From: a virus | DNA: 64,000 nucleotides | Strand: one strand, 5' to 3' | Virus record (IMG/VR): IMGVR_UViG_3300017987_000070 | Coordinates: 21,797-85,796 of that record | Part shown: positions 1 to 64,000 of the stretch, piece after piece | Layout of the letters: each line of letters starts with the position of its first letter | Numbering within the stretch: position 1 is the first letter of the stretch | Position numbers and translations under genes: made by a program | Notes under the pieces: generated by a model | What the model saw: the letters and a program-made list of their open reading frames with translations, nothing else | Told to the model about the DNA's origin: nothing | The model's database searches: none

Positions 1-1
1 G

Positions 2-2278
2 GTCAAGCCTCGCGCTACCTACGTGGACTACAGGCTCGTAGCCAAGTATGGGTGGAAGCCGGGATCGTACAACTCGGAGTTCTTTGGTGCAGGTCTGGGT
101 GTCAATGCCTCAAGGAACCTCTTCTTTCACCTCGTCGACGAACTGGACCGCCAGAACGCTCGTGTCCACACCAGTCAGATCACGATCCCCATCCGCCCCG
201 AGCTTCGGCTTGGCTACCCCGTGTATGTCGAGTCTCAGGACGCGTACTACTACGTGGAGGGTATCTCTCACAACTTCTCCTTTGCGGGCAACTGCACGAC
301 GTCCCTCACGCTCATGGCGCGCCGTACCAAGTTCTATGCTGCGTTCCCGTTTTGGAACCGGACCCTCAACACGGAAGGGCAGGAGCGTGATCAGTCTCAG
401 TTGAATAGCGTGCCAGGAGACAACCCGGAGGCTCAGGCTTCCCCTGGAGAGACCACGAACCCCAACCTGTACCCCACGAACCTGTACGCGCGCCCTATCG
501 ACCCTCTCTCGGGTAACCCCGTTGGGGATCGCAACGTCATCCTCACACCGGAACCTCCCACGAACTCCGATGATGAGCAGAGCACGACGGGACCTGCCAT
601 TGATAGCTTCGATGAAATTGAGTCAGAATCCGAGGCGGCGTTGCGAGACCTCGTGAGCTTCAGGACACAGTTCCGAATCTTCGGGAACTTCGACTACGTG
701 TACCAGATCGATCCCAACCGGGACAACGTGATTGACGCGGAGAACGCACCTTTGCAGAGCCTCTCTCTCACGAAGGTCAACGGGCGAAACCTCGCCCGCT
801 TCCCGGTCTCGGATGAGCGTGGCTACGAGGTCGTGGGAGGATACCTCTACGGCAGGAACGTCAAGCTCACTCGCTCGGGCTTCGACTTCTCTAGACAAGG
901 AGATCGTCGCAGCAAGGCTCTCCTTGGGCTAGCACCTGACCAACCCGGCAAGGCGTCTAGCCAGACGAGCATGGACCCTCTCTTCATGACACCTCAAGCC
1001 GCCAACGAGGAGTTCTCGACTCGAAAGGACAACGTGGTTCAGATCGATCCGAACAATTATGGCCGCCGTCTATTCGAGATCGCCCCTCAGACGTCGGGGA
1101 TTGGGTCTGTGGCGTTCGCCCGTGGTATCCTTCCCTCTCTGGCAAAGGGCGTTAACTCACCTTCGTCCCCGTCTGGAAAGTACGCAGGAGTGCCTCAGTT
1201 CACAGGAACCACCGAGAGGTCATTCAGGAAGTCCTCTGCTGTGTCGAGGTGGCTACCCGCAATCAACCGCGCGCGTCAAGCCGTTGGTGTATCCGCTGAA
1301 CAGTATCCTGATGATGTGATCCTCGCTTTCATCGCCGTCGAGTCCAATGGACGATCGAACGCGCGCCGTACTACAGAGAGCGGTCAGCCCTCTCAGTTCA
1401 ACGGACTCTTGCAGATTGGTGTGGACAACGCTGCTTTCCTGGGTAGAACCAACACGGAGTTCCTTGGTACTGAGAGCTTTGATGAGGCAGCGGGGCAGGA
1501 TGCCATCGAGCACTTTCTTCGCGTTCAAGAGCGGTCCAAAGATATCCATGATTATGACCCGGACCGCCTCGCGATTGCATGGAAGGGAGGGCAGGGGACT
1601 ACCAAGACGTTCAACCGGCTGCAATCTGAAGGCGCTACTGAGGAAGAACTCATCGCGTTTTTGGACAAGAGATGGGGCACCGATGGGTATGTAGAGGAGT
1701 TCCGTAGGGCTCGCTCCGTATGGCTTGACCCCGACTCTCAGGTCGTCGAGGTGCCTGAAGAGGAACTGGAAGAGTTGCCTGTCAACACGTTTGGTAACCC
1801 TCCAGAGGATGGTGATGTCGAGGCAACCCGAGCCTCGAACGTGCTCTTCGCTCGTGAGTTGCAGGCCAACCAAGAACAGGGTATCGACGCGTTGCCTTCT
1901 CTCTTCAGGCCAGTACGTGACCCCGAGATTCTGGACCAGATCAACACCTTCTTGCAGGATATATACCAGCAAGCCTTCGAGAGCGAGAAAGAGGTCGAGG
2001 CACGCCTCAGAGGACTCACACGTCGTCGCCCTCGCGTGAACACGCTCTCTCAAGTCCCTGTGCAGAATCCTCAGCCCGTGGATTCAAGGATCGTGGACAC
2101 GCCGATCAGTCGTAGCGAGGTCCAAGAGGGCCTGGAGGCTGGAGAATCTCTGGGTGAGATCTTCTCTCAAGAGGGTAGATGGGGGCAGGTGGAGAGCCAG
2201 TGGACACGGGCGAAGGCTGAGTTCAACCGCGCGGGTGAGGCGATCAACCCCGGTGATGATGATGGAGACGACACATGA
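2..2278 (+). CDS. Baseplate hub protein with lytic transglycosylase domain (5' partial)
   Basis: The reading frame is open to the left edge of the window, so the true start lies outside; the GTG at 23 is internal. The first ~110 visible residues contain the signature of gpD/gp27-like tail hub proteins (LGYPVYVES, then YYYVEGISHNFSF and TSLTLMARR). Roughly residues 410-560 form a soluble-lytic-transglycosylase-like domain: FIAVESNGRSNARR holds the catalytic-type Glu, followed by FNGLLQIG and LAIAWKGG. The C-terminal ~200 residues are charged and unrecognised. The protein would sit at the tail tip and cut peptidoglycan during DNA entry. Its stop overlaps the next start (ATGA at 2275), coupling it to the spike gene. 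Hub plus murein-cutting domain is known in myoviruses; the assignment is by motif, not by alignment. Confidence 0.78.
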   Translation, partial: VKPRATYVDYRLVAKYGWKPGSYNSEFFGAGLGVNASRNLFFHLVDELDRQNARVHTSQITIPIRPELRLGYPVYVESQDAYYYVEGISHNFSFAGNCTTSLTLMARRTKFYAAFPFWNRTLNTEGQERDQSQLNSVPGDNPEAQASPGETTNPNLYPTNLYARPIDPLSGNPVGDRNVILTPEPPTNSDDEQSTTGPAIDSFDEIESESEAALRDLVSFRTQFRIFGNFDYVYQIDPNRDNVIDAENAPLQSLSLTKVNGRNLARFPVSDERGYEVVGGYLYGRNVKLTRSGFDFSRQGDRRSKALLGLAPDQPGKASSQTSMDPLFMTPQAANEEFSTRKDNVVQIDPNNYGRRLFEIAPQTSGIGSVAFARGILPSLAKGVNSPSSPSGKYAGVPQFTGTTERSFRKSSAVSRWLPAINRARQAVGVSAEQYPDDVILAFIAVESNGRSNARRTTESGQPSQFNGLLQIGVDNAAFLGRTNTEFLGTESFDEAAGQDAIEHFLRVQERSKDIHDYDPDRLAIAWKGGQGTTKTFNRLQSEGATEEELIAFLDKRWGTDGYVEEFRRARSVWLDPDSQVVEVPEEELEELPVNTFGNPPEDGDVEATRASNVLFARELQANQEQGIDALPSLFRPVRDPEILDQINTFLQDIYQQAFESEKEVEARLRGLTRRRPRVNTLSQVPVQNPQPVDSRIVDTPISRSEVQEGLEAGESLGEIFSQEGRWGQVESQWTRAKAEFNRAGEAINPGDDDGDDT

Positions 2279-4425
2279 CCTACAGTAAGAAGTTCGGCCC
2301 CATCATTGGGACACCAAGCGAGAGCATCGCGAGCGCCAAGATGTACGGGCGCACGAACGAGATGAGGTACGCGCTTCGTTTGGCAGAGGTCATCCGTGTA
2401 GACTATGAGCGCATGACGTGCGACCTCGCTTACATCCAGGGCGATTCTCCCAACGCCGAGGAGGTGCCCATCTCCGCCGCGTACTGGAGCCGTAGAGGCT
2501 TTCTGGGAGCGATGCCGGAGGTTGGAGCAGTAGCCGTGCTCGGGTTCTCTGCGTCGCATCAGAACCGCCACACGCGCCCTTTCATCGTAGGGTTCATCCC
2601 CAACGGCGTCAAGACCGCGTTGAACTTCGACCCCCTGGGTCCAATCCCCCGTGACGCCGAAGGGCTCAACCTCCCTCAAGACAAGGTAGTCCAAGAGCTT
2701 GCAGGCTTCTATGGTCCCACGCGCTACAAGATGCGCAAGATCTATCCGGGCGACATCCTCGCTATGAGCCGTCAAGGTGCCGAGATGCTCTTGAACTCGT
2801 CTGTGAGCCTCTTCGATCGTTCGGGCATGGAACTCTTGCTCAGGAGCGACGATGGGGCTCTCGTGAGGACCTCTCTTGAAGAGATCGCAGCTACTTCGGC
2901 GGGGAGGAGCATGTTCGGGCGCGTCGTGCGAAACGCCTTGAACGTTCCAACGGACTTTCTGGTCGAAGGATCGTTCCCCGAGGACAACCCGTTGTTTGAA
3001 GACCTCGTGCAAGCGGGTCTCATCTTCGAAGACGGGACACTCGTACCCGACATCAACGGGCTCCCCAGCGTCGTGCTACCCGACGGAAGGCGTCATTCTG
3101 TAGTTACCCGCGACGGGGTGGACTTCAATCAAGCTCGCGCCGAGGCATTCACAGAGCGTCGCCTTGAACTCTATGAGACCTCGGACGGGCTCATGCCTTC
3201 CAACCCTGCACATGGGTTTGACCCGGACTACATAGGACCAGATCCTCTCCCCGCTCCCTTCATTACGTCGGTTGACGGTACGATCGTAGGGAACGACCCC
3301 TACTCGGCAGAAGGGAGATCCTTGTACGGGAGGCTGTTACGTCCAGCTCTGTTCTCCACGCCCAATGACTCAGTAGGCGTGCCACGTCTCGAAGCCGTAG
3401 AGAACACTGAAGAGGGCACCGAACAATCTCTGGCCGCTGCCAAGCTCTACCGTATGCGCCGCCCTGACGACCTCGGGGAACTCTTCTACGCGCACGACAA
3501 AGAGGGTCACGTCTTCTTCTCGGTCCCTGCGTCCACGTCGAAGGGCTCGAACCTTGGAGCCGGTCGATCCGTAGAAGGCGAACTCAAGGGCAGCGCCAAG
3601 TTGGTCATGGGAGCCAACCGCCGCGACAACGAGTCACTTGACCTCCGAACTCAGGGTGGTCTCAAGTGGAACCTGGGGACGCTCAACCGAACCAAGAGAT
3701 CCCTGGATGTGAGAGCCGAAGGAGGCTTGAGCTTCGAGGTTCGTAGGAGTGATGCCAACGGGGACGGGGCACGGTTCATCATCTCGGGGAACTACCAACT
3801 GGCGGTGGATGGAGGCATTGGCATCATCGCTTCCAATGGAGATCACCTCGAAGAAACCTCGGGCAAGCGTGAGATCAAAGCCGAGAGCATGGCGGTTCAA
3901 GTCGGCTCGGGAGACCTGAACCAGAACGTGCTCTCCAACGTGAATGTCTCTGTTCAAGGTGAGCAAACGTCAAGCTTCGGTCAGGGGACGAGCACCACGA
4001 TCGTCTCAGGTGGAGAGAGCACCGACATCTTGCTCGGGAATTCGGACCTCACGTTCTCGGCACCGGCTCAGAGGAACATCACGTTCCAGTCGGCGGGTAC
4101 GCATCGTATCTCCGCGACCGGGGCCTTGACCGTAGAGAGGAGTGCGATGGGCACGGGTACCTATTCGTTCAATGCTCCTATGGGCTCGTACACGGTGGGT
4201 TTGGGTTCGGGAAGTATTTCACTCAACGCGGGTGCAGGTAACGTGAACATCACGCCTGGAGCGGTTCGTCTTGCTGCACCTGCCATCTCCCTCACGGGAT
4301 CGGTGGCTTTGGGCAATGCACAAGCCGTAAACGCGGTCGTAGGAGGCGTTCCGGGTCCAAGTCCTCATATTGATTTTGTAACTGGTCTACCATTGACGGG
4401 TAACCCCATCGTTCGGACTCTTTGA
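2275..4425 (+). CDS. Baseplate spike / gpV-like central spike protein
   Basis: 716 aa. Residues ~30-110 resemble the OB-fold of gpV/gp5-type baseplate spikes (RYALRLAEVIRVDYERMTCD, later GAMPEVGAVAVLGF and RPFIVGFIPNG). The last ~250 residues are Gly/Ser/Thr/Ala-rich with short hydrophobic repeats such as NVNVSVQG, DLTFSAP and SISLNAGAGNVNI, as expected of a trimeric beta-helix needle. The start overlaps the hub gene stop by ATGA, the usual hub-then-spike order. It would form the membrane-piercing tip under the tail tube. The middle ~350 residues (long acidic loops, LYRMRRPDDLGE) were not recognised. No lysozyme domain is visible; murein cutting is probably done by the upstream hub protein. 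Confidence 0.72.
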   Translation: MTYSKKFGPIIGTPSESIASAKMYGRTNEMRYALRLAEVIRVDYERMTCDLAYIQGDSPNAEEVPISAAYWSRRGFLGAMPEVGAVAVLGFSASHQNRHTRPFIVGFIPNGVKTALNFDPLGPIPRDAEGLNLPQDKVVQELAGFYGPTRYKMRKIYPGDILAMSRQGAEMLLNSSVSLFDRSGMELLLRSDDGALVRTSLEEIAATSAGRSMFGRVVRNALNVPTDFLVEGSFPEDNPLFEDLVQAGLIFEDGTLVPDINGLPSVVLPDGRRHSVVTRDGVDFNQARAEAFTERRLELYETSDGLMPSNPAHGFDPDYIGPDPLPAPFITSVDGTIVGNDPYSAEGRSLYGRLLRPALFSTPNDSVGVPRLEAVENTEEGTEQSLAAAKLYRMRRPDDLGELFYAHDKEGHVFFSVPASTSKGSNLGAGRSVEGELKGSAKLVMGANRRDNESLDLRTQGGLKWNLGTLNRTKRSLDVRAEGGLSFEVRRSDANGDGARFIISGNYQLAVDGGIGIIASNGDHLEETSGKREIKAESMAVQVGSGDLNQNVLSNVNVSVQGEQTSSFGQGTSTTIVSGGESTDILLGNSDLTFSAPAQRNITFQSAGTHRISATGALTVERSAMGTGTYSFNAPMGSYTVGLGSGSISLNAGAGNVNITPGAVRLAAPAISLTGSVALGNAQAVNAVVGGVPGPSPHIDFVTGLPLTGNPIVRTL

Positions 4426-4449
4426 TCTGACCCTCTACAGGTGCTTCAC

Positions 4450-7400
4450 ATGCCTTCCTCCCTTTCTACTCGAGTAGCGCTCCAAGAGTTCTTCCGCTCG
4501 TATCCGTGCTCGGAGTCGTTCCGTAAGTTCGCGCTCAAGCATCCCGACAAGATCGCCCGCCTGTACTGCGTGGAGCATCCTGAACTCATGGGGAGGGACT
4601 GGACGAGGAAGGTCAAGGCCGCTGACCCCCAGTACACGTACTCTTCTACGGTCCGCCGCGCCTTGCGTAAGGCTTACCGCAAGAACATGGGCCTCTTCGA
4701 CCTCTACGAAGACCTCAAGAACAAGCTTTCAGACCCTACTACCCCTTACATCCCCGAAGATGAGGAGGGGAAGCTTCCCTCGGAGATCTTCGAGTCTGAG
4801 ATGCGTCGCCTTGTCGTCCGTAAGGAGAAGGCAGAGAAGAAAGCCCTGCGCGTTCACTACCAGCGCTTGAAGGTTTTCTTGGAGCGTATGGAGAAAGAGT
4901 CGTACCCTTCCAAGGTCCTCGTCAAGAAGGTGAACACGGTCTACATCGATCTCATCTCTGTACTGTGCAGGCAAGCCGATGTGTATGTCAAGGCACAAAC
5001 CAAGGGTAACCCTGGGTGGGCATCGTTCCGTAAGATGAGCGAACAGGAAGAAGAGACTGCACGCCTCAAGCATGAGAACCCTGACCTCTACGAGAAGATC
5101 ATGGAGGAAAGGAAGCTTCGTAAAGAGATTGAAGAGGCGATTGAGAAGCAGATCGTCCGTGACGGGCTCGTCCCAACCCGCACGATGCTCTACGGTTCCG
5201 TTGTTCAGGTTGGTAAGGACGTGCGCACGAGCATGACAGGGGTAGCCGCTTCGGATGTAGGCGCGCCCGAGGTTCTCATTGCTCTCGACGAGGATCGTGA
5301 GGTTTTTGAAGACGCCCTCTCTCGTGGCTTGCGGGTTGACCTCAAGATCGGTTCCAAGACTCACCGTGTAGCAGAGGTGCTCCCTGAAGGCAAGTTCCTT
5401 CTCGACCCTCCCTTAGCCGAAGAGTCTTCGGCGTTCGAGTACACGGCTTCGATCTATGAAGAGCTGGTGTACGATAAAGATGGGGATGTGATCGGAGTGG
5501 ACGATTTCATCAAGGAGCGCAAGCGTCACCTCTCCGCGATGCGCAAGCTTCAGCGCGTCTTCCCTGAAGACCTCGAAGACCTCAGAAAGTACCCCGAGGC
5601 AGACCTCGACGCTCTCTTGGAAGGTCGTGAGGTCACTTACGCAGCTCTTACCGACGACATCGCGAAGCAAAAGCCCGTGACCCGTATTCTCCCCTGCGTG
5701 GAGATCTTCGGTGAGCGTGTGATCTCCGAGGGTCGCTTCAAGGGCTTCGTCTTGGATGACATGATCAACGCCAACGGTCGTCAAATCGAAGGCACAGCGT
5801 ATGACTATGACCCCAAGCTCAGGCGTCCCGTGTCCCTGGAAACTCATATGGAAGACGGGTCCCTCAAGGTAGAGCTTCCGGCCAACCGTGAACCTTATAT
5901 GACCGTGGACCCGGACGGAAGACTGTACCTCAAGATCCCCTCGACCCGTGAGTTTACGCACTTGCGTAAAGCGGTCCGTGGTATCTCCAAGGAGACCGTC
6001 GATGTCGAGTATGTCGAAGGAACCCGTAACTCGGTGTTCAAGTTCGATCCCAGTCAGTTCATGATGGTGCGGGATGCTCTGGCGTCTATGGCCATGAGCA
6101 AGAGCGCGATGGAACTCGTACAGGAGCACTTCGAGAAGCAAAGGGAAGAGTCTCAAGAGGCCGCCTACGCGAACATCCACGAGTTCGACGCCGACCTCAT
6201 GGGAGGGTTCAAGGAAGGCTTCGACTTCTTCAACAAACAGAAGCACGCGATGGCTTGGCTTGAGCAGAGAGGTAACACAGGGCTCCTTGCTCTTGATACC
6301 GGATGTGGGAAGAGCCTCACGAGCGTGGGATACCTCAAGAACATCGTCAACCAAGCCGACGAGGAGCTTGAGCCCAACTCGATTCTCTTTGTCTGCCCCG
6401 CCAACCTCCGAGGCAACCTTGAGCATGAGGTACGTCAGCGTCTCAAGGACCCTGAGCCCTTCCTCATGTTGATTGAAACGATGTCTTACGCTCAGTTCAG
6501 CCGCGAAGACGAAGATGTCATGGACCGTTACTATGCCGTCGTCTTCGATGAGGCTCATAACCTCGCCTCTTTGAACTCGAAGCGTGCCCGTAACGCCATG
6601 CGTGCTCACCCTCGGAAGATGCTCATGACAGCTTCTCCTATGGAGAACGATGTCATGGATGTACGCATCCTCGCGGGTATCGCGAACAATGAGGACTTGC
6701 TCTCCAAGGAAGGCAAGCAGAGGGTCCGCGAGTTCCGCGACCGCTTCACCGAGCGCATCGGAGGACGCACGGTAGGGATCAAGCAGGACGCCTCCTTGAA
6801 GGAGGCCATGCAAGATTGGGTCCAGGGTAACGTGTTCTTCGCTCACAAGCTCGACATAGAAGAGTATGACCTCAAGAAGCTCGAAACAGAGACTCGTACT
6901 GTGATGATGGACGCCGACACAGAAGAGGAGTACCGTCGCGCTGCGGATGAGGTCAAGACGGTTCTGGAGGGGATGGTACGTCGCTACCGTGACCGTGACC
7001 AAACCGCCTCGGACTCGGAGATTGACGCTGCGATCATCAAGCTCGCAGGTCACTTCAAGACTCTGGGTCAGATCGTCAACCTCCCCAGGGGAGGACAGCC
7101 CTCTCCCAAAGTCATCGAAGCCTCCAACATCATCCGGGAGCGCGTCGAGAGCCGTGGACGCACCATGCTCTGGACGGACGACCCCGAGGTGGCAGAGGCT
7201 ACCGCACGTGACCTCTCACGTGAGCTTCCAGGCACCGACCATGTGGCCGGTCTCTCAGGTGAGATTCAGGTCTGGCGTAACGGGGAGAAGGTCAAGAGCT
7301 ACACCCCTCGAAACTACACGTTCGGGGAACAGTCTTACGACCGCACCAACTGGCGTATGGGAGTCGTGAACCACGTCCTCAAGCCCTCTCTCTCCATTGT

Positions 7401-7806
7401 CTCTGCGACCCTGACCTCCGCGTACACCACGGGCATGAACCTACAGGAGTTCGATACGATCGTTCACCTCGACAGGGACTCATGGTCGTCTGAGGATATG
7501 AAGCAGAGAACCGCGCGCGCCTACCGTCAAGGTCAGGACAAGCAATGCAGGGAGATCACCCTTGACACGGTGTTTGAGAGCCGTCAGGACGACCTAGACC
7601 TCACTCTCGATGAGATTCGCGGCATCATGCAGAACATGGAAGCGGACCTCTTTGACAAGGTGATCGTCGAGAGCCAGAGCAAGGCTACGGGTAAGGAGTT
7701 CTTTGCGATGGATCAGATAGCGGCTCGTAGCATCCATCTGGACCGTAAGATCTTCGAGCATGTCCTCTCGCCGTACATCAAAAACGCTCCTGAAAGCACA
7801 ACCTGA
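4450..7806 (+). CDS. SNF2-type superfamily 2 helicase, long N-terminal extension
   Basis: 1118 aa from ATG 4450. A GTG at 4441 is in frame, but it is part of the AGGTG Shine-Dalgarno six bases before the ATG, so 4450 is preferred. The C-terminal half carries SF2 motifs: Walker A LDTGCGKSLTS (~614-624), Walker B VVFDEAHN (~697-704), motif III LMTASPMEN, motif V GMNLQEFDTIVHLDRDSW, motif VI QRTARAYRQGQDKQ (~1018-1031). The first ~600 residues are charged, rich in Glu/Lys helices (90-230), and not recognised. It sits between the spike gene and small tail genes rather than with replication genes, which raises the possibility that it is packaged in the virion and acts on incoming DNA; that is inference. 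ATPase/translocase family is secure, the role is not. Confidence 0.8.
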   Translation: MPSSLSTRVALQEFFRSYPCSESFRKFALKHPDKIARLYCVEHPELMGRDWTRKVKAADPQYTYSSTVRRALRKAYRKNMGLFDLYEDLKNKLSDPTTPYIPEDEEGKLPSEIFESEMRRLVVRKEKAEKKALRVHYQRLKVFLERMEKESYPSKVLVKKVNTVYIDLISVLCRQADVYVKAQTKGNPGWASFRKMSEQEEETARLKHENPDLYEKIMEERKLRKEIEEAIEKQIVRDGLVPTRTMLYGSVVQVGKDVRTSMTGVAASDVGAPEVLIALDEDREVFEDALSRGLRVDLKIGSKTHRVAEVLPEGKFLLDPPLAEESSAFEYTASIYEELVYDKDGDVIGVDDFIKERKRHLSAMRKLQRVFPEDLEDLRKYPEADLDALLEGREVTYAALTDDIAKQKPVTRILPCVEIFGERVISEGRFKGFVLDDMINANGRQIEGTAYDYDPKLRRPVSLETHMEDGSLKVELPANREPYMTVDPDGRLYLKIPSTREFTHLRKAVRGISKETVDVEYVEGTRNSVFKFDPSQFMMVRDALASMAMSKSAMELVQEHFEKQREESQEAAYANIHEFDADLMGGFKEGFDFFNKQKHAMAWLEQRGNTGLLALDTGCGKSLTSVGYLKNIVNQADEELEPNSILFVCPANLRGNLEHEVRQRLKDPEPFLMLIETMSYAQFSREDEDVMDRYYAVVFDEAHNLASLNSKRARNAMRAHPRKMLMTASPMENDVMDVRILAGIANNEDLLSKEGKQRVREFRDRFTERIGGRTVGIKQDASLKEAMQDWVQGNVFFAHKLDIEEYDLKKLETETRTVMMDADTEEEYRRAADEVKTVLEGMVRRYRDRDQTASDSEIDAAIIKLAGHFKTLGQIVNLPRGGQPSPKVIEASNIIRERVESRGRTMLWTDDPEVAEATARDLSRELPGTDHVAGLSGEIQVWRNGEKVKSYTPRNYTFGEQSYDRTNWRMGVVNHVLKPSLSIVSATLTSAYTTGMNLQEFDTIVHLDRDSWSSEDMKQRTARAYRQGQDKQCREITLDTVFESRQDDLDLTLDEIRGIMQNMEADLFDKVIVESQSKATGKEFFAMDQIAARSIHLDRKIFEHVLSPYIKNAPESTT

Positions 7807-7820
7807 GTAGGAGACCTCCA

Positions 7821-8084
7821 ATGAAACCTGATACCCTTGAACAGTGGACCACCTACCTCTCGGGACTCACAGATGAGCGCCTCGGTGTCGAATCTATCAC
7901 GGCGAACTCATTGCAATTCGTCCAGATTCTCAAAGAAGAGGGCAAGGAGCCCGGTGAGATCGGTGCGATCCTGAAAGCCTTCGCGGTAGAGCTTGACAAG
8001 AGGGGGATGCCTTTGAGTGATCGTGGCCCTCGTCAGATGGTGTCCTACTACCGACTGATCAACGATTACCCTGATGGAAAGTGA
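7821..8084 (+). CDS. Small protein of unknown function
   Basis: 87 aa, with a good ribosome binding site (GGAGACCTCC then ATG) 14 bases after the helicase stop. Predicted mostly helical, acidic in the first half, with repeated Glu/Lys (LKEEGKEPGEIGAILKAF). No signal peptide, membrane helix or recognised motif. Position inside the baseplate/helicase operon suggests a virion or assembly role. Confidence 0.6.
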   Translation: MKPDTLEQWTTYLSGLTDERLGVESITANSLQFVQILKEEGKEPGEIGAILKAFAVELDKRGMPLSDRGPRQMVSYYRLINDYPDGK

Positions 8085-8088
8085 TACC

Positions 8089-8544
8089 ATGCTCACACTT
8101 GCTTCACAGCTACTACACGTCGCGAAAGACTTCCCCGAGTTCTCCGAAGACTTGGACCCTCTCATCGCGAACGTAATCTATACCCAAAGCAAGAGGGAGG
8201 CCCAAGTCAAGACGGCGGGCACCAAGCTCAAGGACATCATGGGAGGCAAGTCTATCCTGGGACTGAAGAAGAGCGTGGCCCACCGTATCGAGCGTCAGCT
8301 CAGGATGTATGGGCTCGACGCAGACTCGGCAGCGATCCTTCTGGGGTCAAGAGAGATCAAGATCGTCATTACGGCGAGCATCACGGACCCTGATGAAGAT
8401 CCTTATACCGACTTTGCGGCGAACTACATCGCTCAGGAGATTGTTATGGATCTCCAGCGGTCCCTTGCGTACAAGGTCACCGGGAAAGGTCGGTACTCCA
8501 CGTTCACCGACTCGGTAGTAATCACCCTCTTTCAGAAAGTCTAA
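8089..8544 (+). CDS. Unknown protein in tail operon
   Basis: 151 aa from ATG 8089; GGAAAG lies 7 bases upstream, so this start is preferred to the in-frame ATG at 8074 that would overlap the previous gene by 11 bases. The N-terminus (LLHVAKDFPEFSEDLDPLI) recalls the short helical openings of two other proteins here (near 35970 and 49000), a pattern of leucine helix, Pro, acidic helix. The rest alternates helix and strand and ends in strands (YSTFTDSVVITLFQKV). No catalytic motif. Probably structural by context. Confidence 0.6.
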   Translation: MLTLASQLLHVAKDFPEFSEDLDPLIANVIYTQSKREAQVKTAGTKLKDIMGGKSILGLKKSVAHRIERQLRMYGLDADSAAILLGSREIKIVITASITDPDEDPYTDFAANYIAQEIVMDLQRSLAYKVTGKGRYSTFTDSVVITLFQKV

Positions 8545-8545
8545 G

Positions 8546-9133
8546 ATGCCCATCTCCCCGGTCACATTGACGCCCAACCTCGTAGGGCCGTTCAAGGCTT
8601 TCGGTCTTAACGGCCCTTCTTCTTTGCAGCTCGCACAAGGGCTCGCTCAGGCGTTCACACAGTTCTTGGTGACCATACCCGTCACCACGGCTCACGTAGG
8701 TATCGTAGGAGCCGGTACGGGCACAGGGAAGGTCACGATTGACCCCGTTAGTGGGGTAGGTCTCGTGACCTCTTCCCTCGCCTCTGCGGGCATTGTAGGC
8801 CCTTCTGCGGCAGGATTGGCGTCAGGGGTCGTGCAAGCTTTGGCGGTGGAGGTCAACACGAATGCGTTGGTGCAAGTAGTGATCGCCGGAAGTTCTACAG
8901 GAGCCGGGACAGGAACACTCGCCGCAGCAAGTGCGACGGCGTTCGTGCCCCTCCTAGTAGCGAACTTCACGTCCGTGGCTTTGTCGGGAGTCAGTGCCGC
9001 TCAGTTGGCTCAGGGGTTAGGAATCGGAATCGCCACTTGGCTCAAGACCGCTCTCATCACCACCGTCGACGTCGGGACCCCCGTCTTCCCCTTCGCCACT
9101 ACCCCAGGGGTAGGAACGGGCAAGGTCCTCTAG
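8546..9133 (+). CDS. Ala/Gly/Val-rich triple-repeat protein, probable virion component
   Basis: 195 aa starting one base after the previous stop. It consists of three imperfect ~60-residue repeats, each opening with a short Gln/Ala helix (SSLQLAQGLAQAF, SAAGLASGVVQAL, SAAQLAQGLGIGIA) and followed by a Val/Thr strand region; repeats one and three end in GTGK and the middle one in GTGT. Extremely poor in charged residues. No signal peptide. Small repetitive proteins of this composition occur in tail/baseplate operons of large phages; the role is unknown. Its last 117 bases overlap, tail to tail, the minus-strand gene ending at 9017. Confidence 0.6.
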   Translation: MPISPVTLTPNLVGPFKAFGLNGPSSLQLAQGLAQAFTQFLVTIPVTTAHVGIVGAGTGTGKVTIDPVSGVGLVTSSLASAGIVGPSAAGLASGVVQALAVEVNTNALVQVVIAGSSTGAGTGTLAAASATAFVPLLVANFTSVALSGVSAAQLAQGLGIGIATWLKTALITTVDVGTPVFPFATTPGVGTGKVL

Positions 9134-9406
9134 CCGACGCGTGACTTCTGCCGTAAGTACGCACTCAGGGAGCCCAACCGTAAGGCTCATGATAGCGTAG
9201 ACTGCCCCCGAGAAGCCTCCCCCTTCACGGCTCTGGTCGTAGTAGTCATCGTTGTTGAGGTAGTCCAGGCCGTCAGACATCATCTCGTCTACGGAAGCAT
9301 ACTCCCCCTCTTGCAGCTTGGAGGCCACCTCGTCGAGAATGTAGTCGGCCTCTGCCTCGAAGCAATGATCGATCTGGTCTTGTGTGCTCTTGCTCAGGTA
9401 CTTCAT
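9017..9406 (-). CDS. Acidic hypothetical protein, antisense-overlapping C-terminus
   Basis: 129 aa. The first 60 residues are a credible acidic helical sequence (FEAEADYILDEVASKLQEGE). The tail after ~100 is Gly/Asp/Ser-rich and lies wholly antisense to the 3' end of the gene at 8546-9133. The start follows the gene at 9408 directly, so the two are probably co-transcribed. No family recognised. A shorter protein is possible if the real coding region ended earlier, but no earlier stop exists in frame. Confidence 0.5.
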   Translation of the reverse strand: MKYLSKSTQDQIDHCFEAEADYILDEVASKLQEGEYASVDEMMSDGLDYLNNDDYYDQSREGGGFSGAVYAIMSLTVGLPECVLTAEVTRRLEDLARSYPWGSGEGEDGGPDVDGGDESGLEPSGDSDS

Positions 9407-9407
9407 T

Positions 9408-9866
9408 TCAGCCCTCTCCTGTCAGACGCTTGCCCACCACATCGGGCAGGTAAGGCGTCGGATCGATCTTCCTGTAGACCCTGCGATATTTGAACGTGTC
9501 GCCCACTTGGGCCGCACGGAAGAGGTCACGGAACTTCTCGTACACCATCCCCACGTCTACCCTCTGCTCGGGCTCACCCATGTTCCGCAGGATAGCCCAG
9601 TGCAGGACATCCATGCTTCCCAGAAGGTCATCCAGCTCCGACTGAGAAGGGATATCGAAGAAGCCCCCGAAGTTGGGCCGCTTCAGGGTTTGGAGTTCGC
9701 AGATGAGCCTGACAGACTCGCCCTCTTGACGGCTCCGGGGATTGACGACTTCGACCGCCCCGACGATCTCGTATGTGTTGTAGAGCAAGGGACCCGGACG
9801 GACTCCCGCGCGGCGGTTCGGGGGCATCTTGTAGCGGTGGTCAGCGGCCCATTCAAACTTATTCAT
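9408..9866 (-). CDS. Hypothetical protein
   Basis: 152 aa with a strong purine-rich ribosome binding site (AAGGAAGGAGAAG) upstream. Basic N-terminus (NKFEWAADHRYKMPPNRRAG) followed by mixed strands and helices. No signal peptide, membrane span or known motif. An exact TTGACA box lies 5' of it (9921-9926), so it may begin its own transcript that also covers the gene at 9017. Confidence 0.6.
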   Translation of the reverse strand: MNKFEWAADHRYKMPPNRRAGVRPGPLLYNTYEIVGAVEVVNPRSRQEGESVRLICELQTLKRPNFGGFFDIPSQSELDDLLGSMDVLHWAILRNMGEPEQRVDVGMVYEKFRDLFRAAQVGDTFKYRRVYRKIDPTPYLPDVVGKRLTGEG

Positions 9867-9896
9867 GATCTCTTCTCCTTCCTTTTGTGTTACGTT

Positions 9897-9926
9897 ACTC
9901 TAACTTAGGTTCGCACTCGTTGTCAA
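9897..9926 (-). promoter_or_regulatory. Putative sigma-70-like promoter
   Basis: Minus strand TTGACA (9921-9926), 18-base spacer, TAGAGT (9897-9902), upstream of the gene starting at 9866. The -35 is exact, the -10 matches four of six bases. The -35 box overlaps the stop codon of the gene at 9923. Confidence 0.4.
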
Positions 9927-11140
9927 CCGAAGATTTTACGCATGAGCTTGGCGTTGGTCGTGTAAACGACCTTCTCATCGAAGAAAGCCTGCCATTCGTC
10001 CTCGCGGCAGTTGTCAAACGCTTCCGTGTCTGTGGTACCGATGTATTCGAGGTTCGGGTGGTCCCTAAGAACCTTAAACGTGGGGCCGTGTAGCCCACGG
10101 ACATAGTAGTCAAGGAAGACCGCTTTGAGATGGGGGTAGCCAGGGAGGTACCCCATTCTATCAAAGCTAAGAGTGAGCTTCACGTACTCGAAGTTGCCTG
10201 GAAGCTTGCCTTCTCCAAACGCCTCACACCCTTTCAAGGTCTTGAGGTCCCAGACCTTGACGTACCGGCCTACCAGATTGTTATCAAACTTGCCGTAAGA
10301 GTCCATTGTGAGATGCTTCGGCTCCCACTGACGCAAGATACCGTCCACATAGGGCAGGAAGACCTCATGGTACTCACGATTCTTCTCGCAGTTCTGGAGC
10401 ATGGCCAGCACCGTCTTGAACCCACTCTTGCTCGGCTTGATGGTTTGCATGGCCGATCGCAAGTCACCGAAGTTATCGACGCCCAGACCCATGAAGTATG
10501 AGTTGACCTTGCTCGCGATGCGCTTGATCCGCTTCTTTTCGTGGCTAGCACCCTTAAAGCTGAGTTCAAGCCTTGACCATTCGTGAGAGTTCAGCTTGAC
10601 CGACAGTTGCCAGTCGTGACGCCAATGACTGTTGTACTCTTTATTCTTCCGGCGCATGAGGTCAGACCACACTGACCCCACGTGCTCTAGGACCCCCTTA
10701 AAGATCTGTTTCAGGTTGAACTTGGGGATGACACCCTGACCCCTCACGACACACTCTTGAATGTACGCCTTGAAGACACTGGGTCTCCCGACCCCTTCGG
10801 CAAGAGGCTTCCATGAGAGGGACATGTCTTCCGGCCACTCTTCAGGGTATACCTCGTCATGCCACACCGAACGGGCGTCGAAGCTATCCTGAACCAAAGT
10901 GAGAAGCTCGGGGGAGAGGTCTTCAAGACGGATAGAAGGTGTAGTTAGATCGCTGAATCCCGCGTCGACCTCTTCGCGAGTCTCCCGCCACCCCTTGAAG
11001 AAGACTACGTGGTAGGACTCCCCGAAGATCGGGAGGAAGAACTTCCAGTCGAACACTTCCAGGGACTTGATTTCCGCATCGAGCTTGTGCATAAGCTCGA
11101 TGGCGTCATAGGTCTTTGAGAGATCGTCGGCGGTAATCAT
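9923..11140 (-). CDS. Unknown protein, paralogue of the gene at 11640-12950
   Basis: 405 aa from ATG 11140, which has AGAGG six bases upstream; a GTG at 11155 is in frame but less well placed. The second half aligns by eye with the protein at 11640-12950: shared features include a leucine/Gln stretch (VLAMLQNCEKNREYHEV against VLKTLQNMEKNGEFYNV), FLPYVDGI against TLPYVHSV, VKVWDLKTLKGCEAF against TKVWKVETMKGYKLF, and NLEYIGTTDTE against NVEKVYTTCRV. The C-terminal third looks like short strand/leucine units (HLKAVFLDYYVRGL), faintly like a degenerate leucine-rich repeat. No catalytic motif, signal peptide or membrane span. It is preceded by the shared TTTCAAAA/TGCTATAAG promoter, as is its paralogue. 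Function unknown. Confidence 0.7.
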   Translation of the reverse strand: MITADDLSKTYDAIELMHKLDAEIKSLEVFDWKFFLPIFGESYHVVFFKGWRETREEVDAGFSDLTTPSIRLEDLSPELLTLVQDSFDARSVWHDEVYPEEWPEDMSLSWKPLAEGVGRPSVFKAYIQECVVRGQGVIPKFNLKQIFKGVLEHVGSVWSDLMRRKNKEYNSHWRHDWQLSVKLNSHEWSRLELSFKGASHEKKRIKRIASKVNSYFMGLGVDNFGDLRSAMQTIKPSKSGFKTVLAMLQNCEKNREYHEVFLPYVDGILRQWEPKHLTMDSYGKFDNNLVGRYVKVWDLKTLKGCEAFGEGKLPGNFEYVKLTLSFDRMGYLPGYPHLKAVFLDYYVRGLHGPTFKVLRDHPNLEYIGTTDTEAFDNCREDEWQAFFDEKVVYTTNAKLMRKIFG

Positions 11141-11178
11141 GTCGTTCCTCTTCACGAGTAGTAGCTTGTCTCACCTTG

Positions 11179-11210
11179 CTTATAGCAGCTACGAGCCCGT
11201 TTTTTGAAAC
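11179..11210 (-). promoter_or_regulatory. Recurrent phage promoter, copy C
   Basis: Minus strand GTTTCAAAAAA (11200-11210) then TGC plus TATAAG (11179-11184), expected start ~11172, ~30 bases before ATG 11140. One of five similar sites in the window; the spacer is one base longer than in the other four. Confidence 0.65.
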
Positions 11211-11215
11211 TTTCT

Positions 11216-11629
11216 TCAGTCTTCTTCTATGACCTCGGCTTGCAGCCTCTTCACGCCCCATACGCCATCGAACTCGTAAGGGTACTCCACTTCCAGCAGT
11301 TCGTTCAAGGGCTCTTCGAAATGTCTTCGCACATAGTGAGGCCCTCGGGCGTACATGTAGAGCAGGATGAAGGGGATCGCGAAGGCGAGTCCGATGATCT
11401 TGAGGATATCGGTGACCTGGAACCAGCTAGGAGCGCTGAAGAAGGCGCTTAGGCTGTTCCTAAGCGCTCTGAGGATGCCACCGTACATTTCGATGCCGTC
11501 GCTCTGGTTCCTCCACATGTAGAGACGTGGATGCTTCATGACCTCTCGAAGCTCTTTCTCCCTCTTACGGATCATGTAGTTACGGCGCATGTGCCAGAGG
11601 TCTTCGTCAATGTCGCAACGGTAACGCAT
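11216..11629 (-). CDS. Single-span membrane protein of unknown function
   Basis: 137 aa with GAGGAG upstream of ATG 11629, ten bases after the stop of the gene at 11640. The first half is strongly basic (RRNYMIRKREKELREVMK), then a single hydrophobic span at ~91-111 (ILKIIGLAFAIPFILLYMYA) followed by an acidic tail ending EVIEED. By the positive-inside rule the N-terminus should be cytoplasmic. It lies between two paralogous genes and probably shares their transcript, so a joint function at the membrane is possible but unproven. Confidence 0.65.
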   Translation of the reverse strand: MRYRCDIDEDLWHMRRNYMIRKREKELREVMKHPRLYMWRNQSDGIEMYGGILRALRNSLSAFFSAPSWFQVTDILKIIGLAFAIPFILLYMYARGPHYVRRHFEEPLNELLEVEYPYEFDGVWGVKRLQAEVIEED

Positions 11630-11639
11630 GGGTGTCTCC

Positions 11640-12950
11640 TCACTTTTTTGAAAAGAAATCGTTGATGGCGCTTGTGGGACTCTTGCCGTCCAGATATTCA
11701 GCTTGAGGATACATCTCCTCCACCTCCTTCACGAAGTTCACCCGGCACGTGGTGTAGACCTTCTCCACGTTGGGGAACCTCTCCGAGACGGGAACGAGCC
11801 AGCCCGGAGTGTAGTCGAAGATGAGCACCTTCACGTTTGGATAAGACACCCTCTCCGCCAAGGGAGAGAGTTGGGGAATTCCGTTCTGGAACTTGAAGAA
11901 GATCACCTCGGGGTCCCCTGGGAGGGCGTTGTGACTGTGAAAGAGCTTGTACCCCTTCATCGTCTCGACCTTCCACACCTTCGTGAGACCCGCGATCTCC
12001 TTGTCATACTTGTCGGTCGTGAGTTCACGGTCCGACACACGCCAGGATCGGTCCATCACGGAGTGAACGTAAGGGAGAGTGACGTTGTAGAACTCCCCGT
12101 TCTTCTCCATGTTCTGAAGCGTCTTGAGGACCTTACGGAAGTGCTTCTTCGACCCCGGCTGCTGCATGAGAGAGCGGATAGCCCCGAACCCGTCAGGCTC
12201 CAATATCGAGAAGACCTCTTCGATCACCTCCAGCCCGCCCTTGATTACCTCTTTCGGGTTGCGAAGATAACCTGTCAGGGACTTGGACCTCTCGTGGAAG
12301 TGAATCTTATTCAGGTTGTGCGACGTTGCCGTGGTGATGTGAGCGAGCGCATGAGAACTCGAGTTAGGGTGCGCACTGTACGCGACTCGGATCTTCTCGA
12401 CTTCCTCATCCCAGCTCTGGTAGAGAAGGGTCTTCAGCTCATTCAAGACCCGCTCAAGAACCCGGACCGGGATGTAACCATACCCCGACTCCATCTTCTC
12501 GTACATGTCTTCGACGGCACGGTCTCGCAGGCTCTCGTAGCGATCTCCCCATACCTCATCGATCCCAAAAATCCTCTCATCGAACCCCAGAGGGACGACG
12601 GAAATTAGGGGACCACCCATAGGGCGGTGTTGGAGGACCTTCTGAAGCCAAGGTGTCTCCCATTCACGGTCCAGGGTGAGGTTCTCCTTCTCGTCGAGAA
12701 TCCAACCTCTAAGGTCTTCATTCAGGGATGAGGCCGCGATGAAGGTAGCCGAAAGGTTGGAGGACCTGCGGTAAAGGTCCCGAGAGTTATGATCCCAGTG
12801 TTGTTTCTTGGTCTCACACTCAAAGCCGAGACCCCTCACGTACTCTTCCGCGCTCAGGTACTCAGAGACCACCTGGGTCTTGAGCATCGTGTAGAAGGTC
12901 TGGAGCACTTCTCCAGAGGCTTGAAGGGCGGCGGTATCTGCTTTCATCAT
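11640..12950 (-). CDS. Unknown protein, paralogue of the gene at 9923-11140
   Basis: 436 aa from ATG 12950, which follows GGAG by five bases; the in-frame TTG at 12962 is rejected. The C-terminal ~200 residues match the protein at 9923-11140 in order and spacing (see that entry). The N-terminal half differs more (ALQASGEVLQTFYTMLKTQ, a helical stretch). No known motif recognised. Preceded by promoter copy A with only ~20 bases of leader. The two paralogues with their own promoters flanking a membrane protein suggest a diverging duplicated accessory gene. Confidence 0.7.
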   Translation of the reverse strand: MMKADTAALQASGEVLQTFYTMLKTQVVSEYLSAEEYVRGLGFECETKKQHWDHNSRDLYRRSSNLSATFIAASSLNEDLRGWILDEKENLTLDREWETPWLQKVLQHRPMGGPLISVVPLGFDERIFGIDEVWGDRYESLRDRAVEDMYEKMESGYGYIPVRVLERVLNELKTLLYQSWDEEVEKIRVAYSAHPNSSSHALAHITTATSHNLNKIHFHERSKSLTGYLRNPKEVIKGGLEVIEEVFSILEPDGFGAIRSLMQQPGSKKHFRKVLKTLQNMEKNGEFYNVTLPYVHSVMDRSWRVSDRELTTDKYDKEIAGLTKVWKVETMKGYKLFHSHNALPGDPEVIFFKFQNGIPQLSPLAERVSYPNVKVLIFDYTPGWLVPVSERFPNVEKVYTTCRVNFVKEVEEMYPQAEYLDGKSPTSAINDFFSKK

Positions 12951-12976
12951 CTTACTCCACAAGGGGTTCTACGAGG

Positions 12977-13008
12977 AGTATAGCAGCGATGGGAGAGATT
13001 TTGAAGAG
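12977..13008 (-). promoter_or_regulatory. Recurrent phage promoter, copy A
   Basis: Minus strand CTCTTCAAAAT (12998-13008), then TGC plus TATACT (12977-12982); TTCAAA to TATACT spacing is 17. Expected start ~12970, just before ATG 12950. Confidence 0.7.
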
Positions 13009-13012
13009 TTTT

Positions 13013-14587
13013 TCAGTACGTTTCAAAAAACTCGCGATATCTCTTGGCGAGAGTTGATGATCGCTCTTCAGGGTCTAGACTGAGCGTTTTGGGATCAATG
13101 CCATTGAGCTTGAGCAACTCCGGGTGATGCCACCAGTTGTTTTTTGCCGACTTTGGGATGCGGATTAAGTTCGAGATCGTCTCGCCCGCAGAGTGCAGAA
13201 CTACCTCTTCTGAAGACTCAGGGTCTATCCAAATGATATCTTCGTTAGGGTACTCAGCCTTGATTTGTCGTGTGAGCCACTCTTCAGCCGCTCGAACGGT
13301 CTCGACGTATTTTTTACCGAAGAACACCCTGTCCGTCTTTGACAGATCAACTAGATACCCTTTGTATTGAAAAGGTTTACCCTTCTCTAGCCGGACTAAG
13401 CCGTCATAAAGAGCACTTCGACAACCGTCTTCCGACTTCATGACAGTCCCATAGCATGACCATTTGAAGAGAAGGTCTTCACCTGAATTCTTCAAGCTAG
13501 TGTTGAACACATCGGGGTTATGATGCCACCTTGCTAGAAGTGCTACCGTCATACTTTCGGTTATCTTTCCGCCCTTAAACATGGGCATTACAGTATAGAA
13601 AGCTTCCATGCAATCGCGGTACTCTTGGCAGAGCAAGTCCCAATTCTCTCTGATGTAAGTATAGTGCTTACGCTCGCTGACCACAAAAGAACTCAGTTCT
13701 GTCGTGGTATACTCAGGAGTTCGGAGCATGTAAGCTCTTAGCATGTTCGCGTAAGCTTTTTTTGTCATGGTTTCGTTGGTGTAGTCTGTACGGCTCAGCT
13801 GAGCTGTAAACTTATCGACGGCTTTATGCGCATCGAAGTCAGGACCGCTAATGCAGCTTTTTGAGTAGGTTTCATCGCTCATAACCTTCCCGTTTTTATT
13901 AACGCTTCGGAAGACCGCTTGTAAATCCGGGTCCGTAAAATCAGCGCTAAGAGTCTCATGTAAAAGATTCTTTTCACTGTAAGCCGAAAGCATATGCGAG
14001 AACTGGACCCAATCTGAAGGGGTTTTGAATTTGCCCTGAAGGAGGGGGAACCAGTAGGAGTGGGGAGTGTCAAACACAAGACAAAGAGGGAAGTACCCTT
14101 CAAAAGTGCTTGGGTCCTTTATGTCAATGTGGTCGATAACGGTGAAGAACCTGTCATACAGGAACGAGTCTGGGATCTCAGAGATTGGTCTATTCACGTA
14201 CTCCGATACAGCGTCTAGACAGATCGCGAAGGTTCCTTCCTGGGGCCGGGTTCGGGAGCGTTTTTTGTCCTCGTAAGGATTCTCGTACCCTTCAAAGGTA
14301 TTACATCGGAGTAGCGTGGTGGTCCTTTGTAGACCGTCACATACTTCGAACGCACATTGGGTTAAGTCGTACTGAGGGCCTCCCCTGTACGTGATTCGAC
14401 GCGATACTGCGTCTGGGGTATTAACGTGGTTGATCAAGAACAGGCCAGAACTAGCGTTCCGAAGCATCGAGTGGATGAACTTGCACTCGCGCTCGAAGTC
14501 CCATTCAGGTGTCCTCTGGTAGTAGGCCACTCGGTAACGGCCTTGTTGGAGTTCTTTGAGGTAAGTGCGAAGGGGTGTGTTTGACAT
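13013..14587 (-). CDS. DUF262/ParB-like (DGQQR-type) domain protein
   Basis: 524 aa from ATG 14587 (AAAGG eight bases upstream). A longer GTG start at 14647 lies inside the predicted promoter and is rejected. Residues 20-100 carry the DUF262 signature: YYQRTPEWD (22-30), then CDGLQRTTTLL (83-93), the counterpart of the DGQQRxTTL motif. Known DUF262 proteins include GmrSD-type restriction nucleases and other nucleotide-hydrolysing, DNA-directed enzymes. The C-terminal ~400 residues lack an obvious HNH (DUF1524) motif, so no nuclease is claimed. The gene is richer in A+T than its neighbours and has a separate host-like promoter, which fits a transferred accessory gene. Confidence 0.68.
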   Translation of the reverse strand: MSNTPLRTYLKELQQGRYRVAYYQRTPEWDFERECKFIHSMLRNASSGLFLINHVNTPDAVSRRITYRGGPQYDLTQCAFEVCDGLQRTTTLLRCNTFEGYENPYEDKKRSRTRPQEGTFAICLDAVSEYVNRPISEIPDSFLYDRFFTVIDHIDIKDPSTFEGYFPLCLVFDTPHSYWFPLLQGKFKTPSDWVQFSHMLSAYSEKNLLHETLSADFTDPDLQAVFRSVNKNGKVMSDETYSKSCISGPDFDAHKAVDKFTAQLSRTDYTNETMTKKAYANMLRAYMLRTPEYTTTELSSFVVSERKHYTYIRENWDLLCQEYRDCMEAFYTVMPMFKGGKITESMTVALLARWHHNPDVFNTSLKNSGEDLLFKWSCYGTVMKSEDGCRSALYDGLVRLEKGKPFQYKGYLVDLSKTDRVFFGKKYVETVRAAEEWLTRQIKAEYPNEDIIWIDPESSEEVVLHSAGETISNLIRIPKSAKNNWWHHPELLKLNGIDPKTLSLDPEERSSTLAKRYREFFETY

Positions 14588-14647
14588 GCTCAAAACCTTT
14601 GGGTGGGGTGGGGTGGTCTCAGATTCTCCCCGGTAGATTACGAACAC

Positions 14648-14676
14648 AACTTAGAGCCCGCTCTCGTCTTTGTCAA
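14648..14676 (-). promoter_or_regulatory. Sigma-70-like promoter for the DUF262 gene
   Basis: Minus strand TTGACA (14671-14676), 17-base spacer, TAAGTT (14648-14653). Exact -35, three-of-six -10, correct spacing. It places the start of transcription near 14641, downstream of the GTG at 14647, which rules that start out. Confidence 0.5.
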
Positions 14677-14700
14677 GCTTTTTTGTGGGCATTCGCGTCT

Positions 14701-14759
14701 CTCCCGTATGTTTTTGTGCCGATGGTGATGTACTACCACAGTCCAAGAGCATACGGGAG
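14701..14759 (+). promoter_or_regulatory. Inverted repeat enclosing the ribosome binding site of the 2446-aa gene
   Basis: CTCCCGTATG (14701-14710) and CATACGGGAG (14750-14759) are perfect 10-base complements separated by 39 bases. The right arm contains the GGGAG ribosome binding site, five bases before ATG 14765. In RNA the pairing would hide the site, so translation of the first gene of the structural operon may be conditional. The arms could instead be a DNA operator. Confidence 0.6.
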
Positions 14760-14764
14760 CCCTC

Positions 14765-17700
14765 ATGTTCGACTCCGGCTACGTTTTGCGCCAGCCTAGA
14801 GTGTCTAGCGCTAACAATCCTACACAAGATGACCCTAGCGTTCATGTCCTTGACCGTGATTCCGATGGTAACCTGACTTCGGACCGTGACGAGTACCTCG
14901 CGACGTTCATCAATGACCCCACCGCCCAACGCAGAGAATACCTCGTGGTTCCCAAGGCTACGGCGAATCTGGTTGCGGGAGAGGACTTCATTCAGGAGAC
15001 TCCGGTCAACGTGGACGATGCAGGTTTGGTGTATCAGTTCAATCAAGCGGGTCTTGCGATCCGAGATTTCTCCCTCGTGTCTGGCGATGCTCCCGATAAG
15101 GTAGACCTCCAGGCGGGTCTCTTGATGTACGACACCGCGCCGGGTACAACTCCCGTGGTGCAGTACCGTCGTGAAGCTCTGTCTCTCTTCTACACGAGAA
15201 ATGACTCCAACGTCACGCGCTTTGGCTTCGACGATCGTGTCCAGAGGTGGCGCACGCTTCCCGGCGCACCCCCGGAGCTTATAGGAAACGTACCCGAGGA
15301 CGCCCTCACGCCTCTCACACTGGCCGCTACGGAGCCAGACGCGGGAACACCCAGGATTGTCCTCGGGAGCCTTGAGAACGCCCCTGTGCCCGTCTCCTAC
15401 ATCCCTACCCAAGCCCGGTGGCAAGACTACCTCGACGGCGTGCTCACCCCCAATGCAGGGGAAGCCGCAGCGTTTGCGGACACGGGCGAGATCCTCTTCG
15501 CGGCAGACATTATCGCGTCTTCGGTGAACCTACCCGTCTTCCAGTACCGCTACTCTTTCTTCGCCCTCGACACTTCCTCGGGTCTCCTGGGTTCCGTGGG
15601 AGAAGACATCTTTCTCAATCCTGTACCCCAAGGTACAGAGTTCCCACTACTCAGAACGCGCTACGGCAGCTACTTGACCGTCGCACGGAGCACTGATCCC
15701 GTGGGTACCGAGGAAGTTAGATACGATGTGAACTCGGGGAAGCTAACCTTCCAGAACGCCGATCGTGACGGAGAGAGTCTCTACTACGACGGCGTGTACT
15801 CTATCACCGAGCCTGTTCAGGCGTTTCCTCCTACGGACTTGGGCACGATCACTCCCAACTTCGCTTCGACCCCTGGCATCGCGAACATAGACGCGTCCGT
15901 GTACGATCGCACGGCGCTCTTGCTGTATGTTCGAGAGTCTGGAGAGGTAATCCAAGACCTTGAGTTCGTCGAAGAGGCGAGTGATCTCCCCCAGCCTTCG
16001 CGCATCCCGGCCACGAAAGCTTTCCTCTTCTACGACGAGGGCGCGGATGAGGTCCAAGTTCAGTTGAGCTTCTCTTTCATGCAGGCGAACTCGGGGCTAA
16101 CCCTGAGCGTCGGGACGGGTGACTTCTACCTCGAAGATGGCATCACCTTCCGTGTGGCACGTTCTTTGCGTCCAGGCGTTGATCCCGATGCGCGCTCTCG
16201 CGTGCGCATCCAAGACGAGGTGCTCATTGATGGGATCTCTCAAGGTGCCTTCGCGATCCTACCTCAGATTCCCTTACAGGATGTAGCTGGATACTCCGAG
16301 GACACGTTCTTTCGTGTACGAAGCAACGGCAGCACGCGCACACTTGTACCTGACGAAGATGTGGTGTACGACTTCGACGCGAGTTCTATCCGTTGGGCAG
16401 AGCGAGAATCACAGACTCAGAGCATCACTCAGGTAGCCTCTTCCGTGAAGCTCCCACATGAGGTCTTGCTTGACCGTAACTTCAGCTTCGAGCTTGACGA
16501 GGGTAATGGGTTCCAAGCCTTGACCCCAGGTGAGACCGTCGTGGTGGACTTCGACCTCGGGAACATCGCCTTTGCCGAGCCCTTCGGTAAACCGCTCTAT
16601 GAGGGCTTCGGTTCTCTCTCGGGGAGCACGTTCACCGACACAGGTGCAGCGTTCAACTTCGCCCTTGACCTCGGAAGCACACCTTCAGCACTCGACGCGT
16701 TCGAGCGTCCCTTGCTCATCCTCACGAACACCAACGAAGTGTTCCGCGTGGACGACTCCACCGCGACCTCGCTCACGATCTCTACTTCAAGCGGCCCTCA
16801 GACGAACGTACCTTACGTCGTCGTGGAGGGACCCGATGTGGTTTATGAGTACGCCTTCGAGGATGTCGACCTCACGCGCCGGACGGTATTCCCTTCGATC
16901 ATCTCTCCTTTGGGATCTTTCGTACCCGATGGAGAGAGCTTTGCGTTCGAGCTGGACGGGGCTGAGGTACCTCACGTGACCCTGGAGAGAGAAACGCTCG
17001 GGTTCATTCAAGACGCCCTGGTGGTTCCTGCCTACTACCTCGCTCCTGAAGCGAACTTCGAGCTTTACCGGGACTCAACGCTCCTGAGCTTCGTGCCCGG
17101 TGCTCCCGCATCCTCGGGAGAGTACACCTTCGACTCTGGAACGGGAGCGATCACGTTCTTCGCGGGGGATGTCACGACCTTCGAGGGGTCCTCCATCGTC
17201 TTGCGTCCTCTCCTCTCGACGGGACGCGCCACGGGACCCGTGGAAGTTCTCGCAGAGAATCGCAGCGTAGGTTTGCCTCTCGACCTTGTAAGTGAAAATG
17301 TAAAATCAGTCGTGCTTTTAAGCGAAAGCCAGTACAGCGTGCAACCTTCCAACGGACAGTTGTTCTTCAACTCCGCATTCCGTGCGGGTGATCGGCTACA
17401 AGTAAGGTACTATGTTGATAGCTTGAATAGCTTAGTTAATTTAATTACCTTTAATGCAAGAGAGAATTTAACTTACGCGCCTGCTACGAGTGTTTTCAAT
17501 TTCGCCTCTGGAATCGAGGTGGATACCACCAAGCCCGGCACGCTGTTCATCAACGGATCGCCAAGCTCTCAGGGGACAGTGGACCTCCTCAACAAGACCG
17601 TGACGCTCAATGCACCGGCGAATCCCAACCGCACGTATCAGGTCGGCTACTTCCGTCTTGACGCTGCCGGAGGGGAGAAGACCGCCGTCTTGCCCTCTCT

Positions 17701-20700
17701 ACCTTTTGACCCTCCCGTGCAGTTCGTCGGGGGGACCCAACAGACGTTTCTTGGAGACCACACGTCAGTTCTCCAACCTGACGTGGTGTTGGAGGTAGAC
17801 GACGTGTCCGTTCGTGTCGTGAGTTCGTCTTACGATGCGGGTACGGATCTCACGACCGCCGAGGTGTCCCCAGCGATCTCGACCCCAGTGACGAGCCCCT
17901 CCCTCTTGAGGGTCACATCCTCTCCATTGGACCGCACATCTGTGGTCCCGGCTCAAGCAGAGGTCAACGCGGTAGACAACCAAGAACTGCGCCTCTTCGG
18001 GGACTTCACGGGCGCGGTCTTCGCGAACCGCGTGCTCTTCCTCGACGGCGAGCCTTATGGTGTTCAGGGGGTGGCTTATGATGAAGGGGCACGGGTAACG
18101 CGTGTGACGCTTAGGTCTCGTTTGCAGCGGGAGTACGTCAACCCTACGATCACCATCTCGGATGAGGTAGTCTACGATCCTGCACCTGGGGTACTCGCAA
18201 CGAACCGGCCTCTCTTTGCGGCTCAAGACGTGCGCCTCGTGCAGTTGGACGAGGATGGTTCGGGTACGCTTCTGGAGAGAGGCGTACAGTACGAAGTGAC
18301 TGACGCAGGGGACATCGCGCTTGACCCCACGAACGTGACTCTACCTCAACCGGGGCAGAGGTGGGTGCTGTCTTATCTCGCAAGAGAGGATGTTGGACCG
18401 TTTACCTCCAACGCAGGGACTTTGGTGATCCCACGCTTGCGTTCAACGTACACGAGGTTCGTCGCGGCAACCAACCAGACCTTCGCGGGCGGCCAACTTC
18501 TGGCCACCTACAGCATATACTCCCCGGACACGTTCTACTTCCGCGCTCTACCTCTCTCCGAGTACGCTGCCGAGGTTCAAGCGACGCTGGGTTCTTCCTC
18601 GGGGTCATCGGGTCCTTCGACCTCCTTCCGAAGCACGCAAGCTCTCTCTGACAAGGGCAACCTCACCCTGGTAGGGGAGGAACTCGACGTTCGAGATCGC
18701 GACCGTGTAGGACGTGCTTTCATTTCCCTCTACAACGATGTCGCTCAGGACTTCGAGACCTACCTCCAGGCAGTCGACGGGAGGGTCATTGGAGACCGGG
18801 ACGGGCAGTTCAAGTTCTTCCTCGCTCCCGACGGTCAACCGGGAGGGGAAGACCCCGTATCGGGAGAGCTTCTGCCCTATTACGTCAACCCTGACGGCAG
18901 CGGATCAAAGCCTACCCCCGCTCAAGTGGAGGACATTGACATCCTAGCACAAGAAGGGTTCGTCCGCAACTCGATTGACGATCTCATCTTGAGGTCCAAG
19001 AAGCCCTTCCAGTTCACCTTCCCTGCCACCTTCGAGTACCTTGGTACGTTCGCGAGGGCCTGGGAACCTTCCCGCCTGTCGAGGTTCTACCCCCAACGCT
19101 CCAAGGTAGTCACGCTAACCCCTCCTGATGTAAGTGGTTCGGGCTCCTACGATTTCTTCGAGGACTTCGGCTTGACCCTGGGTGACTTGAAGCAAGACGA
19201 CGTGATCTCGATTGAGACCCTCGAAGAGAGGCCGCCTCAAGCATGGCTCATCAACGGGGTCGTGTCAACGGGGTCGGGCACAGCTACGGTCAACGCGGGT
19301 ATGGTCTTCCCTCTGGGAGCCTCACAAGCCTCTAACCCTGGTGCGGGTCAGAACCTCACCGATGGTGACGCGAGCAAACAGATCCCAGGCTTCGCAGTAG
19401 ACGATGTGGTCAACCTCGGACGCATCTCTTACACGACGAACCCCTCCACGGGACTCGTAGAGAGGCAAGAGACAATCTATGCACAGAACATGGTGGTCAC
19501 GGCAATCTCGGGAGACCAAGTGACCCTGGGGCAGTTGGATCAGACCTTCTTTGACAACCTCTTCCCCGACGCAGGGATCGTGTTCGGCAGCTTGACGATC
19601 ACCGTCACCGACCCTGAGACGCTTGATGGGGTGACCTCTCCAGCCGCAGGGTACTCGGCTGCGACCTCAACGCCAAGACAAAACGACACGGTGTTCGGGA
19701 CATCACTCAACCCGTTCAGGCAAGGCTTCGACTTCGGCCTCGATGCGAGCGAAGGGGAACTCATCAACCGCGCCTTGCCAGACTTCCTCGCGAGCATCAC
19801 GGGTCAGGTAGCTCCTCCTCCCTTGACCTACCTCAACGCGACCATCAGCTACAAGAACCAGCGCACAGAGCCTTTCAGGTTCCCCGCCCTTGATGGGGAG
19901 GCCGTCGACGATGATGGCTTGCAGAACGCTCCCTACGGCTACCCTCTCCTCTCTTCGGAGAGCGTGTCCTTTGGTAACGAAGAGAGCGCACTTACAAACG
20001 TCCTCAACGGCACTACTCCGGGTCTCGTGATTGATGCGACTCAAAGCTCACCCTCGGTCCTGACGACGACTCAAGACCTCACTGACCCAAGCTCATATCC
20101 CACACCGCCACGCCCGTATGACCTGCTCCTACTCGAAGGAGAGACCTTGGGAGGAACCCCTGCTACGGGAGGGTCGACGGCGTTCGTCTTCTCCGAGGTC
20201 ACGAGCCCTACCGACTTCAGGCTTGCCGCGTTCGAGGCGTTTGACTCAGGCGTCTCCTATGCCATTGACGATGCCTTCTCGGGCACAGGTACGGGAGTCG
20301 GTGCCGTGTGGACTGACGATCTGGGAAGAGACTTCACGGTCTTGAATGGACTCACGGGGACCCTGGACATTGGAGGGAGCCTGTTCTCCATCCTGTCTTT
20401 TGGGGTTGGTACGATCACGGTAGTAGCAGGACCTCTCCCCGCTTCGGGAGCGTTCAACCTTGACCTCTCGGGCAACGGGGACATCAACTCCCTGCACGCC
20501 CTCACGGACTCAGTGGATTTCTCTACATGGGCTGACGGTCTCACACTCCGTGTGCTCTCGGGAGTGAACACGGGGACCTACACGATCGCCACCGGGTTCA
20601 ACGGCTCAGTCGAACCCGAGACGCTTCCTGCGGGATTCGCGTCTGGAAACGCTGCGATAGCGTCTACGAGCATTGAGGTTCAAGGCTCAGGTAGCGCGGG

Positions 20701-22105
20701 TGCGGGTACTCCGACGTTGTTTGATGTCGTGGGGGTAGACTTCACTTCTTACGGTCCTGCCTCCGTGCTTTATGTGCTCAACACGAACGTCAACGGAGAC
20801 GTGGACGACGTGGACATCCATGACGTCGTGACCTTTGGGAACGAGGTGCTGGAAGTCACTCCGGCGATTGCAAACACGGGCACGAGCCTGGAGTTCTACT
20901 TGACGAGTGACCCGCTCTTCTCAGTAGGGGATGCAGCCGTGGACCTTGGTACGAGCGCGACTACCTTGTTCGTTCTCACAGACCTCGGGAACCTTGACGT
21001 GCGCGTGGGAGACACCCTGGTCATTCCTCCCACCTCCCCAAACGGGGGTCGTTACGTCATTGAGAATGTAGACCTCACGGCAGCTCCGTATACAGAGATT
21101 CAGGTGAGCCCACCTTTGCGTCAGACTCAAGGCGACGTCTCCAACGCGAACCCGGTCTTGGACGATTTCCCGGTGAGGTTTACGACTTCTCGCCCTCGAC
21201 GATTCTCACCCGAGCTTGACGCCTTACGGGACATTCAGTTGCAGCGGCGCGTCCTCTACGACACCGTGGCGAATGCGCCTACAAGCCCCGTAGACATCCA
21301 AGACTTGCTTACCCTGGGGGGATATGAGAACACGAACCCCTCGGGACCCACGCTTGCCATCTTGGAGCGTCTGATAGACAACGCGTTCGATCAGGAACTC
21401 ACGCAAGCTTCAGACGGGACCCTTGTAGACCTTGGAGGAGGCGTGTTCGCGCTGGAATCTCTGTCCTCAGACTTCGTGGCAGACGAAGTTCAAGACGACT
21501 CGGACACACGTGCGAGCTTCGTGCTCATTGAAGAAGGCTTCGCCCGAGGGTTCTATCGTGTGGGTGAGGTCCTGTCTCCCACCCGTGTAGAGCTTCGGGA
21601 GGCGACTGAGTTCCCCGTGGACTTCTTGACGACCTTGGCACCGGGTTCAGGAGTCTCCTTCCGTGTTCTTCAGGGAGAGCGATTCTCCGAGCGCACGTAT
21701 GAGCTTGTCCTCTATGAACTCATCAATGTCAAGGAGATTCTAGACCGTCTCGACAAGGGAATCCAGAGCACCCTCCATGACCCTGCTACCTTCGATTCTC
21801 CCGATCTTCTTATAGCCAACCCAGGTGAGCCCCTGGACGCTACTCTCCAGAATCATCTGGATGGGGCGTATTCAACTCTCCCTGTGGGAGTTCAGGATCG
21901 TCAAGCGTTCCTGACCGGGGCACCGAGTTTGGTAGACGAAGTGGAAGCGGTGCTCTCTGGCACAGAGAATCTCTACGACTTGAGGTTCTCATGGATTGAC
22001 TTCCGAATCAACCTTGAAACCGGAACCCTGCCTACCCGCCGTAGGCTTTTACAAGACCGAGCGAAGCGCCGTAGGGCTCGCGTTCGGGATGCTCTGAGGA
22101 CCTGA
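14765..22105 (+). CDS. Giant beta-rich structural protein (2446 aa), tail/baseplate
   Basis: First gene of the 17-kb plus-strand structural operon. The sequence is almost entirely Thr/Val/Gly/Asp-rich beta type with no signal peptide or membrane span. A recurring strand-turn pattern appears along it, roughly Gly/Ser-x-Ile/Leu-x-Phe/Trp after an aspartate: NSGKLTFQNADRDG, DASSIRWAERES, DLGNIAFAEPFG, GTGAITFFAGD, SNGQLFFNSAFRAGD, often followed by VxVRYY-like strands. This suggests a string of similar small beta domains. The C-terminal ~150 residues turn helical and basic (LLQDRAKRRRARVRDALR). Followed at once by a 72-aa gene, then other baseplate genes, so a baseplate-associated or long-fibre role is likely. 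A low-GC patch lies at about 17285-17510. Exact role unknown. Confidence 0.7.
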   Translation: MFDSGYVLRQPRVSSANNPTQDDPSVHVLDRDSDGNLTSDRDEYLATFINDPTAQRREYLVVPKATANLVAGEDFIQETPVNVDDAGLVYQFNQAGLAIRDFSLVSGDAPDKVDLQAGLLMYDTAPGTTPVVQYRREALSLFYTRNDSNVTRFGFDDRVQRWRTLPGAPPELIGNVPEDALTPLTLAATEPDAGTPRIVLGSLENAPVPVSYIPTQARWQDYLDGVLTPNAGEAAAFADTGEILFAADIIASSVNLPVFQYRYSFFALDTSSGLLGSVGEDIFLNPVPQGTEFPLLRTRYGSYLTVARSTDPVGTEEVRYDVNSGKLTFQNADRDGESLYYDGVYSITEPVQAFPPTDLGTITPNFASTPGIANIDASVYDRTALLLYVRESGEVIQDLEFVEEASDLPQPSRIPATKAFLFYDEGADEVQVQLSFSFMQANSGLTLSVGTGDFYLEDGITFRVARSLRPGVDPDARSRVRIQDEVLIDGISQGAFAILPQIPLQDVAGYSEDTFFRVRSNGSTRTLVPDEDVVYDFDASSIRWAERESQTQSITQVASSVKLPHEVLLDRNFSFELDEGNGFQALTPGETVVVDFDLGNIAFAEPFGKPLYEGFGSLSGSTFTDTGAAFNFALDLGSTPSALDAFERPLLILTNTNEVFRVDDSTATSLTISTSSGPQTNVPYVVVEGPDVVYEYAFEDVDLTRRTVFPSIISPLGSFVPDGESFAFELDGAEVPHVTLERETLGFIQDALVVPAYYLAPEANFELYRDSTLLSFVPGAPASSGEYTFDSGTGAITFFAGDVTTFEGSSIVLRPLLSTGRATGPVEVLAENRSVGLPLDLVSENVKSVVLLSESQYSVQPSNGQLFFNSAFRAGDRLQVRYYVDSLNSLVNLITFNARENLTYAPATSVFNFASGIEVDTTKPGTLFINGSPSSQGTVDLLNKTVTLNAPANPNRTYQVGYFRLDAAGGEKTAVLPSLPFDPPVQFVGGTQQTFLGDHTSVLQPDVVLEVDDVSVRVVSSSYDAGTDLTTAEVSPAISTPVTSPSLLRVTSSPLDRTSVVPAQAEVNAVDNQELRLFGDFTGAVFANRVLFLDGEPYGVQGVAYDEGARVTRVTLRSRLQREYVNPTITISDEVVYDPAPGVLATNRPLFAAQDVRLVQLDEDGSGTLLERGVQYEVTDAGDIALDPTNVTLPQPGQRWVLSYLAREDVGPFTSNAGTLVIPRLRSTYTRFVAATNQTFAGGQLLATYSIYSPDTFYFRALPLSEYAAEVQATLGSSSGSSGPSTSFRSTQALSDKGNLTLVGEELDVRDRDRVGRAFISLYNDVAQDFETYLQAVDGRVIGDRDGQFKFFLAPDGQPGGEDPVSGELLPYYVNPDGSGSKPTPAQVEDIDILAQEGFVRNSIDDLILRSKKPFQFTFPATFEYLGTFARAWEPSRLSRFYPQRSKVVTLTPPDVSGSGSYDFFEDFGLTLGDLKQDDVISIETLEERPPQAWLINGVVSTGSGTATVNAGMVFPLGASQASNPGAGQNLTDGDASKQIPGFAVDDVVNLGRISYTTNPSTGLVERQETIYAQNMVVTAISGDQVTLGQLDQTFFDNLFPDAGIVFGSLTITVTDPETLDGVTSPAAGYSAATSTPRQNDTVFGTSLNPFRQGFDFGLDASEGELINRALPDFLASITGQVAPPPLTYLNATISYKNQRTEPFRFPALDGEAVDDDGLQNAPYGYPLLSSESVSFGNEESALTNVLNGTTPGLVIDATQSSPSVLTTTQDLTDPSSYPTPPRPYDLLLLEGETLGGTPATGGSTAFVFSEVTSPTDFRLAAFEAFDSGVSYAIDDAFSGTGTGVGAVWTDDLGRDFTVLNGLTGTLDIGGSLFSILSFGVGTITVVAGPLPASGAFNLDLSGNGDINSLHALTDSVDFSTWADGLTLRVLSGVNTGTYTIATGFNGSVEPETLPAGFASGNAAIASTSIEVQGSGSAGAGTPTLFDVVGVDFTSYGPASVLYVLNTNVNGDVDDVDIHDVVTFGNEVLEVTPAIANTGTSLEFYLTSDPLFSVGDAAVDLGTSATTLFVLTDLGNLDVRVGDTLVIPPTSPNGGRYVIENVDLTAAPYTEIQVSPPLRQTQGDVSNANPVLDDFPVRFTTSRPRRFSPELDALRDIQLQRRVLYDTVANAPTSPVDIQDLLTLGGYENTNPSGPTLAILERLIDNAFDQELTQASDGTLVDLGGGVFALESLSSDFVADEVQDDSDTRASFVLIEEGFARGFYRVGEVLSPTRVELREATEFPVDFLTTLAPGSGVSFRVLQGERFSERTYELVLYELINVKEILDRLDKGIQSTLHDPATFDSPDLLIANPGEPLDATLQNHLDGAYSTLPVGVQDRQAFLTGAPSLVDEVEAVLSGTENLYDLRFSWIDFRINLETGTLPTRRRLLQDRAKRRRARVRDALRT

Positions 22106-22106
22106 C

Positions 22107-22325
22107 ATGGACGACAAGAATGGCAAGAAATCCGCTTGCTGGCGTAAGACACGAACGCTCACCCCTTCTTTCCGTGACGTGCTCGACAAGTTAGAGGAGC
22201 TACGGGTCACTATTGAGGACGAGCAGAAGACCCTTCAAGCTCAACTGGCAGCAACCCACACTGAACCTCACTCGGAAGAGACTGAGACCGAAGCGGTGGG
22301 CGTAGGTACGGTGAACGATGGCTGA
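22107..22325 (+). CDS. Small coiled-coil protein
   Basis: 72 aa starting two bases after the previous stop and overlapping the next start by eight bases. Basic first 20 residues, then a helical heptad-like stretch (FRDVLDKLEELRVTIEDEQKTLQAQ), then a Glu/Thr-rich acidic tail. GAGGA ribosome binding site. Probably an assembly or minor structural protein by position. Confidence 0.55.
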   Translation: MDDKNGKKSACWRKTRTLTPSFRDVLDKLEELRVTIEDEQKTLQAQLAATHTEPHSEETETEAVGVGTVNDG

Positions 22326-24465
22326 TTGGCAGCAACTAGACCTTGGATTTGAGGCAGTTCTTTCGCCCCTCTCTACGGGCATCTCCGGTTCGGTTGGAGG
22401 TCTGGCAGGTATCTTGCAGACCGGCATCGCCGTGTTGGACGTACTCTCCTCTTTCCTCGTCGTCAACAGCAGCCCTCTCCTGGGTGCCGTGGAGACATTG
22501 CGTGCCGAGATCCTCAACCTTTTGCAAGACCTGGGGGAAACCGGCGTGTACGGTCTCTTTCTGGTACCCGAGACCCTTGAGGAGTATGTTCAGTACCGTG
22601 GTGGGTACGGTAAGTTCCAGCAGTTGTTTCTGGAGTCCCTCAACGACGTGGACGATCTGGAGCGCCCTCAATTCCCTTCGACGGCGGCTCTTGGCGGCGT
22701 CATTCTGTACCTGAGTTCCGAGGACCCCCTCAACCTCCTCCTCAACGGCGCCGAACTCTTCGAGTTCTTCTCCCGCCCCTTCCCTCTGGGCCTCCCCGCC
22801 CCGGTCAACCTCACGGCATCTCCTGTCTTCAATGACGGGTCGGGTAACGTGAGCCGGATCAAGGTCATAGACACCTTCACCGGCAACACGAGTCAGCCTA
22901 ACGCGCTCCTCTTCGAGTGGCAAGAGCCCCGTGTATCCAGGGATGTATTCTTCGACTTCTTTCGTAGCACGAAGTTCATTCTGGAGCGATCCAAGAGCCG
23001 TGAGGGTACCCTCATCCTCAAGCCCTCGGAAGACGAATCTCCTACCCGAGTGACTCCGCTGGACAAGCGCGTCAGCCGAGAGGGACGAGCCAAGTCGGCT
23101 TCTGAACCTCTCTTGGACGCCAAGGGAAGGCCGATATACTACTGGGAGCCCGTGGACCCCAACGACCCCTTCATTGAGGCGGCTGACCTCCTAGACGATA
23201 CGTCGGATGTGACGAACTTCAACTTCATCGCAGGCTCCTACGCGTTCGTTCTGAACGTCCCCCCTGGGATTGACAACGGGTTCTACTACCGAGTACGAGC
23301 CGTTCCTCAAGACGCGACCTTGGATACGGTTCAAGGCCGGGTGTTCACGCCCGAAGGGGAGGAAGATCGCTTGTACTTCGTGCTTAAGAGGAACGGTGAG
23401 GTTCTTTCGTCGGACACGGCACCTGCTTCGGCTCCTGTCAAGGGGTTTATCCCCGAGGTCGACACGACCTTCGACTTGCCGTCAGCCTTGCTCAATGTGT
23501 ACCGCGCTGCGTACAAGCTCCGCTTCGACACGGACGTGTTCAACACCTCGGGTGACTTGGCGATCGGGTCTTCATCTATCACCCCAACGCTCCCTGAATC
23601 TCTCTTCAGGAGTCTCCGTCAAACCCTTGTGTATGAGCAAGGCGACAACCCGGACGTGCTCTACTTCCCCGAGCCTCTCTTCGAGACCAGTGACATCACG
23701 ACGTACACGACGTCGGCGGGGAGTCTGGAGAACAACCTCGTAGCCGACGCGGCGGAATTCGATCCCTTCGGAGGTATCGACGAGTTCATTCAACCCAGGC
23801 TCTCTTTGACCGACTCCGAGCGTGTTCTCCTGGCGATTGACCGGGTGGCGATTCCTCAAGTCCAGAGCATCACTTCCATCGTCGCCAACAATGAAGGTCT
23901 CTTCGAGGTCTTCCGTCAACTTTACACGGCGAACCAAGTGTCCATTGAAGGTGTCTTGGAGTCCGAGGTACCTCTCTTCCTGTTCAACGGGGACGATGCT
24001 CAGGTACGTGGGGAGGTCTTCAGCCTCCTCCAGCTCGTCAATGGGTTCTCACGCACGGGCGCTCCTCCCAACTGGCAGTCGGTCAAGGTCCTAGACGACC
24101 TCTTCCCTGACGCGAGCGAGGCCGTGGACCGCCTGTTCAACCTCATCACCAGCTTCGAGGCTCTCTTGCAAGATGCGACCACGGAGCTGCAAGGGACGAT
24201 CGAAGGCATCCAAGACCGGCTCGCCACGCTCACGGCGCTCTTGGATCGAATCGACACGCTCATCGCCTCTCTCAACGCGATCCTGACCCTGGACTTCGAC
24301 ATCAACCTCCTCTACATCCCGCCCGCAGCAGGGGGCAACTCGCGTGTGATCTCCGAGGTCTTGACGGCAACGAACCCTCCCGACTCGGACCCCAACGATT
24401 ACTTCCTGGCTATCGCTCTCCTGGGAGGCACGGCAGACATTTTCTCACTCATCTTCGGGGTCTGA
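22318..24465 (+). CDS. Structural protein of tail/baseplate operon, fibronectin-like segment
   Basis: 715 aa. N-terminal ~70 residues are hydrophobic and Gly/Ser-rich (GISGSVGGLAGILQTGIAVLDVLSSF). Around residues 155-205 the sequence PAPVNLTASPVF then NALLFEWQEP has the look of a type III fibronectin strand pattern. The C-terminal quarter includes a long amphipathic helix with repeated Leu/Asp (LQGTIEGIQDRLATLTALLD) ending in a hydrophobic tail. No enzyme motif. Its place between the giant protein and the gp25-like gene points to a baseplate component. Confidence 0.6.
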   Translation: MADWQQLDLGFEAVLSPLSTGISGSVGGLAGILQTGIAVLDVLSSFLVVNSSPLLGAVETLRAEILNLLQDLGETGVYGLFLVPETLEEYVQYRGGYGKFQQLFLESLNDVDDLERPQFPSTAALGGVILYLSSEDPLNLLLNGAELFEFFSRPFPLGLPAPVNLTASPVFNDGSGNVSRIKVIDTFTGNTSQPNALLFEWQEPRVSRDVFFDFFRSTKFILERSKSREGTLILKPSEDESPTRVTPLDKRVSREGRAKSASEPLLDAKGRPIYYWEPVDPNDPFIEAADLLDDTSDVTNFNFIAGSYAFVLNVPPGIDNGFYYRVRAVPQDATLDTVQGRVFTPEGEEDRLYFVLKRNGEVLSSDTAPASAPVKGFIPEVDTTFDLPSALLNVYRAAYKLRFDTDVFNTSGDLAIGSSSITPTLPESLFRSLRQTLVYEQGDNPDVLYFPEPLFETSDITTYTTSAGSLENNLVADAAEFDPFGGIDEFIQPRLSLTDSERVLLAIDRVAIPQVQSITSIVANNEGLFEVFRQLYTANQVSIEGVLESEVPLFLFNGDDAQVRGEVFSLLQLVNGFSRTGAPPNWQSVKVLDDLFPDASEAVDRLFNLITSFEALLQDATTELQGTIEGIQDRLATLTALLDRIDTLIASLNAILTLDFDINLLYIPPAAGGNSRVISEVLTATNPPDSDPNDYFLAIALLGGTADIFSLIFGV

Positions 24466-24466
24466 T

Positions 24467-25102
24467 ATGGCGTTCAACTTCCTCGGCACGTTCTCGGCAG
24501 ATGAAATACAAGCGCTCTTGCTCTTTGCGCAAGACCAACTTCCCGACATTGACGCCAAGGTAGCGTACCTTCAAGGTCAGATCAACCGGATCGGGTGGAT
24601 TCAGTACACGCTGGATGAACAGAGGGTACCTTCCTCTTACGTCATTGAACCCGAGAATTCCCTCCTCGCCAAGTATGTCCGCTCCTATCAGTTCTATGGG
24701 GGCGACTTGCTCGACCTCTCTGTACGTTCAAGAGGTCAGTGGATTTCGTTCACTCAGGCAGAACCCTCCCTTGACTCAAACCAAGTGAGCGATGCTGGAT
24801 CTCTTGTCGGAACGGCTCAGGTGCAAGACGAAGAGAACCTGCACGCAGACGACATCGTGCCTGCCATCGCGGTGAGCAAGGTCAAGGATTTCATCACCCC
24901 GGCCCTCCAGGGTAAGCGGGAGCACTACGAGTTCAAGATCAAGAAAGCCATTGACCTCGCGGACCAATACCTCGAAGAGATTATTCTATTGGTTCGTAGG
25001 GCAACTGATGGTGACGAATCCCTAGAGTTTCTGCAACAGCAGATTCAGTTCTACCTCAATGACGCAGCGTTCCCCTCAGCCGGGAGGAAGCCACGTCTTT
25101 GA
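24467..25102 (+). CDS. Baseplate-operon protein of unknown function
   Basis: 211 aa, one base after the previous stop. Helical N-terminus (ADEIQALLLFAQDQLPDIDAKVAYLQGQ), a central beta segment, and a helical C-terminus with Lys/Glu (FKIKKAIDLADQYLEEIILLV). No recognised domain. Tight spacing on both sides implies coordinated expression with the baseplate wedge genes that follow. Confidence 0.6.
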   Translation: MAFNFLGTFSADEIQALLLFAQDQLPDIDAKVAYLQGQINRIGWIQYTLDEQRVPSSYVIEPENSLLAKYVRSYQFYGGDLLDLSVRSRGQWISFTQAEPSLDSNQVSDAGSLVGTAQVQDEENLHADDIVPAIAVSKVKDFITPALQGKREHYEFKIKKAIDLADQYLEEIILLVRRATDGDESLEFLQQQIQFYLNDAAFPSAGRKPRL

Positions 25103-25120
25103 GCCTTCTGGACGTGAAGC

Positions 25121-26197
25121 ATGGCGAAAGACCTCCTACTCAAACATGTATGCCCGCACTTCGTGGTACGAGAGTGGTTGGCGATCGAATCCGACCGGAC
25201 GATCATCAACACGGTGCGTCTCCCCTCCTCAGTCCGGGTGGAAGTCAGGGCGAACGGGATCATCATCCCCAACGGGGGCCTCACCTCCCCGGTGAGTGTA
25301 GCTTCCCGCAACGCAGAGCCCTTCGAGATCACCCGCAACGTCAATGACGAGCTTCGCTTTACCGTAAACGAAGGCTCGCTTCAGACGGTGTTCCTCCCCA
25401 CGGGTCAGAACGTCACGACGGCGCTCATCGTCGAGGCGATCAACGAGCAAGCTCAAGGTCTCGTGGCAGAAGAGAGCAACCGTCGCATACGCCTGACTAC
25501 CGACACGACAGGAGAGAGCACAACTCTCTATCTCCAGGGCGGCTCGGCACACACGACGCTGGGGTTCACTTCCTCCCGCTTCTACCGAGGGAAGACGATC
25601 TTTCCTGCCTGGAACCTCACGCGCCGTCCTAACACGGTTGACCCTCTGGAGCGTCGGATTGAGTTTGCCAATCCAGTCCGCACCGCTGATGACATCTTCG
25701 AGGTGTCCTACTTCACGCGCCGTCAAGAATGCCGAAGGTGCTCGGGTCTGGGCATAGAAAACGACATCCGATTCGACGACCGGGGTGACCCCATCTTCGT
25801 GACCGGCATCGATCTCCTCGCCCAAGAGGTGGAGAAGATCACGTTCACGATCCGAGGGAGCAACGTCTTCTACAATTGGTACGGCACCTCGATCACGGAT
25901 CTCATCGGGACCAAGATCATCCGGGGAGGCTCTCTAATCGAGACGCAGTTGCTCACTGAGATCAGCAACACGCTGGAGAGGTTCCGGTCGGTCAAGACTC
26001 AGCAGGCAGGCTTGCAGCCGGTGGGAGACCAAGAGTTCTTCCAACGGGTCCGAAACATCAGCGTCGTGCAAGACCCTGACGACCCTACCGTGTTCCGCAT
26101 CCGAATCGACATCCAAAACGCCGCCGATGAGGTAGCTCAGTTGCAGCAGAACCTCGTATTGCAAGGCGGAGTTCAAGGCCCCCAACTCGTAGGATAA
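25121..26197 (+). CDS. Baseplate wedge protein, gp25-like C-terminus
   Basis: 358 aa. The last ~90 residues (LLTEISNTLERFRSVKTQQ, then RNISVVQDPDDPTVFRIRIDI) resemble the gp25/gpW-type wedge fold of contractile tails. A CRRC pair in the middle (~205-208) together with HVCPH at the N-terminus may bind a metal. Next to it, FYNWYGTSITDLIGTKI matches my recollection of wedge proteins in other large myoviruses. Lies directly upstream of the gpJ-like gene, the usual order for gp25 then gpJ. The N-terminal two thirds are beta-rich and not assigned. Confidence 0.6.
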   Translation: MAKDLLLKHVCPHFVVREWLAIESDRTIINTVRLPSSVRVEVRANGIIIPNGGLTSPVSVASRNAEPFEITRNVNDELRFTVNEGSLQTVFLPTGQNVTTALIVEAINEQAQGLVAEESNRRIRLTTDTTGESTTLYLQGGSAHTTLGFTSSRFYRGKTIFPAWNLTRRPNTVDPLERRIEFANPVRTADDIFEVSYFTRRQECRRCSGLGIENDIRFDDRGDPIFVTGIDLLAQEVEKITFTIRGSNVFYNWYGTSITDLIGTKIIRGGSLIETQLLTEISNTLERFRSVKTQQAGLQPVGDQEFFQRVRNISVVQDPDDPTVFRIRIDIQNAADEVAQLQQNLVLQGGVQGPQLVG

Positions 26198-26200
26198 ACC

Positions 26201-29200
26201 ATGCCCGCTACACCCCCACAGTTCAATCGAGTCCAGGGAGGCACGTCCACCACGTTGAATCTGGTCACGACGATCCGCGATCAGGTCTTCACCGGGGTCA
26301 TTGATACCAACACCGTCGACCTCCAAGTGAGCGTGGACGGTGCTCCTTTTCGCGCGGACCCAACGCTCGTGGAGTTCGATCAGTCCACGTTCACGATCCC
26401 CAACAGGAACGTGTTCCCTGACGGCTTGAGCTTGAACTTCGGGAGGAACGTCATCCAAGTGCGCGCCGTGGACACCACTGGAGCGGTCTCGTCTCCCTCT
26501 ACTGTCACGGTCGACCTCCTCCGTGAAACCGAGGTGGACCTCGTGAGCGCTCCTCCTACGGGCATCCGTCTACGCAGGAAGCGTGCCAGCGTGGAGGTCG
26601 TTTTCGCTCAAAGCGATCTCCAGAACGTGAGAGGTTACAATGTTTACGCGTCTACCGAGCCCGGAGGGGGGACCTCGGGTTACTTCAAGCTCAACCGAGA
26701 CCTCATCACCGACGTGGCGTTTCAAGAAGAAACTCTCACCGCTGTATCTGAGAATGACACCTCCACTTCGGGCATCAGGACCGTGTTCTTGGACTCGGAG
26801 TTCGGTGAGGTCGGGGTCACTATTGATCAAAGAGACTTCAACGATACCGTCCTCTCCTCGAATGAGACCCAGTTGGTAGACGCGTCCCTGGGGGGAGCGA
26901 GACTGAAGGTCACCACGACCGTCGAGAGCGTGACGACCACGAACTTCCTCCTCTTCGAACATAACCGAAGTGCGACCGAAGCTCAAGGCACGATCAACAA
27001 TGAGTTCTTCGTGGACATCCCCGATGATGAGCCCTTGTACTACGTGATCACCACGGTGGTCTACGACCCCATCACCAATCGAGAGATAGAGTCTGCGTTC
27101 TCCTCGGAACTCACGGGACTCCCCCTGGCGATTGATTCCCAGATTCGAGAGATTCCCCGTAGGACTCGCTTTGACGTCTCAGAGGATTACATTGACTCGA
27201 TTTTGAGCATAGACAATGAGATATCGGTCATCCCAGGGTCGGTAGTACGGGACATCTTCATTGACCCGTTCGCCACGGAAGCCGAGCGCCTGTACTTCGT
27301 AGCGGACTTTATCTCACGTTCGCAGAGCTTCGCGACGTTGCTCGTAGTCGACGGGTCCGATTCCTACAAGGCAGCTCTTGCTTCGGCTCTTGGAATCAAC
27401 GCCACGACTGACGTGCAGCCGATCATCGACGACAGTTTCGACAAGCTCGCGGGGAACAATCAGGTCACACGTCAGGGTGCAGAGATCGCCTTGGGTGAAG
27501 TGGTGTTCTTCACTCCCAACGAACCTACTCAGGACATCGTGATCGAAGCCGGTACGTCTGTAGGCACCGACAGTAACGTCACCTTCACGGTGACCGCCAC
27601 AACAACACTGCCCTTCGCAGATCGCGCCTCTTACTTCAACCTTCAGCGTCAACGCTATGAGATCACGGTCCCCGTGCAAGCCGACGATGCAGGATCAGCA
27701 GGGAACGTCCCTGCGAACACGATCCGCAACACGCTCGGAGGCGTGGGCACGCTTCAGGTGACGAACCTCGAAGCGACTCAGTTTGGACGCGACGAAGAGT
27801 CCAACGAAGACCTCGCCACCCGAGCCATCCTCGCGTTCTCATCAGTGGACGCAGGAACCGAAGCGGGCTATCTTGCCACCGCGCTCAGACAGCAAGGGGT
27901 GTTCAGGGCACTCGTGGTAGAAGCGGGCGATCAGTACATGGCACGCGACTACGACGAAGTTCGTATGAAGAACATCGGAGGCAAGGTTGACGTCTGGGTT
28001 CAAGGCGAGAAGCTCGTCACCGTCTCTGACACCTTCGCGTTGCAGTTCGATGTGGAGAGGGATGTACGCTTCTTCCTCGACTCCAACCCTTCGGACCTCA
28101 TCTTCGTGGCAGACGACGACCGTTTGTCTCCCGAGGCTCCCATCACTCAAGTGTTGGGTGAGACCCCCAGTGAGATCGCGCAAGGGTTTGGGTTCAGGAA
28201 CCTCACGTCGGGAGAGACGTTTGACCTCTCCGGCGTGGCGATTCTCGACTTCAACCGTATCCAGCTCAACACGGCGATCCCACAACCTGCGGTCAACCCA
28301 AACGACCTCATTTCAGGAGACTACAGGTTCCGTGAGAGTGATCAGTTCGTGTTCACCCGACAGCCGGTAAGGAGCGTCAACTCCGTGCAGAGCATCACCT
28401 CGGGGGACACTCTCGCCCGAGGGACCAACTACGACCTCTTCAAGCTCGAAGATCCTCTCTTCGAGGGGGAGTCGACGCAGGCTCAAGACTTCTTGCAAAT
28501 CACGCAGGCCAACGGCATTCCCACAGGTGATGTGGTCATCGTGAACAACGAGAGCCACGTGCTCATCGGTCAAATCCCCGAGGCGTTGAACAACCTGGGT
28601 GTAAGTCCTCTTACGGTACGCGTGTTCAACCTGGGTCGCACCATCGAGTATGCGGGACCCACGGCAGCTACCCCGGACTTCTTTATCAACCCCGGTGACG
28701 AGACGACTCCTCTGGAGCTTGTCCGCAACCCAGATGGTACGATCACCAACGGTCAAGAAGTCGTCGTCGACTACGAACACGATGAGAACTTCTCCGTCGA
28801 GTACGTCATCAACGAGGTGGTACAAGACGTCCAGAACGCCGTGGAAGCTCAAAGGCACGTAACGGCTGATGTTCTGGTCAAGCAGGCGATTGAGAACCCG
28901 GTGGACCTCGAAATCACGATCGTGCTGGCTCCTGGCGCGGTTCAAGCAGTCGTGGACGCTGCGGTAAGGACCAACGTGTCTCAGTTGCTCAACTCTCTGG
29001 GCATCGGTGAGCCCGTCCACCAGAGCGACATCCTTCGGGTGATTGAGAACACTCCGGGCGTGGACTACGTGGTGGTGCCTCTCGCGCGACTGACACACGC
29101 AGACGACAACCTCATCGTGAGGGAAGTCCTGAACAACGCGTTCACCTTCTTGGAGCAGACCGCCGTGTCCAAGCTCTATGTTCTACAAGACGCGCTCAAC

Positions 29201-29605
29201 TTCTCGACGAGTGATGGGGGTGGTGCCGACAATCTACACAAGGGCGTCTTCCAAGATCGCCTCCCCTTGACCCTCGTGTCTTCTTATGCAGGGCTAGGAA
29301 GCAGGACGAACGCGGCTCTGATCGTGGGCAACGGAGGACTCATCATTGACGGGTACTCCGACGACACGACGCTTGAAGCCGCAGGGTTCGACACAGAGGC
29401 GGAGAAGACAGCTCAGAGGTTGGCCCTCACGGCAAATCGAATCTTCCTCTCCCTGGAGAACGCGGACTCTCCCGAGAACCACGAGTACGAGGTCACTTAC
29501 GCCTCCTCGGGGGATACACAGACTCGGAGCACCATCACGCTCACGGATGTGACCTACGCGGAGCTTGGAGACCTGACGATCACGTTCCGTGCTGCCGGTA
29601 CCTGA
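26201..29605 (+). CDS. Baseplate J-like wedge protein with fibronectin-like N-terminus
   Basis: 1134 aa. The Baseplate_J (gpJ/gp6-like) core is clear near residues 490-560: GSAGNVPANTIRNTLGG, then TNLEATQFGRDEESNEDLATR and GTEAGYLATALRQQGVFRALVV. The first ~300 residues form Ig/FN3-like strands (VRGYNVYASTEPGGG, YVITTVVYDP), which is unusual for gpJ and may project outward. C-terminal ~350 residues include PVDLEITIVLAPG and an alpha/beta segment typical of gpJ C-domains. The protein would link the wedge ring around the hub. Starts three bases after the gp25-like stop. Confidence 0.8.
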   Translation: MPATPPQFNRVQGGTSTTLNLVTTIRDQVFTGVIDTNTVDLQVSVDGAPFRADPTLVEFDQSTFTIPNRNVFPDGLSLNFGRNVIQVRAVDTTGAVSSPSTVTVDLLRETEVDLVSAPPTGIRLRRKRASVEVVFAQSDLQNVRGYNVYASTEPGGGTSGYFKLNRDLITDVAFQEETLTAVSENDTSTSGIRTVFLDSEFGEVGVTIDQRDFNDTVLSSNETQLVDASLGGARLKVTTTVESVTTTNFLLFEHNRSATEAQGTINNEFFVDIPDDEPLYYVITTVVYDPITNREIESAFSSELTGLPLAIDSQIREIPRRTRFDVSEDYIDSILSIDNEISVIPGSVVRDIFIDPFATEAERLYFVADFISRSQSFATLLVVDGSDSYKAALASALGINATTDVQPIIDDSFDKLAGNNQVTRQGAEIALGEVVFFTPNEPTQDIVIEAGTSVGTDSNVTFTVTATTTLPFADRASYFNLQRQRYEITVPVQADDAGSAGNVPANTIRNTLGGVGTLQVTNLEATQFGRDEESNEDLATRAILAFSSVDAGTEAGYLATALRQQGVFRALVVEAGDQYMARDYDEVRMKNIGGKVDVWVQGEKLVTVSDTFALQFDVERDVRFFLDSNPSDLIFVADDDRLSPEAPITQVLGETPSEIAQGFGFRNLTSGETFDLSGVAILDFNRIQLNTAIPQPAVNPNDLISGDYRFRESDQFVFTRQPVRSVNSVQSITSGDTLARGTNYDLFKLEDPLFEGESTQAQDFLQITQANGIPTGDVVIVNNESHVLIGQIPEALNNLGVSPLTVRVFNLGRTIEYAGPTAATPDFFINPGDETTPLELVRNPDGTITNGQEVVVDYEHDENFSVEYVINEVVQDVQNAVEAQRHVTADVLVKQAIENPVDLEITIVLAPGAVQAVVDAAVRTNVSQLLNSLGIGEPVHQSDILRVIENTPGVDYVVVPLARLTHADDNLIVREVLNNAFTFLEQTAVSKLYVLQDALNFSTSDGGGADNLHKGVFQDRLPLTLVSSYAGLGSRTNAALIVGNGGLIIDGYSDDTTLEAAGFDTEAEKTAQRLALTANRIFLSLENADSPENHEYEVTYASSGDTQTRSTITLTDVTYAELGDLTITFRAAGT

Positions 29606-29617
29606 TAGGAGACCCAT

Positions 29618-30928
29618 ATGGCCGATAACGGATTCAACGGGGAGAAGCAGTTCCCCTACCCCCTCACGCACACAGGGAAGGGTTACGACCTCGCAGTCCA
29701 GACGCGAGCGACTGCGATCCAAAGCTCCCTCCAGGGGTTCCTGGCGTCCAACTACCGCGCGACCATCCCTTCCCCCGAGTACGCCAAGTTCCTGCGGTCT
29801 ATCTCGTTTGAACTCGCCAAGCTCACCGTAGGTCTGGAAGAGCTTAGCGCGGACATTGACTTCGGAGAGGTGCGTCCCGAGTTCCTCTTCCAGACCGTCG
29901 CCTACTACATCTTTCGGGATGGGGACCTCCCTGACCTTGAGCTATCGGACGAGGGGTTCAGGGAGTTCCTGTTGACCATCTTGGAGATCTTCTTTCAGGG
30001 GTCCACCCCAGAGAGCATCCGTGACGCAGTGAGACTCTTCACCGAGGAGAACTTCACGCTCAAGGAGAACTTCGTCGAAGCGCGTTCCCCTACATCACCC
30101 CTGGACATCTCGGATCAGTTCGGCTTTACGGTGGAGTTTGACCTCCAGAACGGTCAGTTCCCTCCCGACCTCTTCACGCTCCAAGACAACATCAACCTCC
30201 TGATCAAGATCGTCAAGCCCGCACACACGCTGTTCACGGTCTCATACCTCTTCCAAGACGACTATTCTGGCCCCGTAGACGACGATGGGAACGTCGCCCT
30301 GGACGATGTGTCTCTGGCCCTCGTAGACAGGCGCTATGACGACGTGAGGCGCTACTGTAAGGGGATGGCAGGCTGGTCAGCGTCAACGGGTTTCGGGACG
30401 CTGGGGTCTCTGTTCACCTTCCGAGACGAAGCTGTAAGTTCACCCTTGTCATCGGTTCGTGTTGGTGCTACACTGACGATCACATCAGGCCCAAACACGG
30501 GAGTGTACCGTGTCACAGGGAACGTAGACGATGACGCCGTGACGATCACTCCTCGCTTGAAGGAACCCGAGACCGACATTGAGTACAAGATCGAAGTGGA
30601 CCGCTTGGGTAAGAATCAAGAGAGGTTCATTCAAGGCGAGGACGCTTCAGCTCAGTTCAAGAGCCCGTTGATCTTCGACATCGAACTGGACGGTCCTTAT
30701 ACCGTGGCAGGTGGAGGGAACTTCACGGCGACGGCAGTAGGGAACTTCTCGGGCGATGTCACCTACGAGTGGAATTTCGGTGACGGCGACTTCCTTTATG
30801 ATGATGCAACGGGAACTATGGCGACGTTCACAGCGCCCGTAGGACCCGCCGAGAGGCTCATCCGAGTCAAAGGAACAACCGCTGATGGTCGTGTAAGAGT
30901 GGCAGAGACCACCGTGACCATCACCTGA
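29618..30928 (+). CDS. Baseplate protein (gpI-like position) with C-terminal PKD domain
   Basis: 436 aa with TAGGAG upstream of the ATG. Residues 30-200 are helical, with PEFLFQTVAYYIFRDGDLPD and a segment ending in LLIKIVKPAHTLFTVSY, compatible with a gpI-type tail protein that follows gpJ. The C-terminal ~85 residues are a PKD (Ig-like) domain: VTYEWNFGDGDFLYDD (~380-395) carries the WNFGDG hallmark. PKD and FN3 domains on virion surfaces are thought to bind carbohydrate or cell-surface ligands. gpI assignment rests mainly on position. Confidence 0.62.
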   Translation: MADNGFNGEKQFPYPLTHTGKGYDLAVQTRATAIQSSLQGFLASNYRATIPSPEYAKFLRSISFELAKLTVGLEELSADIDFGEVRPEFLFQTVAYYIFRDGDLPDLELSDEGFREFLLTILEIFFQGSTPESIRDAVRLFTEENFTLKENFVEARSPTSPLDISDQFGFTVEFDLQNGQFPPDLFTLQDNINLLIKIVKPAHTLFTVSYLFQDDYSGPVDDDGNVALDDVSLALVDRRYDDVRRYCKGMAGWSASTGFGTLGSLFTFRDEAVSSPLSSVRVGATLTITSGPNTGVYRVTGNVDDDAVTITPRLKEPETDIEYKIEVDRLGKNQERFIQGEDASAQFKSPLIFDIELDGPYTVAGGGNFTATAVGNFSGDVTYEWNFGDGDFLYDDATGTMATFTAPVGPAERLIRVKGTTADGRVRVAETTVTIT

Positions 30929-30939
30929 AAGGAGTTGCT

Positions 30940-31239
30940 ATGCCCGTAAATTATGGAAAGTTCGCTAAAAAAGACCTCGAACCCGAGGTCGTAGCGGAAC
31001 TGGAGAAGCTTTCAGAGTACCTTGAGATTCATGGCGCACCCCAATCCTCGGTAGAAATGCTTACACGCCCTAGTCTTGCTGCTCCTGAGAGGCGCTTTAA
31101 CTCCAAGGTGGGACCCCTGAGTGTCCTCACCTTCGGCGCACCGAACCCTGAGATTGGAGCCCGAGCTGTCCGAAGGATTCGCAAGAAGCTAGCCAAGGCT
31201 TACCCTGACATGAAGCAGCCCGAGGAAACGAAAGTATGA
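30940..31239 (+). CDS. Small basic protein of unknown function
   Basis: 99 aa with an excellent ribosome binding site (AAAGGAGTTGCT before ATG). Acidic helix at residues 10-30, C-terminus basic (RAVRRIRKKLAKAYPDMK). Last gene group of the structural operon. Stop overlaps the next start as ATGA at 31236. Confidence 0.6.
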   Translation: MPVNYGKFAKKDLEPEVVAELEKLSEYLEIHGAPQSSVEMLTRPSLAAPERRFNSKVGPLSVLTFGAPNPEIGARAVRRIRKKLAKAYPDMKQPEETKV

Positions 31240-31367
31240 AATGTAAGCTTAACGCCCTGGTTCTTGTAGACGAGGCTCTCGTGAAGAGCGCCGGTAAGCT
31301 TCGTGATAGACTCAAAGACCGCTATCCCGAACTCCACCAGAAGTACCAATCGTGGGAGCCGAAATGA
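31236..31367 (+). CDS. 43-aa protein, translationally coupled
   Basis: Starts inside the previous stop (ATGA) and ends inside the next start (ATGA at 31364). The product begins MKCKLNALVLVDEALVKSAG and is a basic amphipathic helix rich in Lys/Arg, ending SWEPK. Double coupling and clean reading make it a real gene candidate despite its size. No function suggested. Confidence 0.5.
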   Translation: MKCKLNALVLVDEALVKSAGKLRDRLKDRYPELHQKYQSWEPK

Positions 31368-31774
31368 ACTTTTCCAGACCGTACATGAGCCCTGATCGGA
31401 TGCGAGGCATGTTCTCGTGTGAGCCCGGTTGGCATTCTCTGATCGAAGAGTTCGTCACCTCTGTCGACGAAATGATGAGTCAGGATGACAACCCTCTGGG
31501 TCTGTCTCCCTGGAAAGACTTCAGGGTGCTTCAGGTGAAGCAGAAGTGGGGCACGCTCACTATCTATTACACGGGAGAGCCTGAGCACCGGAAGCAAGAC
31601 CTCATCTCCCTCGTGTACGGTCTGGCAGAAAGGTCGGAATCCATGTGCGAGGAGTGCGGCAAGGTCTTCGACAAGCCCCATATGAACGCCCGGTGCTCCG
31701 ACGAATGCGAAGAGACTCGATTGGAGCGCAGGCAGAGGCTCGTCATGGCTCGGAAAGAGTCGAAGAAGAAGTGA
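31364..31774 (+). CDS. Zinc-knuckle protein of unknown function
   Basis: 136 aa from ATG 31364 with GGGAG upstream; an in-frame GTG at 31352 is less likely because ATG is coupled by ATGA to the previous stop. Contains GWHSLIEEF, VLQVKQKWGTLTIYYTG (~60-76) and a two-pair cysteine motif CEECGKVFDKPHMNARCSDEC (~97-117, key residues two CxxC-like pairs), then a basic tail ending in Lys. The combination of a VKxKxG strand with a CxxCG knuckle is seen in a common family of small phage/bacterial proteins without assigned function. Last gene before the operon terminator. Confidence 0.6.
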   Translation: MNFSRPYMSPDRMRGMFSCEPGWHSLIEEFVTSVDEMMSQDDNPLGLSPWKDFRVLQVKQKWGTLTIYYTGEPEHRKQDLISLVYGLAERSESMCEECGKVFDKPHMNARCSDECEETRLERRQRLVMARKESKKK

Positions 31775-31784
31775 TAGCTTCTTC

Positions 31785-31813
31785 TTGAAGATCTGGGGAT
31801 AAGCCGCTATAAG
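31785..31813 (+). promoter_or_regulatory. Recurrent phage promoter, copy B (plus strand)
   Basis: TTGAAG (31785-31790), 17-base spacer ending in CGC, TATAAG (31808-31813). TTGAAGATCT parallels TTCAAAATCT of copies A and E with identical spacing to TATA. The predicted start (~31820) lies past the left arm of the terminator hairpin. Confidence 0.6.
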
Positions 31814-31855
31814 AGGGTGAAAGCTTCTACGGAAGCAACACCCTCTTTCTTTTTG
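31811..31855 (+). terminator. Intrinsic terminator of the structural operon
   Basis: AAGAGGGTG (31811-31819) pairs with CACCCTCTT (31839-31847); inside, GCTTC-TACG-GAAGC (31823-31836) is closed by a stable UNCG-type tetraloop; a T-rich run follows (31846-31854). Its left arm overlaps the -10 box of promoter B. Confidence 0.72.
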
Positions 31856-31866
31856 GAGTCCGAGTC

Positions 31867-33936
31867 ATGCATGTAGATAGCAACGAAACGAAGCTGGACG
31901 TGGTGGGAGATGTTCACGGGTGCTACGACGAGTTGATCGAACTCGTCGAGAAGCTCGGATACGTCAAGGGGGAACGTGATTCCCTGTACCGTCACCCCGA
32001 GGGACGCCATCTGGTCTTCGTGGGTGACCTCACCGACCGTGGCCCGAAGAACCGTCTCGCCCTTCTGTTTGCTCTGAGGCATTCGGAGGCGGGTCTTGCC
32101 ACATACGTGCAGGGGAACCACGACAACAAGCTTGGGCGCGTGCTCAAGGGCAATGACGTTTACATCGGACATGGCCTTCAGGACACGTTGGATGAGCTAC
32201 AGGACATGAGCGCTGATCAGAAGCTCAAGCTCTCTGAGCGCATCCTGAGCCTCCCCATCTACGCGACGTTCGACGGCGGAAAGCTCCTCGTGGCACACGC
32301 CGCTCCTCCGCCCAAGGGTGCTTCCCGTAAGAAAGCCTTCTCCACTTGCCTGTATGGTCACACGACGGGGAGGAAGACCGAAAAGGGGTTCCCCGAGCGT
32401 CTGAACTGGGTCCCGACCTACAACGCGGAGGCGGGTGATGATACGCCCTTTGTGGTGTACGGTCACGTGACGCACAAGGAGGCGTACCTCACGGACCACG
32501 CGTGCTGTATCGACACGGCGTGCTTCGCGGGGAACAAGCTCTCTGCGTTCCGCTACCCGGAGCACAAGATCGTCTCGGTGAAGTCGCAGCAGTCGTGGGA
32601 TGGGGAGACGGATCTCGTCTTGCATGACAAGAAGAACGCTCCTACTCCCACGCGAGGCATCAAGGCGTCTCCTATGACGACGCTTCACCTCCCCACGCTC
32701 TTGAAGAGGCTTCGTGAGAATGAGGAGGAGGTCCTCTACCTCATTGACACGGACCCGAAGCTCAAGAAGAGAGAGCACGAGAACGGGCTCATCATCGCGA
32801 ACTCGTCACCCGCGCTTTTCGAGCCGGAGGAAGAGCACCAGATGTACGCCAAGGGGATCGTCTACACGCGTGACCCCTACCGTCTGGTGTCTCTTCCTCT
32901 CATCAAGATGTTCAACCACACGATGCGAGAGATCTCGGACAACACGACGAAAGAGATGCTCGCGGACAAGGAGGTGAGCGTCATCTTCCCTGACAAGGCA
33001 GACGGCACCATGATTCAGGTGTTCGAGCACGACGGGGAGGTGTACCTGACGACGCGCTCTGTACTGGAAGGTACTGAGACTGACATGGATGAGGGGAACT
33101 TCGACTATGTGGGAGAAGCGAGGAAGATCCTCGCGGAGAAGTACCCTCTGGCGTTGAAGCATGACATCGTGAAGACGTACAGTCTCGTCTTCGAGATGAT
33201 TCACCCTGACACGCGTATCGTCACCGACTACGGGGACCGTCGTGACATGGTTCTCCTCGCAGTGTACGATCACGTTGAGAACTGCTACAAGTCGAGCGAC
33301 TTCCTCAACCGGATGCCCTACCTCTACGGCTTCACGGTAGGGAAGAATCACTCTCCTGACACGGGCAGCTTCGACGGGGACGTCAAGGCGATCCTCGATC
33401 ACCTCGACACCGAGTATGACAACATGCCGGAAGGCGTGATCGCGGTCTTCGAGAAGGAAGGGGAGATTCAGCACCGGGTCAAGATCAAGACGCAGGACTA
33501 CCTTCGTTACCACCGTCTGAAGTTCCACTGCACCTACAAGAGCGTGGTGCAGATGGCGTGGTTCAATGAGGACCTACACGAGTGGGATGCCTTCCTGGCG
33601 TACCTTCGAGAGAACGGTCTGACCGAGGAAGAGGTCGAGAGCTTCTACAAGGAGCACTTCGAGGAGTTCAAGGTCTGGCTCGACAGCGTGAAGGCGCGGC
33701 AGGAGGAGGTCCTGTCCTGGCTCGAAGGGTACAACTCTGGGGTTGACACCTCGGACAAGCGCCTGTACTATAAGAACCTAGCGATGACTGCCAAGGAGCA
33801 GAAGCCCGACGTCTTCGGGCTCATCATGCTCGCAGCTCGAAAAGGAATCGACCTCATTGAAGTCATGAGGGCCTTCCCTGCCTATGACGGCTTCAAGGGG
33901 GAGGTGGATAAGTGGAGGAAAGAGAATGAAGCTTGA
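31867..33936 (+). CDS. Metallophosphatase / RNA ligase (Rnl1-type) fusion
   Basis: 689 aa, GGAG eight bases before ATG. Residues 10-250 form a binuclear metallophosphatase like the central domain of bacterial Pnkp and PrpE: GDVHGCYDEL (14-23), GDLTDRGP (53-60), GNHD (83-86), later YGHVTHKEAY. Residues ~350-560 form a T4 RNA ligase 1-type nucleotidyltransferase: motif I KADGT with the adenylation Lys at 377, motif III VFEMIHPDTRIV (441-452), motif IV EGVIAVF (522-528), motif V RVKIKTQDYLRYH (537-549). The phosphatase would clear 3' phosphates (and possibly 2',3'-cyclic ends) and the ligase would join RNA. In bacterial Pnkp the kinase, phosphatase and ligase are one chain; here the kinase-type domain is a separate gene (59403-59924). 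Own promoter (copy B). Confidence 0.85.
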   Translation: MHVDSNETKLDVVGDVHGCYDELIELVEKLGYVKGERDSLYRHPEGRHLVFVGDLTDRGPKNRLALLFALRHSEAGLATYVQGNHDNKLGRVLKGNDVYIGHGLQDTLDELQDMSADQKLKLSERILSLPIYATFDGGKLLVAHAAPPPKGASRKKAFSTCLYGHTTGRKTEKGFPERLNWVPTYNAEAGDDTPFVVYGHVTHKEAYLTDHACCIDTACFAGNKLSAFRYPEHKIVSVKSQQSWDGETDLVLHDKKNAPTPTRGIKASPMTTLHLPTLLKRLRENEEEVLYLIDTDPKLKKREHENGLIIANSSPALFEPEEEHQMYAKGIVYTRDPYRLVSLPLIKMFNHTMREISDNTTKEMLADKEVSVIFPDKADGTMIQVFEHDGEVYLTTRSVLEGTETDMDEGNFDYVGEARKILAEKYPLALKHDIVKTYSLVFEMIHPDTRIVTDYGDRRDMVLLAVYDHVENCYKSSDFLNRMPYLYGFTVGKNHSPDTGSFDGDVKAILDHLDTEYDNMPEGVIAVFEKEGEIQHRVKIKTQDYLRYHRLKFHCTYKSVVQMAWFNEDLHEWDAFLAYLRENGLTEEEVESFYKEHFEEFKVWLDSVKARQEEVLSWLEGYNSGVDTSDKRLYYKNLAMTAKEQKPDVFGLIMLAARKGIDLIEVMRAFPAYDGFKGEVDKWRKENEA

Positions 33937-33942
33937 GGTCCT

Positions 33943-34110
33943 ATGAGGTGGCTAGACAAACCTATTCGGTGGACCTTCTGGCATACCCTCATCCTTACGG
34001 TGAGTGTGCTCGGAGCCCTCTACCTAATGGACGCACCCCTACGAATCATGGTATACGCTGCCTGCGTTTACCCTACCATTCACATAGCCATGCGTATTCT
34101 GAGAGGATAA
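33943..34110 (+). CDS. 55-aa two-helix membrane protein
   Basis: ATG 33943 lies eight bases after the ligase stop region with GAGGT upstream. The product starts MRWLDKPIRW and has two hydrophobic spans (FWHTLILTVSVLGALYL and IMVYAACVYPTIHIAM) and ends in RILRG. An overlapping TTG-start frame (33933-34136) has no plausible composition and is rejected. Small two-span proteins include some holins, but there is no lysis gene next to it, so that role is only a possibility. Confidence 0.5.
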   Translation: MRWLDKPIRWTFWHTLILTVSVLGALYLMDAPLRIMVYAACVYPTIHIAMRILRG

Positions 34111-34141
34111 CATGCGTATGTCTTGACGGTTTGTGAGAGGG

Positions 34142-34927
34142 TCAGATCTTGAGAGCCTTGCTCACCTGAGTGTAGCCCTGATTGTAAAGGTCAAGGGCTT
34201 CCTCACGGTTCATGAGCAAGTTCGCGCCGCTCTTGGTGGTCTTGACCCGTATCGTCCTGGCGAACACGGCATCTTCCATGTGCTCTTTGTCGATAGCTCC
34301 CATCATCGTGCCCAGAACTGCGAACCCGTAGTCGAGTAGAGACTCCACGGGCTTCCTCTCTGGGTCAGAGACGACCTTGATTCCGATCACGTCTTCACCT
34401 GACCCGAAGATGTCCAGTGGGAACCCCACCGCGACGCCTCCGTCTACATAACGCGCGCCTTCTATCTCGACGGGAGTGAACGCGAAGGGTACCGACATGG
34501 AAGCTCTCACCGCCAAGGGCAAATCGGCATCGGGGGTATCATGTGAGGAGAACACCACGCTCTCTTGCGTGTCAATGTTCACGGTCCCTACGTGCAGAGG
34601 TATGACCGTATGCCCGAAGGTACGTGACATCTCCTGACGGAAGACGTCAAGGAAGGCGTGACCTTTGATCAAGCCCCAGGATAAGGGAGGGAACCACGAC
34701 GGATCGATGAGACCGAGGTTGTCCCCCGGAGCCGTATCCAAGATCACCTGCTTGATGTCCTCTGAGGACTTCCCAGAAGCCACGAGAGCGGCGATGATAC
34801 TCCCACCCGATACCCCGGCTATCTCCTCTATCTCAAAGCTCTCTGTGAGCCTGGAAATGGCTCCAGCGTGAAGGGGATACAGAAGCCCAGAACCGGAAAG
34901 CACGACTTTGATTTTGGGTTTGCTCAT
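34142..34927 (-). CDS. Patatin-like phospholipase
   Basis: 261 aa. The patatin catalytic layout is present: glycine-rich oxyanion stretch VVLSGSGLLYPLHAGAI (8-24), nucleophile motif GVSGGS (38-43, Ser40), and the aspartate dyad partner in VDGGVAVGFP (161-170, Asp162). Length fits a bare patatin domain. Patatins hydrolyse acyl chains of membrane lipids; no signal peptide, so it would act from the cytoplasmic side unless exported during lysis. Start overlaps the upstream stop by ATGA. Possible roles: membrane damage at lysis, lipid remodelling, or competition with other phages; none is shown. Confidence 0.8.
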   Translation of the reverse strand: MSKPKIKVVLSGSGLLYPLHAGAISRLTESFEIEEIAGVSGGSIIAALVASGKSSEDIKQVILDTAPGDNLGLIDPSWFPPLSWGLIKGHAFLDVFRQEMSRTFGHTVIPLHVGTVNIDTQESVVFSSHDTPDADLPLAVRASMSVPFAFTPVEIEGARYVDGGVAVGFPLDIFGSGEDVIGIKVVSDPERKPVESLLDYGFAVLGTMMGAIDKEHMEDAVFARTIRVKTTKSGANLLMNREEALDLYNQGYTQVSKALKI

Positions 34928-35982
34928 CAGGCTCTCCCTCTCATGATGTCATAGAGCAGATCGTTGATTTTGCGCACTATCTTGAAGACATGGCGGTTCC
35001 CCGTAAGGTACCCGTCCTCGTCGTCGGTTCGAGGCCAGTCGAAGACTTCTACGCTCTCGTGCTCGTAGCCGTTGCCTTCCACTATAATCTCAAAACGGAT
35101 GTTCGTATCATCTTCTCTCACGGGCATCATAGTTACGAGGTAGTGGCCTTGTCGTCCCTCGTGGGCATCGCGACCGAAGCTACCCCGGACTTCAGGAGCA
35201 CCTCCGGCCATACTGGACACGCTAGCAGGTCCGTCAAACATGCCTCCCATCCCGCGCGCGAACTCGGCGTACATCTCTTCGACGGGTAGGGGCTCTCCTT
35301 CAAGCTTATCGTAACTCACTACAACGTGAGGATGCTTGGCGAGGAACGCTTCTACCTCAGCCTTTTGAATCTGAGGGTTCCCTTCCACGTAAAGATAGCT
35401 TGGAATGACCTTGAGCTTCAAGAGCGTGCCCTTGGGCATGTTCCGGTCCTCAAAGCTCAACGAACCCAGGTTGGGGGCGAAGTTGTTAGCTACCCAAAGC
35501 GCCTCCTCGTTGGTCAGAGCTACCTTTCCCAAGACCAAATTGATGATACCCTGGTTCGCTTTGGTCCCGAGTAAGACTTTACGTGCGAGGGCTTTGTTTT
35601 TAGACAGGGACGAGAATGGTAGGCTTCGGTCATTGTATACCTTGGCGAATTCAATCTTGTACCTTGATGCAGGCTTATCGTAGGTTCTCAAGGTGAGAGG
35701 CCCCATTGTGCGTACCTCATCGGGGAACTTATCCAACGCTCGATGCACGTAAGGGACGACCTGATTCTCGGTACGAGCACGATCAATCGCATCCATCTCC
35801 ACCACGACCCTGAGTACCTGCTTGTACGTGCGGAGGTCTTTCTTGCCGTTGAGCACAGAGCGGAGTTCGCCAAAGAGCCGGTTGAAGTCGTCGTTGGCGA
35901 TCAACACTCGTAGGTGCGGTCTAAGTTGAGGGTGAATCTTTCCGAGCTTTATAAGATTATATCTAAACTTATCTTCAGTCAT
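34927..35982 (-). CDS. Hypothetical protein with helical N-terminal module
   Basis: 351 aa from ATG 35982 (GAGGG upstream); an in-frame ATG 35997 is possible. Opens with YNLIKLGKIHPQLRPHLRVL, which matches LIQLGETHPDLQDHLRAIL in the gene at 48481, a shared ~25-residue N-terminal module. The middle is basic and helical; residues ~240-275 are Gly/Ala/Ser-rich low complexity with Met. C-terminal ~80 residues are a beta/alpha segment (YLVTMMPVREDDTNIRFEII). No catalytic motif. Coupled to the patatin gene by ATGA. Confidence 0.6.
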   Translation of the reverse strand: MTEDKFRYNLIKLGKIHPQLRPHLRVLIANDDFNRLFGELRSVLNGKKDLRTYKQVLRVVVEMDAIDRARTENQVVPYVHRALDKFPDEVRTMGPLTLRTYDKPASRYKIEFAKVYNDRSLPFSSLSKNKALARKVLLGTKANQGIINLVLGKVALTNEEALWVANNFAPNLGSLSFEDRNMPKGTLLKLKVIPSYLYVEGNPQIQKAEVEAFLAKHPHVVVSYDKLEGEPLPVEEMYAEFARGMGGMFDGPASVSSMAGGAPEVRGSFGRDAHEGRQGHYLVTMMPVREDDTNIRFEIIVEGNGYEHESVEVFDWPRTDDEDGYLTGNRHVFKIVRKINDLLYDIMRGRA

Positions 35983-35997
35983 TGGGTTTACCCTCAT

Positions 35998-36216
35998 TCG
36001 TCCGCATCAAGAGTGATGCCGCCGTGATTGAACAGTGGCCTTCTGAATGCCGCAGTTCAGGTTTTTGGTCAGTACGGATAACATGGCATCGTAGTGTGAA
36101 CGTTTGATTCGATAAGATCGGCATAACGTTTGATGGTCTCTCCCTCCAGATAACGAAAGATAACCAGAGAGGTCGAATGTCCTCTTCAAGTCTCTCTTCG
36201 AGAGCTTTCCTCGTCC
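35998..36216 (-). other. 219-base intergenic region with 10-base direct repeats
   Basis: No convincing gene. AACGTTTGAT occurs at 36099-36108 and 36125-36134, 26 bases apart, and a small CTCTC-GAA-GAGAG hairpin lies near 36190-36202. A TTG-start 60-codon frame exists (36007-36189) without a good ribosome binding site. The region may hold control signals for the genes to its left. Confidence 0.3.
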
Positions 36217-37392
36217 TCAGAGGTTAGGGTCTTCTTGTGAGAAGCAATAGAACGTCGCTGTTCCAAACTCGCCGTAGTACGGCTGGTCATTCAGAAGCTT
36301 GATGCGTACTTGCATCCCCGCAGAGGAGTAGAGTGAGATCACCGCCTGATAGTCCCAGGGATACGTGATAACACCATATTGCATATCACGCTCCCCACGC
36401 AATTCTGAGGGCGCTTTGGAAGGAGGGATCGACGGATAGCTACCGTTGGCCTCGTTGATAAAGTCTTTCATGCTCTTATAACGAATCGCCGCGCCGAACG
36501 GCACACTATCCCCCGGATTCGGAGTGAACCCCAGAGACGCGGCCAACGCGGCTTGGTCGGAAGCGGGAAGCGCGCCGAATAGACCGAAAGTTTGGAATTC
36601 CATCGTATCTCGAATTGAGATGTCTTCCGAGAATTGAATCTCCACGCTACGAAGCTCCAGTAACTTGCCCATTGTAGGGGTTAAGTAGAACTCCGAGGTC
36701 TGAGCATAGTAGTAGGTGGCCGTCACCACTGCGCCGGGGTCAGGAGCTTCATCAAAGGTGACACAGCCGTTGGTGTAGTCTATAATGTAGTCGCCGCCAG
36801 GGTTTTCAACAGTGATCTCATTTTTTAGGTTCCCATCTACCTTAACTATTGGCGCATAGGATTCCCCGGTCATGGTAGTCAGAAAGTCTTCCATCCAAAT
36901 GCGCCCGTGCGTGACATCAATGATATACGGCATGTCCCCGTAAGGTACTGTGATGCCGTCGAAGTTCATTCTGAACGTTCGGTTGTTCTCCTGAGAGGGT
37001 ATGAGCACCTGATCCTCAATTTTAGCTGCGCTGGTGTACCACGTGCGGGGATCAGTAAAGTCATGAGTGATGATGTTGACGCGAGACGCGGCGGGGGGGA
37101 ACGAGGCCACGTCCAGGCGACCTTCGTTAATTCGCGCACCTTCGATAGCTACTTGTATCGCGCTGCTCCCCGTGGGGGCACCGTCATGACCCGCCACTAC
37201 CTGAGTCAAGACCGCCTCATCGGTGGGGTTGAGCGATTGAGCCATGATGATGTCTACCTCATCTCCGCTCTGGTCTATTCGACGCAACGCCACGGTAATC
37301 TCTGAAGTACGAATCTCGGTTTCGAGTTTACTCAGGTTGACACTGCCCCCGAAGTCGGAAGCTACGCTAAATAAATAGGAAGTATCTGCCAT
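36217..37392 (-). CDS. Tail-fibre-associated structural protein
   Basis: 391 aa. N-terminal ~75 residues (GGSVNLSKLETEIRTSEI, then VVAGHDG) match the N-terminus of the 1373-aa fibre next to it (EGTVSLSKLNQELEDSLV, then VISAHDG), a shared module probably for docking. Residues ~200-225 hold a strand motif common in phage virion proteins: VDGNLKNEITVENPGG, then DYTNGCVTFDEAPDPG with Ala/Thr strand to YYY. No enzyme motif. Two bases from the fibre gene, so co-expressed. Role likely a fibre or fibre adaptor. Confidence 0.65.
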   Translation of the reverse strand: MADTSYLFSVASDFGGSVNLSKLETEIRTSEITVALRRIDQSGDEVDIIMAQSLNPTDEAVLTQVVAGHDGAPTGSSAIQVAIEGARINEGRLDVASFPPAASRVNIITHDFTDPRTWYTSAAKIEDQVLIPSQENNRTFRMNFDGITVPYGDMPYIIDVTHGRIWMEDFLTTMTGESYAPIVKVDGNLKNEITVENPGGDYIIDYTNGCVTFDEAPDPGAVVTATYYYAQTSEFYLTPTMGKLLELRSVEIQFSEDISIRDTMEFQTFGLFGALPASDQAALAASLGFTPNPGDSVPFGAAIRYKSMKDFINEANGSYPSIPPSKAPSELRGERDMQYGVITYPWDYQAVISLYSSAGMQVRIKLLNDQPYYGEFGTATFYCFSQEDPNL

Positions 37393-37394
37393 GA

Positions 37395-40300
37395 TTATCT
37401 CCTCTCCAGTACAGTTAAGGATCTGCCAATGGTGATCACGGTAGCTGAAGACACAGCTCGTCTTACCGTGACGACATCTCCCGAGTTCAGGCTGAGCAGG
37501 CTCGAAAAGCTGACCGTGAATTGTCTATTGGCACCTACAAAGGCGACCGTCTCATAGGATCGTAGGGTGTTGGGAACTTGCGTACCATTGACGTAGAGCG
37601 CGAATGAGGTCGACACAGGCGCATTTGTGGTGATGCTGGTGAGGCTAACGTGTGCGATGTACGAAGATGTGTTGTTCACCGTGATGGACAGATCAGGAAC
37701 GTCTACGAAGGTCGTAGACGTCGTGCTCACCGCGTTGGAGGCACTGACCTGTTGGTCATCAAGAGCGGGCAGCGACACGTTAACCTCAGTTTGGTTCCCG
37801 CCCGCGTTGGCTACGGACACGAGTGGTCCGGTGAAGTTGAGCGTGTCGTAGGTGCCGGGAAGAGACGCGCCCTCATCTTGGATGGTGATCGCACTGCCGG
37901 GAGGCCCTTGCGGCCCTTCAGGACCTTGTACGCCTCGGATAGCATAGATCACCAGACCACATTGATCTGCCACGGTGCGTATATCGTCGTTACCTGAGAG
38001 ACGGCGAGCTTCGAGGCGGAGCTGATCTCCCACGTCGAGGTCCAAAATCGTGGTCACACTGGCGTTACCTCGACCTTGTGAGCTGTTACGGTTGTAAACC
38101 GCGCCGGTCATGCCAGGGATGCTCGCAAAGCCTCCTCCCGTGTTTCGGGTGACACGTACCTCCGAGGTGGTACGTCCACCCGAGTCAAAGTTTTCCAAGG
38201 TACCATAGCCTATGATCACGTAGCGGCCTGCTACATTGACCGTGACGTTGGATGTCCCTGGAATATGTGTAAAAGCTGAGGTTATGAGGTTCTGCGCGCC
38301 CAAAGGGACTGCTGCAAAGGACGTGGGTAGCGTGGGACCATTAACAGTGGTGACACCCGCGAATGCGTTAAGATCTTGAGAGAGGGTACGACTCTCCAGA
38401 GTCCAACCCCCGGACCCGTTCGACACCAAGATGCGATCGGCTACAGCGCCACCGCTCGAAAGGTTTTGAACCACAAGTGAATCAGATCCGCCAGCGCTGT
38501 GTGTTGAGGCGTGAGCGTTGGGATCTCTGGGTTGGGAGGCATCATCCAAAGTAGCGTCAGTGATTTTCCCGTTCAACTCGGCAAGAGTACCTGAACCAAG
38601 GTTCCCTATGTCCGTGTTGTGAGGGTTGTCCGTCCGAGCGATGTGTGTGTTCGTGGTGCTCGCCTGAGCTGACACGTCGATACCGTCAACTGTGGAGACG
38701 TTGACTACAGCGTTTCCGCCAATATCTACGTTACCTGTGAAGGCTCTACCTCCATCGGTTCGAGCATACTGAGGGTGATCATCATCCCCCAGACCGCTCA
38801 AGGAGCCGTGGTCTGTCGTATCAGTAGGTGTAGGAATGAGCACCCAACCGCCCGTGCCGTTAGACTCCAAGATGCGTCCTGAAGGCGCGGCCCCGCTGGA
38901 TAGGTCTTGAGCGGTTACCGGGTCGCTGCCCCCGGCGCTGTGCGTTGAGGCGTGAGCGTTGGGATCTCTGGGTTGGGAGGCATCATCCAAAGTAGCGTCA
39001 GTGATTTTCCCGTTCAACTCTGCCAGAGTACCTGAACCAAGGTTCCCTATGTCCGTGTTGTGAGGGTTATCTGTGCGAGCGATGTGTGTGTTGGTTGTGG
39101 TCGCTTGAGCTGACACATCCACGCCGTCAACCAAACCCACGTTGGTCACATCATTGGTGCCCAGATCAACATCTCCCGTAAACGCGCGTGTTCCCGATGC
39201 CAGCACATACTGAGGGTGATCATCATCTGCCAGCCCCCCTAACGCGCCGTGATCTGTGATCACCGTAGGTGTGGCGATCAAAGAGAAGCCCCCTGTTCCA
39301 TCGGTCTCCAGCAGTTGTCCCGAAGGTGCAGCCCCACTCCCCAGGTTTTGCACCGTAAGCTCATCACTCCCGCCTTGTTCGTGTGTTGAGGCATGTGCGT
39401 TAGGATCACGTGGGTCACTGGCATCGTCCAACGTGGCGTCAGTGATCTTACTATTCAACTCGGCAAGAGTACCAGAGCCAAGGTTTCCAATGTCCGTGTT
39501 GTGAGGGTTGTTCTGCTGCGCGATGTGTGTCGTGGCGTTGGTGTTGAGCGCGGACACATTCACGCCATCGACATCCCCTGTAACTTGAATATCTCCTGCG
39601 ACCGAAAGATTGCCGCTGTCACTGATGGTCACCGTGGAGTCTTGAATGACCTGACCCGTAACTCCATCAAAGCGCGCCACGGCGTTATCCGTAGAGCCCC
39701 CTGCATTAGAGACTTGACCGGGCGTCACTGGGCGTTCAAACCATACGCTGCCGTCAAAGATATAAAACAGACCGTTGGATTGGACAAACGCCTCATCCCC
39801 CTCTTGAACTACCAGGGCATCACGAGCCGAAATGTCTGCGACCACATCAAACGAGGGAAGCGCCGATGCCGGAATTTGACTTGTCGGTACCTTGCCCGTA
39901 GCGTCTAGCTCTGCTACCCCGTTATTCGCACCCTTCTGTGAGGTAGGGATTGCTCCAACGTCAGAAGCCGTGGTACCGTGGGGGTTGCCCGAAACGATGT
40001 TACGGTGTACGGTGTTGGCCGCCACGTCGGAGTTCGCGCTGACGCGAGCTTCCGTGTAGTAAAGGTTTGTGCCCCCTTCACTCAACTCATCGGTGTCCTT
40101 GTTAGAAAACGCTGTATCAAAGCGACCCGAGTTCAGGTATTGCGTGTGAGGGTCGCCCACAGTAAGATCGGGCAAGCTGTTGTGGGAGAGGGGATCACTG
40201 CCTCCGTCCTGATGTGTGGCCGCATGAGATACAGGAGGGCGTGCCGTACCCGCTGCGTCTACAGTCTCGGGAAACAGCTTGTCGTTAAACTCTGAGAGGT

Positions 40301-41516
40301 CAAAAGTTCCGCTAAGACTCTGGAAGCTCGTGCCGTGCGGGTTTGTCTGTCCTACATGCGTGTCGAAGTCGCTCTTGAGGGTAGACACGTCAACTCCGTC
40401 GACGTCCCCCACGTTGACTACATCATTCCCACCAAGATCCGCGTCTCCGTTAAAGGCTCTTGTACCGTCTGATCGGATATACTGAGGGTGGTCGTCATCA
40501 GCTAACCCGCTGAGGCTACCATGATCTGTAATCACAGACGGAGTAGGTATTAACGAGAAGCCTCCCGTCCCATCAGTCTCTAGAAGTTGACCAGACGGGG
40601 CGCCGCCGCTTCCCAAGTCCTGTACGGTAAGCTCATCGCTTCCTCCTTGAGCATGAGAAGCCGCGTGCGCATTCGGGTCTCTAGGGTCACCTGCGTCATC
40701 CAACGTCGCATCGGTAACCAACGCGTTGAGATCCGACAAGGTACCTGACTCCAAATTATCAAGTCCCGTCAGGTGTGGGTTGTCAGTTCGTCCACGGTGC
40801 GTGGTGTTTGCGCTCACGTTCGAGTTGGCGTTCACCCGAGCTTCCGTATAGTACCGATTCGTACTACCTTCGCTAAGCTCATCTGTAGTGCGTGCAGACA
40901 GCCAAGACGTGATACGGCTCAAATTGAAATACTGAGTGTGCGGATCACCTACGGTCAAGCCTGCCAGCGTGTTGTGAGCTAGAGGGTCGCTACCTGAGAC
41001 CCCGTGAGTAACAGCGTGAGCATTTGGGTCTCTTGGGTCTCCTGCATCATCTACATTCGCGTCTGTAAGGGCAGCGTTTAGTTCTGAAAGTGTGCCAGAG
41101 CCTAGATTGCCAAGGTTTGTATCATGCGGGTTGTCTACACGAGAGATGTGCGTGGTGGTGTTCGAGCTGAACGCGTCGAAGTCCACCCCATTGAGAGTTC
41201 CAACATTTTCAATGGAATTCCCGGCGAAGTCCTGATTGCTCTCCTGAAGCTCCACATCAGCGGGCTCTTCACCGTCATGAGCCGAGATGACGGCATCAAG
41301 CAAAAGCTTGTTGACGGGTAAGAGCGCCGAAGAATACCGCACTTCGATCTCAGTAGGCGTGGTGCCTCCAAATGCAGGAACGGAGCTAAAGGACACGCTC
41401 TCATAGCCCAAGAGACGGCCTACCAGAGAATCTTCCAATTCCTGATTGAGCTTGGAAAGGCTCACCGTACCTTCTGCTGTATCAGAGAGAATATTATACG
41501 CGTAGACTACAGACAT
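37395..41516 (-). CDS. Long tail fibre with repeats and collagen-like segment
   Basis: 1373 aa. After the shared N-terminal module it consists of repeating ~146-residue blocks with the same word order: DNPHNTDIGNLGSGTLAELN, then DPRDPNAHASTH, GGSDELTVQ, GLADDDHPQY. Histidine-bearing turns of this sort are typical of trimeric phage fibres. A collagen-like GPEGPQGPPG stretch lies near residue 1200 and precedes a C-terminal ~170-residue beta domain with many Thr/Val/Asn, the likely receptor-binding head. Near-identical DNA copies of the block exist (38498-39530). No chaperone or autoproteolytic domain recognised. Confidence 0.8.
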   Translation of the reverse strand: MSVVYAYNILSDTAEGTVSLSKLNQELEDSLVGRLLGYESVSFSSVPAFGGTTPTEIEVRYSSALLPVNKLLLDAVISAHDGEEPADVELQESNQDFAGNSIENVGTLNGVDFDAFSSNTTTHISRVDNPHDTNLGNLGSGTLSELNAALTDANVDDAGDPRDPNAHAVTHGVSGSDPLAHNTLAGLTVGDPHTQYFNLSRITSWLSARTTDELSEGSTNRYYTEARVNANSNVSANTTHRGRTDNPHLTGLDNLESGTLSDLNALVTDATLDDAGDPRDPNAHAASHAQGGSDELTVQDLGSGGAPSGQLLETDGTGGFSLIPTPSVITDHGSLSGLADDDHPQYIRSDGTRAFNGDADLGGNDVVNVGDVDGVDVSTLKSDFDTHVGQTNPHGTSFQSLSGTFDLSEFNDKLFPETVDAAGTARPPVSHAATHQDGGSDPLSHNSLPDLTVGDPHTQYLNSGRFDTAFSNKDTDELSEGGTNLYYTEARVSANSDVAANTVHRNIVSGNPHGTTASDVGAIPTSQKGANNGVAELDATGKVPTSQIPASALPSFDVVADISARDALVVQEGDEAFVQSNGLFYIFDGSVWFERPVTPGQVSNAGGSTDNAVARFDGVTGQVIQDSTVTISDSGNLSVAGDIQVTGDVDGVNVSALNTNATTHIAQQNNPHNTDIGNLGSGTLAELNSKITDATLDDASDPRDPNAHASTHEQGGSDELTVQNLGSGAAPSGQLLETDGTGGFSLIATPTVITDHGALGGLADDDHPQYVLASGTRAFTGDVDLGTNDVTNVGLVDGVDVSAQATTTNTHIARTDNPHNTDIGNLGSGTLAELNGKITDATLDDASQPRDPNAHASTHSAGGSDPVTAQDLSSGAAPSGRILESNGTGGWVLIPTPTDTTDHGSLSGLGDDDHPQYARTDGGRAFTGNVDIGGNAVVNVSTVDGIDVSAQASTTNTHIARTDNPHNTDIGNLGSGTLAELNGKITDATLDDASQPRDPNAHASTHSAGGSDSLVVQNLSSGGAVADRILVSNGSGGWTLESRTLSQDLNAFAGVTTVNGPTLPTSFAAVPLGAQNLITSAFTHIPGTSNVTVNVAGRYVIIGYGTLENFDSGGRTTSEVRVTRNTGGGFASIPGMTGAVYNRNSSQGRGNASVTTILDLDVGDQLRLEARRLSGNDDIRTVADQCGLVIYAIRGVQGPEGPQGPPGSAITIQDEGASLPGTYDTLNFTGPLVSVANAGGNQTEVNVSLPALDDQQVSASNAVSTTSTTFVDVPDLSITVNNTSSYIAHVSLTSITTNAPVSTSFALYVNGTQVPNTLRSYETVAFVGANRQFTVSFSSLLSLNSGDVVTVRRAVSSATVITIGRSLTVLERR
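38498..39545 (-). repeat. Tandem ~440-base repeats within the fibre gene
   Basis: Copies begin near 38498, 38938 and 39379. The first ~170 bases of the first two copies differ at only a handful of positions; the third is more diverged. Each encodes the same ~146-residue fibre block. More distant versions continue to ~41100. Recombination between copies could change fibre length. Confidence 0.7.
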
Positions 41517-41527
41517 AAGTTACTCTC

Positions 41528-42355
41528 TCAAGAGACGCGATAGAACATCAAGTAAGATGTAAATAGGGTGGATTCGTCGTTACTATCTGAAGTGCCGAAC
41601 GCGAACGTAATCGTGTAAGTAGCAGGATTGAGCGTGAACAAGACAAAACCGGAAGCAGGGTGTACCTGATCCGTACCTGAGCCTCCCAGCGATGTTCCGG
41701 CAGAGTCTTTGGGTTCTTGCCTGTGCAGATAAAACTGCGTGTTATCGAGATAGATAACAGCTACGAAGTCATCCGACTGACTATCATGATTCCACGTATA
41801 AGCGTAATCTAGTCTGTAAACCCCAGCCTCCGCGATGGTAAAGTTGAGTGTCGCTCGCGTCAGCAAGCCGTCTGTGGGAGGATTGCCAGGGTTATACTCT
41901 GCGGTCGTGGTGACGATATTTGTGTTGATATCCGTGATCAGACTCTCAAAGAGTGGTGAGTCTAGCTCAGCATCGATCCCTGCGAGATGCGCCGAGAGAT
42001 GGTCCACATCCGAGACCTCGGGAGGCGTTGTGATCGGGGTGTAGTTCGCAGGTGTGAAGTCAATGTCAAGCTGATCTGCATCGATCTCATCTGCGCCGCC
42101 TTGGATATGACTCGGAGCGTGGGCGTTCGGCGCACTCTCTATAGCGACCCATGTTGTATTGGCGTCGTTTCGACGGTAGATGGTATTCTCATCCGTCTTG
42201 TAGAACAGTTCTCCCGGTGTCACGGAGCTACTGGGGAACACTGCGCCAGCGGGGACCACCAACACACCGTCGTTGTCCCTGTCATATGCGATGATACCCG
42301 TAATCGTGCGATCCGAATCATCGTTGATGAGCACTTGTGTAATTCCAATACTCAT
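41528..42355 (-). CDS. Tail-fibre/virion protein
   Basis: 275 aa. Contains the fibre-type motif NAHAPSHIQGGADEIDADQL (~77-96), also frequent in other phage adhesins. The C-terminal ~110 residues form a jelly-roll-like beta run (GVYRLDYAYTWNHDSQ, FVLFTLNPATYTITFAFG). Overlaps the next gene by ATGA at 42352. Likely a short fibre or fibre tip. Confidence 0.65.
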   Translation of the reverse strand: MSIGITQVLINDDSDRTITGIIAYDRDNDGVLVVPAGAVFPSSSVTPGELFYKTDENTIYRRNDANTTWVAIESAPNAHAPSHIQGGADEIDADQLDIDFTPANYTPITTPPEVSDVDHLSAHLAGIDAELDSPLFESLITDINTNIVTTTAEYNPGNPPTDGLLTRATLNFTIAEAGVYRLDYAYTWNHDSQSDDFVAVIYLDNTQFYLHRQEPKDSAGTSLGGSGTDQVHPASGFVLFTLNPATYTITFAFGTSDSNDESTLFTSYLMFYRVS

Positions 42356-43599
42356 GGCGTCCTCACTGTTGTCCCAGTCAAGAGACGTAAGCCGCTATAC
42401 GTGTACGTCGTCTCGATGCGAGACGTCTCAACGCCCGCTGCGTCATACTGTATAGCCGTATAGGTTGATATACGTCGAGATAGGCCCACATAGGTCACGT
42501 TCTTCTCACGAATCTTGACGGTCTTGCCTGCATCTGTCCACGTGATGATGTCTGTGATCCGGGCGAAGGCGTCGTAGGTGACCTCAGTAAACGAGTCCTC
42601 TGCGATCTGGTGAACCAAAGTATCAAGAGCTTCATGGGCGGCTTCGTCGATACCACCAAGCCCTCCCGAGACCACCTCATCAATCGCGTCTTGCACGTTC
42701 GTCGAGGTGAGTCCCGACGTGAGATTGTCATAGCTCACCTCAGCCGCCGTGGGGTCCGTAACGCTTATCTCCAACTGCTCGTTGGCGCCCACGCTTAGTT
42801 GCGCCAAGCCGATGCGCCCGGTGGCGATCAGCTTATCCAGAAGGAAGCCTGACGTGGTATCGGTCGCGCTGATGCGCACCTGTTCATCGGGTCCGAGTAC
42901 GCCCACCGCGCTTAGCTCCGACGTGAACTCCAAAATAGCCCCGACACGGGCGTCCGAGCGCCCCGTATCACTTACAGTAGAAAATCCTATACGGTCTCCT
43001 TGAACAAAGGCTACTGGGGAAGGGAAGATCGTTACCACATCTTCATCGGGAGGGTTAATGGTGACCGTACCTACCTGAGTAGAGTTGAGGGTCACTGCGA
43101 CGGTGGCACTACCGGCTGCATTTTCGGTGTTGAGCACCATGCCTACAATATCACCGTCTTCCCATGCGGGGATGCCTATGTCTCCTGTCGCTCCATTACC
43201 AAACGACCACTGCGTGCCGCTACCCAATGCTCCGTTTTCTTCTGCCCATATGAGCACGCGGTACTGAGTTTCAACAGAAGTGTCCAGTAGACCCGCCTCA
43301 TCGCGCAGAACGGCTGAAAACGGTCCTGAACGCGTAAGGAAAGCGGTAGATAAAAACTCGTCTACCAAGCTCTGATCGATGTCTGAAGTGCCATCATTCA
43401 AGATCAAGGTAGACGATCCTATCCCAAAGGCGTTGTCTTGACACAGTTCAACCAGATCCGTACTCTCAGCAAGCTCAAGAAGCGCGTCAAGAGCGTCAAT
43501 AGTCACTGAACCCCCAAACGGCTCCACTTCAAGGGCGGCATCGCCAATGACTACCAAAGAAGGTTGAGCCGCGTTTGTCCTAATGATGACCTGTGCCAT
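42352..43599 (-). CDS. Fibre-like virion protein with shared N-terminal module
   Basis: 415 aa. Its N-terminal ~80 residues match those of the gene at 43606: DNAFGIGSSTLILNDGTSDI against DNAFGAGSSTLILNDGTSDI. The rest is beta-rich with Asp/Thr (FSAVLRDEAGLLDTS, TVAVTLNSTQVGTVTI) and ends with YTYSGLRLLTGTTVRTP. The shared module suggests common attachment to the baseplate with different outer parts. Confidence 0.62.
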   Translation of the reverse strand: MAQVIIRTNAAQPSLVVIGDAALEVEPFGGSVTIDALDALLELAESTDLVELCQDNAFGIGSSTLILNDGTSDIDQSLVDEFLSTAFLTRSGPFSAVLRDEAGLLDTSVETQYRVLIWAEENGALGSGTQWSFGNGATGDIGIPAWEDGDIVGMVLNTENAAGSATVAVTLNSTQVGTVTINPPDEDVVTIFPSPVAFVQGDRIGFSTVSDTGRSDARVGAILEFTSELSAVGVLGPDEQVRISATDTTSGFLLDKLIATGRIGLAQLSVGANEQLEISVTDPTAAEVSYDNLTSGLTSTNVQDAIDEVVSGGLGGIDEAAHEALDTLVHQIAEDSFTEVTYDAFARITDIITWTDAGKTVKIREKNVTYVGLSRRISTYTAIQYDAAGVETSRIETTYTYSGLRLLTGTTVRTP

Positions 43600-43605
43600 A
43601 ACTTA

Positions 43606-45072
43606 TTACAGTGCCTCGTTATACTCAATGACCGCTACGGCGTTACGGAAATCAGAACTCCCTGAACCCGCAGTTCGTACAAGCGCCGCCGAAATGCGAT
43701 CTCCGGCCACAAGGGACTGACTCAACGCTACAGTCTGCGCTCCCGTGTTACCCGACGCCAATGCCAAGGTGGCCACCTGCGTACCGTTCACGCGGATAGA
43801 CAGGTTGTAGTCGTTCGTCGCGTCAGCGGATTCGACCTGAACTGAAGCGCCGGTAAGGGTGCCTGCCCTCAGTACGCGCTGACCCACAGCCGAAGAGGGT
43901 ACATCGCCCGCCAAAGAAAGGAAGCGAGTACCATTCCCTGGTACTCTCTTGGAGACCCCCAAGACGATCTGCTTGCCCACATACTGAGAGTTGGCGAAGT
44001 TGTCTTCGATGTTGCTGAACACGGCCTCAGCGGTATCGGGACCCCCAATATTAGTGTATGTACCCTCTACATCGATCTGATCCGCGTCGTGTTGGGATAC
44101 AGCACCATCCCCGCCACGATCCCCGTGCGCGTGAACGTGATCTGCGCGCGCAGCTTCATCCAGCGTTCCCGGCGCGTTCGTCGCGCCCAAGGGCTGAATA
44201 TCCGCAAGTTCGCCGTAGTCCACCTCGACATCATTGGCGTTGACGATGATGCCGGGTCCTGCCCCTACGTCCAGGGTGTTACCCGTCTTGGTCAGACCGT
44301 CACCCGCGACGATTACTCCGGCAGAGGAAAACTGCGTGAAGGTCAGAGGGTCCGTATCGACAACATCAGCGCCCTGATCCGAAGTACACAACCATCCTGT
44401 GTCGCCATACGTGGTACCTTCTTCGACGAAGGTGAAGGCGCCCGCGACCGTATCTCCGGTCTCGAAGTCTGAGGGGCGCGTCCACGCACCGGCTTGAACC
44501 AACCAGATGCCATTCTCAGATGGCGTGGTCTGGTTCGTGAGCAACACGCGCTCCCCAGCGGCCAAAGAGACCCCATCAATTGTCTGCGTACCTGTCAACA
44601 CCACGTTGCTGTCCGCAAGCGCACGGACAGACTCTTTAGGGTCTAGACCCTGAACGTTCGCATCGACATACTCTTTGGACGCAGCATCGCTTGGGTTGAC
44701 AGGTAGAGGCAGACCTGTTACAGTAGCCGTACCGTCTAGGGTGATGTTGTCATCAACCTCACCATCGGCGTTGTTCTTGACTACACCGAAGTCTTCGGCA
44801 TTGTCAGGGAGAACCAACGTGTCCAGAAAGTTTAGCGCATCTGACTGATCGATGTCAGACGTACCATCGTTGAGGATCAGCGTGGAGCTGCCCGCACCAA
44901 AGGCATTGTCTGTGAGTAGAGTTCGAAGGTCTTGACTCTCCTGAAACTCGAAAAGCTCGTCAATCTCAATAAATGTATCCTGACCTCCGCCTGAAGGAAT
45001 CAGGACGCCCACATCAGGAATGAGGACATCTGCGACTGTACCTGCATTACTCTTGATAATCAATGTAGCCAT
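43606..45072 (-). CDS. Tail fibre with shared N- and C-terminal modules
   Basis: 488 aa. N-terminal module shared with the gene at 42352; C-terminal ~120 residues shared with the gene at 45100 (GNGTRFLSLAGDVPSSAVG against SNGTLFLKAGEVVTSAV, and SGSSDFRNAVAVIEY against SGRSVFRNTLVNIQL). The middle holds a segment found in many phage fibres: AASKEYVDANVQGLDPKESV, GERVLLTNQTTPSENGIWLV, TGWLCTSDQG. The protein is thus a mosaic of modules found in its neighbours. Confidence 0.72.
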   Translation of the reverse strand: MATLIIKSNAGTVADVLIPDVGVLIPSGGGQDTFIEIDELFEFQESQDLRTLLTDNAFGAGSSTLILNDGTSDIDQSDALNFLDTLVLPDNAEDFGVVKNNADGEVDDNITLDGTATVTGLPLPVNPSDAASKEYVDANVQGLDPKESVRALADSNVVLTGTQTIDGVSLAAGERVLLTNQTTPSENGIWLVQAGAWTRPSDFETGDTVAGAFTFVEEGTTYGDTGWLCTSDQGADVVDTDPLTFTQFSSAGVIVAGDGLTKTGNTLDVGAGPGIIVNANDVEVDYGELADIQPLGATNAPGTLDEAARADHVHAHGDRGGDGAVSQHDADQIDVEGTYTNIGGPDTAEAVFSNIEDNFANSQYVGKQIVLGVSKRVPGNGTRFLSLAGDVPSSAVGQRVLRAGTLTGASVQVESADATNDYNLSIRVNGTQVATLALASGNTGAQTVALSQSLVAGDRISAALVRTAGSGSSDFRNAVAVIEYNEAL

Positions 45073-45099
45073 GCTACAACCTCCCAGTTAGTGTGGAGT

Positions 45100-46026
45100 T
45101 CAGGAAGAAATCAACTGTATATTCACTAAGGTGTTGCGAAAAACGCTACGCCCACTCCCACTGGTTCTTACGAGTCTCAAAGACAACTCGTCGTTTGCAC
45201 TCAAGGCTACTGCTGTAGCAGATACGACTTTGGTGTTCCCAGCCGCCAAGACTGCCCCTGCTGCAACTGAGCCATTTACAAGAACTTCAACGGTATAATC
45301 GTTCGTCTCGACTCTATCGACTGCGACAGAGATCGCCGCGAGAGTTGCATCTGTAGCCAGTATCCAAGGGACCGCTGACGTAACTACTTCCCCTGCCTTT
45401 AGAAAGAGAGTACCGTTTGAGGGGACACGCTTGTCTTGGTTGAACGTGATAGCCGAGAGAGATGATCCCCCGGTAATTGTATCCGAAATAGAGGGTCCAA
45501 TGTAGCGGTAGACCGTGGCATATACCTCGGTGACCCCCGCCGTGAACCAGTTGTCCGTTGCCGTCGTACCTCCCCATACAAGCAATCCGGCGAACGCATG
45601 GAAGAACCAGTTCGTGGGTCCAAACGCAGTGGTGATCTCATCCGTACCGGCAGCATCTCGAAAGAAGCGGGGGAAGTAACCCAGACCGCTCCCATCAAAC
45701 GGCGAGACCCAGTTCCCCAAAAGCTCCGAGTTGGGGTCTCCGAAAGTGTCGTAGAGTCCGAACGCGTTGTTGTTGGTACCGGGCACCACCGTCATGCGTT
45801 TGAGTTCAATCTTCTCCACGATGGTAGGGTTCGCGAGCGCGTAAGCGTCCGCCTGTGCCTGATCGCTCGCAAAGTCCGGTTGAATCGCTCGGATGTCGCG
45901 CCCATAGAGGATGGGCTTGGCAATGAACGGCTCTTGGAACCAATTCCTGACCGGAGAGGTATGCGAGGTCTGCGTGACGAACGCTTTAAACGCCGCTTGC
46001 GCCTGAATGTCGAATACAAGCGGCAT
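45100..46026 (-). CDS. Virion protein sharing a C-terminal domain with the neighbouring fibre
   Basis: 308 aa. N-terminal ~180 residues are distinct (FKAFVTQTSHTSPVRNWFQ, NWVSPFDGSGLGYFPRFFRD), aromatic and globular in composition. The last ~115 residues repeat the domain of the gene at 43606 with matching strand order. Seems to be a receptor-facing or adaptor protein of the fibre set. Confidence 0.65.
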   Translation of the reverse strand: MPLVFDIQAQAAFKAFVTQTSHTSPVRNWFQEPFIAKPILYGRDIRAIQPDFASDQAQADAYALANPTIVEKIELKRMTVVPGTNNNAFGLYDTFGDPNSELLGNWVSPFDGSGLGYFPRFFRDAAGTDEITTAFGPTNWFFHAFAGLLVWGGTTATDNWFTAGVTEVYATVYRYIGPSISDTITGGSSLSAITFNQDKRVPSNGTLFLKAGEVVTSAVPWILATDATLAAISVAVDRVETNDYTVEVLVNGSVAAGAVLAAGNTKVVSATAVALSANDELSLRLVRTSGSGRSVFRNTLVNIQLISS

Positions 46027-46031
46027 GAGCT

Positions 46032-46199
46032 TTACACCTCTTTTTGACCTTCTCCGGCCTTCAAGGCCATCACAATGTCGTCTCGGAGAGCCTTCACCTC
46101 ACTCTCGGAGAGCCGCTTCTTGATCGTCAGTCCCCTTTGAAGTTCTATTTCGACTTCGTACCAGTCGATGTTTCTCTCTTTGACCTTGGTTACCTTCAT
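46032..46199 (-). CDS. 55-aa small protein between fibre genes
   Basis: ATG 46199 has AGGATGG upstream, which includes the end of the previous gene. The product begins MKVTKVKERNIDWYEVEIEL and ends AGEGQKEV; a short strand then basic helix (KKRLSESEVKALRDD). Fills the only space in the fibre operon and reads cleanly to TAA at 46032. No function recognised. Confidence 0.5.
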   Translation of the reverse strand: MKVTKVKERNIDWYEVEIELQRGLTIKKRLSESEVKALRDDIVMALKAGEGQKEV

Positions 46200-46200
46200 C

Positions 46201-48450
46201 TTACCATCCTACGAGTGTGAGTCCGCTCACTTCAAACGGGAAGTCGGGACGGATGCCAATGCGCACTCGAACTCCAAAGTTCGACCCGAGTGACGTAAAA
46301 AACGGAAAAGCATTCGACGACAACGTGAACCCAAAGTTCGGAGGGGACGTCGCGTTGTTAAGCTCATCCGTGTTGGTCAAGCATCCTCTCTGAGCACGAG
46401 TCGCCCCGTTGGGATCGAAGATGGCGTTGTTGAACTCACGGTTCAGTGACAGAAAACCGGAGCGGCCACCCAATGAAGGGTCCGCGCTCGGGTTTGCCAG
46501 CATCACTTCTACGATGATCCGGTCGTTCAAGAGGTCTTCCACGGAGAGCGTTCCTGAACACAAGTCCAGTCGCACTACGCCGCCCGAGTGTTCGATCGTA
46601 CCTGAAGAGTTACTAAAGAACCTGTAGTACCAACGGATATTGGCGATCCCTTCGTAGGTCTCTCCCGTCGCACCTGAATAGTCTGGACCCGAAGGCGCGA
46701 ACCCTGTATAGTCAATCGTGGGGTAGGCCACGAACCCGTCGCATCCCCCCGAACAAGGGCGCACCTGCAACCCGAACGTGTCGTCATAGGTCAGGATGTT
46801 CTGAGAAGAATCCCAGTCTCCCACGTCGCGGTCATTCGGCGTGGTGTTGTCATCGTCGCGCTGAAGTCGTCTCTCTTCCCGCCTGAAGTCCTCGAAGTTC
46901 CTCGACGCCGTAGCGTTGCGGTTGTAGAACAGAGTGTTGGAGAGAGCCGCTGTGGCGAACCCTGACTGCCCGAACGGGTCTCTCACACGGGTCCGAACAT
47001 TCCCTCCCGTGGAGCACGTGCCTGAACCCGATAGAGTGAGCAAGAGGTTGATGTCTGCCCGGTCATCGTCTTCAGGCAGCGCATTGGGGATCGTGACCTC
47101 TGCGTCACCAAGGTCGAGTGTGCCGTTGCCAAATCCTGCTGCGAGGTCACTCGCTTGGTACACGAACGGATCACTTCGATACGTCTGGTCAAACGTCTCC
47201 AAGAACCCTTGCTCGATACGAAGCTGCGTGCCGTTCGTATAGTAAGGCACGCCCGACAAGTCGGTGGTCGTGAGGTTCTCCAGCGCGATCGTGGGGTTGC
47301 CTTCGTTCTGTGGGGGAGTAGGACCGGGGTCAATAAACACTCCATCGGTGTTTTCAAAGAAAAACGTCTGAGAGCCTACGACATGTTCGGTGCGGAACGA
47401 CTCAATGCGACCGCCAGAGGCGAACCCAGGCAAGTCCAGAGGCGTGATGCGCGTCTCAAGAAAGCCCGCGCGTGAGGTCAAGTCGAGGATGAGCCCCGAG
47501 ATTTCGACTTCGAGTCCAGGGACACTCTCTACCCGCTCTGTGGCGTCTGTAGTGAACGTGAGCGTCTGACTCACGAGAGTGTTCGTGTCGTCGAAGTAGT
47601 TGACCGTAGCAGTAATCGTGCCCGTGTTCAACTGCGTTGCTTCTTCTGCGTTCACGTAGGAGATCAGCGTCGCGTTGCTCACAGGATGCAAGGCTCCGTC
47701 ATCCCAACCACCCGTGCCATACGCGTTGGCTACTGGGGTCGAGACGAAAGCGTTGTTGAACACCGGGCCTGCGACCGTAGCGTCATTGTTGCCGTCTTGA
47801 GTGTTGTAGTGTGAGAGAAGGAAGAAGTCGAGGTCCACATCCTCGTTGCAGCCACATCCCAGGACCCACCAATTACCTTGGTCATCGCTCTGGAGAATTA
47901 CGAGGTCCAGATAGTCCTCGATGATATATGAAGCGGGACTACCTTCGATGTTCTCTCCAGCAGCAGGAGTGATGATTACACGTCCTGGGTCATCCGTGAT
48001 TTTCTTGATCACGAAACGAGTACCTTCGGGAAGACGCTCTTCAGGAAAGGGGAAACCCAGGATCTCAGGGAGGTTGATGAGGACATCTCCAGCCGAAGTA
48101 TCAACCGTGACGAGTTCCTCATCGATCTCCACGTCATAGACCGGGACGGGATTACCTTTACCTTCCTCGACTTCGAGGTTCTGGACGATGAACCCTTCGA
48201 GGAACTCCGAATCAATGAAGCCTCGAATCGACCCTTGCTGATAAGACGTAAGCGTGCGGTCAGTGAGGAGGATGTCAATCGTCTCACCAAACGGCACGTA
48301 CACCGGGATCTTGTTGTTGCCGAGTTTGTTCTCTTCCGTGTCGAGGTCCGACAAGAAGAGCGAGCCCTTGTTGTTCTCAAGGTGCCTGAGACGAATGAAC
48401 TTTGCGTTCTTCCTGATCAGGGCTCTATGCGAATTGATGATTCCAGGCAT
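46201..48450 (-). CDS. Large virion protein, fibre block
   Basis: 749 aa. First ~110 residues are basic then acidic (INSHRALIRKNAKFIRLRHL; GNNKIPVYVPFGETID), followed by a beta-rich body of Thr/Asp/Asn-rich strands. Several cysteines occur in close pairs (LGCGCNEDVD, RPCSGGCDGF), unusual for a cytoplasmically assembled protein. No membrane span. Upstream of the other fibre genes, likely a baseplate-proximal fibre or adaptor. No recognised fold. Confidence 0.6.
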   Translation of the reverse strand: MPGIINSHRALIRKNAKFIRLRHLENNKGSLFLSDLDTEENKLGNNKIPVYVPFGETIDILLTDRTLTSYQQGSIRGFIDSEFLEGFIVQNLEVEEGKGNPVPVYDVEIDEELVTVDTSAGDVLINLPEILGFPFPEERLPEGTRFVIKKITDDPGRVIITPAAGENIEGSPASYIIEDYLDLVILQSDDQGNWWVLGCGCNEDVDLDFFLLSHYNTQDGNNDATVAGPVFNNAFVSTPVANAYGTGGWDDGALHPVSNATLISYVNAEEATQLNTGTITATVNYFDDTNTLVSQTLTFTTDATERVESVPGLEVEISGLILDLTSRAGFLETRITPLDLPGFASGGRIESFRTEHVVGSQTFFFENTDGVFIDPGPTPPQNEGNPTIALENLTTTDLSGVPYYTNGTQLRIEQGFLETFDQTYRSDPFVYQASDLAAGFGNGTLDLGDAEVTIPNALPEDDDRADINLLLTLSGSGTCSTGGNVRTRVRDPFGQSGFATAALSNTLFYNRNATASRNFEDFRREERRLQRDDDNTTPNDRDVGDWDSSQNILTYDDTFGLQVRPCSGGCDGFVAYPTIDYTGFAPSGPDYSGATGETYEGIANIRWYYRFFSNSSGTIEHSGGVVRLDLCSGTLSVEDLLNDRIIVEVMLANPSADPSLGGRSGFLSLNREFNNAIFDPNGATRAQRGCLTNTDELNNATSPPNFGFTLSSNAFPFFTSLGSNFGVRVRIGIRPDFPFEVSGLTLVGW

Positions 48451-48480
48451 GGGGCGATCCTCTCTAGGTTCAAGAGAGGA

Positions 48481-49017
48481 TCACTTGAACACGAAGTTGT
48501 ATTCTTTCTTGCCCTCTACCTCACTCTCCTCCCCCTGGGAAGGGGGCTCCTCTGAGCCTCCCCCCTGGAGCTTGAGCTTGGGACGAATCCAATCCTGAAA
48601 CACCTGCTGAATCTCTTGGTAGAAACGGCGCGTACTCATGGAGATAGGTTTGAACACGATGAGCGCGTTCTCTAGCTCATGGTTCTTCGCCTTACCCAGA
48701 CCTTCCATCTCCTCCATCATCGCGTGCAGGTCTTGAAACGACGCATTGTCGAGCTTCGCCTGAATCTGAGGCAGGATGACCGTATTGAACGCTCGAAAGG
48801 AAGCCGGAGATTTGTCGAAGAACGTCTTTTCACTATCTGGAGTTGGAAGGGGGCGGGCATCAAAGATGCCCTTACCCCCCTCCGGGGCCTCTTCTACCTT
48901 GACAGAAGCGTCTTCTTCGGCAGGTTGCGCACAAATGTGGTCAAGGATCGCTCGGAGGTGATCTTGCAAATCAGGGTGTGTCTCCCCAAGCTGAATGAGT
49001 TGATCCTTGAGGTTCAT
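48481..49017 (-). CDS. Hypothetical protein with helical N-terminal module
   Basis: 178 aa from ATG 49017 (TAGGAG six bases upstream); the longer in-frame start at 49038 is rejected. Opens with the LIQLGETHPDLQDHLRAIL module shared with the gene at 34927. The middle is helical (FQDLHAMMEEMEGLGKAKNHELENA), the end Ser/Glu/Gly-rich and acidic. Probably a virion-associated protein by context. Confidence 0.58.
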   Translation of the reverse strand: MNLKDQLIQLGETHPDLQDHLRAILDHICAQPAEEDASVKVEEAPEGGKGIFDARPLPTPDSEKTFFDKSPASFRAFNTVILPQIQAKLDNASFQDLHAMMEEMEGLGKAKNHELENALIVFKPISMSTRRFYQEIQQVFQDWIRPKLKLQGGGSEEPPSQGEESEVEGKKEYNFVFK

Positions 49018-49034
49018 GCTTGCTCCTATACGAC

Positions 49035-49811
49035 TCAAACGCGGTAGCGCTTGAGCTTCTCCAAGATGAGTTCCCTTTGACGGGGAGACAGTTCGTAACC
49101 TCCGGCCTTGAGCTTCTCTCCGATGTCTCGGGCGAAGTTCATGGTCCAGTCGTCACCCTCGTCCCGAGCGGCACGGTAGAGGTCCCTGAGACGCCCTAGA
49201 AACGCTTCCTGCTTGGGAGTGAGTCCCTGGGGTTCTGGAGAGGGTTCCGGGCCTCTGGGGGCCACTTTGCGCTCTGATGCGGACGCTCGGTCAATCGCGG
49301 CCTTCTGCTTCTTGGAGAGGATTCCTCCTCCCTGGACCTTCGAATGAAAGTCTGCTAGCATCCTGTCGGAGTTCCACCCGTCAATGGATTCAATAGCCGC
49401 GAGGGTTTCTTTCTGGTACTTCTCACGATCTTCGACCTCCGCGATCGCTTCGTAGAACGAAGACGCCTTCTTGTAGGCGGTCTTCATACGCTCGACCCCT
49501 TTGGCGAGGTTGTCACGCCAGTTCTGCGTGCGGGTGAAGTATTTCTGACCTTGAGCCTTCTTGTTCAAGGTCTGACCCGTCACGGTGGATACGAGCTTCA
49601 TGCTCATGGAGGCGTTCGCACGTCCCATGTTCGACCCGGCTCTTCCCAAAGTGGAGCTGATCTCCACGGCAACGGAGTTCGATAGGTGAAGCTGGTAGAT
49701 ACCCGAGGTTCCAGACTTCAGGCTCCACCTACGACCCTGAGTCGCAAGCCACTCCTCAAACTCGGGGCGTGAGATGTCAACGTAGGTAGCTGCTGCTTCG
49801 ACGTGGTTCAT
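49035..49811 (-). CDS. Basic hypothetical protein
   Basis: 258 aa, coupled by ATGA to the intein-bearing helicase upstream. First ~60 residues give a beta segment (SGIYQLHLSNSVAVEISSTLG) and then a long basic helical middle (RDNLAKGVERMKTAYKKASS). Residues ~185-205 are Pro/Glu-rich linker; the C-terminus is a helical bundle (PKQEAFLGRLRDLYRAARDEG; SPRQRELILEKLKRYRV). Possible nucleic-acid or helicase partner, on position only. Confidence 0.58.
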   Translation of the reverse strand: MNHVEAAATYVDISRPEFEEWLATQGRRWSLKSGTSGIYQLHLSNSVAVEISSTLGRAGSNMGRANASMSMKLVSTVTGQTLNKKAQGQKYFTRTQNWRDNLAKGVERMKTAYKKASSFYEAIAEVEDREKYQKETLAAIESIDGWNSDRMLADFHSKVQGGGILSKKQKAAIDRASASERKVAPRGPEPSPEPQGLTPKQEAFLGRLRDLYRAARDEGDDWTMNFARDIGEKLKAGGYELSPRQRELILEKLKRYRV

Positions 49812-52800
49812 TCTTCTTCTCCGAGGTCAAGGACCATATCCACAATGAAGTTACCGAAAGGGTTCTCTTCGACGAATTCTGCGAAGCGGATAGAGGACTG
49901 GCGAGTCAGGAAGTCTTCATCCTCCGACCTGATGCACGCCTCCCCAATGAAGGGCGACTTCTTCGCAGGCTGATTCCTGTAGTTGATCTGAGGAGCCAGA
50001 ACCTTCACGCTCTGCTTGCCTCGCGTGATGCCCACGTAAGCCAAGCGACGCTCTTCGTCTAGGTCTTCCGATCGGGAGTGTGGCCAGACTCCCCCCGCCA
50101 TAAGAACGAAGAGTTCCTGAGCCTCAAGACCTTTCCACTGGTGACACGTGTTGACATTTACACGTCCGGTCTTGCGAACCTCATCCTCTTTGGACTTGGC
50201 GGTGGCCTCTTTGCCCGTGAGTATGTCTACAGTGTTAAGGAATGCTTCAACCCCAGGTCTAGCCTCTGCGATGCTCAGAAGAGGGTTGAGAGGGGCTTTG
50301 GCAATCTCTTCGAGTTCTTCACGGGTGATGTTCGAGGAAGAAATCTCGCCCTTTTCCTGTAGCTCGTCGAGGTTCATTTTAGACACTAGTTGGTCAAGGA
50401 AAGACATTGGACCGCCACCCATGTCGTCAGTGCCTTTAAGGGTGAGGATACGCTCAAGAAGGGCGGGGAAGCTATTTGTACCCATTGCTCGGAGTTCTCG
50501 AATCGCAACGCCGAGAGCTTCCACACTCAACTGAGAGTCTACTCCAGCCTTGTAGACCAGAGGGTCCTCCGTCGCAAGATACTCACAAATGTCAGTGTAG
50601 CCCGCCTTCTTAGCCATAGCCTTGGCTTTCCAAACAAACTTATCCCCTAGAAGTTTGAAGTTGGGGGTCTTTAGAACGTGCTTAAGCGCGAGGTTTGCCT
50701 TATCTCCCCGTTCGACTGCGATACGAGTCCAGGCAATCACTCCTTTCACGATATCTTTTCCAAAAAAGTTGAAACCTCCCTTGGTCTCGAAAGGAATACC
50801 CGCCGCGATAAGAGCGACAATGAAGGCGTCCTTCTCTGCGTTGGTACGGGTCACGATGCCGAAGTCCCTCGGCTCATACTCTCCTGTCTTGAGCTTGGAA
50901 CGAATCTCCGAGACGACATCCTTGGCGGCGGTTTGATGTGTGTCAGGCTGGGTATATACGATGCGACCCTCACCACTAGACTCTACGGCACGGCAGGTCT
51001 TGGGGAGTTGACGGTCACCGTTGTAGGCAATGAGGTTCTCACCCGCGTTGACGATGTTGGAGCCGGAACGGTAGTTCAACTCCATACGAAGCTCACGGAA
51101 ATCCGAGCGTGCCTTGTCGATATAAAGTTTAGGATCTGCTCCGCGGAATTTATAAATTGAGTTGTGGGAGAGGATGCCATCCCCAAAGAAGTTCGATGCG
51201 TCGTCTACCTGAAGGTCAAGGAACTCACCTTGGACCTTCTCCACCTTTTCGATCCTGTCGAGGACGATCCCGTCCTCAATGCTCGACGCGACAGCTACGG
51301 ACATTCCCTTGTGGAGCCCCGATGCCGTCATCAGGTTGATCATGCCCTCTGGGGTCGAGAGACGGCGGCATAGGTTCGCGCCTGTCTTTGCTTGTAGCTC
51401 TTGAGCGTACTCCAAGCCCTCTTGGTACGAGGAGAACCAACGTCGGATACGGTTGTTCTTACCATGAGAGACCTTCTCTGAAGCCTTCAGGTGATCGAGG
51501 TCTTCTCCCGTCCACTCCAACGTCACTTGCGTGTTGGAAGAGGCGTGAGCGTTCATACGGATGGTACGTCGCTCAATGCCATGCTTCGAGTACGATCCCG
51601 ACATCCAGTGGGGGAGGTCGAAGCGAAGGTTGTGGTCTTCAAGCGCCACTGCTCCGTTGTTACCGAAGGCTTCAAACACCTTGGCGATGCGCTCAGGGTT
51701 GATGCCCCTGGACTCTGCTTCAAAGACCTGGGTGGGAATGCCATAGGTGAGAGAAAGCTCGCTCTCACGGTACAAGGCGTCTTCTTTCGTCGGGCAGATG
51801 TCCAAGACCCACAAGCGTTCCGCGCGCTCATGGTGAGGCCGAGAGCCCCACGAGTTGTTAACGTCCCTGGAGTCTGTGCTCGTCACCCCTACCCGGTACC
51901 CCATGTCCTGTCGGTACATGAGATAGACCATGTGCTCTTCTTCCGAAAGCACAGGGTCCGAAGCCCAAATCTTGTGGTTGGGGCTCATGGTAAGGGTCTT
52001 GCCTGACTCCGTGGTGACCTTGTAGCCCCAATCCCACGAGGACTTTGCGAGGTGTGTGACCTTCTGAGGGACAATCTGGCCGTTACGGTAAGAAAAGACC
52101 TCTTGCCCTACCTGAAGGTCTTTCGCGGGGACGTCGCCCACGGGCGTCATCACCGGCGTGTTGACCTCGACGCATTGCCTGTCGTCACCGATGTAAGCCA
52201 GGATGTCCGACTTCTCTCCCAGAGTGTCGAAGATTTCGTGCTGAACGGCGTTAGTATCCTGAGCCTCGTCTACGAGCACCATCTTGAATTTCGCTTGATA
52301 GCGAGCGCGGAAGCGGTCGTCATCACGAAGCTTGTCACGGAAGCGGATCTGCATGTCGTTAAAATCAAACATAGGTCCGCGAACGTCGTTTTCTTTTAGC
52401 CACGTGTAAGCTGCGCTCAGGGCAGCGGCACAACGCTCTTCGGGAATCTCGGAGTCTTTGTAAAGTCTAACAATGTCGTCGTTAAGAAGGCCCTGTGCCT
52501 TCCATTTACCGAGCATGTTTAGTAGGACTTTGTTGGATACAGGCTTGCCACTACCGTCTTTTGGAAGCTCAACCTCGTGAATCCATGCCAACTCGGGAGC
52601 ATCTATACCCAGGCCCCGTTTCTGGTAACGGAAAGAAGGATTAGGTTCTACCCACTGCTGCTTCTTCTCGCTGTAATAAGGCTTATCACCCTCATCGCCC
52701 GTGCTCAAAGACAACTGACGGTAAGCATAGTTTTCAAGGATCGACTTCTTACCGATGTCGAAGTTGCGAACGCGAAGCGCCTCTGCACGAGTCCCCTCTC

Positions 52801-54919
52801 GTAGCAGAGCATTGAACGATAGAGAGTTCATCGTTTGACCAATGCTCTGCTCTTTGATACCGAACTTGCGCTCAACACGTTCCTTGAGTTCCTCTGAAGA
52901 AAGCTTCGTGAACGACACGGCAAGAATCTGATCGGGAGTCATTCCAAGCTCACGGACTGCATAGCCAATCTTGGCTACCAACGTGTGAGTATTGTGGGTA
53001 ACGATGAAGTCATCTGTTACATATAGGTGGTCAGGGTGGTCAATAGCTATACATTGAGCTTCTTTTTTACCTACTGGCTCAACGCTCTTGATGATGCGCT
53101 GAGTCAGGTACTTTTCACGAGGCTGAACTCTCTCCGCTTTTCTAGGAAGCGAAAACGGATTCATCCCATTCGGAAGCTTAACCGTGATACGATACGAAAG
53201 AGCACCGGCTCTTTTCTCCCCTTTATGTGTATATGAGGTTCTACGCTCACTTTCCTGACAAGTCCCCCCCAAAGATTGTACGAGATGTTTGAAGTCCTCT
53301 TTCAGTCGTGGAGATACCGTGGTGAATGTAACGCTTTTACCCTTTTTCGATACAGTTCCATCGGTATCCATTAGCCCTTGAAGAATAGCTAGACGACTCT
53401 CTTCAGACCCCCAAAGATAGGACTCAGGAATGAATTTTTCACCAGAACGAAGTCCGGTCAATCCTAACTCATCCAAGGCAAGACGAAGAGGGTGAACAAC
53501 TTTGTGTCCTTGCATTTGAATCGAATCATCCATTTGAATGAGATGATCGCAGATCCCATGCGGGCGAAGCACACAGTTCATATCCTCAAGTAGACTTCGA
53601 ACTTTTGTGACAAGGTACTCGTCTGTTGTAGAGAAGCGGAACCCTGTACCTCGTTCTGAGCCAAGATAACCGTCTCCTAGTAGGGCGCCCAAAAGGTACG
53701 GGTCAAGAGACAAGTCTTCTTGATCAAAATTCAAACTTTTTACCGTAGGAACAGCGTATTGAACACGAGAGTAACGACTCATGTGATCTTTGATCGTATC
53801 AAGGTCAAGAACTTTGGTCTTACGTTCTTTACGAGCTTTCCGAGTATTCTCCACCTGCCACAAATGTTCACCGCAACATTCAGTAGAAGACCCATCGTGG
53901 AAGGTGACCCGGTAGATATTCTTCAGACCTTGAGGGTACACGCCTAGGACTTCAGATCGACTTCCATCGTGAGCCATCACGATATCTCCTACTTGGATAT
54001 CGCCCATAAGCTTCCATCCTGATGGAGTCAGAATCTTAGCGTCATGCGGCTGCGCTTTACCCGATCCGGCTCCTGCGTTGACTATGAGCTTACCGTCTGC
54101 CAACAAGACGCGCATCTGCTCATCGTTGAGGCCATACTCGCTGACCCAGGAAGGAAGGTCCGAGTTTGTGATCACGTCAACGGCGTTCGTGAGGGCCGCC
54201 TCCGAGTCCTTGGCGCTCTCGACCGTCTCATTGAGCGTGTTGATGGCGTCCTCACGCTCAAAGGCGAGATCCGCAGCTTCATCGGACACGGGGTCCGCGA
54301 CAGCGATCTTACGATCGAGGTCACGAACTTCCTCTGCTACCGTCTTGGCAGACTCGGTGTCTGCAACCGCCTCGGTCACGGGGTCGACCTCTTCACCACA
54401 TAGCACAGCCGCCTTCTTGAGCCAGTTGCGTGTTTGGTTGAGACCCGAGACCGTCTGGAGAGAGGCGAGCTTGTTCACCACAAGTGCTGGTTGCTCATCG
54501 TCCGCGACTTGGAGAACCTCGCGCATGATGCGACGAGATTTGCGCTTGAACACGTCATTGATGTCCTGACGGTGAGCCATGCCCCAGCGCGCGAACCGCT
54601 TGTAGAACTCCACGCGGGAGTCGAAACGCTCCTTGATGTTCCCGGCACGTGATGCCTGACGGTACGTCCTCTGGAGCAATCCTCCCGAGGGCAGCTCGGT
54701 GAACTGCTGCAAGTGGCTCTCGAACATGTCTTTAATGGGGTCACGGTAGCGAACCATGAGGAGTTCAGCCTTTAACGCGTGCCCATCCGAAGCAGGGTCT
54801 TGCCCTACGGACAAAAGCCACTCCTTGTAAGCGGCCAGTCCCATCTCAAACACGATGAGGTCTACGGTTCTTTGGAGGGTCGCTTTCGCGCTAGGATTCC
54901 TTCCTGCCTCTTTAATCAT
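49808..54919 (-). CDS. UvrD/PcrA-type SF1 helicase interrupted by two inteins
   Basis: 1703 aa precursor, ~1010 aa after splicing. The extein has all SF1A motifs: I NAGAGSGK|THTL (residues 281-288 joined to 644), Ia ILAVSFTKLSSEELKERV, II VLVDEAQDTN (881-890), III GDDRQ|SIYKFRGA (911-915 joined to 1254), IV MELNYRS, V HQWKGLEAQELFVL, VI RLAYVGITRGKQS. Intein 1 is 289-643 and intein 2 is 916-1253; see their entries. The ~260-residue N-terminal extension (helical, Asp/Glu-rich at 180-250) is not part of typical UvrD and is unrecognised. The enzyme unwinds DNA 3'-5', with roles in replication, repair or recombination. Splicing is required for activity because both inteins break catalytic motifs. 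Confidence 0.88.
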   Translation of the reverse strand: MIKEAGRNPSAKATLQRTVDLIVFEMGLAAYKEWLLSVGQDPASDGHALKAELLMVRYRDPIKDMFESHLQQFTELPSGGLLQRTYRQASRAGNIKERFDSRVEFYKRFARWGMAHRQDINDVFKRKSRRIMREVLQVADDEQPALVVNKLASLQTVSGLNQTRNWLKKAAVLCGEEVDPVTEAVADTESAKTVAEEVRDLDRKIAVADPVSDEAADLAFEREDAINTLNETVESAKDSEAALTNAVDVITNSDLPSWVSEYGLNDEQMRVLLADGKLIVNAGAGSGKAQPHDAKILTPSGWKLMGDIQVGDIVMAHDGSRSEVLGVYPQGLKNIYRVTFHDGSSTECCGEHLWQVENTRKARKERKTKVLDLDTIKDHMSRYSRVQYAVPTVKSLNFDQEDLSLDPYLLGALLGDGYLGSERGTGFRFSTTDEYLVTKVRSLLEDMNCVLRPHGICDHLIQMDDSIQMQGHKVVHPLRLALDELGLTGLRSGEKFIPESYLWGSEESRLAILQGLMDTDGTVSKKGKSVTFTTVSPRLKEDFKHLVQSLGGTCQESERRTSYTHKGEKRAGALSYRITVKLPNGMNPFSLPRKAERVQPREKYLTQRIIKSVEPVGKKEAQCIAIDHPDHLYVTDDFIVTHNTHTLVAKIGYAVRELGMTPDQILAVSFTKLSSEELKERVERKFGIKEQSIGQTMNSLSFNALLREGTRAEALRVRNFDIGKKSILENYAYRQLSLSTGDEGDKPYYSEKKQQWVEPNPSFRYQKRGLGIDAPELAWIHEVELPKDGSGKPVSNKVLLNMLGKWKAQGLLNDDIVRLYKDSEIPEERCAAALSAAYTWLKENDVRGPMFDFNDMQIRFRDKLRDDDRFRARYQAKFKMVLVDEAQDTNAVQHEIFDTLGEKSDILAYIGDDRQCVEVNTPVMTPVGDVPAKDLQVGQEVFSYRNGQIVPQKVTHLAKSSWDWGYKVTTESGKTLTMSPNHKIWASDPVLSEEEHMVYLMYRQDMGYRVGVTSTDSRDVNNSWGSRPHHERAERLWVLDICPTKEDALYRESELSLTYGIPTQVFEAESRGINPERIAKVFEAFGNNGAVALEDHNLRFDLPHWMSGSYSKHGIERRTIRMNAHASSNTQVTLEWTGEDLDHLKASEKVSHGKNNRIRRWFSSYQEGLEYAQELQAKTGANLCRRLSTPEGMINLMTASGLHKGMSVAVASSIEDGIVLDRIEKVEKVQGEFLDLQVDDASNFFGDGILSHNSIYKFRGADPKLYIDKARSDFRELRMELNYRSGSNIVNAGENLIAYNGDRQLPKTCRAVESSGEGRIVYTQPDTHQTAAKDVVSEIRSKLKTGEYEPRDFGIVTRTNAEKDAFIVALIAAGIPFETKGGFNFFGKDIVKGVIAWTRIAVERGDKANLALKHVLKTPNFKLLGDKFVWKAKAMAKKAGYTDICEYLATEDPLVYKAGVDSQLSVEALGVAIRELRAMGTNSFPALLERILTLKGTDDMGGGPMSFLDQLVSKMNLDELQEKGEISSSNITREELEEIAKAPLNPLLSIAEARPGVEAFLNTVDILTGKEATAKSKEDEVRKTGRVNVNTCHQWKGLEAQELFVLMAGGVWPHSRSEDLDEERRLAYVGITRGKQSVKVLAPQINYRNQPAKKSPFIGEACIRSEDEDFLTRQSSIRFAEFVEENPFGNFIVDMVLDLGEEE
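51161..52174 (-). other. Intein 2 (class 1) in helicase motif III
   Basis: 338 aa, Cys916 to Asn1253, followed by Ser1254. Block A CVEVNTPVMTPVGDVPAKDL, block B LTMSPNHKIWA, C-terminal block NFFGDGILSHN. No LAGLIDADG motif. The centre (VYLMYRQDMGYRVGVT, then ERLWVLDICPTKEDALYRES and YGIPTQVF) recalls a segment I associate with UvrD/PcrA inteins and has a distant GIY-YIG look, which is tentative. Inserted at GDDRQ/S, a common intein site in UvrD helicases. Confidence 0.82.
52991..54055 (-). other. Intein 1 (class 3 type, LAGLIDADG endonuclease) in helicase motif I
   Basis: 355 aa, beginning with Ala289 rather than Cys/Ser and ending VTHN before Thr644. It has the features of class 3 inteins: LTPSGWKLMGDIQVGDIV in block A, ECCGEHLWQV (Trp in block B), AQCIAIDHPDHLYVTDDF (Cys in block F), THN at the end with a Thr nucleophile as next residue. 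The centre carries two LAGLIDADG-like motifs, LLGALLGDGYL (409-419) and ILQGLMDTDG (512-521), so a homing endonuclease is likely intact. The DNA is visibly more A+T-rich than its flanks. Confidence 0.85.
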
Positions 54920-54983
54920 GACTTGCCTCTCAAAAGGTCTTGGTTGCCTTTGGCGATCTCAAGGTGATCTTCGACCGCGTTCC

Positions 54984-55037
54984 AGTTAAGGGTCTCGAAA
55001 AAAGAATCAACGCATAGTTAACTCAGGCCCCTTAACT
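54984..55037 (-). promoter_or_regulatory. AGTTAA-type inverted repeats upstream of the helicase gene
   Basis: AGTTAAGGG (54984-54992) and CCCTTAACT (55029-55037) are exact complements 36 bases apart, with a third palindromic AGTTAACT (55016-55023) between them. Three copies of one hexamer in the leader suggest a repressor or activator site. No near-consensus promoter was found here. Confidence 0.35.
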
Positions 55038-55058
55038 ACAAGAACTATCTCGGGCAAT

Positions 55059-55110
55059 AAAAAAAAAAGACCCCGGCTCCTCGAAAGGAAGCAGGGGTTC
55101 TTTTTTCTCT
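55059..55110 (-). terminator. Bidirectional intrinsic terminator after lipoprotein 1
   Basis: GAACCCCTGCTTCC...GGAGCCGGGGTC hairpin (55069-55100) with two mismatched pairs, flanked by ten A on the left (T-run on the minus strand) and six T on the right. Lies directly downstream of the lipoprotein gene stop at 55125. Confidence 0.8.
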
Positions 55111-55124
55111 CACGACTCTATCTT

Positions 55125-56507
55125 TTAGATTGAACCGTAGATGATGAGGCAGGTAGCGTACACAGCCTCGCAGCCTAGCATACACGCTTCAAGCTCTTGA
55201 AGCTCGGGACCCGGAACGATGACGTCGCGAATCGGGGGAGGGTCCTGACCCGTTTGGTTACGGAAGCGAGCCTCACACCCCTTGTCGCAACCATACTTGA
55301 CACCGGCACAGATGACATACTTACTGATGATATCCTTCACGCCCAACGTGCGAACCTCACCCGCCTCTAGATGCTCACACAGATTGTCATAAGCCTGTAC
55401 GTACTCGGGGAGAGGGACGTACATCGTCATGCTGCCCTCAACAGACTCTTCCATCTTGGTGAGGAAGGGGGGAATCTGCTTTTGCACGTCCCAATCGTCC
55501 GTCCACCGGAGGTTGTTAGCCGCCAGCGTTGCCCTGAAGGCGCCGTGAACCCACTGCTCCACGTTGAGGGAGACTGACCCAGGGTCAAGAGCCTGCCACC
55601 TCATCGTGTCGTTATAAGTGATCTGGAGCACCTGAATCGGGTAGGTTCCCGACTGGTTCTCCACGGGCTCGGCGTCCAGCATGATCGTGAACCCGTAAGC
55701 CTCGGTCGCGTCGTTTCTGCCGCTCGCTTGACTGTAGTCCGCGTTGAACGCGCCCTTGATCACGTACTGACCGTTAGCCCAACCCGACCACACCTCATCA
55801 CCGAACATCTCGAAAGTATCACGAGTCGAACGCGTCGACTGCGGAGGGATTTGACTGAAGCCCGTCTTATCCTCCAAGAAGATCCATGAGGGGCACACCT
55901 CCACATCTTCACGGTCATCCGTGGGGTCGAAGGGGAGGTCCTCCTGCTCCACCGGGAGAGGAATATCGGTGTTGAGGTTCGCGTCAGCCTCGAACGCGAA
56001 CTCGCCAAGGTCTAGTGGGGCCTCACCCGTCAGGTCGTCAAACCGGAGATTATCTCCCCGAAACGACATGGCGAGGTCACCCCCCGAGGTCCACTCCACG
56101 TCTGCTACGGGCTGAGGGCTACTCGTGTCCCGGTACGAGAGCTGAGGGCTCGGCGCGAAGAAGAAGGAGTTAACCGGAGCTTGGTAAACCGTCCCAGGCG
56201 CGGGGTACTGGTACGCGTTGAGCACGAACGAGCCCTGGATTCTTCCTGTTGTGGTGTCCGCCAGAACGACTTCCGTAGCCGAGGGGACGGAAGTCCCGTT
56301 CGATCGCGGCATGAGGATGACGCGATCTCCCGAGAGAGAACCGCCCGACCAAGAGAGGACCCAGTTAGCGTTGGTCACCGGCTGCATGAGAGCTTGTGAC
56401 TCTGTTACAGGGTCAGCCGGAGGCGGAGGCGTGTGGTCAGGGCCACATGCCGAGAGGGCCGCGAGAGCGAGGGTGAGCATAGCGCAAATGCGCAGTCGTG
56501 TATTCAT
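55125..56507 (-). CDS. Lipoprotein 1, paralogue of lipoprotein 2
   Basis: 460 aa from ATG 56507 (GGAAGGAT just upstream); the frame extends further upstream but into the promoter, so that start is rejected. Type II signal peptide: MNTRLRICAMLTLALAALSAC, lipobox LSAC at 18-21, next residue Gly, so outer-membrane sorting would be expected in enterobacteria. The mature protein has a Pro-rich linker, then a beta-rich body aligned with lipoprotein 2: NANWVLSWSGGSLSGDRVIL, NGTSVPSATEVVL, DLPFDPTDD, VCPSWIF. The C-terminus is Cys-rich (KYGCDKGCEARF, CMLGCEAVYATC). Own sigma-70 promoter, leader hairpin and terminator mark it as a moron-like cassette. Possible superinfection exclusion or surface change; unproven. 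Confidence 0.75.
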   Translation of the reverse strand: MNTRLRICAMLTLALAALSACGPDHTPPPPADPVTESQALMQPVTNANWVLSWSGGSLSGDRVILMPRSNGTSVPSATEVVLADTTTGRIQGSFVLNAYQYPAPGTVYQAPVNSFFFAPSPQLSYRDTSSPQPVADVEWTSGGDLAMSFRGDNLRFDDLTGEAPLDLGEFAFEADANLNTDIPLPVEQEDLPFDPTDDREDVEVCPSWIFLEDKTGFSQIPPQSTRSTRDTFEMFGDEVWSGWANGQYVIKGAFNADYSQASGRNDATEAYGFTIMLDAEPVENQSGTYPIQVLQITYNDTMRWQALDPGSVSLNVEQWVHGAFRATLAANNLRWTDDWDVQKQIPPFLTKMEESVEGSMTMYVPLPEYVQAYDNLCEHLEAGEVRTLGVKDIISKYVICAGVKYGCDKGCEARFRNQTGQDPPPIRDVIVPGPELQELEACMLGCEAVYATCLIIYGSI

Positions 56508-56526
56508 ATCCTTCCTTTGCTTTGTC

Positions 56527-56545
56527 GGGAGGGACCATCCCTCCC
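56527..56545 (-). promoter_or_regulatory. Leader hairpin of lipoprotein 1
   Basis: GGGAGGGA (56527-56534) and TCCCTCCC (56538-56545), perfect 8-bp stem with a 3-base loop in the 5' leader, ~20 bases before the start codon. May stabilise the mRNA or shape translation. Confidence 0.55.
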
Positions 56546-56562
56546 TGTTCAAGTCGACGCGA

Positions 56563-56591
56563 AATATAGACCCTGGAGTGTCAGGTGTCAA
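56563..56591 (-). promoter_or_regulatory. Strong sigma-70 promoter of lipoprotein 1
   Basis: Minus strand TTGACA (56586-56591), 17-base spacer, TATATT (56563-56568): 11 of 12 consensus bases. Confidence 0.78.
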
Positions 56592-56656
56592 GAACGTTCT
56601 CTACCAAAACCTCCAGGGGTAGCCCGACTGAAGCCTACCGTTCTAAAGCCAAACGG

Positions 56657-56700
56657 AAAAAGGACTTCTCTTCGTTAGGAAGAGAAGTCCTTTTTCTTTC
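56657..56700 (-). terminator. Bidirectional intrinsic terminator after lipoprotein 2
   Basis: Perfect 17-bp stem: arms 56657-56673 and 56679-56695, loop GTTAG, with A-run and T-run as part of the stem (AAAAAGGACTTC... / ...GAAGTCCTTTTT). Immediately downstream of the stop at 56716. Confidence 0.9.
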
Positions 56701-56715
56701 GGAAGACCTTAAGAG

Positions 56716-58029
56716 TCAACCCGGAAGTGCCAAAGCCAGGACTAGACGTGCCGCGTGGGCAATACGAGCATCTTCCATGCAAGCCCAATACTCCGGTCCG
56801 TTGCCGGGGTAAGAATTTTTACACAGGGCCTTGTCGGTTTGGTAGAGGATGATCGAAGCCGCGATAGCGAGCATACGAGGAGAGGTGAAGACCGCGAGCA
56901 AACTGAATCCTTCCTCATCCTCCTCCAACTCCTCACAGTGTGCGTCATACGCCTCGTTATACTGAGGGAGAGGGGCCGAGAAAGACATGTAAAGAGGTAC
57001 GTCATACTCCCAGTAAGGAATGCCGTTGCCCGAATCGTCCACGTAGTCGACCAACATTCCATTGAACTCCCCCGTGAACATACCCTGGTTCCATTCCACG
57101 ATGTCTACGTCAACGTAGCTTCCCTCTGTGATGGTGTTCCAGCGACGGTTGTTATCGCGAGTAGCCTGGAAGACCTGAGCACGGTACGTCCCAAGCTGCC
57201 CTTCGACGAGAAGCTGATCGAAGATGAGCGTCGCGCCGAAGTCCTGCCCGTTCGTGTCGAGGTTGATCTCGAACTTGACGACGAAGTGCTGACCATCCCA
57301 ACCTGAGCGGACTTCATCACCTCCGATGAGGTGTAGCTCTGACGTCGAGCGTTGCGTCTGATTCGGGAACTTCATTTGACCCAGCCCTTTTTCCTCGACA
57401 ACCCATGCGGGGCACGTCTCCCCGTCCAAGATCTCGTCGGATGGGTCGAAAGGAAGAGGGTCTTGAGGAGGTCCGGGTTGCTCATTCAGGGTACTCATGA
57501 GAGAGCGGAACTCGAAGCTCCCGAGCTGGAGAGGCATCGACTCGCCGCCCGGAACCACCGACTCCAACATCTGTCCCCGGATACGAATCTCAACCGTAGT
57601 CGAGTTTTTCCATGACACCTGAGCGGTCACGGTAGAGCCTGGAGCGATCTGGTAGGAAACCCCGACGCCGGGGTTCACCGTGAAGTAAGAAACACCCGTC
57701 GAGTACGTTCCACCGGGCTGATAGTTCGTCAGGTTGAAGCTACCCCCAGGAGGGAAAGCCGCCGAAGAAGTCGAACTCAAAAAAACCTTCTGAGCGCTCG
57801 GCACAGAGGTCCCGCTGTTGCTGTAGGGCATGATGAACTGGTTGTCGCCAACCACATTGCCCGTACCCCAAACCAACTGCCAGTTGGCATTTGCAACCAC
57901 AGGTTGAGTGGCCGTCAGGGTCTCTTCAACCCCCTCCGCACTGTTTGTGGGAGTGCTCATCTCATCGCTACACGCCACAGTGATAGCGGCGCAAAGAGTT
58001 AGGGCCAGAAGGCCCAACCTTACATTCAT
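56716..58029 (-). CDS. Lipoprotein 2, paralogue of lipoprotein 1
   Basis: 437 aa from ATG 58029 with AAGGAGG upstream. Type II signal peptide: MNVRLGLLALTLCAAITVAC, lipobox TVAC at 17-20, next residue Ser. Body matches lipoprotein 1 in order: NANWQLVWGTGNVVGDNQFI, SGTSVPSAQKVFL, PLPFDPSDE, TCPAWVV, then a beta region (SGWDGQHFVVKFEINLD). Near the C-terminus a hydrophobic stretch (LLAVFTSPRMLAIAASIILY) and a final apolar helix (HAARLVLALALPG) could associate with membrane. Same cassette architecture as lipoprotein 1. Probably a duplicated surface or exclusion lipoprotein. Confidence 0.75.
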   Translation of the reverse strand: MNVRLGLLALTLCAAITVACSDEMSTPTNSAEGVEETLTATQPVVANANWQLVWGTGNVVGDNQFIMPYSNSGTSVPSAQKVFLSSTSSAAFPPGGSFNLTNYQPGGTYSTGVSYFTVNPGVGVSYQIAPGSTVTAQVSWKNSTTVEIRIRGQMLESVVPGGESMPLQLGSFEFRSLMSTLNEQPGPPQDPLPFDPSDEILDGETCPAWVVEEKGLGQMKFPNQTQRSTSELHLIGGDEVRSGWDGQHFVVKFEINLDTNGQDFGATLIFDQLLVEGQLGTYRAQVFQATRDNNRRWNTITEGSYVDVDIVEWNQGMFTGEFNGMLVDYVDDSGNGIPYWEYDVPLYMSFSAPLPQYNEAYDAHCEELEEDEEGFSLLAVFTSPRMLAIAASIILYQTDKALCKNSYPGNGPEYWACMEDARIAHAARLVLALALPG

Positions 58030-58035
58030 GCAATC

Positions 58036-58087
58036 CTCCTTAATTTTGGCGTAAATTGCCAAGGGTCTGAGGCACCCCGCCTCAGAC
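58036..58087 (-). promoter_or_regulatory. Leader hairpins of lipoprotein 2
   Basis: GTCTGAGGC/GCCTCAGAC (58065-58073 with 58079-58087, loop ACCCC), a perfect 9-bp stem, and TTGGC/GCCAA (58036-58040 with 58048-58052). Both lie in the leader before the ribosome binding site, as in lipoprotein 1. Confidence 0.6.
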
Positions 58088-58094
58088 GGCCTAA

Positions 58095-58123
58095 GTGATA
58101 GTAGAACTTTAGCCCCGTGTCAA
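58095..58123 (-). promoter_or_regulatory. Sigma-70-like promoter of lipoprotein 2
   Basis: Minus strand TTGACA (58118-58123), 17-base spacer, TATCAC (58095-58100). Exact -35, four-of-six -10. A second -10 candidate TACTAT is three bases upstream but with a 14-base spacer. Confidence 0.6.
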
Positions 58124-58134
58124 GAGGTTTTGCA

Positions 58135-58710
58135 TTACCCAATATGCCCAAGCACGAATATAGGGAGCCACACGTTACCAACCCCTCCTTCGAGGTAGAT
58201 TTCACCTGCCAACACGGTTCCGTTTTTCTCCAGAGCACGATACTCGACCACGTAGCTTCGGTAAGCCTCGGGGATGTCTTCCATCCCAACGTACTTCGAG
58301 TGAGAATAGAAGCCTTGCACGTCCTTATACGGCCCTACACGGACGAACGCCATTGAGTCGGTCCACAACTCATCAAAGCTAAACTCGTTCAAATCAGGCT
58401 CGCTTTCAGGAGCTAGAAGGGCTTGTCCCGTCTGGGAGATGGCTTCGATAAGAGTACCGATCGTAAACCTGTACCACTCCCCTTTACCCGACGCCCTTGA
58501 CCTATGAGCAGTTAAGGCGTGGTGCAGGTCTTGCTCCTCGCCGTAGGTTCCCGGCCACATGTGGACGAATTCCAGGTCTTCGTGGTTGCCCGTCTGGACA
58601 CCGGGCAGGCGTCCAGTTGACGGGTCCTCCTTGGTCGTGAAGCCGACCTTATAAACATCATCCCCTACGACCTTGAAGACGTAGAGGATGCCTTGAGTGT
58701 GTCTTTGCAT
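58135..58710 (-). CDS. GIY-YIG-type nuclease domain protein (T5orf172/MUG113-like)
   Basis: 191 aa from ATG 58710 with AAGGAGG upstream. N-terminal half has the MUG113/T5orf172 layout: GILYVFKVVGDDVYKVGFTT (7-26), then a GRLPGVQTGNHEDLEFVH segment, GTYGEEQDLHHAL (54-66) and KGEWYRFT. Known members are GIY-YIG-superfamily, often phage-borne nucleases. The C-terminal ~100 residues (FSFDELWTDSMAFVRVG) are unrecognised. The ribosome binding site sits in a hairpin. Last gene of the operon led by the kinase. Confidence 0.7.
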   Translation of the reverse strand: MQRHTQGILYVFKVVGDDVYKVGFTTKEDPSTGRLPGVQTGNHEDLEFVHMWPGTYGEEQDLHHALTAHRSRASGKGEWYRFTIGTLIEAISQTGQALLAPESEPDLNEFSFDELWTDSMAFVRVGPYKDVQGFYSHSKYVGMEDIPEAYRSYVVEYRALEKNGTVLAGEIYLEGGVGNVWLPIFVLGHIG

Positions 58711-58713
58711 AGC

Positions 58714-58732
58714 ATCCTCCTTTTGGGAGGAT
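58714..58732 (-). promoter_or_regulatory. Hairpin occluding the ribosome binding site of the GIY-YIG gene
   Basis: ATCCTCC (58714-58720) and GGAGGAT (58726-58732) pair perfectly around a 5-base loop; the minus-strand copy of the first arm is the AGGAG ribosome binding site. It lies between the gene at 58738 and ATG 58710. Confidence 0.5.
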
Positions 58733-58737
58733 AACGA

Positions 58738-59403
58738 TCAAGACTCGCGCCGTATGTCGGCTCGGGTCTGAAGGAACATGACCTTCAGGTTCCCCGTCTT
58801 CCACTCATGAATAGCCCGGTTCAAGGCTCCCTCACGAGAGGGTTCGTCCAGGGGCGTCGTGTCTACCTTGAGCCCAAGGATCTCGGTGACCACGTAAGGG
58901 CTTTTATCCGACATCACGACATGGTTCATCAGACGCTCGGGCTCAAGCTCCGTGAGGACGTAATCAAACCCGTGCGGGCAGTTGAGGATATGAATCCCCT
59001 CATCATCGTAGAGAGCTTCGTTGGTGGTCATGCCGTCACGGAGGTCCTGAAGGCACTGACGCACCTTGGGAGGGCTCGTGCGGAACCTGCTGTAGTCCTG
59101 GGTTGAACGTGGCACGTTGACCCATAGACCCTCACGCTTCCATGAGATATGGATCTGGTCTAGCGCGTACCCGGACCTCATCAAAGGACGCCTATCGATC
59201 TTGCCCTCGAAGTTGAAGAGCTTGAACCTGACCTCATCGAACCCAGGGTCCAACACCTTGAAGTGATTGATCATCTGGAGATGACTCAGGTTATAGATCA
59301 GGTACTCGAAGTCTTCCAGGGTGGACATGGGATTGGGACCCGTTTCCTCACCCTCGTTGACCCTGGTGACAAACTGTTTGACCGACTCAGTAACCTCTGC
59401 CAT
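58738..59403 (-). CDS. Hypothetical protein in the kinase operon
   Basis: 221 aa. ATG 59403 overlaps the kinase stop (ATGA), so it is translated with the kinase. Mixed alpha/beta composition, no known motif seen; segments include LEDFEYLIYNLSHLQMINHF, YALDQIHISWKREGLWVNV and NCPHGFDYVLTELEPERL. Coupling suggests a role connected to nucleic-acid repair or nucleotide processing, but that is inference only. Confidence 0.6.
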   Translation of the reverse strand: MAEVTESVKQFVTRVNEGEETGPNPMSTLEDFEYLIYNLSHLQMINHFKVLDPGFDEVRFKLFNFEGKIDRRPLMRSGYALDQIHISWKREGLWVNVPRSTQDYSRFRTSPPKVRQCLQDLRDGMTTNEALYDDEGIHILNCPHGFDYVLTELEPERLMNHVVMSDKSPYVVTEILGLKVDTTPLDEPSREGALNRAIHEWKTGNLKVMFLQTRADIRRES

Positions 59404-59924
59404 CACGAACGCTCCATCTTGGTAAAGCCCGAGGCCGTCGTGTAACGCCAGACCTCATCGAACTTGTCATTCTCAACAAGGGTCTGGAGACCTCCGTTGA
59501 ACTGATCCATCTGCTTGTCAATGACCCACTCAGGGACCACCCTCTCGCGCGAGAGGTTACGATTCTTGCACACGTCGAGGCTCTCGTCCACGACGATCGC
59601 GATGAGCGTGTTCCAGTCATTCTTGGAGGACGTGAGCTGTTTCCGGGCCTTGGGAGTCGTCGAGGTCGCGTCGAAGATCGTCGCCTGCCTGAACCTCATC
59701 CGACCCGCCCACAAGGTATGAGCGAGGTCGAAAGCGTAGCGGGAGCACTTCTGATTCGAGGCGTCTCCCGACACGAGGCGCCGCATCTCATCCGTGGAGA
59801 CGATCATGCCCTCCTCGGGGCAGATCTGGGCCGCGAGGGTAGACTTGCCCGAACCCGAGCACCCAACCATCACCACGCCCACATTTCCCTTCGCAAGCTT
59901 CTCACGCATCTCATTGATATCCAT
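59403..59924 (-). CDS. Pnkp-type polynucleotide kinase (5' RNA/DNA kinase domain)
   Basis: 173 aa from ATG 59924; the ribosome binding site AGGAGG sits too close to the GTG at 59927 to favour it. It matches the kinase domain of bacterial Pnkp: Walker A GCSGSGKST (21-29), STDEMRRLVSGD (43-54), IFDATSTTPKARKQL (84-97), VCKNRNLSRERVVPEWVI (118-135, lid arginines), KQMDQF. Its length equals the kinase domain alone (~170 aa), with no phosphatase or ligase attached; those occur as one chain at 31867. The reaction is transfer of the ATP gamma-phosphate to a 5'-OH end. Driven by promoter copy D. Confidence 0.85.
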   Translation of the reverse strand: MDINEMREKLAKGNVGVVMVGCSGSGKSTLAAQICPEEGMIVSTDEMRRLVSGDASNQKCSRYAFDLAHTLWAGRMRFRQATIFDATSTTPKARKQLTSSKNDWNTLIAIVVDESLDVCKNRNLSRERVVPEWVIDKQMDQFNGGLQTLVENDKFDEVWRYTTASGFTKMERS

Positions 59925-59968
59925 CACGTACCTCCTCCAGTCTTGGAAACCACTCCCCCCTCGTCTAC

Positions 59969-59999
59969 ATTATAGCAGGCACGTGAGGATTTTTGAAAC
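59969..59999 (-). promoter_or_regulatory. Recurrent phage promoter, copy D
   Basis: Minus strand GTTTCAAAAAT (59989-59999), then TGC plus TATAAT (59969-59974), a full consensus -10 with extended TGN; TTCAAA to TATAAT spacing 17. Start expected ~59962, ~38 bases before the kinase ATG. Confidence 0.75.
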
Positions 60000-60728
60000 T
60001 TAATTTACCGCGCCAATAGGCTCGAACAGGGACCCGAAGCGAGAGTTCTTCACGTCCTCACCCTCGATCCTGTGATCCTCCGACTCTTCGGCGTAACGAA
60101 TCTCTCCGTCCACGATCTCGTAGGGCTTGGTGAGGATCGTCCCACTGTCAGGGCTCTGAAAGTGAAGGACGATCGCATCCATAGCCTTGGCGTCGTTTGC
60201 GAGATCGATCTTCGAGAGGTCAATATCCTCACCCTCTTCGAACTCGATCTTACGATAACGACTGTCCAGGGACAGGACCGCTCCAAACGCGTCCACGTCG
60301 CGGATCATACGCTTGACCCCAAAGACAACCACGTCTTTCTCGGTATACCCCGTCTGCTGCGTGAGCAAGTCGAGGAAGCTCTGTGCTCCGACCTCGGGAC
60401 CTTCCGGGTGCGTGGAGATCAAGTGGTACACGCCTGCCTCGACGTCGGAAGGCAGCACATCATTACCCGATTGGTTGTACTGAATGCCCCTCATCAGTTC
60501 GATGACCATCGCCGTCTTATCTCTCCCCATCAGCTCGGAGAGGATGATAGTGAACTTCGCCACCTCACCTTCGGGGAGGCCCTCAAACTTGGGGTCCTCC
60601 CCGTCCGAGATAGAGAAGAGAATCGCCAGGGGAACTAGCTTCCCGGTTTCCTTGACCATTGCAGCGTTGATCCCGTCAAGGGCTTCGTGAGTCTCTGCAA
60701 AGAGAGCGTCGAGGTCGATACTGATCAT
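60000..60728 (-). CDS. Hypothetical protein
   Basis: 242 aa. GGAG lies 9 bases before the ATG. N-terminal helical (IDLDALFAETHEALDGINAAM), a middle with KLVPLAILFSISDGEDPKF and many acidic residues, C-terminus strongly acidic (EFEEGEDIDLSKIDL). No motif recognised. Upstream is a terminator; downstream promoter D begins at its stop codon. Confidence 0.6.
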   Translation of the reverse strand: MISIDLDALFAETHEALDGINAAMVKETGKLVPLAILFSISDGEDPKFEGLPEGEVAKFTIILSELMGRDKTAMVIELMRGIQYNQSGNDVLPSDVEAGVYHLISTHPEGPEVGAQSFLDLLTQQTGYTEKDVVVFGVKRMIRDVDAFGAVLSLDSRYRKIEFEEGEDIDLSKIDLANDAKAMDAIVLHFQSPDSGTILTKPYEIVDGEIRYAEESEDHRIEGEDVKNSRFGSLFEPIGAVN

Positions 60729-60750
60729 AGTATGGCTCCTGTGCCAACGT

Positions 60751-60782
60751 AAAAAGCGTGGAGGGGGTTACATCCCCTCCAC
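60751..60782 (-). terminator. Intrinsic terminator after the zinc-finger gene
   Basis: GTGGAGGGG (60758-60766) and CCCCTCCAC (60774-60782), perfect 9-bp stem; on the minus strand it is followed by GC and a T run (A run 60751-60755). Confidence 0.8.
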
Positions 60783-60803
60783 TTAGTAACCTGAGATTTC
60801 CTC

Positions 60804-61424
60804 TCAGTTCTTCTCGATAACGAACGGACCCTTGGGACCTTTCCCGAGGCTCCCCTCGAAGTGGTTGAGCATCGCGCTCCAGAGGTCGCGCTTGCCGGTC
60901 TTGGGGACGCTCCACGTCTTGTCCTCGCGGTTGTAGCGGCGGCCCTTAATGGCCCTCACCGCGTCCACGAAGTCTCGGTTGTAGGGGCTCTCGATGGTCA
61001 CCTCGTCGTCGGAGACCGTGATGAGGATGGCGGCCTTGATGCGCTTCTCGACGCGCTCCACAAGCTCCGTGTAGCCCATGACCTTGAGGATACGAAGGGC
61101 GGGCATCGAGACCGCATCCTTCTGGTGAACCGCCACGAACTTGACGAGGTGGTTGGCGGCGGCGCGGGAGTCATCGTTGACGAGACGGCTCCAGACGTAC
61201 CCCCGAATCTCGGAGGCAAGCTCCTTCTCGACGATGGATCGGGTCTCGTCGAGAATCTCCTTGGTGACGGGGAGGGCGTCCTCGTAGAGGTACTTACCCC
61301 GGCAGATGGGGCCAACCCCGAAGTCCACGGAGGTGGCGTCCTTGAGCTGACGACCGCAGCAAGCGCAGTGGGTGGCGACGAGGGTGATGTGAGCGACTTT
61401 GGGGTTCGTGGTCGAGTTCGTCAA
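60804..61424 (-). CDS. Zinc-finger plus HARP-like domain protein
   Basis: 206 aa if started at TTG 61424 (GGGAG eight bases upstream). The longer GTG at 61475 is at or before the predicted transcription start, so it is rejected; start remains uncertain. Residues 19-46 hold a Cys motif HCACCGRQLKDATSVDFGVG with CRGKY after it, the CxxCGRxL...GxGPxC pattern of a small phage zinc-ribbon family. Residues ~150-195 (ESPYNRDFVDAVRAIKGRRY, then KTWSVP) resemble the HARP domain of SMARCAL1-type annealing helicases. No ATPase motifs here, so it may be a DNA-binding partner. Preceded by promoter copy E and ended by its own terminator. Confidence 0.65.
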   Translation of the reverse strand: MTNSTTNPKVAHITLVATHCACCGRQLKDATSVDFGVGPICRGKYLYEDALPVTKEILDETRSIVEKELASEIRGYVWSRLVNDDSRAAANHLVKFVAVHQKDAVSMPALRILKVMGYTELVERVEKRIKAAILITVSDDEVTIESPYNRDFVDAVRAIKGRRYNREDKTWSVPKTGKRDLWSAMLNHFEGSLGKGPKGPFVIEKN

Positions 61425-61479
61425 GGTCGTGCTCCCGTTCGGGGTTTGAGTTAGTCTGGCGTCTCCGCCTTGCACTATG

Positions 61480-61509
61480 GTTATAGCAGGGAGTCGGGAG
61501 ATTTTGAAA
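61480..61509 (-). promoter_or_regulatory. Recurrent phage promoter, copy E
   Basis: Minus strand TTTCAAAATCT (61499-61509), then TGC plus TATAAC (61480-61485); spacing TTCAAA to TATAAC is 17. Directly follows the terminator of the upstream gene. Confidence 0.72.
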
Positions 61510-61512
61510 GAA

Positions 61513-61552
61513 AAAAAAGAAAAGACCCCCGACTTTTTTGCCGAGGGTCTCG
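61513..61552 (-). terminator. Intrinsic terminator after the 2H phosphoesterase gene
   Basis: Minus-strand GAGACCCTCGGC (61540-61551) pairs with GTCGGGGGTCT (61523-61533) around an A-rich loop, followed by a long T/C-rich run. One or two mismatches in the stem. Confidence 0.78.
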
Positions 61553-61573
61553 AATCTTAAGCTTCTATGAGGG

Positions 61574-62143
61574 TTAGAGGAGTCTCTTTATCGCGGGGTT
61601 CTCTCCACCTCGCACCACTTTCCCACCGACGAAGACCTGAGCGATGACCTTGTTCTGCCTCACGAGGTACAGGGAGTTGACCGGAAAAGAGGGATACGGC
61701 TCTAGAGCGCATCTCTCCCAACCCGGAAAGAGATCCGTGTCGTCGTGATACTGCAAGGTCAGGTGAGCCGAGAAGCCGTGGGTTTGGGGTCCCACGTATC
61801 CCGCTCGCCACATCTCAGTCAAAACCTTGTACCTGAGCAAATCCAGGCCCACCGCGTTCATCGTGAGCTTACGGATGAACCGATCGTTCTCGGTATCGTA
61901 GAAGCACCCAGGACCGTTACAGGACATGATCACAGGGACAGAGAAGCTCATCATGGCCGCCTGTAGCGCCTGTATCATCGCCTCATCGTCGTCTGGGCTG
62001 GTATCCCCCACGTAGTAGAGGGTGACGTGTAGGCCCGAGGAAATGAGTTCGGGATGCGCGTGCTTATCCGCCAGGGAGAGGAACTCCTCGGGAGGATAAA
62101 TGGCGATCATCGTAGAGCTTTTCTTTACACCGTCTTGACCCAT
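61574..62143 (-). CDS. 2H phosphoesterase (RNA ligase-like fold / anti-CBASS candidate)
   Basis: 189 aa from ATG 62143, eight bases after the IF-1 stop; a TTG at 62146 is possible. Two HxT motifs typical of the 2H phosphoesterase superfamily: GLHVTLYYVGD (37-47, His39/Thr41) and SAHLTLQYHD (125-134, His127/Thr129), about 88 residues apart. Superfamily members open 2',3'-cyclic phosphates or join 2'-5' ends (LigT/ThpR), and phage Acb1 uses the same fold to destroy cyclic oligonucleotides of CBASS defence. Both roles fit; in context with the kinase and phosphatase-ligase, RNA end healing is attractive. Confidence 0.78.
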   Translation of the reverse strand: MGQDGVKKSSTMIAIYPPEEFLSLADKHAHPELISSGLHVTLYYVGDTSPDDDEAMIQALQAAMMSFSVPVIMSCNGPGCFYDTENDRFIRKLTMNAVGLDLLRYKVLTEMWRAGYVGPQTHGFSAHLTLQYHDDTDLFPGWERCALEPYPSFPVNSLYLVRQNKVIAQVFVGGKVVRGGENPAIKRLL

Positions 62144-62151
62144 CAACGCGC

Positions 62152-62373
62152 TCAGTCGATGTGGCGGTAGGTGATACGGCCCTTGGTCATGTCATAAGGC
62201 GACATCTCCACGACCACGGAGTCCCCTACGAGGATGCGGATGTTGTTCTTGCGCATCCTGCCCGAGATATGGGCCAGGATCTCGAGTTCGTTCTCCAGGG
62301 TCACCCGGAACATGGCGTTGGGGAGTGCCTCAGTCACGGTCCCCTCGACCTCAATCATGTCTGCTTTAGCCAT
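62152..62373 (-). CDS. infA: Translation initiation factor IF-1
   Basis: 73 aa, the normal size of bacterial IF-1 (72). The whole sequence fits IF-1: starts [20 protein letters not shown], continues [18 protein letters not shown], then [16 protein letters not shown] and [14 protein letters not shown], against E. coli IF-1 in the same register. It would bind the 30S A site with IF-2/IF-3. Location between a dCTP deaminase gene (8-base overlap) and the 2H gene shows it is phage-encoded. The conserved OB-fold core suggests a functional factor, perhaps favouring phage messages. Huge phages are known to carry translation factors. Confidence 0.93.
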
Positions 62374-62992
62374 TGATCTTCCTTCTCATCTTTTCAGCCC
62401 CACGGTATCCCGTGGGACCCGTTTGGTTTTGGTAGCTCGACTGGAACGTCTCGCTTCCGTAAGGGTCTATCTCGCCAGAGACTTCAATGAAGCCTACCTG
62501 ACCTATTTCCATGTGAGGGTACACCCTCGTGGGGTAGGTGACTCGGATTTCCAGGGTCCATTGACCGTCGAATCCTACATCACCCCATCCCGCGCACACA
62601 TGCGACTCCAATCCCAGCCTCGCCATAGATGATCGGCCTTCGTACAGGGGCACATGGTACGGTGAGTATGTCCTCTCAACCGTAGAGCCAATATACAGAG
62701 TACCGGGCTTGAGCACAAGTCCTTTTTGCGGAATCTTTACCAAGCGCTCTACGACGCCTTTTGCGGGGTCGAGTTCGGATTGGGGAACACCTACTAGGTC
62801 ACACCACTTCTCGGGCAGGAGACGGCGCGCTAGTCGTGTCAGAACGCTCGACTGCTCTATGTCATACACGACAAGGGTGTCGTCTAGCCTCACGTTCACC
62901 GAGTTGGGGTTGAACAGTCCAGGCTCCAAGGGCGTGATCTCGATCCTCCCCGCCTCTATCTCACGCTCAATAGCCTCTTTGGTCAAGACCAT
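62366..62992 (-). CDS. dcd: dCTP deaminase / dUTPase-family enzyme
   Basis: 208 aa from ATG 62992 with GGAGG immediately upstream; the longer frame from 63061 is rejected. Matches the Dcd trimeric fold: [14 protein letters not shown] (31-44), [19 protein letters not shown] (93-111), [15 protein letters not shown] (118-132), [12 protein letters not shown] (138-149) with the expected catalytic Glu at 148, and [10 protein letters not shown] (159-168). The enzyme would deaminate dCTP to dUTP, or hydrolyse onward, supplying dTTP precursors for phage DNA. Overlaps infA by eight bases. Whether it also has dUTPase activity cannot be told. Confidence 0.85.
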
Positions 62993-63509
62993 ACTTCCTC
63001 CAATCCGACACGAGAGCCTCGGCTTTCCATGTCGCATAGTAACGACCTTCATCCTTGCCATACCATGTAGGCTTGATGTACTCTTCCTCTTCCAGCCGCT
63101 TGAACAGGTGAAGGTGGTACCGATGTTCCAAGTGCCGGGACACCTCTTCCTTGGTAAACCTCTTGCGTATCACGAGGTAGGTGAGCAACGCCCTGAACTG
63201 ACGGTTAGAGGCTATAGAGGTCACCTCTGCGATCCGTTTGGCTTCGTTCACCTTGTAGTTCTTGGAGTACATGTTCAGGACGAACTGCTTGAGCATGTAC
63301 TGAGGCCCCTTAAGATACTCGGGTAAGCTGTCTACTTTGACCAGGGTCACTTGAGTGGTGTACTTTGGTAAAAGAGGGTCTCTAGTGGTGTGAAGGTCCC
63401 AGATCTTCTCTTGCATGGCAAGCATCACACACAGGTCGGGCTCTTCCCTGTAAAGGCGCAATATCTCGGAATCTTCTAACCTCAAAATGGCGAGAACTTC
63501 TGCTATCAT
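62967..63509 (-). CDS. Hypothetical, winged-helix-like protein
   Basis: 180 aa. Central-to-C-terminal region (LTYLVIRKRFTKEEVSRHLE, then HLFKRLEEEEYIKPTWYG and RYYATWKAEAL) has the helix-turn-helix then wing look of small transcription or DNA-binding proteins, tentative. Helical N-terminus with Glu/Leu. Overlaps the gene at 62366 by 26 bases, and its own start overlaps the next upstream stop by ATGA. Confidence 0.55.
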   Translation of the reverse strand: MIAEVLAILRLEDSEILRLYREEPDLCVMLAMQEKIWDLHTTRDPLLPKYTTQVTLVKVDSLPEYLKGPQYMLKQFVLNMYSKNYKVNEAKRIAEVTSIASNRQFRALLTYLVIRKRFTKEEVSRHLEHRYHLHLFKRLEEEEYIKPTWYGKDEGRYYATWKAEALVSDWRKYGLDQRGY

Positions 63510-64000
63510 AGCTCACCCGTGGTCTGGAGCTTCGCCGCCGTCACCTTGGGGAAGGCTTTCTGGAGGTGCGGGATGCGGGAAGAGGTCGTGTGTACGATTA
63601 TCCCCTCGTCCAGTACCGAGACGATCATGAACCCCTCTTCATGTAAGTGGTCGAGGAGAGCTGCCGTAAGCTCGGAGGGGGGAGAGAGGAGGTAGACTTC
63701 CTGAAACGCCTCTTCCAGCTCGTCGAAGTAGGACGAAGACTCATAGATCTTTGCCTCCTCGAAGGTAGGAGACCAGTCAGGCCAGAAGTGGTCGGCCCAG
63801 GCCTTGAGCCCTTGTAGGGTCGTCTCACTGTTCAAGGTCTCACACGGCCAGTAAAACGAGCCGTCTAGTAAGAAGGGGGTAGGACTCTCTTCAAAATTTG
63901 GGCAAACCTCACCGAACACCTCGTAGTGTTGGTCAGGATCAGCGCAAAGAGAGATCACCCAGGGTTGAAGGGTATGATGCGTAGCCGCCAGCACTTCGAG
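63506..64000 (-). CDS. Hypothetical protein (5' partial at window edge)
   Basis: The frame stays open past the GTG at 63994 to the window end, so the start may lie outside. About 165 visible residues: DGSFYWPCETLNSETT, a tryptophan-rich acidic segment (LKAWADHFWPDWSPTFEEA), helical part (FDELEEAFQEVYLLSP), then a strand-rich end (GFMIVSVLDEGIIVHT). No domain recognised. Confidence 0.5.
   Translation of the reverse strand, partial: LEVLAATHHTLQPWVISLCADPDQHYEVFGEVCPNFEESPTPFLLDGSFYWPCETLNSETTLQGLKAWADHFWPDWSPTFEEAKIYESSSYFDELEEAFQEVYLLSPPSELTAALLDHLHEEGFMIVSVLDEGIIVHTTSSRIPHLQKAFPKVTAAKLQTTGEL

Follow-up and report, generated by a model that had tools for sequence, protein, structure and literature searches.

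RNA repair allows phages to withstand hosts that cleave their own tRNAs, and the locus studied here raises the question of how a phage that carries a phosphatase-ligase fusion, with a kinase encoded far from it, could heal and seal broken RNA. The stretch analysed (hereafter the window, 64,000 nucleotides) corresponds to positions 21797-85796 of a linear viral record of 85.8 kb (G000:C1:21797-85796). An earlier note had described a split RNA-repair set in it; the fusion and the free kinase stand, but a 2H gene, an IF-1 gene and a split state of the phosphatase and ligase in two relatives (G002 and G003) had been overlooked (Table 1). Our reading, to which we give a probability of about three in four, is that the fusion, the kinase and the 2H protein, with the activities predicted for them, form a phage pathway of RNA end healing and sealing. 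It is based on the domains, their catalytic residues, the predicted folds and the presence of kinase, phosphatase, ligase and 2H genes in the same viruses.

Table 1. Positions in the window of the putative RNA-repair genes and domains and of the adjacent IF-1 gene.
Feature	Position	Strand	Evidence
Phosphatase-ligase fusion gene, 689 aa	31867..33936	+	single uninterrupted frame, profile matches, predicted structure
Pnkp/PrpE-type metallophosphatase domain, residues 9-247	31891..32607	+	TIGR04075, 4j6o, Foldseek
Rnl1-type ligase domain, residues about 327-667	32845..33867	+	PHROG 562, hhalign, Foldseek 2c5u
Single-domain Pnkp-type polynucleotide kinase, 174 aa	59403..59927	-	TIGR04075 kinase part, 4gp6, conserved residues
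2H phosphoesterase, 190 aa	61574..62146	-	HVT 40-42, HLT 128-130; PF13563; PDB profile match
Translation initiation factor IF-1	62152-62373	-	PF01176, 2.1e-28

The gene at 31867, whose ATG is preceded by GGAG, had been said to join a Pnkp/PrpE-like metallophosphatase to a T4 Rnl1-type ligase, and the motifs, profile scores and predicted structure all agree with this. In profile searches the phosphatase part matched the phosphatase portion of TIGR04075 (Pnkp) at 2.4e-63 and PrpE at 4e-55, and a sequence match to 4j6o (the CthPnkp phosphatase) reached 5.8e-48. The ligase part matched PHROG 562 (T4 RnlA; 1.3e-33, reaching position 357 of 377) and TIGR02308 (T4 Rnl1; 8.5e-11), which bears out the claim that it is of the Rnl1 and not of the Pnkp type; profile-profile comparison (hhalign) of the ligases of the window's clade with phage Rnl1s gave a probability of 98.7% and an E value of 3e-16. 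Judged on sequence comparison, the domain scores of the fusion exceed chance by far. The NCBIfam scores of fusion and kinase sit under the curated full-length cut-offs, as expected for TIGR04075 since single domains were compared with a model of 851 positions; searches with both proteins matched the Pnkp, PrpE and Rnl1 families, three of those that the note had named. An assembly error as the source of the fusion was ruled out, because a related virus (G001) carries the same fusion in one open frame (708 aa, 51% identity to the window).

The phosphatase motifs are GDVHG (14-18), GDLTDRG (53-59), GNHD (83-86) and YGHV (198-201), and the catalytic residues D15, H17, D54, R58, N84, H85, H144 and H200 are kept in the window and its relatives. 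In the ligase we found KADG (377-380), EMIHPDTRIV (443-452), PEGVIAVF (521-528) and RVKIK (537-541). Aligned with Rnl1, these hold nucleotidyltransferase motifs I, III, IV and V (K377xDG, E443, E522G, K539xK541), and K377 (motif I), E443, E522, K539 and K541 are likewise kept in the window and its relatives. The arginine of the Rnl1 ARG motif (Arg54 in T4) is Lys329 in the window and a lysine in both relatives, which is a conservative change. By profile, sequence-to-structure and fold matches the phosphatase is thus a binuclear metallophosphatase domain of the Pnkp type. Bacterial Pnkp unites kinase, phosphatase and its own type of ligase in a single chain; the fusion does not, its ligase being Rnl1-type and the kinase lying in another gene. 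Nor did profile searches of the fusion and the kinase find a kinase fused to a HAD phosphatase, as in Pnkp of the T4 type. The three-domain chain of PHROG 8238 is also absent, the kinase being separate in all three viruses.

The fusion was modelled by AlphaFold2 with 33 aligned sequences (mean pLDDT 81.5, pTM 0.61, low-confidence linker at 244-269). The first PDB match of the model in Foldseek was the Clostridium thermocellum Pnkp phosphatase 4j6o (E 8e-23, target TM 0.83). Superposition on Rnl1 had been named as a check, and in the part of it that was run the ligase half aligned with T4 Rnl1 (2c5u), the next match, at E 3e-14 over 439 columns, but with an rmsd of 10.7 and a TM of 0.50; the Rnl1 entries 5tt6 and 9do4 were further matches. 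Given the pTM and the ligase rmsd of about 10, the orientation of the domains and the C-terminal part of the ligase, which is less confidently modelled, should be regarded as uncertain. A profile built from the three ligases of the clade alone gave no PDB ligase match, whereas wider ligase profiles and the predicted structure did reach PDB ligases.

The claim of a distant single-domain kinase stood as to identity (1.1e-25 against the kinase part of TIGR04075), but not as to its end, which had been placed at 59924 and which a GTG start with a strong Shine-Dalgarno sequence moves to 59927. Matches to CthPnkp kinase structures had E values of about 1e-17 (4gp6, 2.7e-17), and the P-loop (22-30), D46, R49, R123, R127 and R129 are kept. 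In the window the kinase sits 26 kb from the fusion on the opposite strand, and its neighbours on the minus strand encode an MUG113/T5orf172-type protein, a DUF6011 protein, the 2H phosphoesterase, IF-1 and a dCTP deaminase. The two HxT motifs of the 2H protein (H40-V-T42 and H128-L-T130), which define a 2H phosphoesterase, are invariant across the three viruses. The window protein matched PF13563 at 1.7e-4, under its cut-off, and the two relatives at 1.3e-10 and 1.7e-9, over it; the 2H profile matched a PDB RNA 2',3'-cyclic phosphodiesterase at 3e-6, and the best PHROG was that of a long phage RNA ligase containing a 2H-like region. By sequence the protein is a candidate opener of 2',3'-cyclic phosphates. 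The order IF-1, 2H, DUF6011, kinase is conserved in the relatives. IF-1 is 63-75% identical in G001 and G003, occurs in more distant relatives too (6 of the 18 related records searched), and is not an unusual neighbour, since huge phages are known to encode it (PMC7162821). The MUG113/T5orf172-type (GIY-YIG-like) gene near the kinase, at 58135-58710 (-), is conserved in G001. The G001 kinase is fused to an uncharacterised C-terminal domain without a Pfam match (L177:10748-11887), which in G003 is a separate gene near the kinase (L176:11473-12330, 55% identity, no Pfam match); this gene adjoins a small SAM-methyltransferase-like gene (L176:10935-11471) with weak Pfam matches, not Hen1.

Baseplate wedge proteins are encoded directly upstream of the fusion. 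A search of IMG/VR with a baseplate protein gave 39 relatives on contigs of up to 435 kb, and the protein also matched a 485-kb record of an uncultured phage; since the relatives reach these sizes, the record probably represents part of the genome of a large tailed phage. Occurrence of the repair genes was counted in 29 related viral records, which are incomplete. Both phosphatase and ligase are encoded in three of them (G001, G002 and G003). In G002 and G003, which are identical over the locus, a phosphatase (235 aa), an apparent membrane protein (87 aa) and a ligase (440 aa) are encoded by consecutive separate genes; a single phosphatase-ligase frame of 746 aa considered at the split locus was dropped, as stops lie between the two. 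That phosphatase and ligase are adjacent even when unfused (G003) points to a joint function. The kinase was found only in G001 and G003, G002 being a 41-kb fragment without it, and the pairing of fusion and kinase proposed in the note holds in the relatives; in G003 kinase and phosphatase share a strand and are separated by about 4 kb. Among 18 related records searched, a 2H gene was found only in G001 and G003. Hen1 (TIGR04074) is absent from G000-G003, which are incomplete records. This co-occurrence of kinase, 2H and phosphatase/ligase is supportive but not proof; linkage is not independent evidence because the viruses are close kin and the records incomplete.

Three other relatives (L134, L156 and L161, in records G008, G024 and G029) encode RtcB but neither the fusion nor the kinase; a weak match to the phosphatase alone was seen in G024. 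RtcB may possibly replace the phosphatase-ligase within the clade. Ligase systems seem to be exchanged within one phage clade, some members having phosphatase/ligase, kinase and 2H and others RtcB; this suggests that the defence pressure on RNA changes.

In the proposed pathway, RNA cut by a ribonuclease would have a 5'-OH at one of its new ends and a 2',3'-cyclic phosphate or a 3'-phosphate at the other. The cyclic and terminal phosphate would be cleared to a 3'-OH by the 2H enzyme, the phosphatase domain or both, the free kinase would phosphorylate the 5'-OH, and the Rnl1 domain, adenylylated on K377, would join the ends; 3' healing and sealing would thus be coupled in one chain and 5' healing left to a separate protein. 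Such a division of labour fits a model for jumbo phages, which assigns the opening of cyclic ends to 2H enzymes, healing to phosphatases and kinases and sealing to ATP-dependent ligases, calcineurin-like phosphatases having been noted in a few jumbo phages (PMC7824862). We infer these activities, together with a cooperation or physical association of the proteins and host tRNA as the target, no tRNA gene being found by ARAGORN in the whole 85.8-kb record; the pathway may plausibly mend tRNAs cleaved by anticodon nucleases. T4 Rnl1 is not known to need Hen1. The ligase of bacterial Pnkp-type systems is activated by Hen1 (PMC4411300), a partner with which a system relying on an Rnl1 ligase instead could dispense. 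The natural fusion and its split version in a close relative make channelling between 3' healing and sealing testable. Points against the pathway are the distance of 26 kb between kinase and fusion, on different strands, and the lysine at position 329 in the ARG motif of all three viruses.

The phosphatase domain could instead be PrpE/ApaH-like and hydrolyse dinucleoside polyphosphates or RNA 5' ends that are capped or adenylylated; in the fusion it would then strip Np4-type caps or rescue stalled AppRNA intermediates and not heal 3' ends. Its PrpE score (4e-55) is indeed close to that for Pnkp, and its clade leans weakly to PrpE-like proteins in the tree (85/78; 99/85 with a long branch). We nevertheless hold this to be decidedly improbable: Pnkp outscored PrpE, a solved Pnkp phosphatase was the top structure by both sequence and fold, the known PrpE-like genes examined are stand-alone, and the kinase and 2H gene of the same viruses suit 3'/5' healing better. 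Far less credible still is a late tail gene whose Rnl1 domain serves tail-fibre attachment. This attachment is the second activity of T4 RnlA (gp63), and baseplate genes come before the fusion in the window and adjoin the locus in relatives, but in G003 the baseplate genes occupy the other strand from phosphatase and ligase, and the active sites of both domains, needless for attachment alone, are kept.

The kinase and 2H protein could also act in another pathway, either nucleotide metabolism or anti-cyclic-oligonucleotide defence (Acb1 of T4, a 2H-fold protein, defends against cyclic-oligonucleotide signalling), in which case the phosphatase-ligase would use a host kinase or ends that are already 5'-phosphorylated. 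Such a separation would suit their clustering with IF-1, dCTP deaminase and DUF6011 genes 26 kb from the fusion, and the extra C-terminal domain of unknown function on the G001 kinase. It appears unlikely, as the best match of the kinase is Pnkp by about 20 orders of magnitude in the profile search, the 2H profile matches an RNA phosphodiesterase with no Acb1 among the PDB structures listed for it, the best 2H PHROG is an RNA ligase, and kinase, 2H and phosphatase/ligase occur in the same viruses. We retain RNA end healing and sealing as the probable role of the three proteins.

The note had presented this set as an alternative to the bacterial Pnkp and T4 arrangements; the arrangement is real, but the comparison was incomplete, other phage permutations being known. 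The phosphatase and kinase domains of bacterial Pnkp (TIGR04075) are homologous to those of the window (40-45% and 30-37% identity), but Pnkp carries a ligase of its own type on the same chain and has Hen1 as partner, where the window has an Rnl1 ligase and a separate kinase. T4 Pnkp and T4 Rnl1, a pair whose known role is phage tRNA repair, share with the window an Rnl1-type ligase and a kinase separate from it, but fuse a HAD-type phosphatase to the kinase, whereas the window fuses a binuclear metallophosphatase to the ligase. The Pnkp1-Rnl-Hen1 complex of Capnocytophaga gingivalis is also a T4-like/Pnkp-like hybrid split over several proteins, but in mirror image, with a T4-like kinase/HAD phosphatase, a Pnkp-type ligase and Hen1 (PMC4411300). 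Other ARRANGEMENTS are kinase-phosphatase-Rnl1 (K-P-Rnl1) single chains (PHROG 8238) in Staphylococcus phage CF7, Brochothrix phage A9, Alicyclobacillus phage KKP_3916 and Fusobacterium phage phiKSUM, and at the IMG/VR locus L001. These have the same three activities in the order phosphatase then Rnl1-type ligase, but their kinase is fused N-terminally, identity to the window fusion is about 20-24% overall, and their phosphatase and ligase lie on other tree branches. Ligases of the Staphylococcus and Brochothrix type lack most of the Rnl1 C-terminal part, as their PHROG 562 match stops at about position 265 of 377. Two viral loci (L016 and L017) encode the same three activities as neighbouring ligase, kinase and phosphatase genes, without fusion and in distant sequences; at L016:3984-6695, an Rnl1-type ligase, a kinase and a calcineurin-type phosphatase form an unfused RNA-repair cassette. 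Every part of the window set is of a known kind, and the fusion is one permutation among several, since other phages have K-P-Rnl1 chains or separate neighbouring genes.

In each of the 80 bacterial loci retained, which were picked by similarity to the window protein and are not a census, the phosphatase belongs to a Pnkp-like protein or to a short one of the PrpE type, and none of these loci matched the window ligase. Two Treponema loci (L041 and L045) considered as possible phosphatase-Rnl1 fusions were dropped as ordinary Pnkp. Scans of viral contigs with the kinase alone or the ligase half alone gave no matches, both being too divergent, and an alignment of seven ligases held no stretch conserved enough for scanning. 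With tblastn against 50,697 phage records and 72,556 plasmid records, no match covered 80% of the fusion. The literature searched contained no description of this phosphatase-ligase fusion; the main survey of RNA-repair domain architectures lay outside that search, and an earlier description is possible.

In the trees, whose deep joins are unsure because of long branches, the window phosphatase forms a clade (100/98) with those of G001 and G003, and this clade groups with bacterial Pnkp/PrpE and not with the phage K-P-Rnl1 chains (84/65; 99/88 with the window alone of its clade). The ligases of the three viruses also form one clade (100/100), beside T4-like and Caulobacter-phage Rnl1 (93/93) and apart from the Staphylococcus-type chains; the L001 ligase has no resolved place. 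The kinases, again one clade (97/92), fall outside the bacterial Pnkp kinases (94/96) in a tree rebuilt with relatives, an earlier version having lacked resolution. As the trees set both its phosphatase and its ligase apart from the K-P-Rnl1 chains, the fusion was probably assembled independently of them; origin by fission of such a chain is disfavoured, though the long branches leave room for it. The chances seem evenly balanced that a lineage of large phages built its own RNA-repair set (a Pnkp/PrpE phosphatase-Rnl1 fusion, a free kinase, a dedicated 2H opener and no Hen1) independently of bacterial Pnkp, T4 and the Staphylococcus-phage chains. If so, the fused and split states in close relatives would be a natural test of the coupling of 3' healing to sealing.

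Elsewhere in the window, a Patatin-like phospholipase gene lies at 34142-34927 (-) (PF01734, 1.6e-26) and is conserved in G001 (46% identity), and the gene at 13013-14647 (-) encodes a GmrSD/DUF262-type N-terminal domain (PF03235, just under the cut-off), possibly of a restriction-type nuclease.
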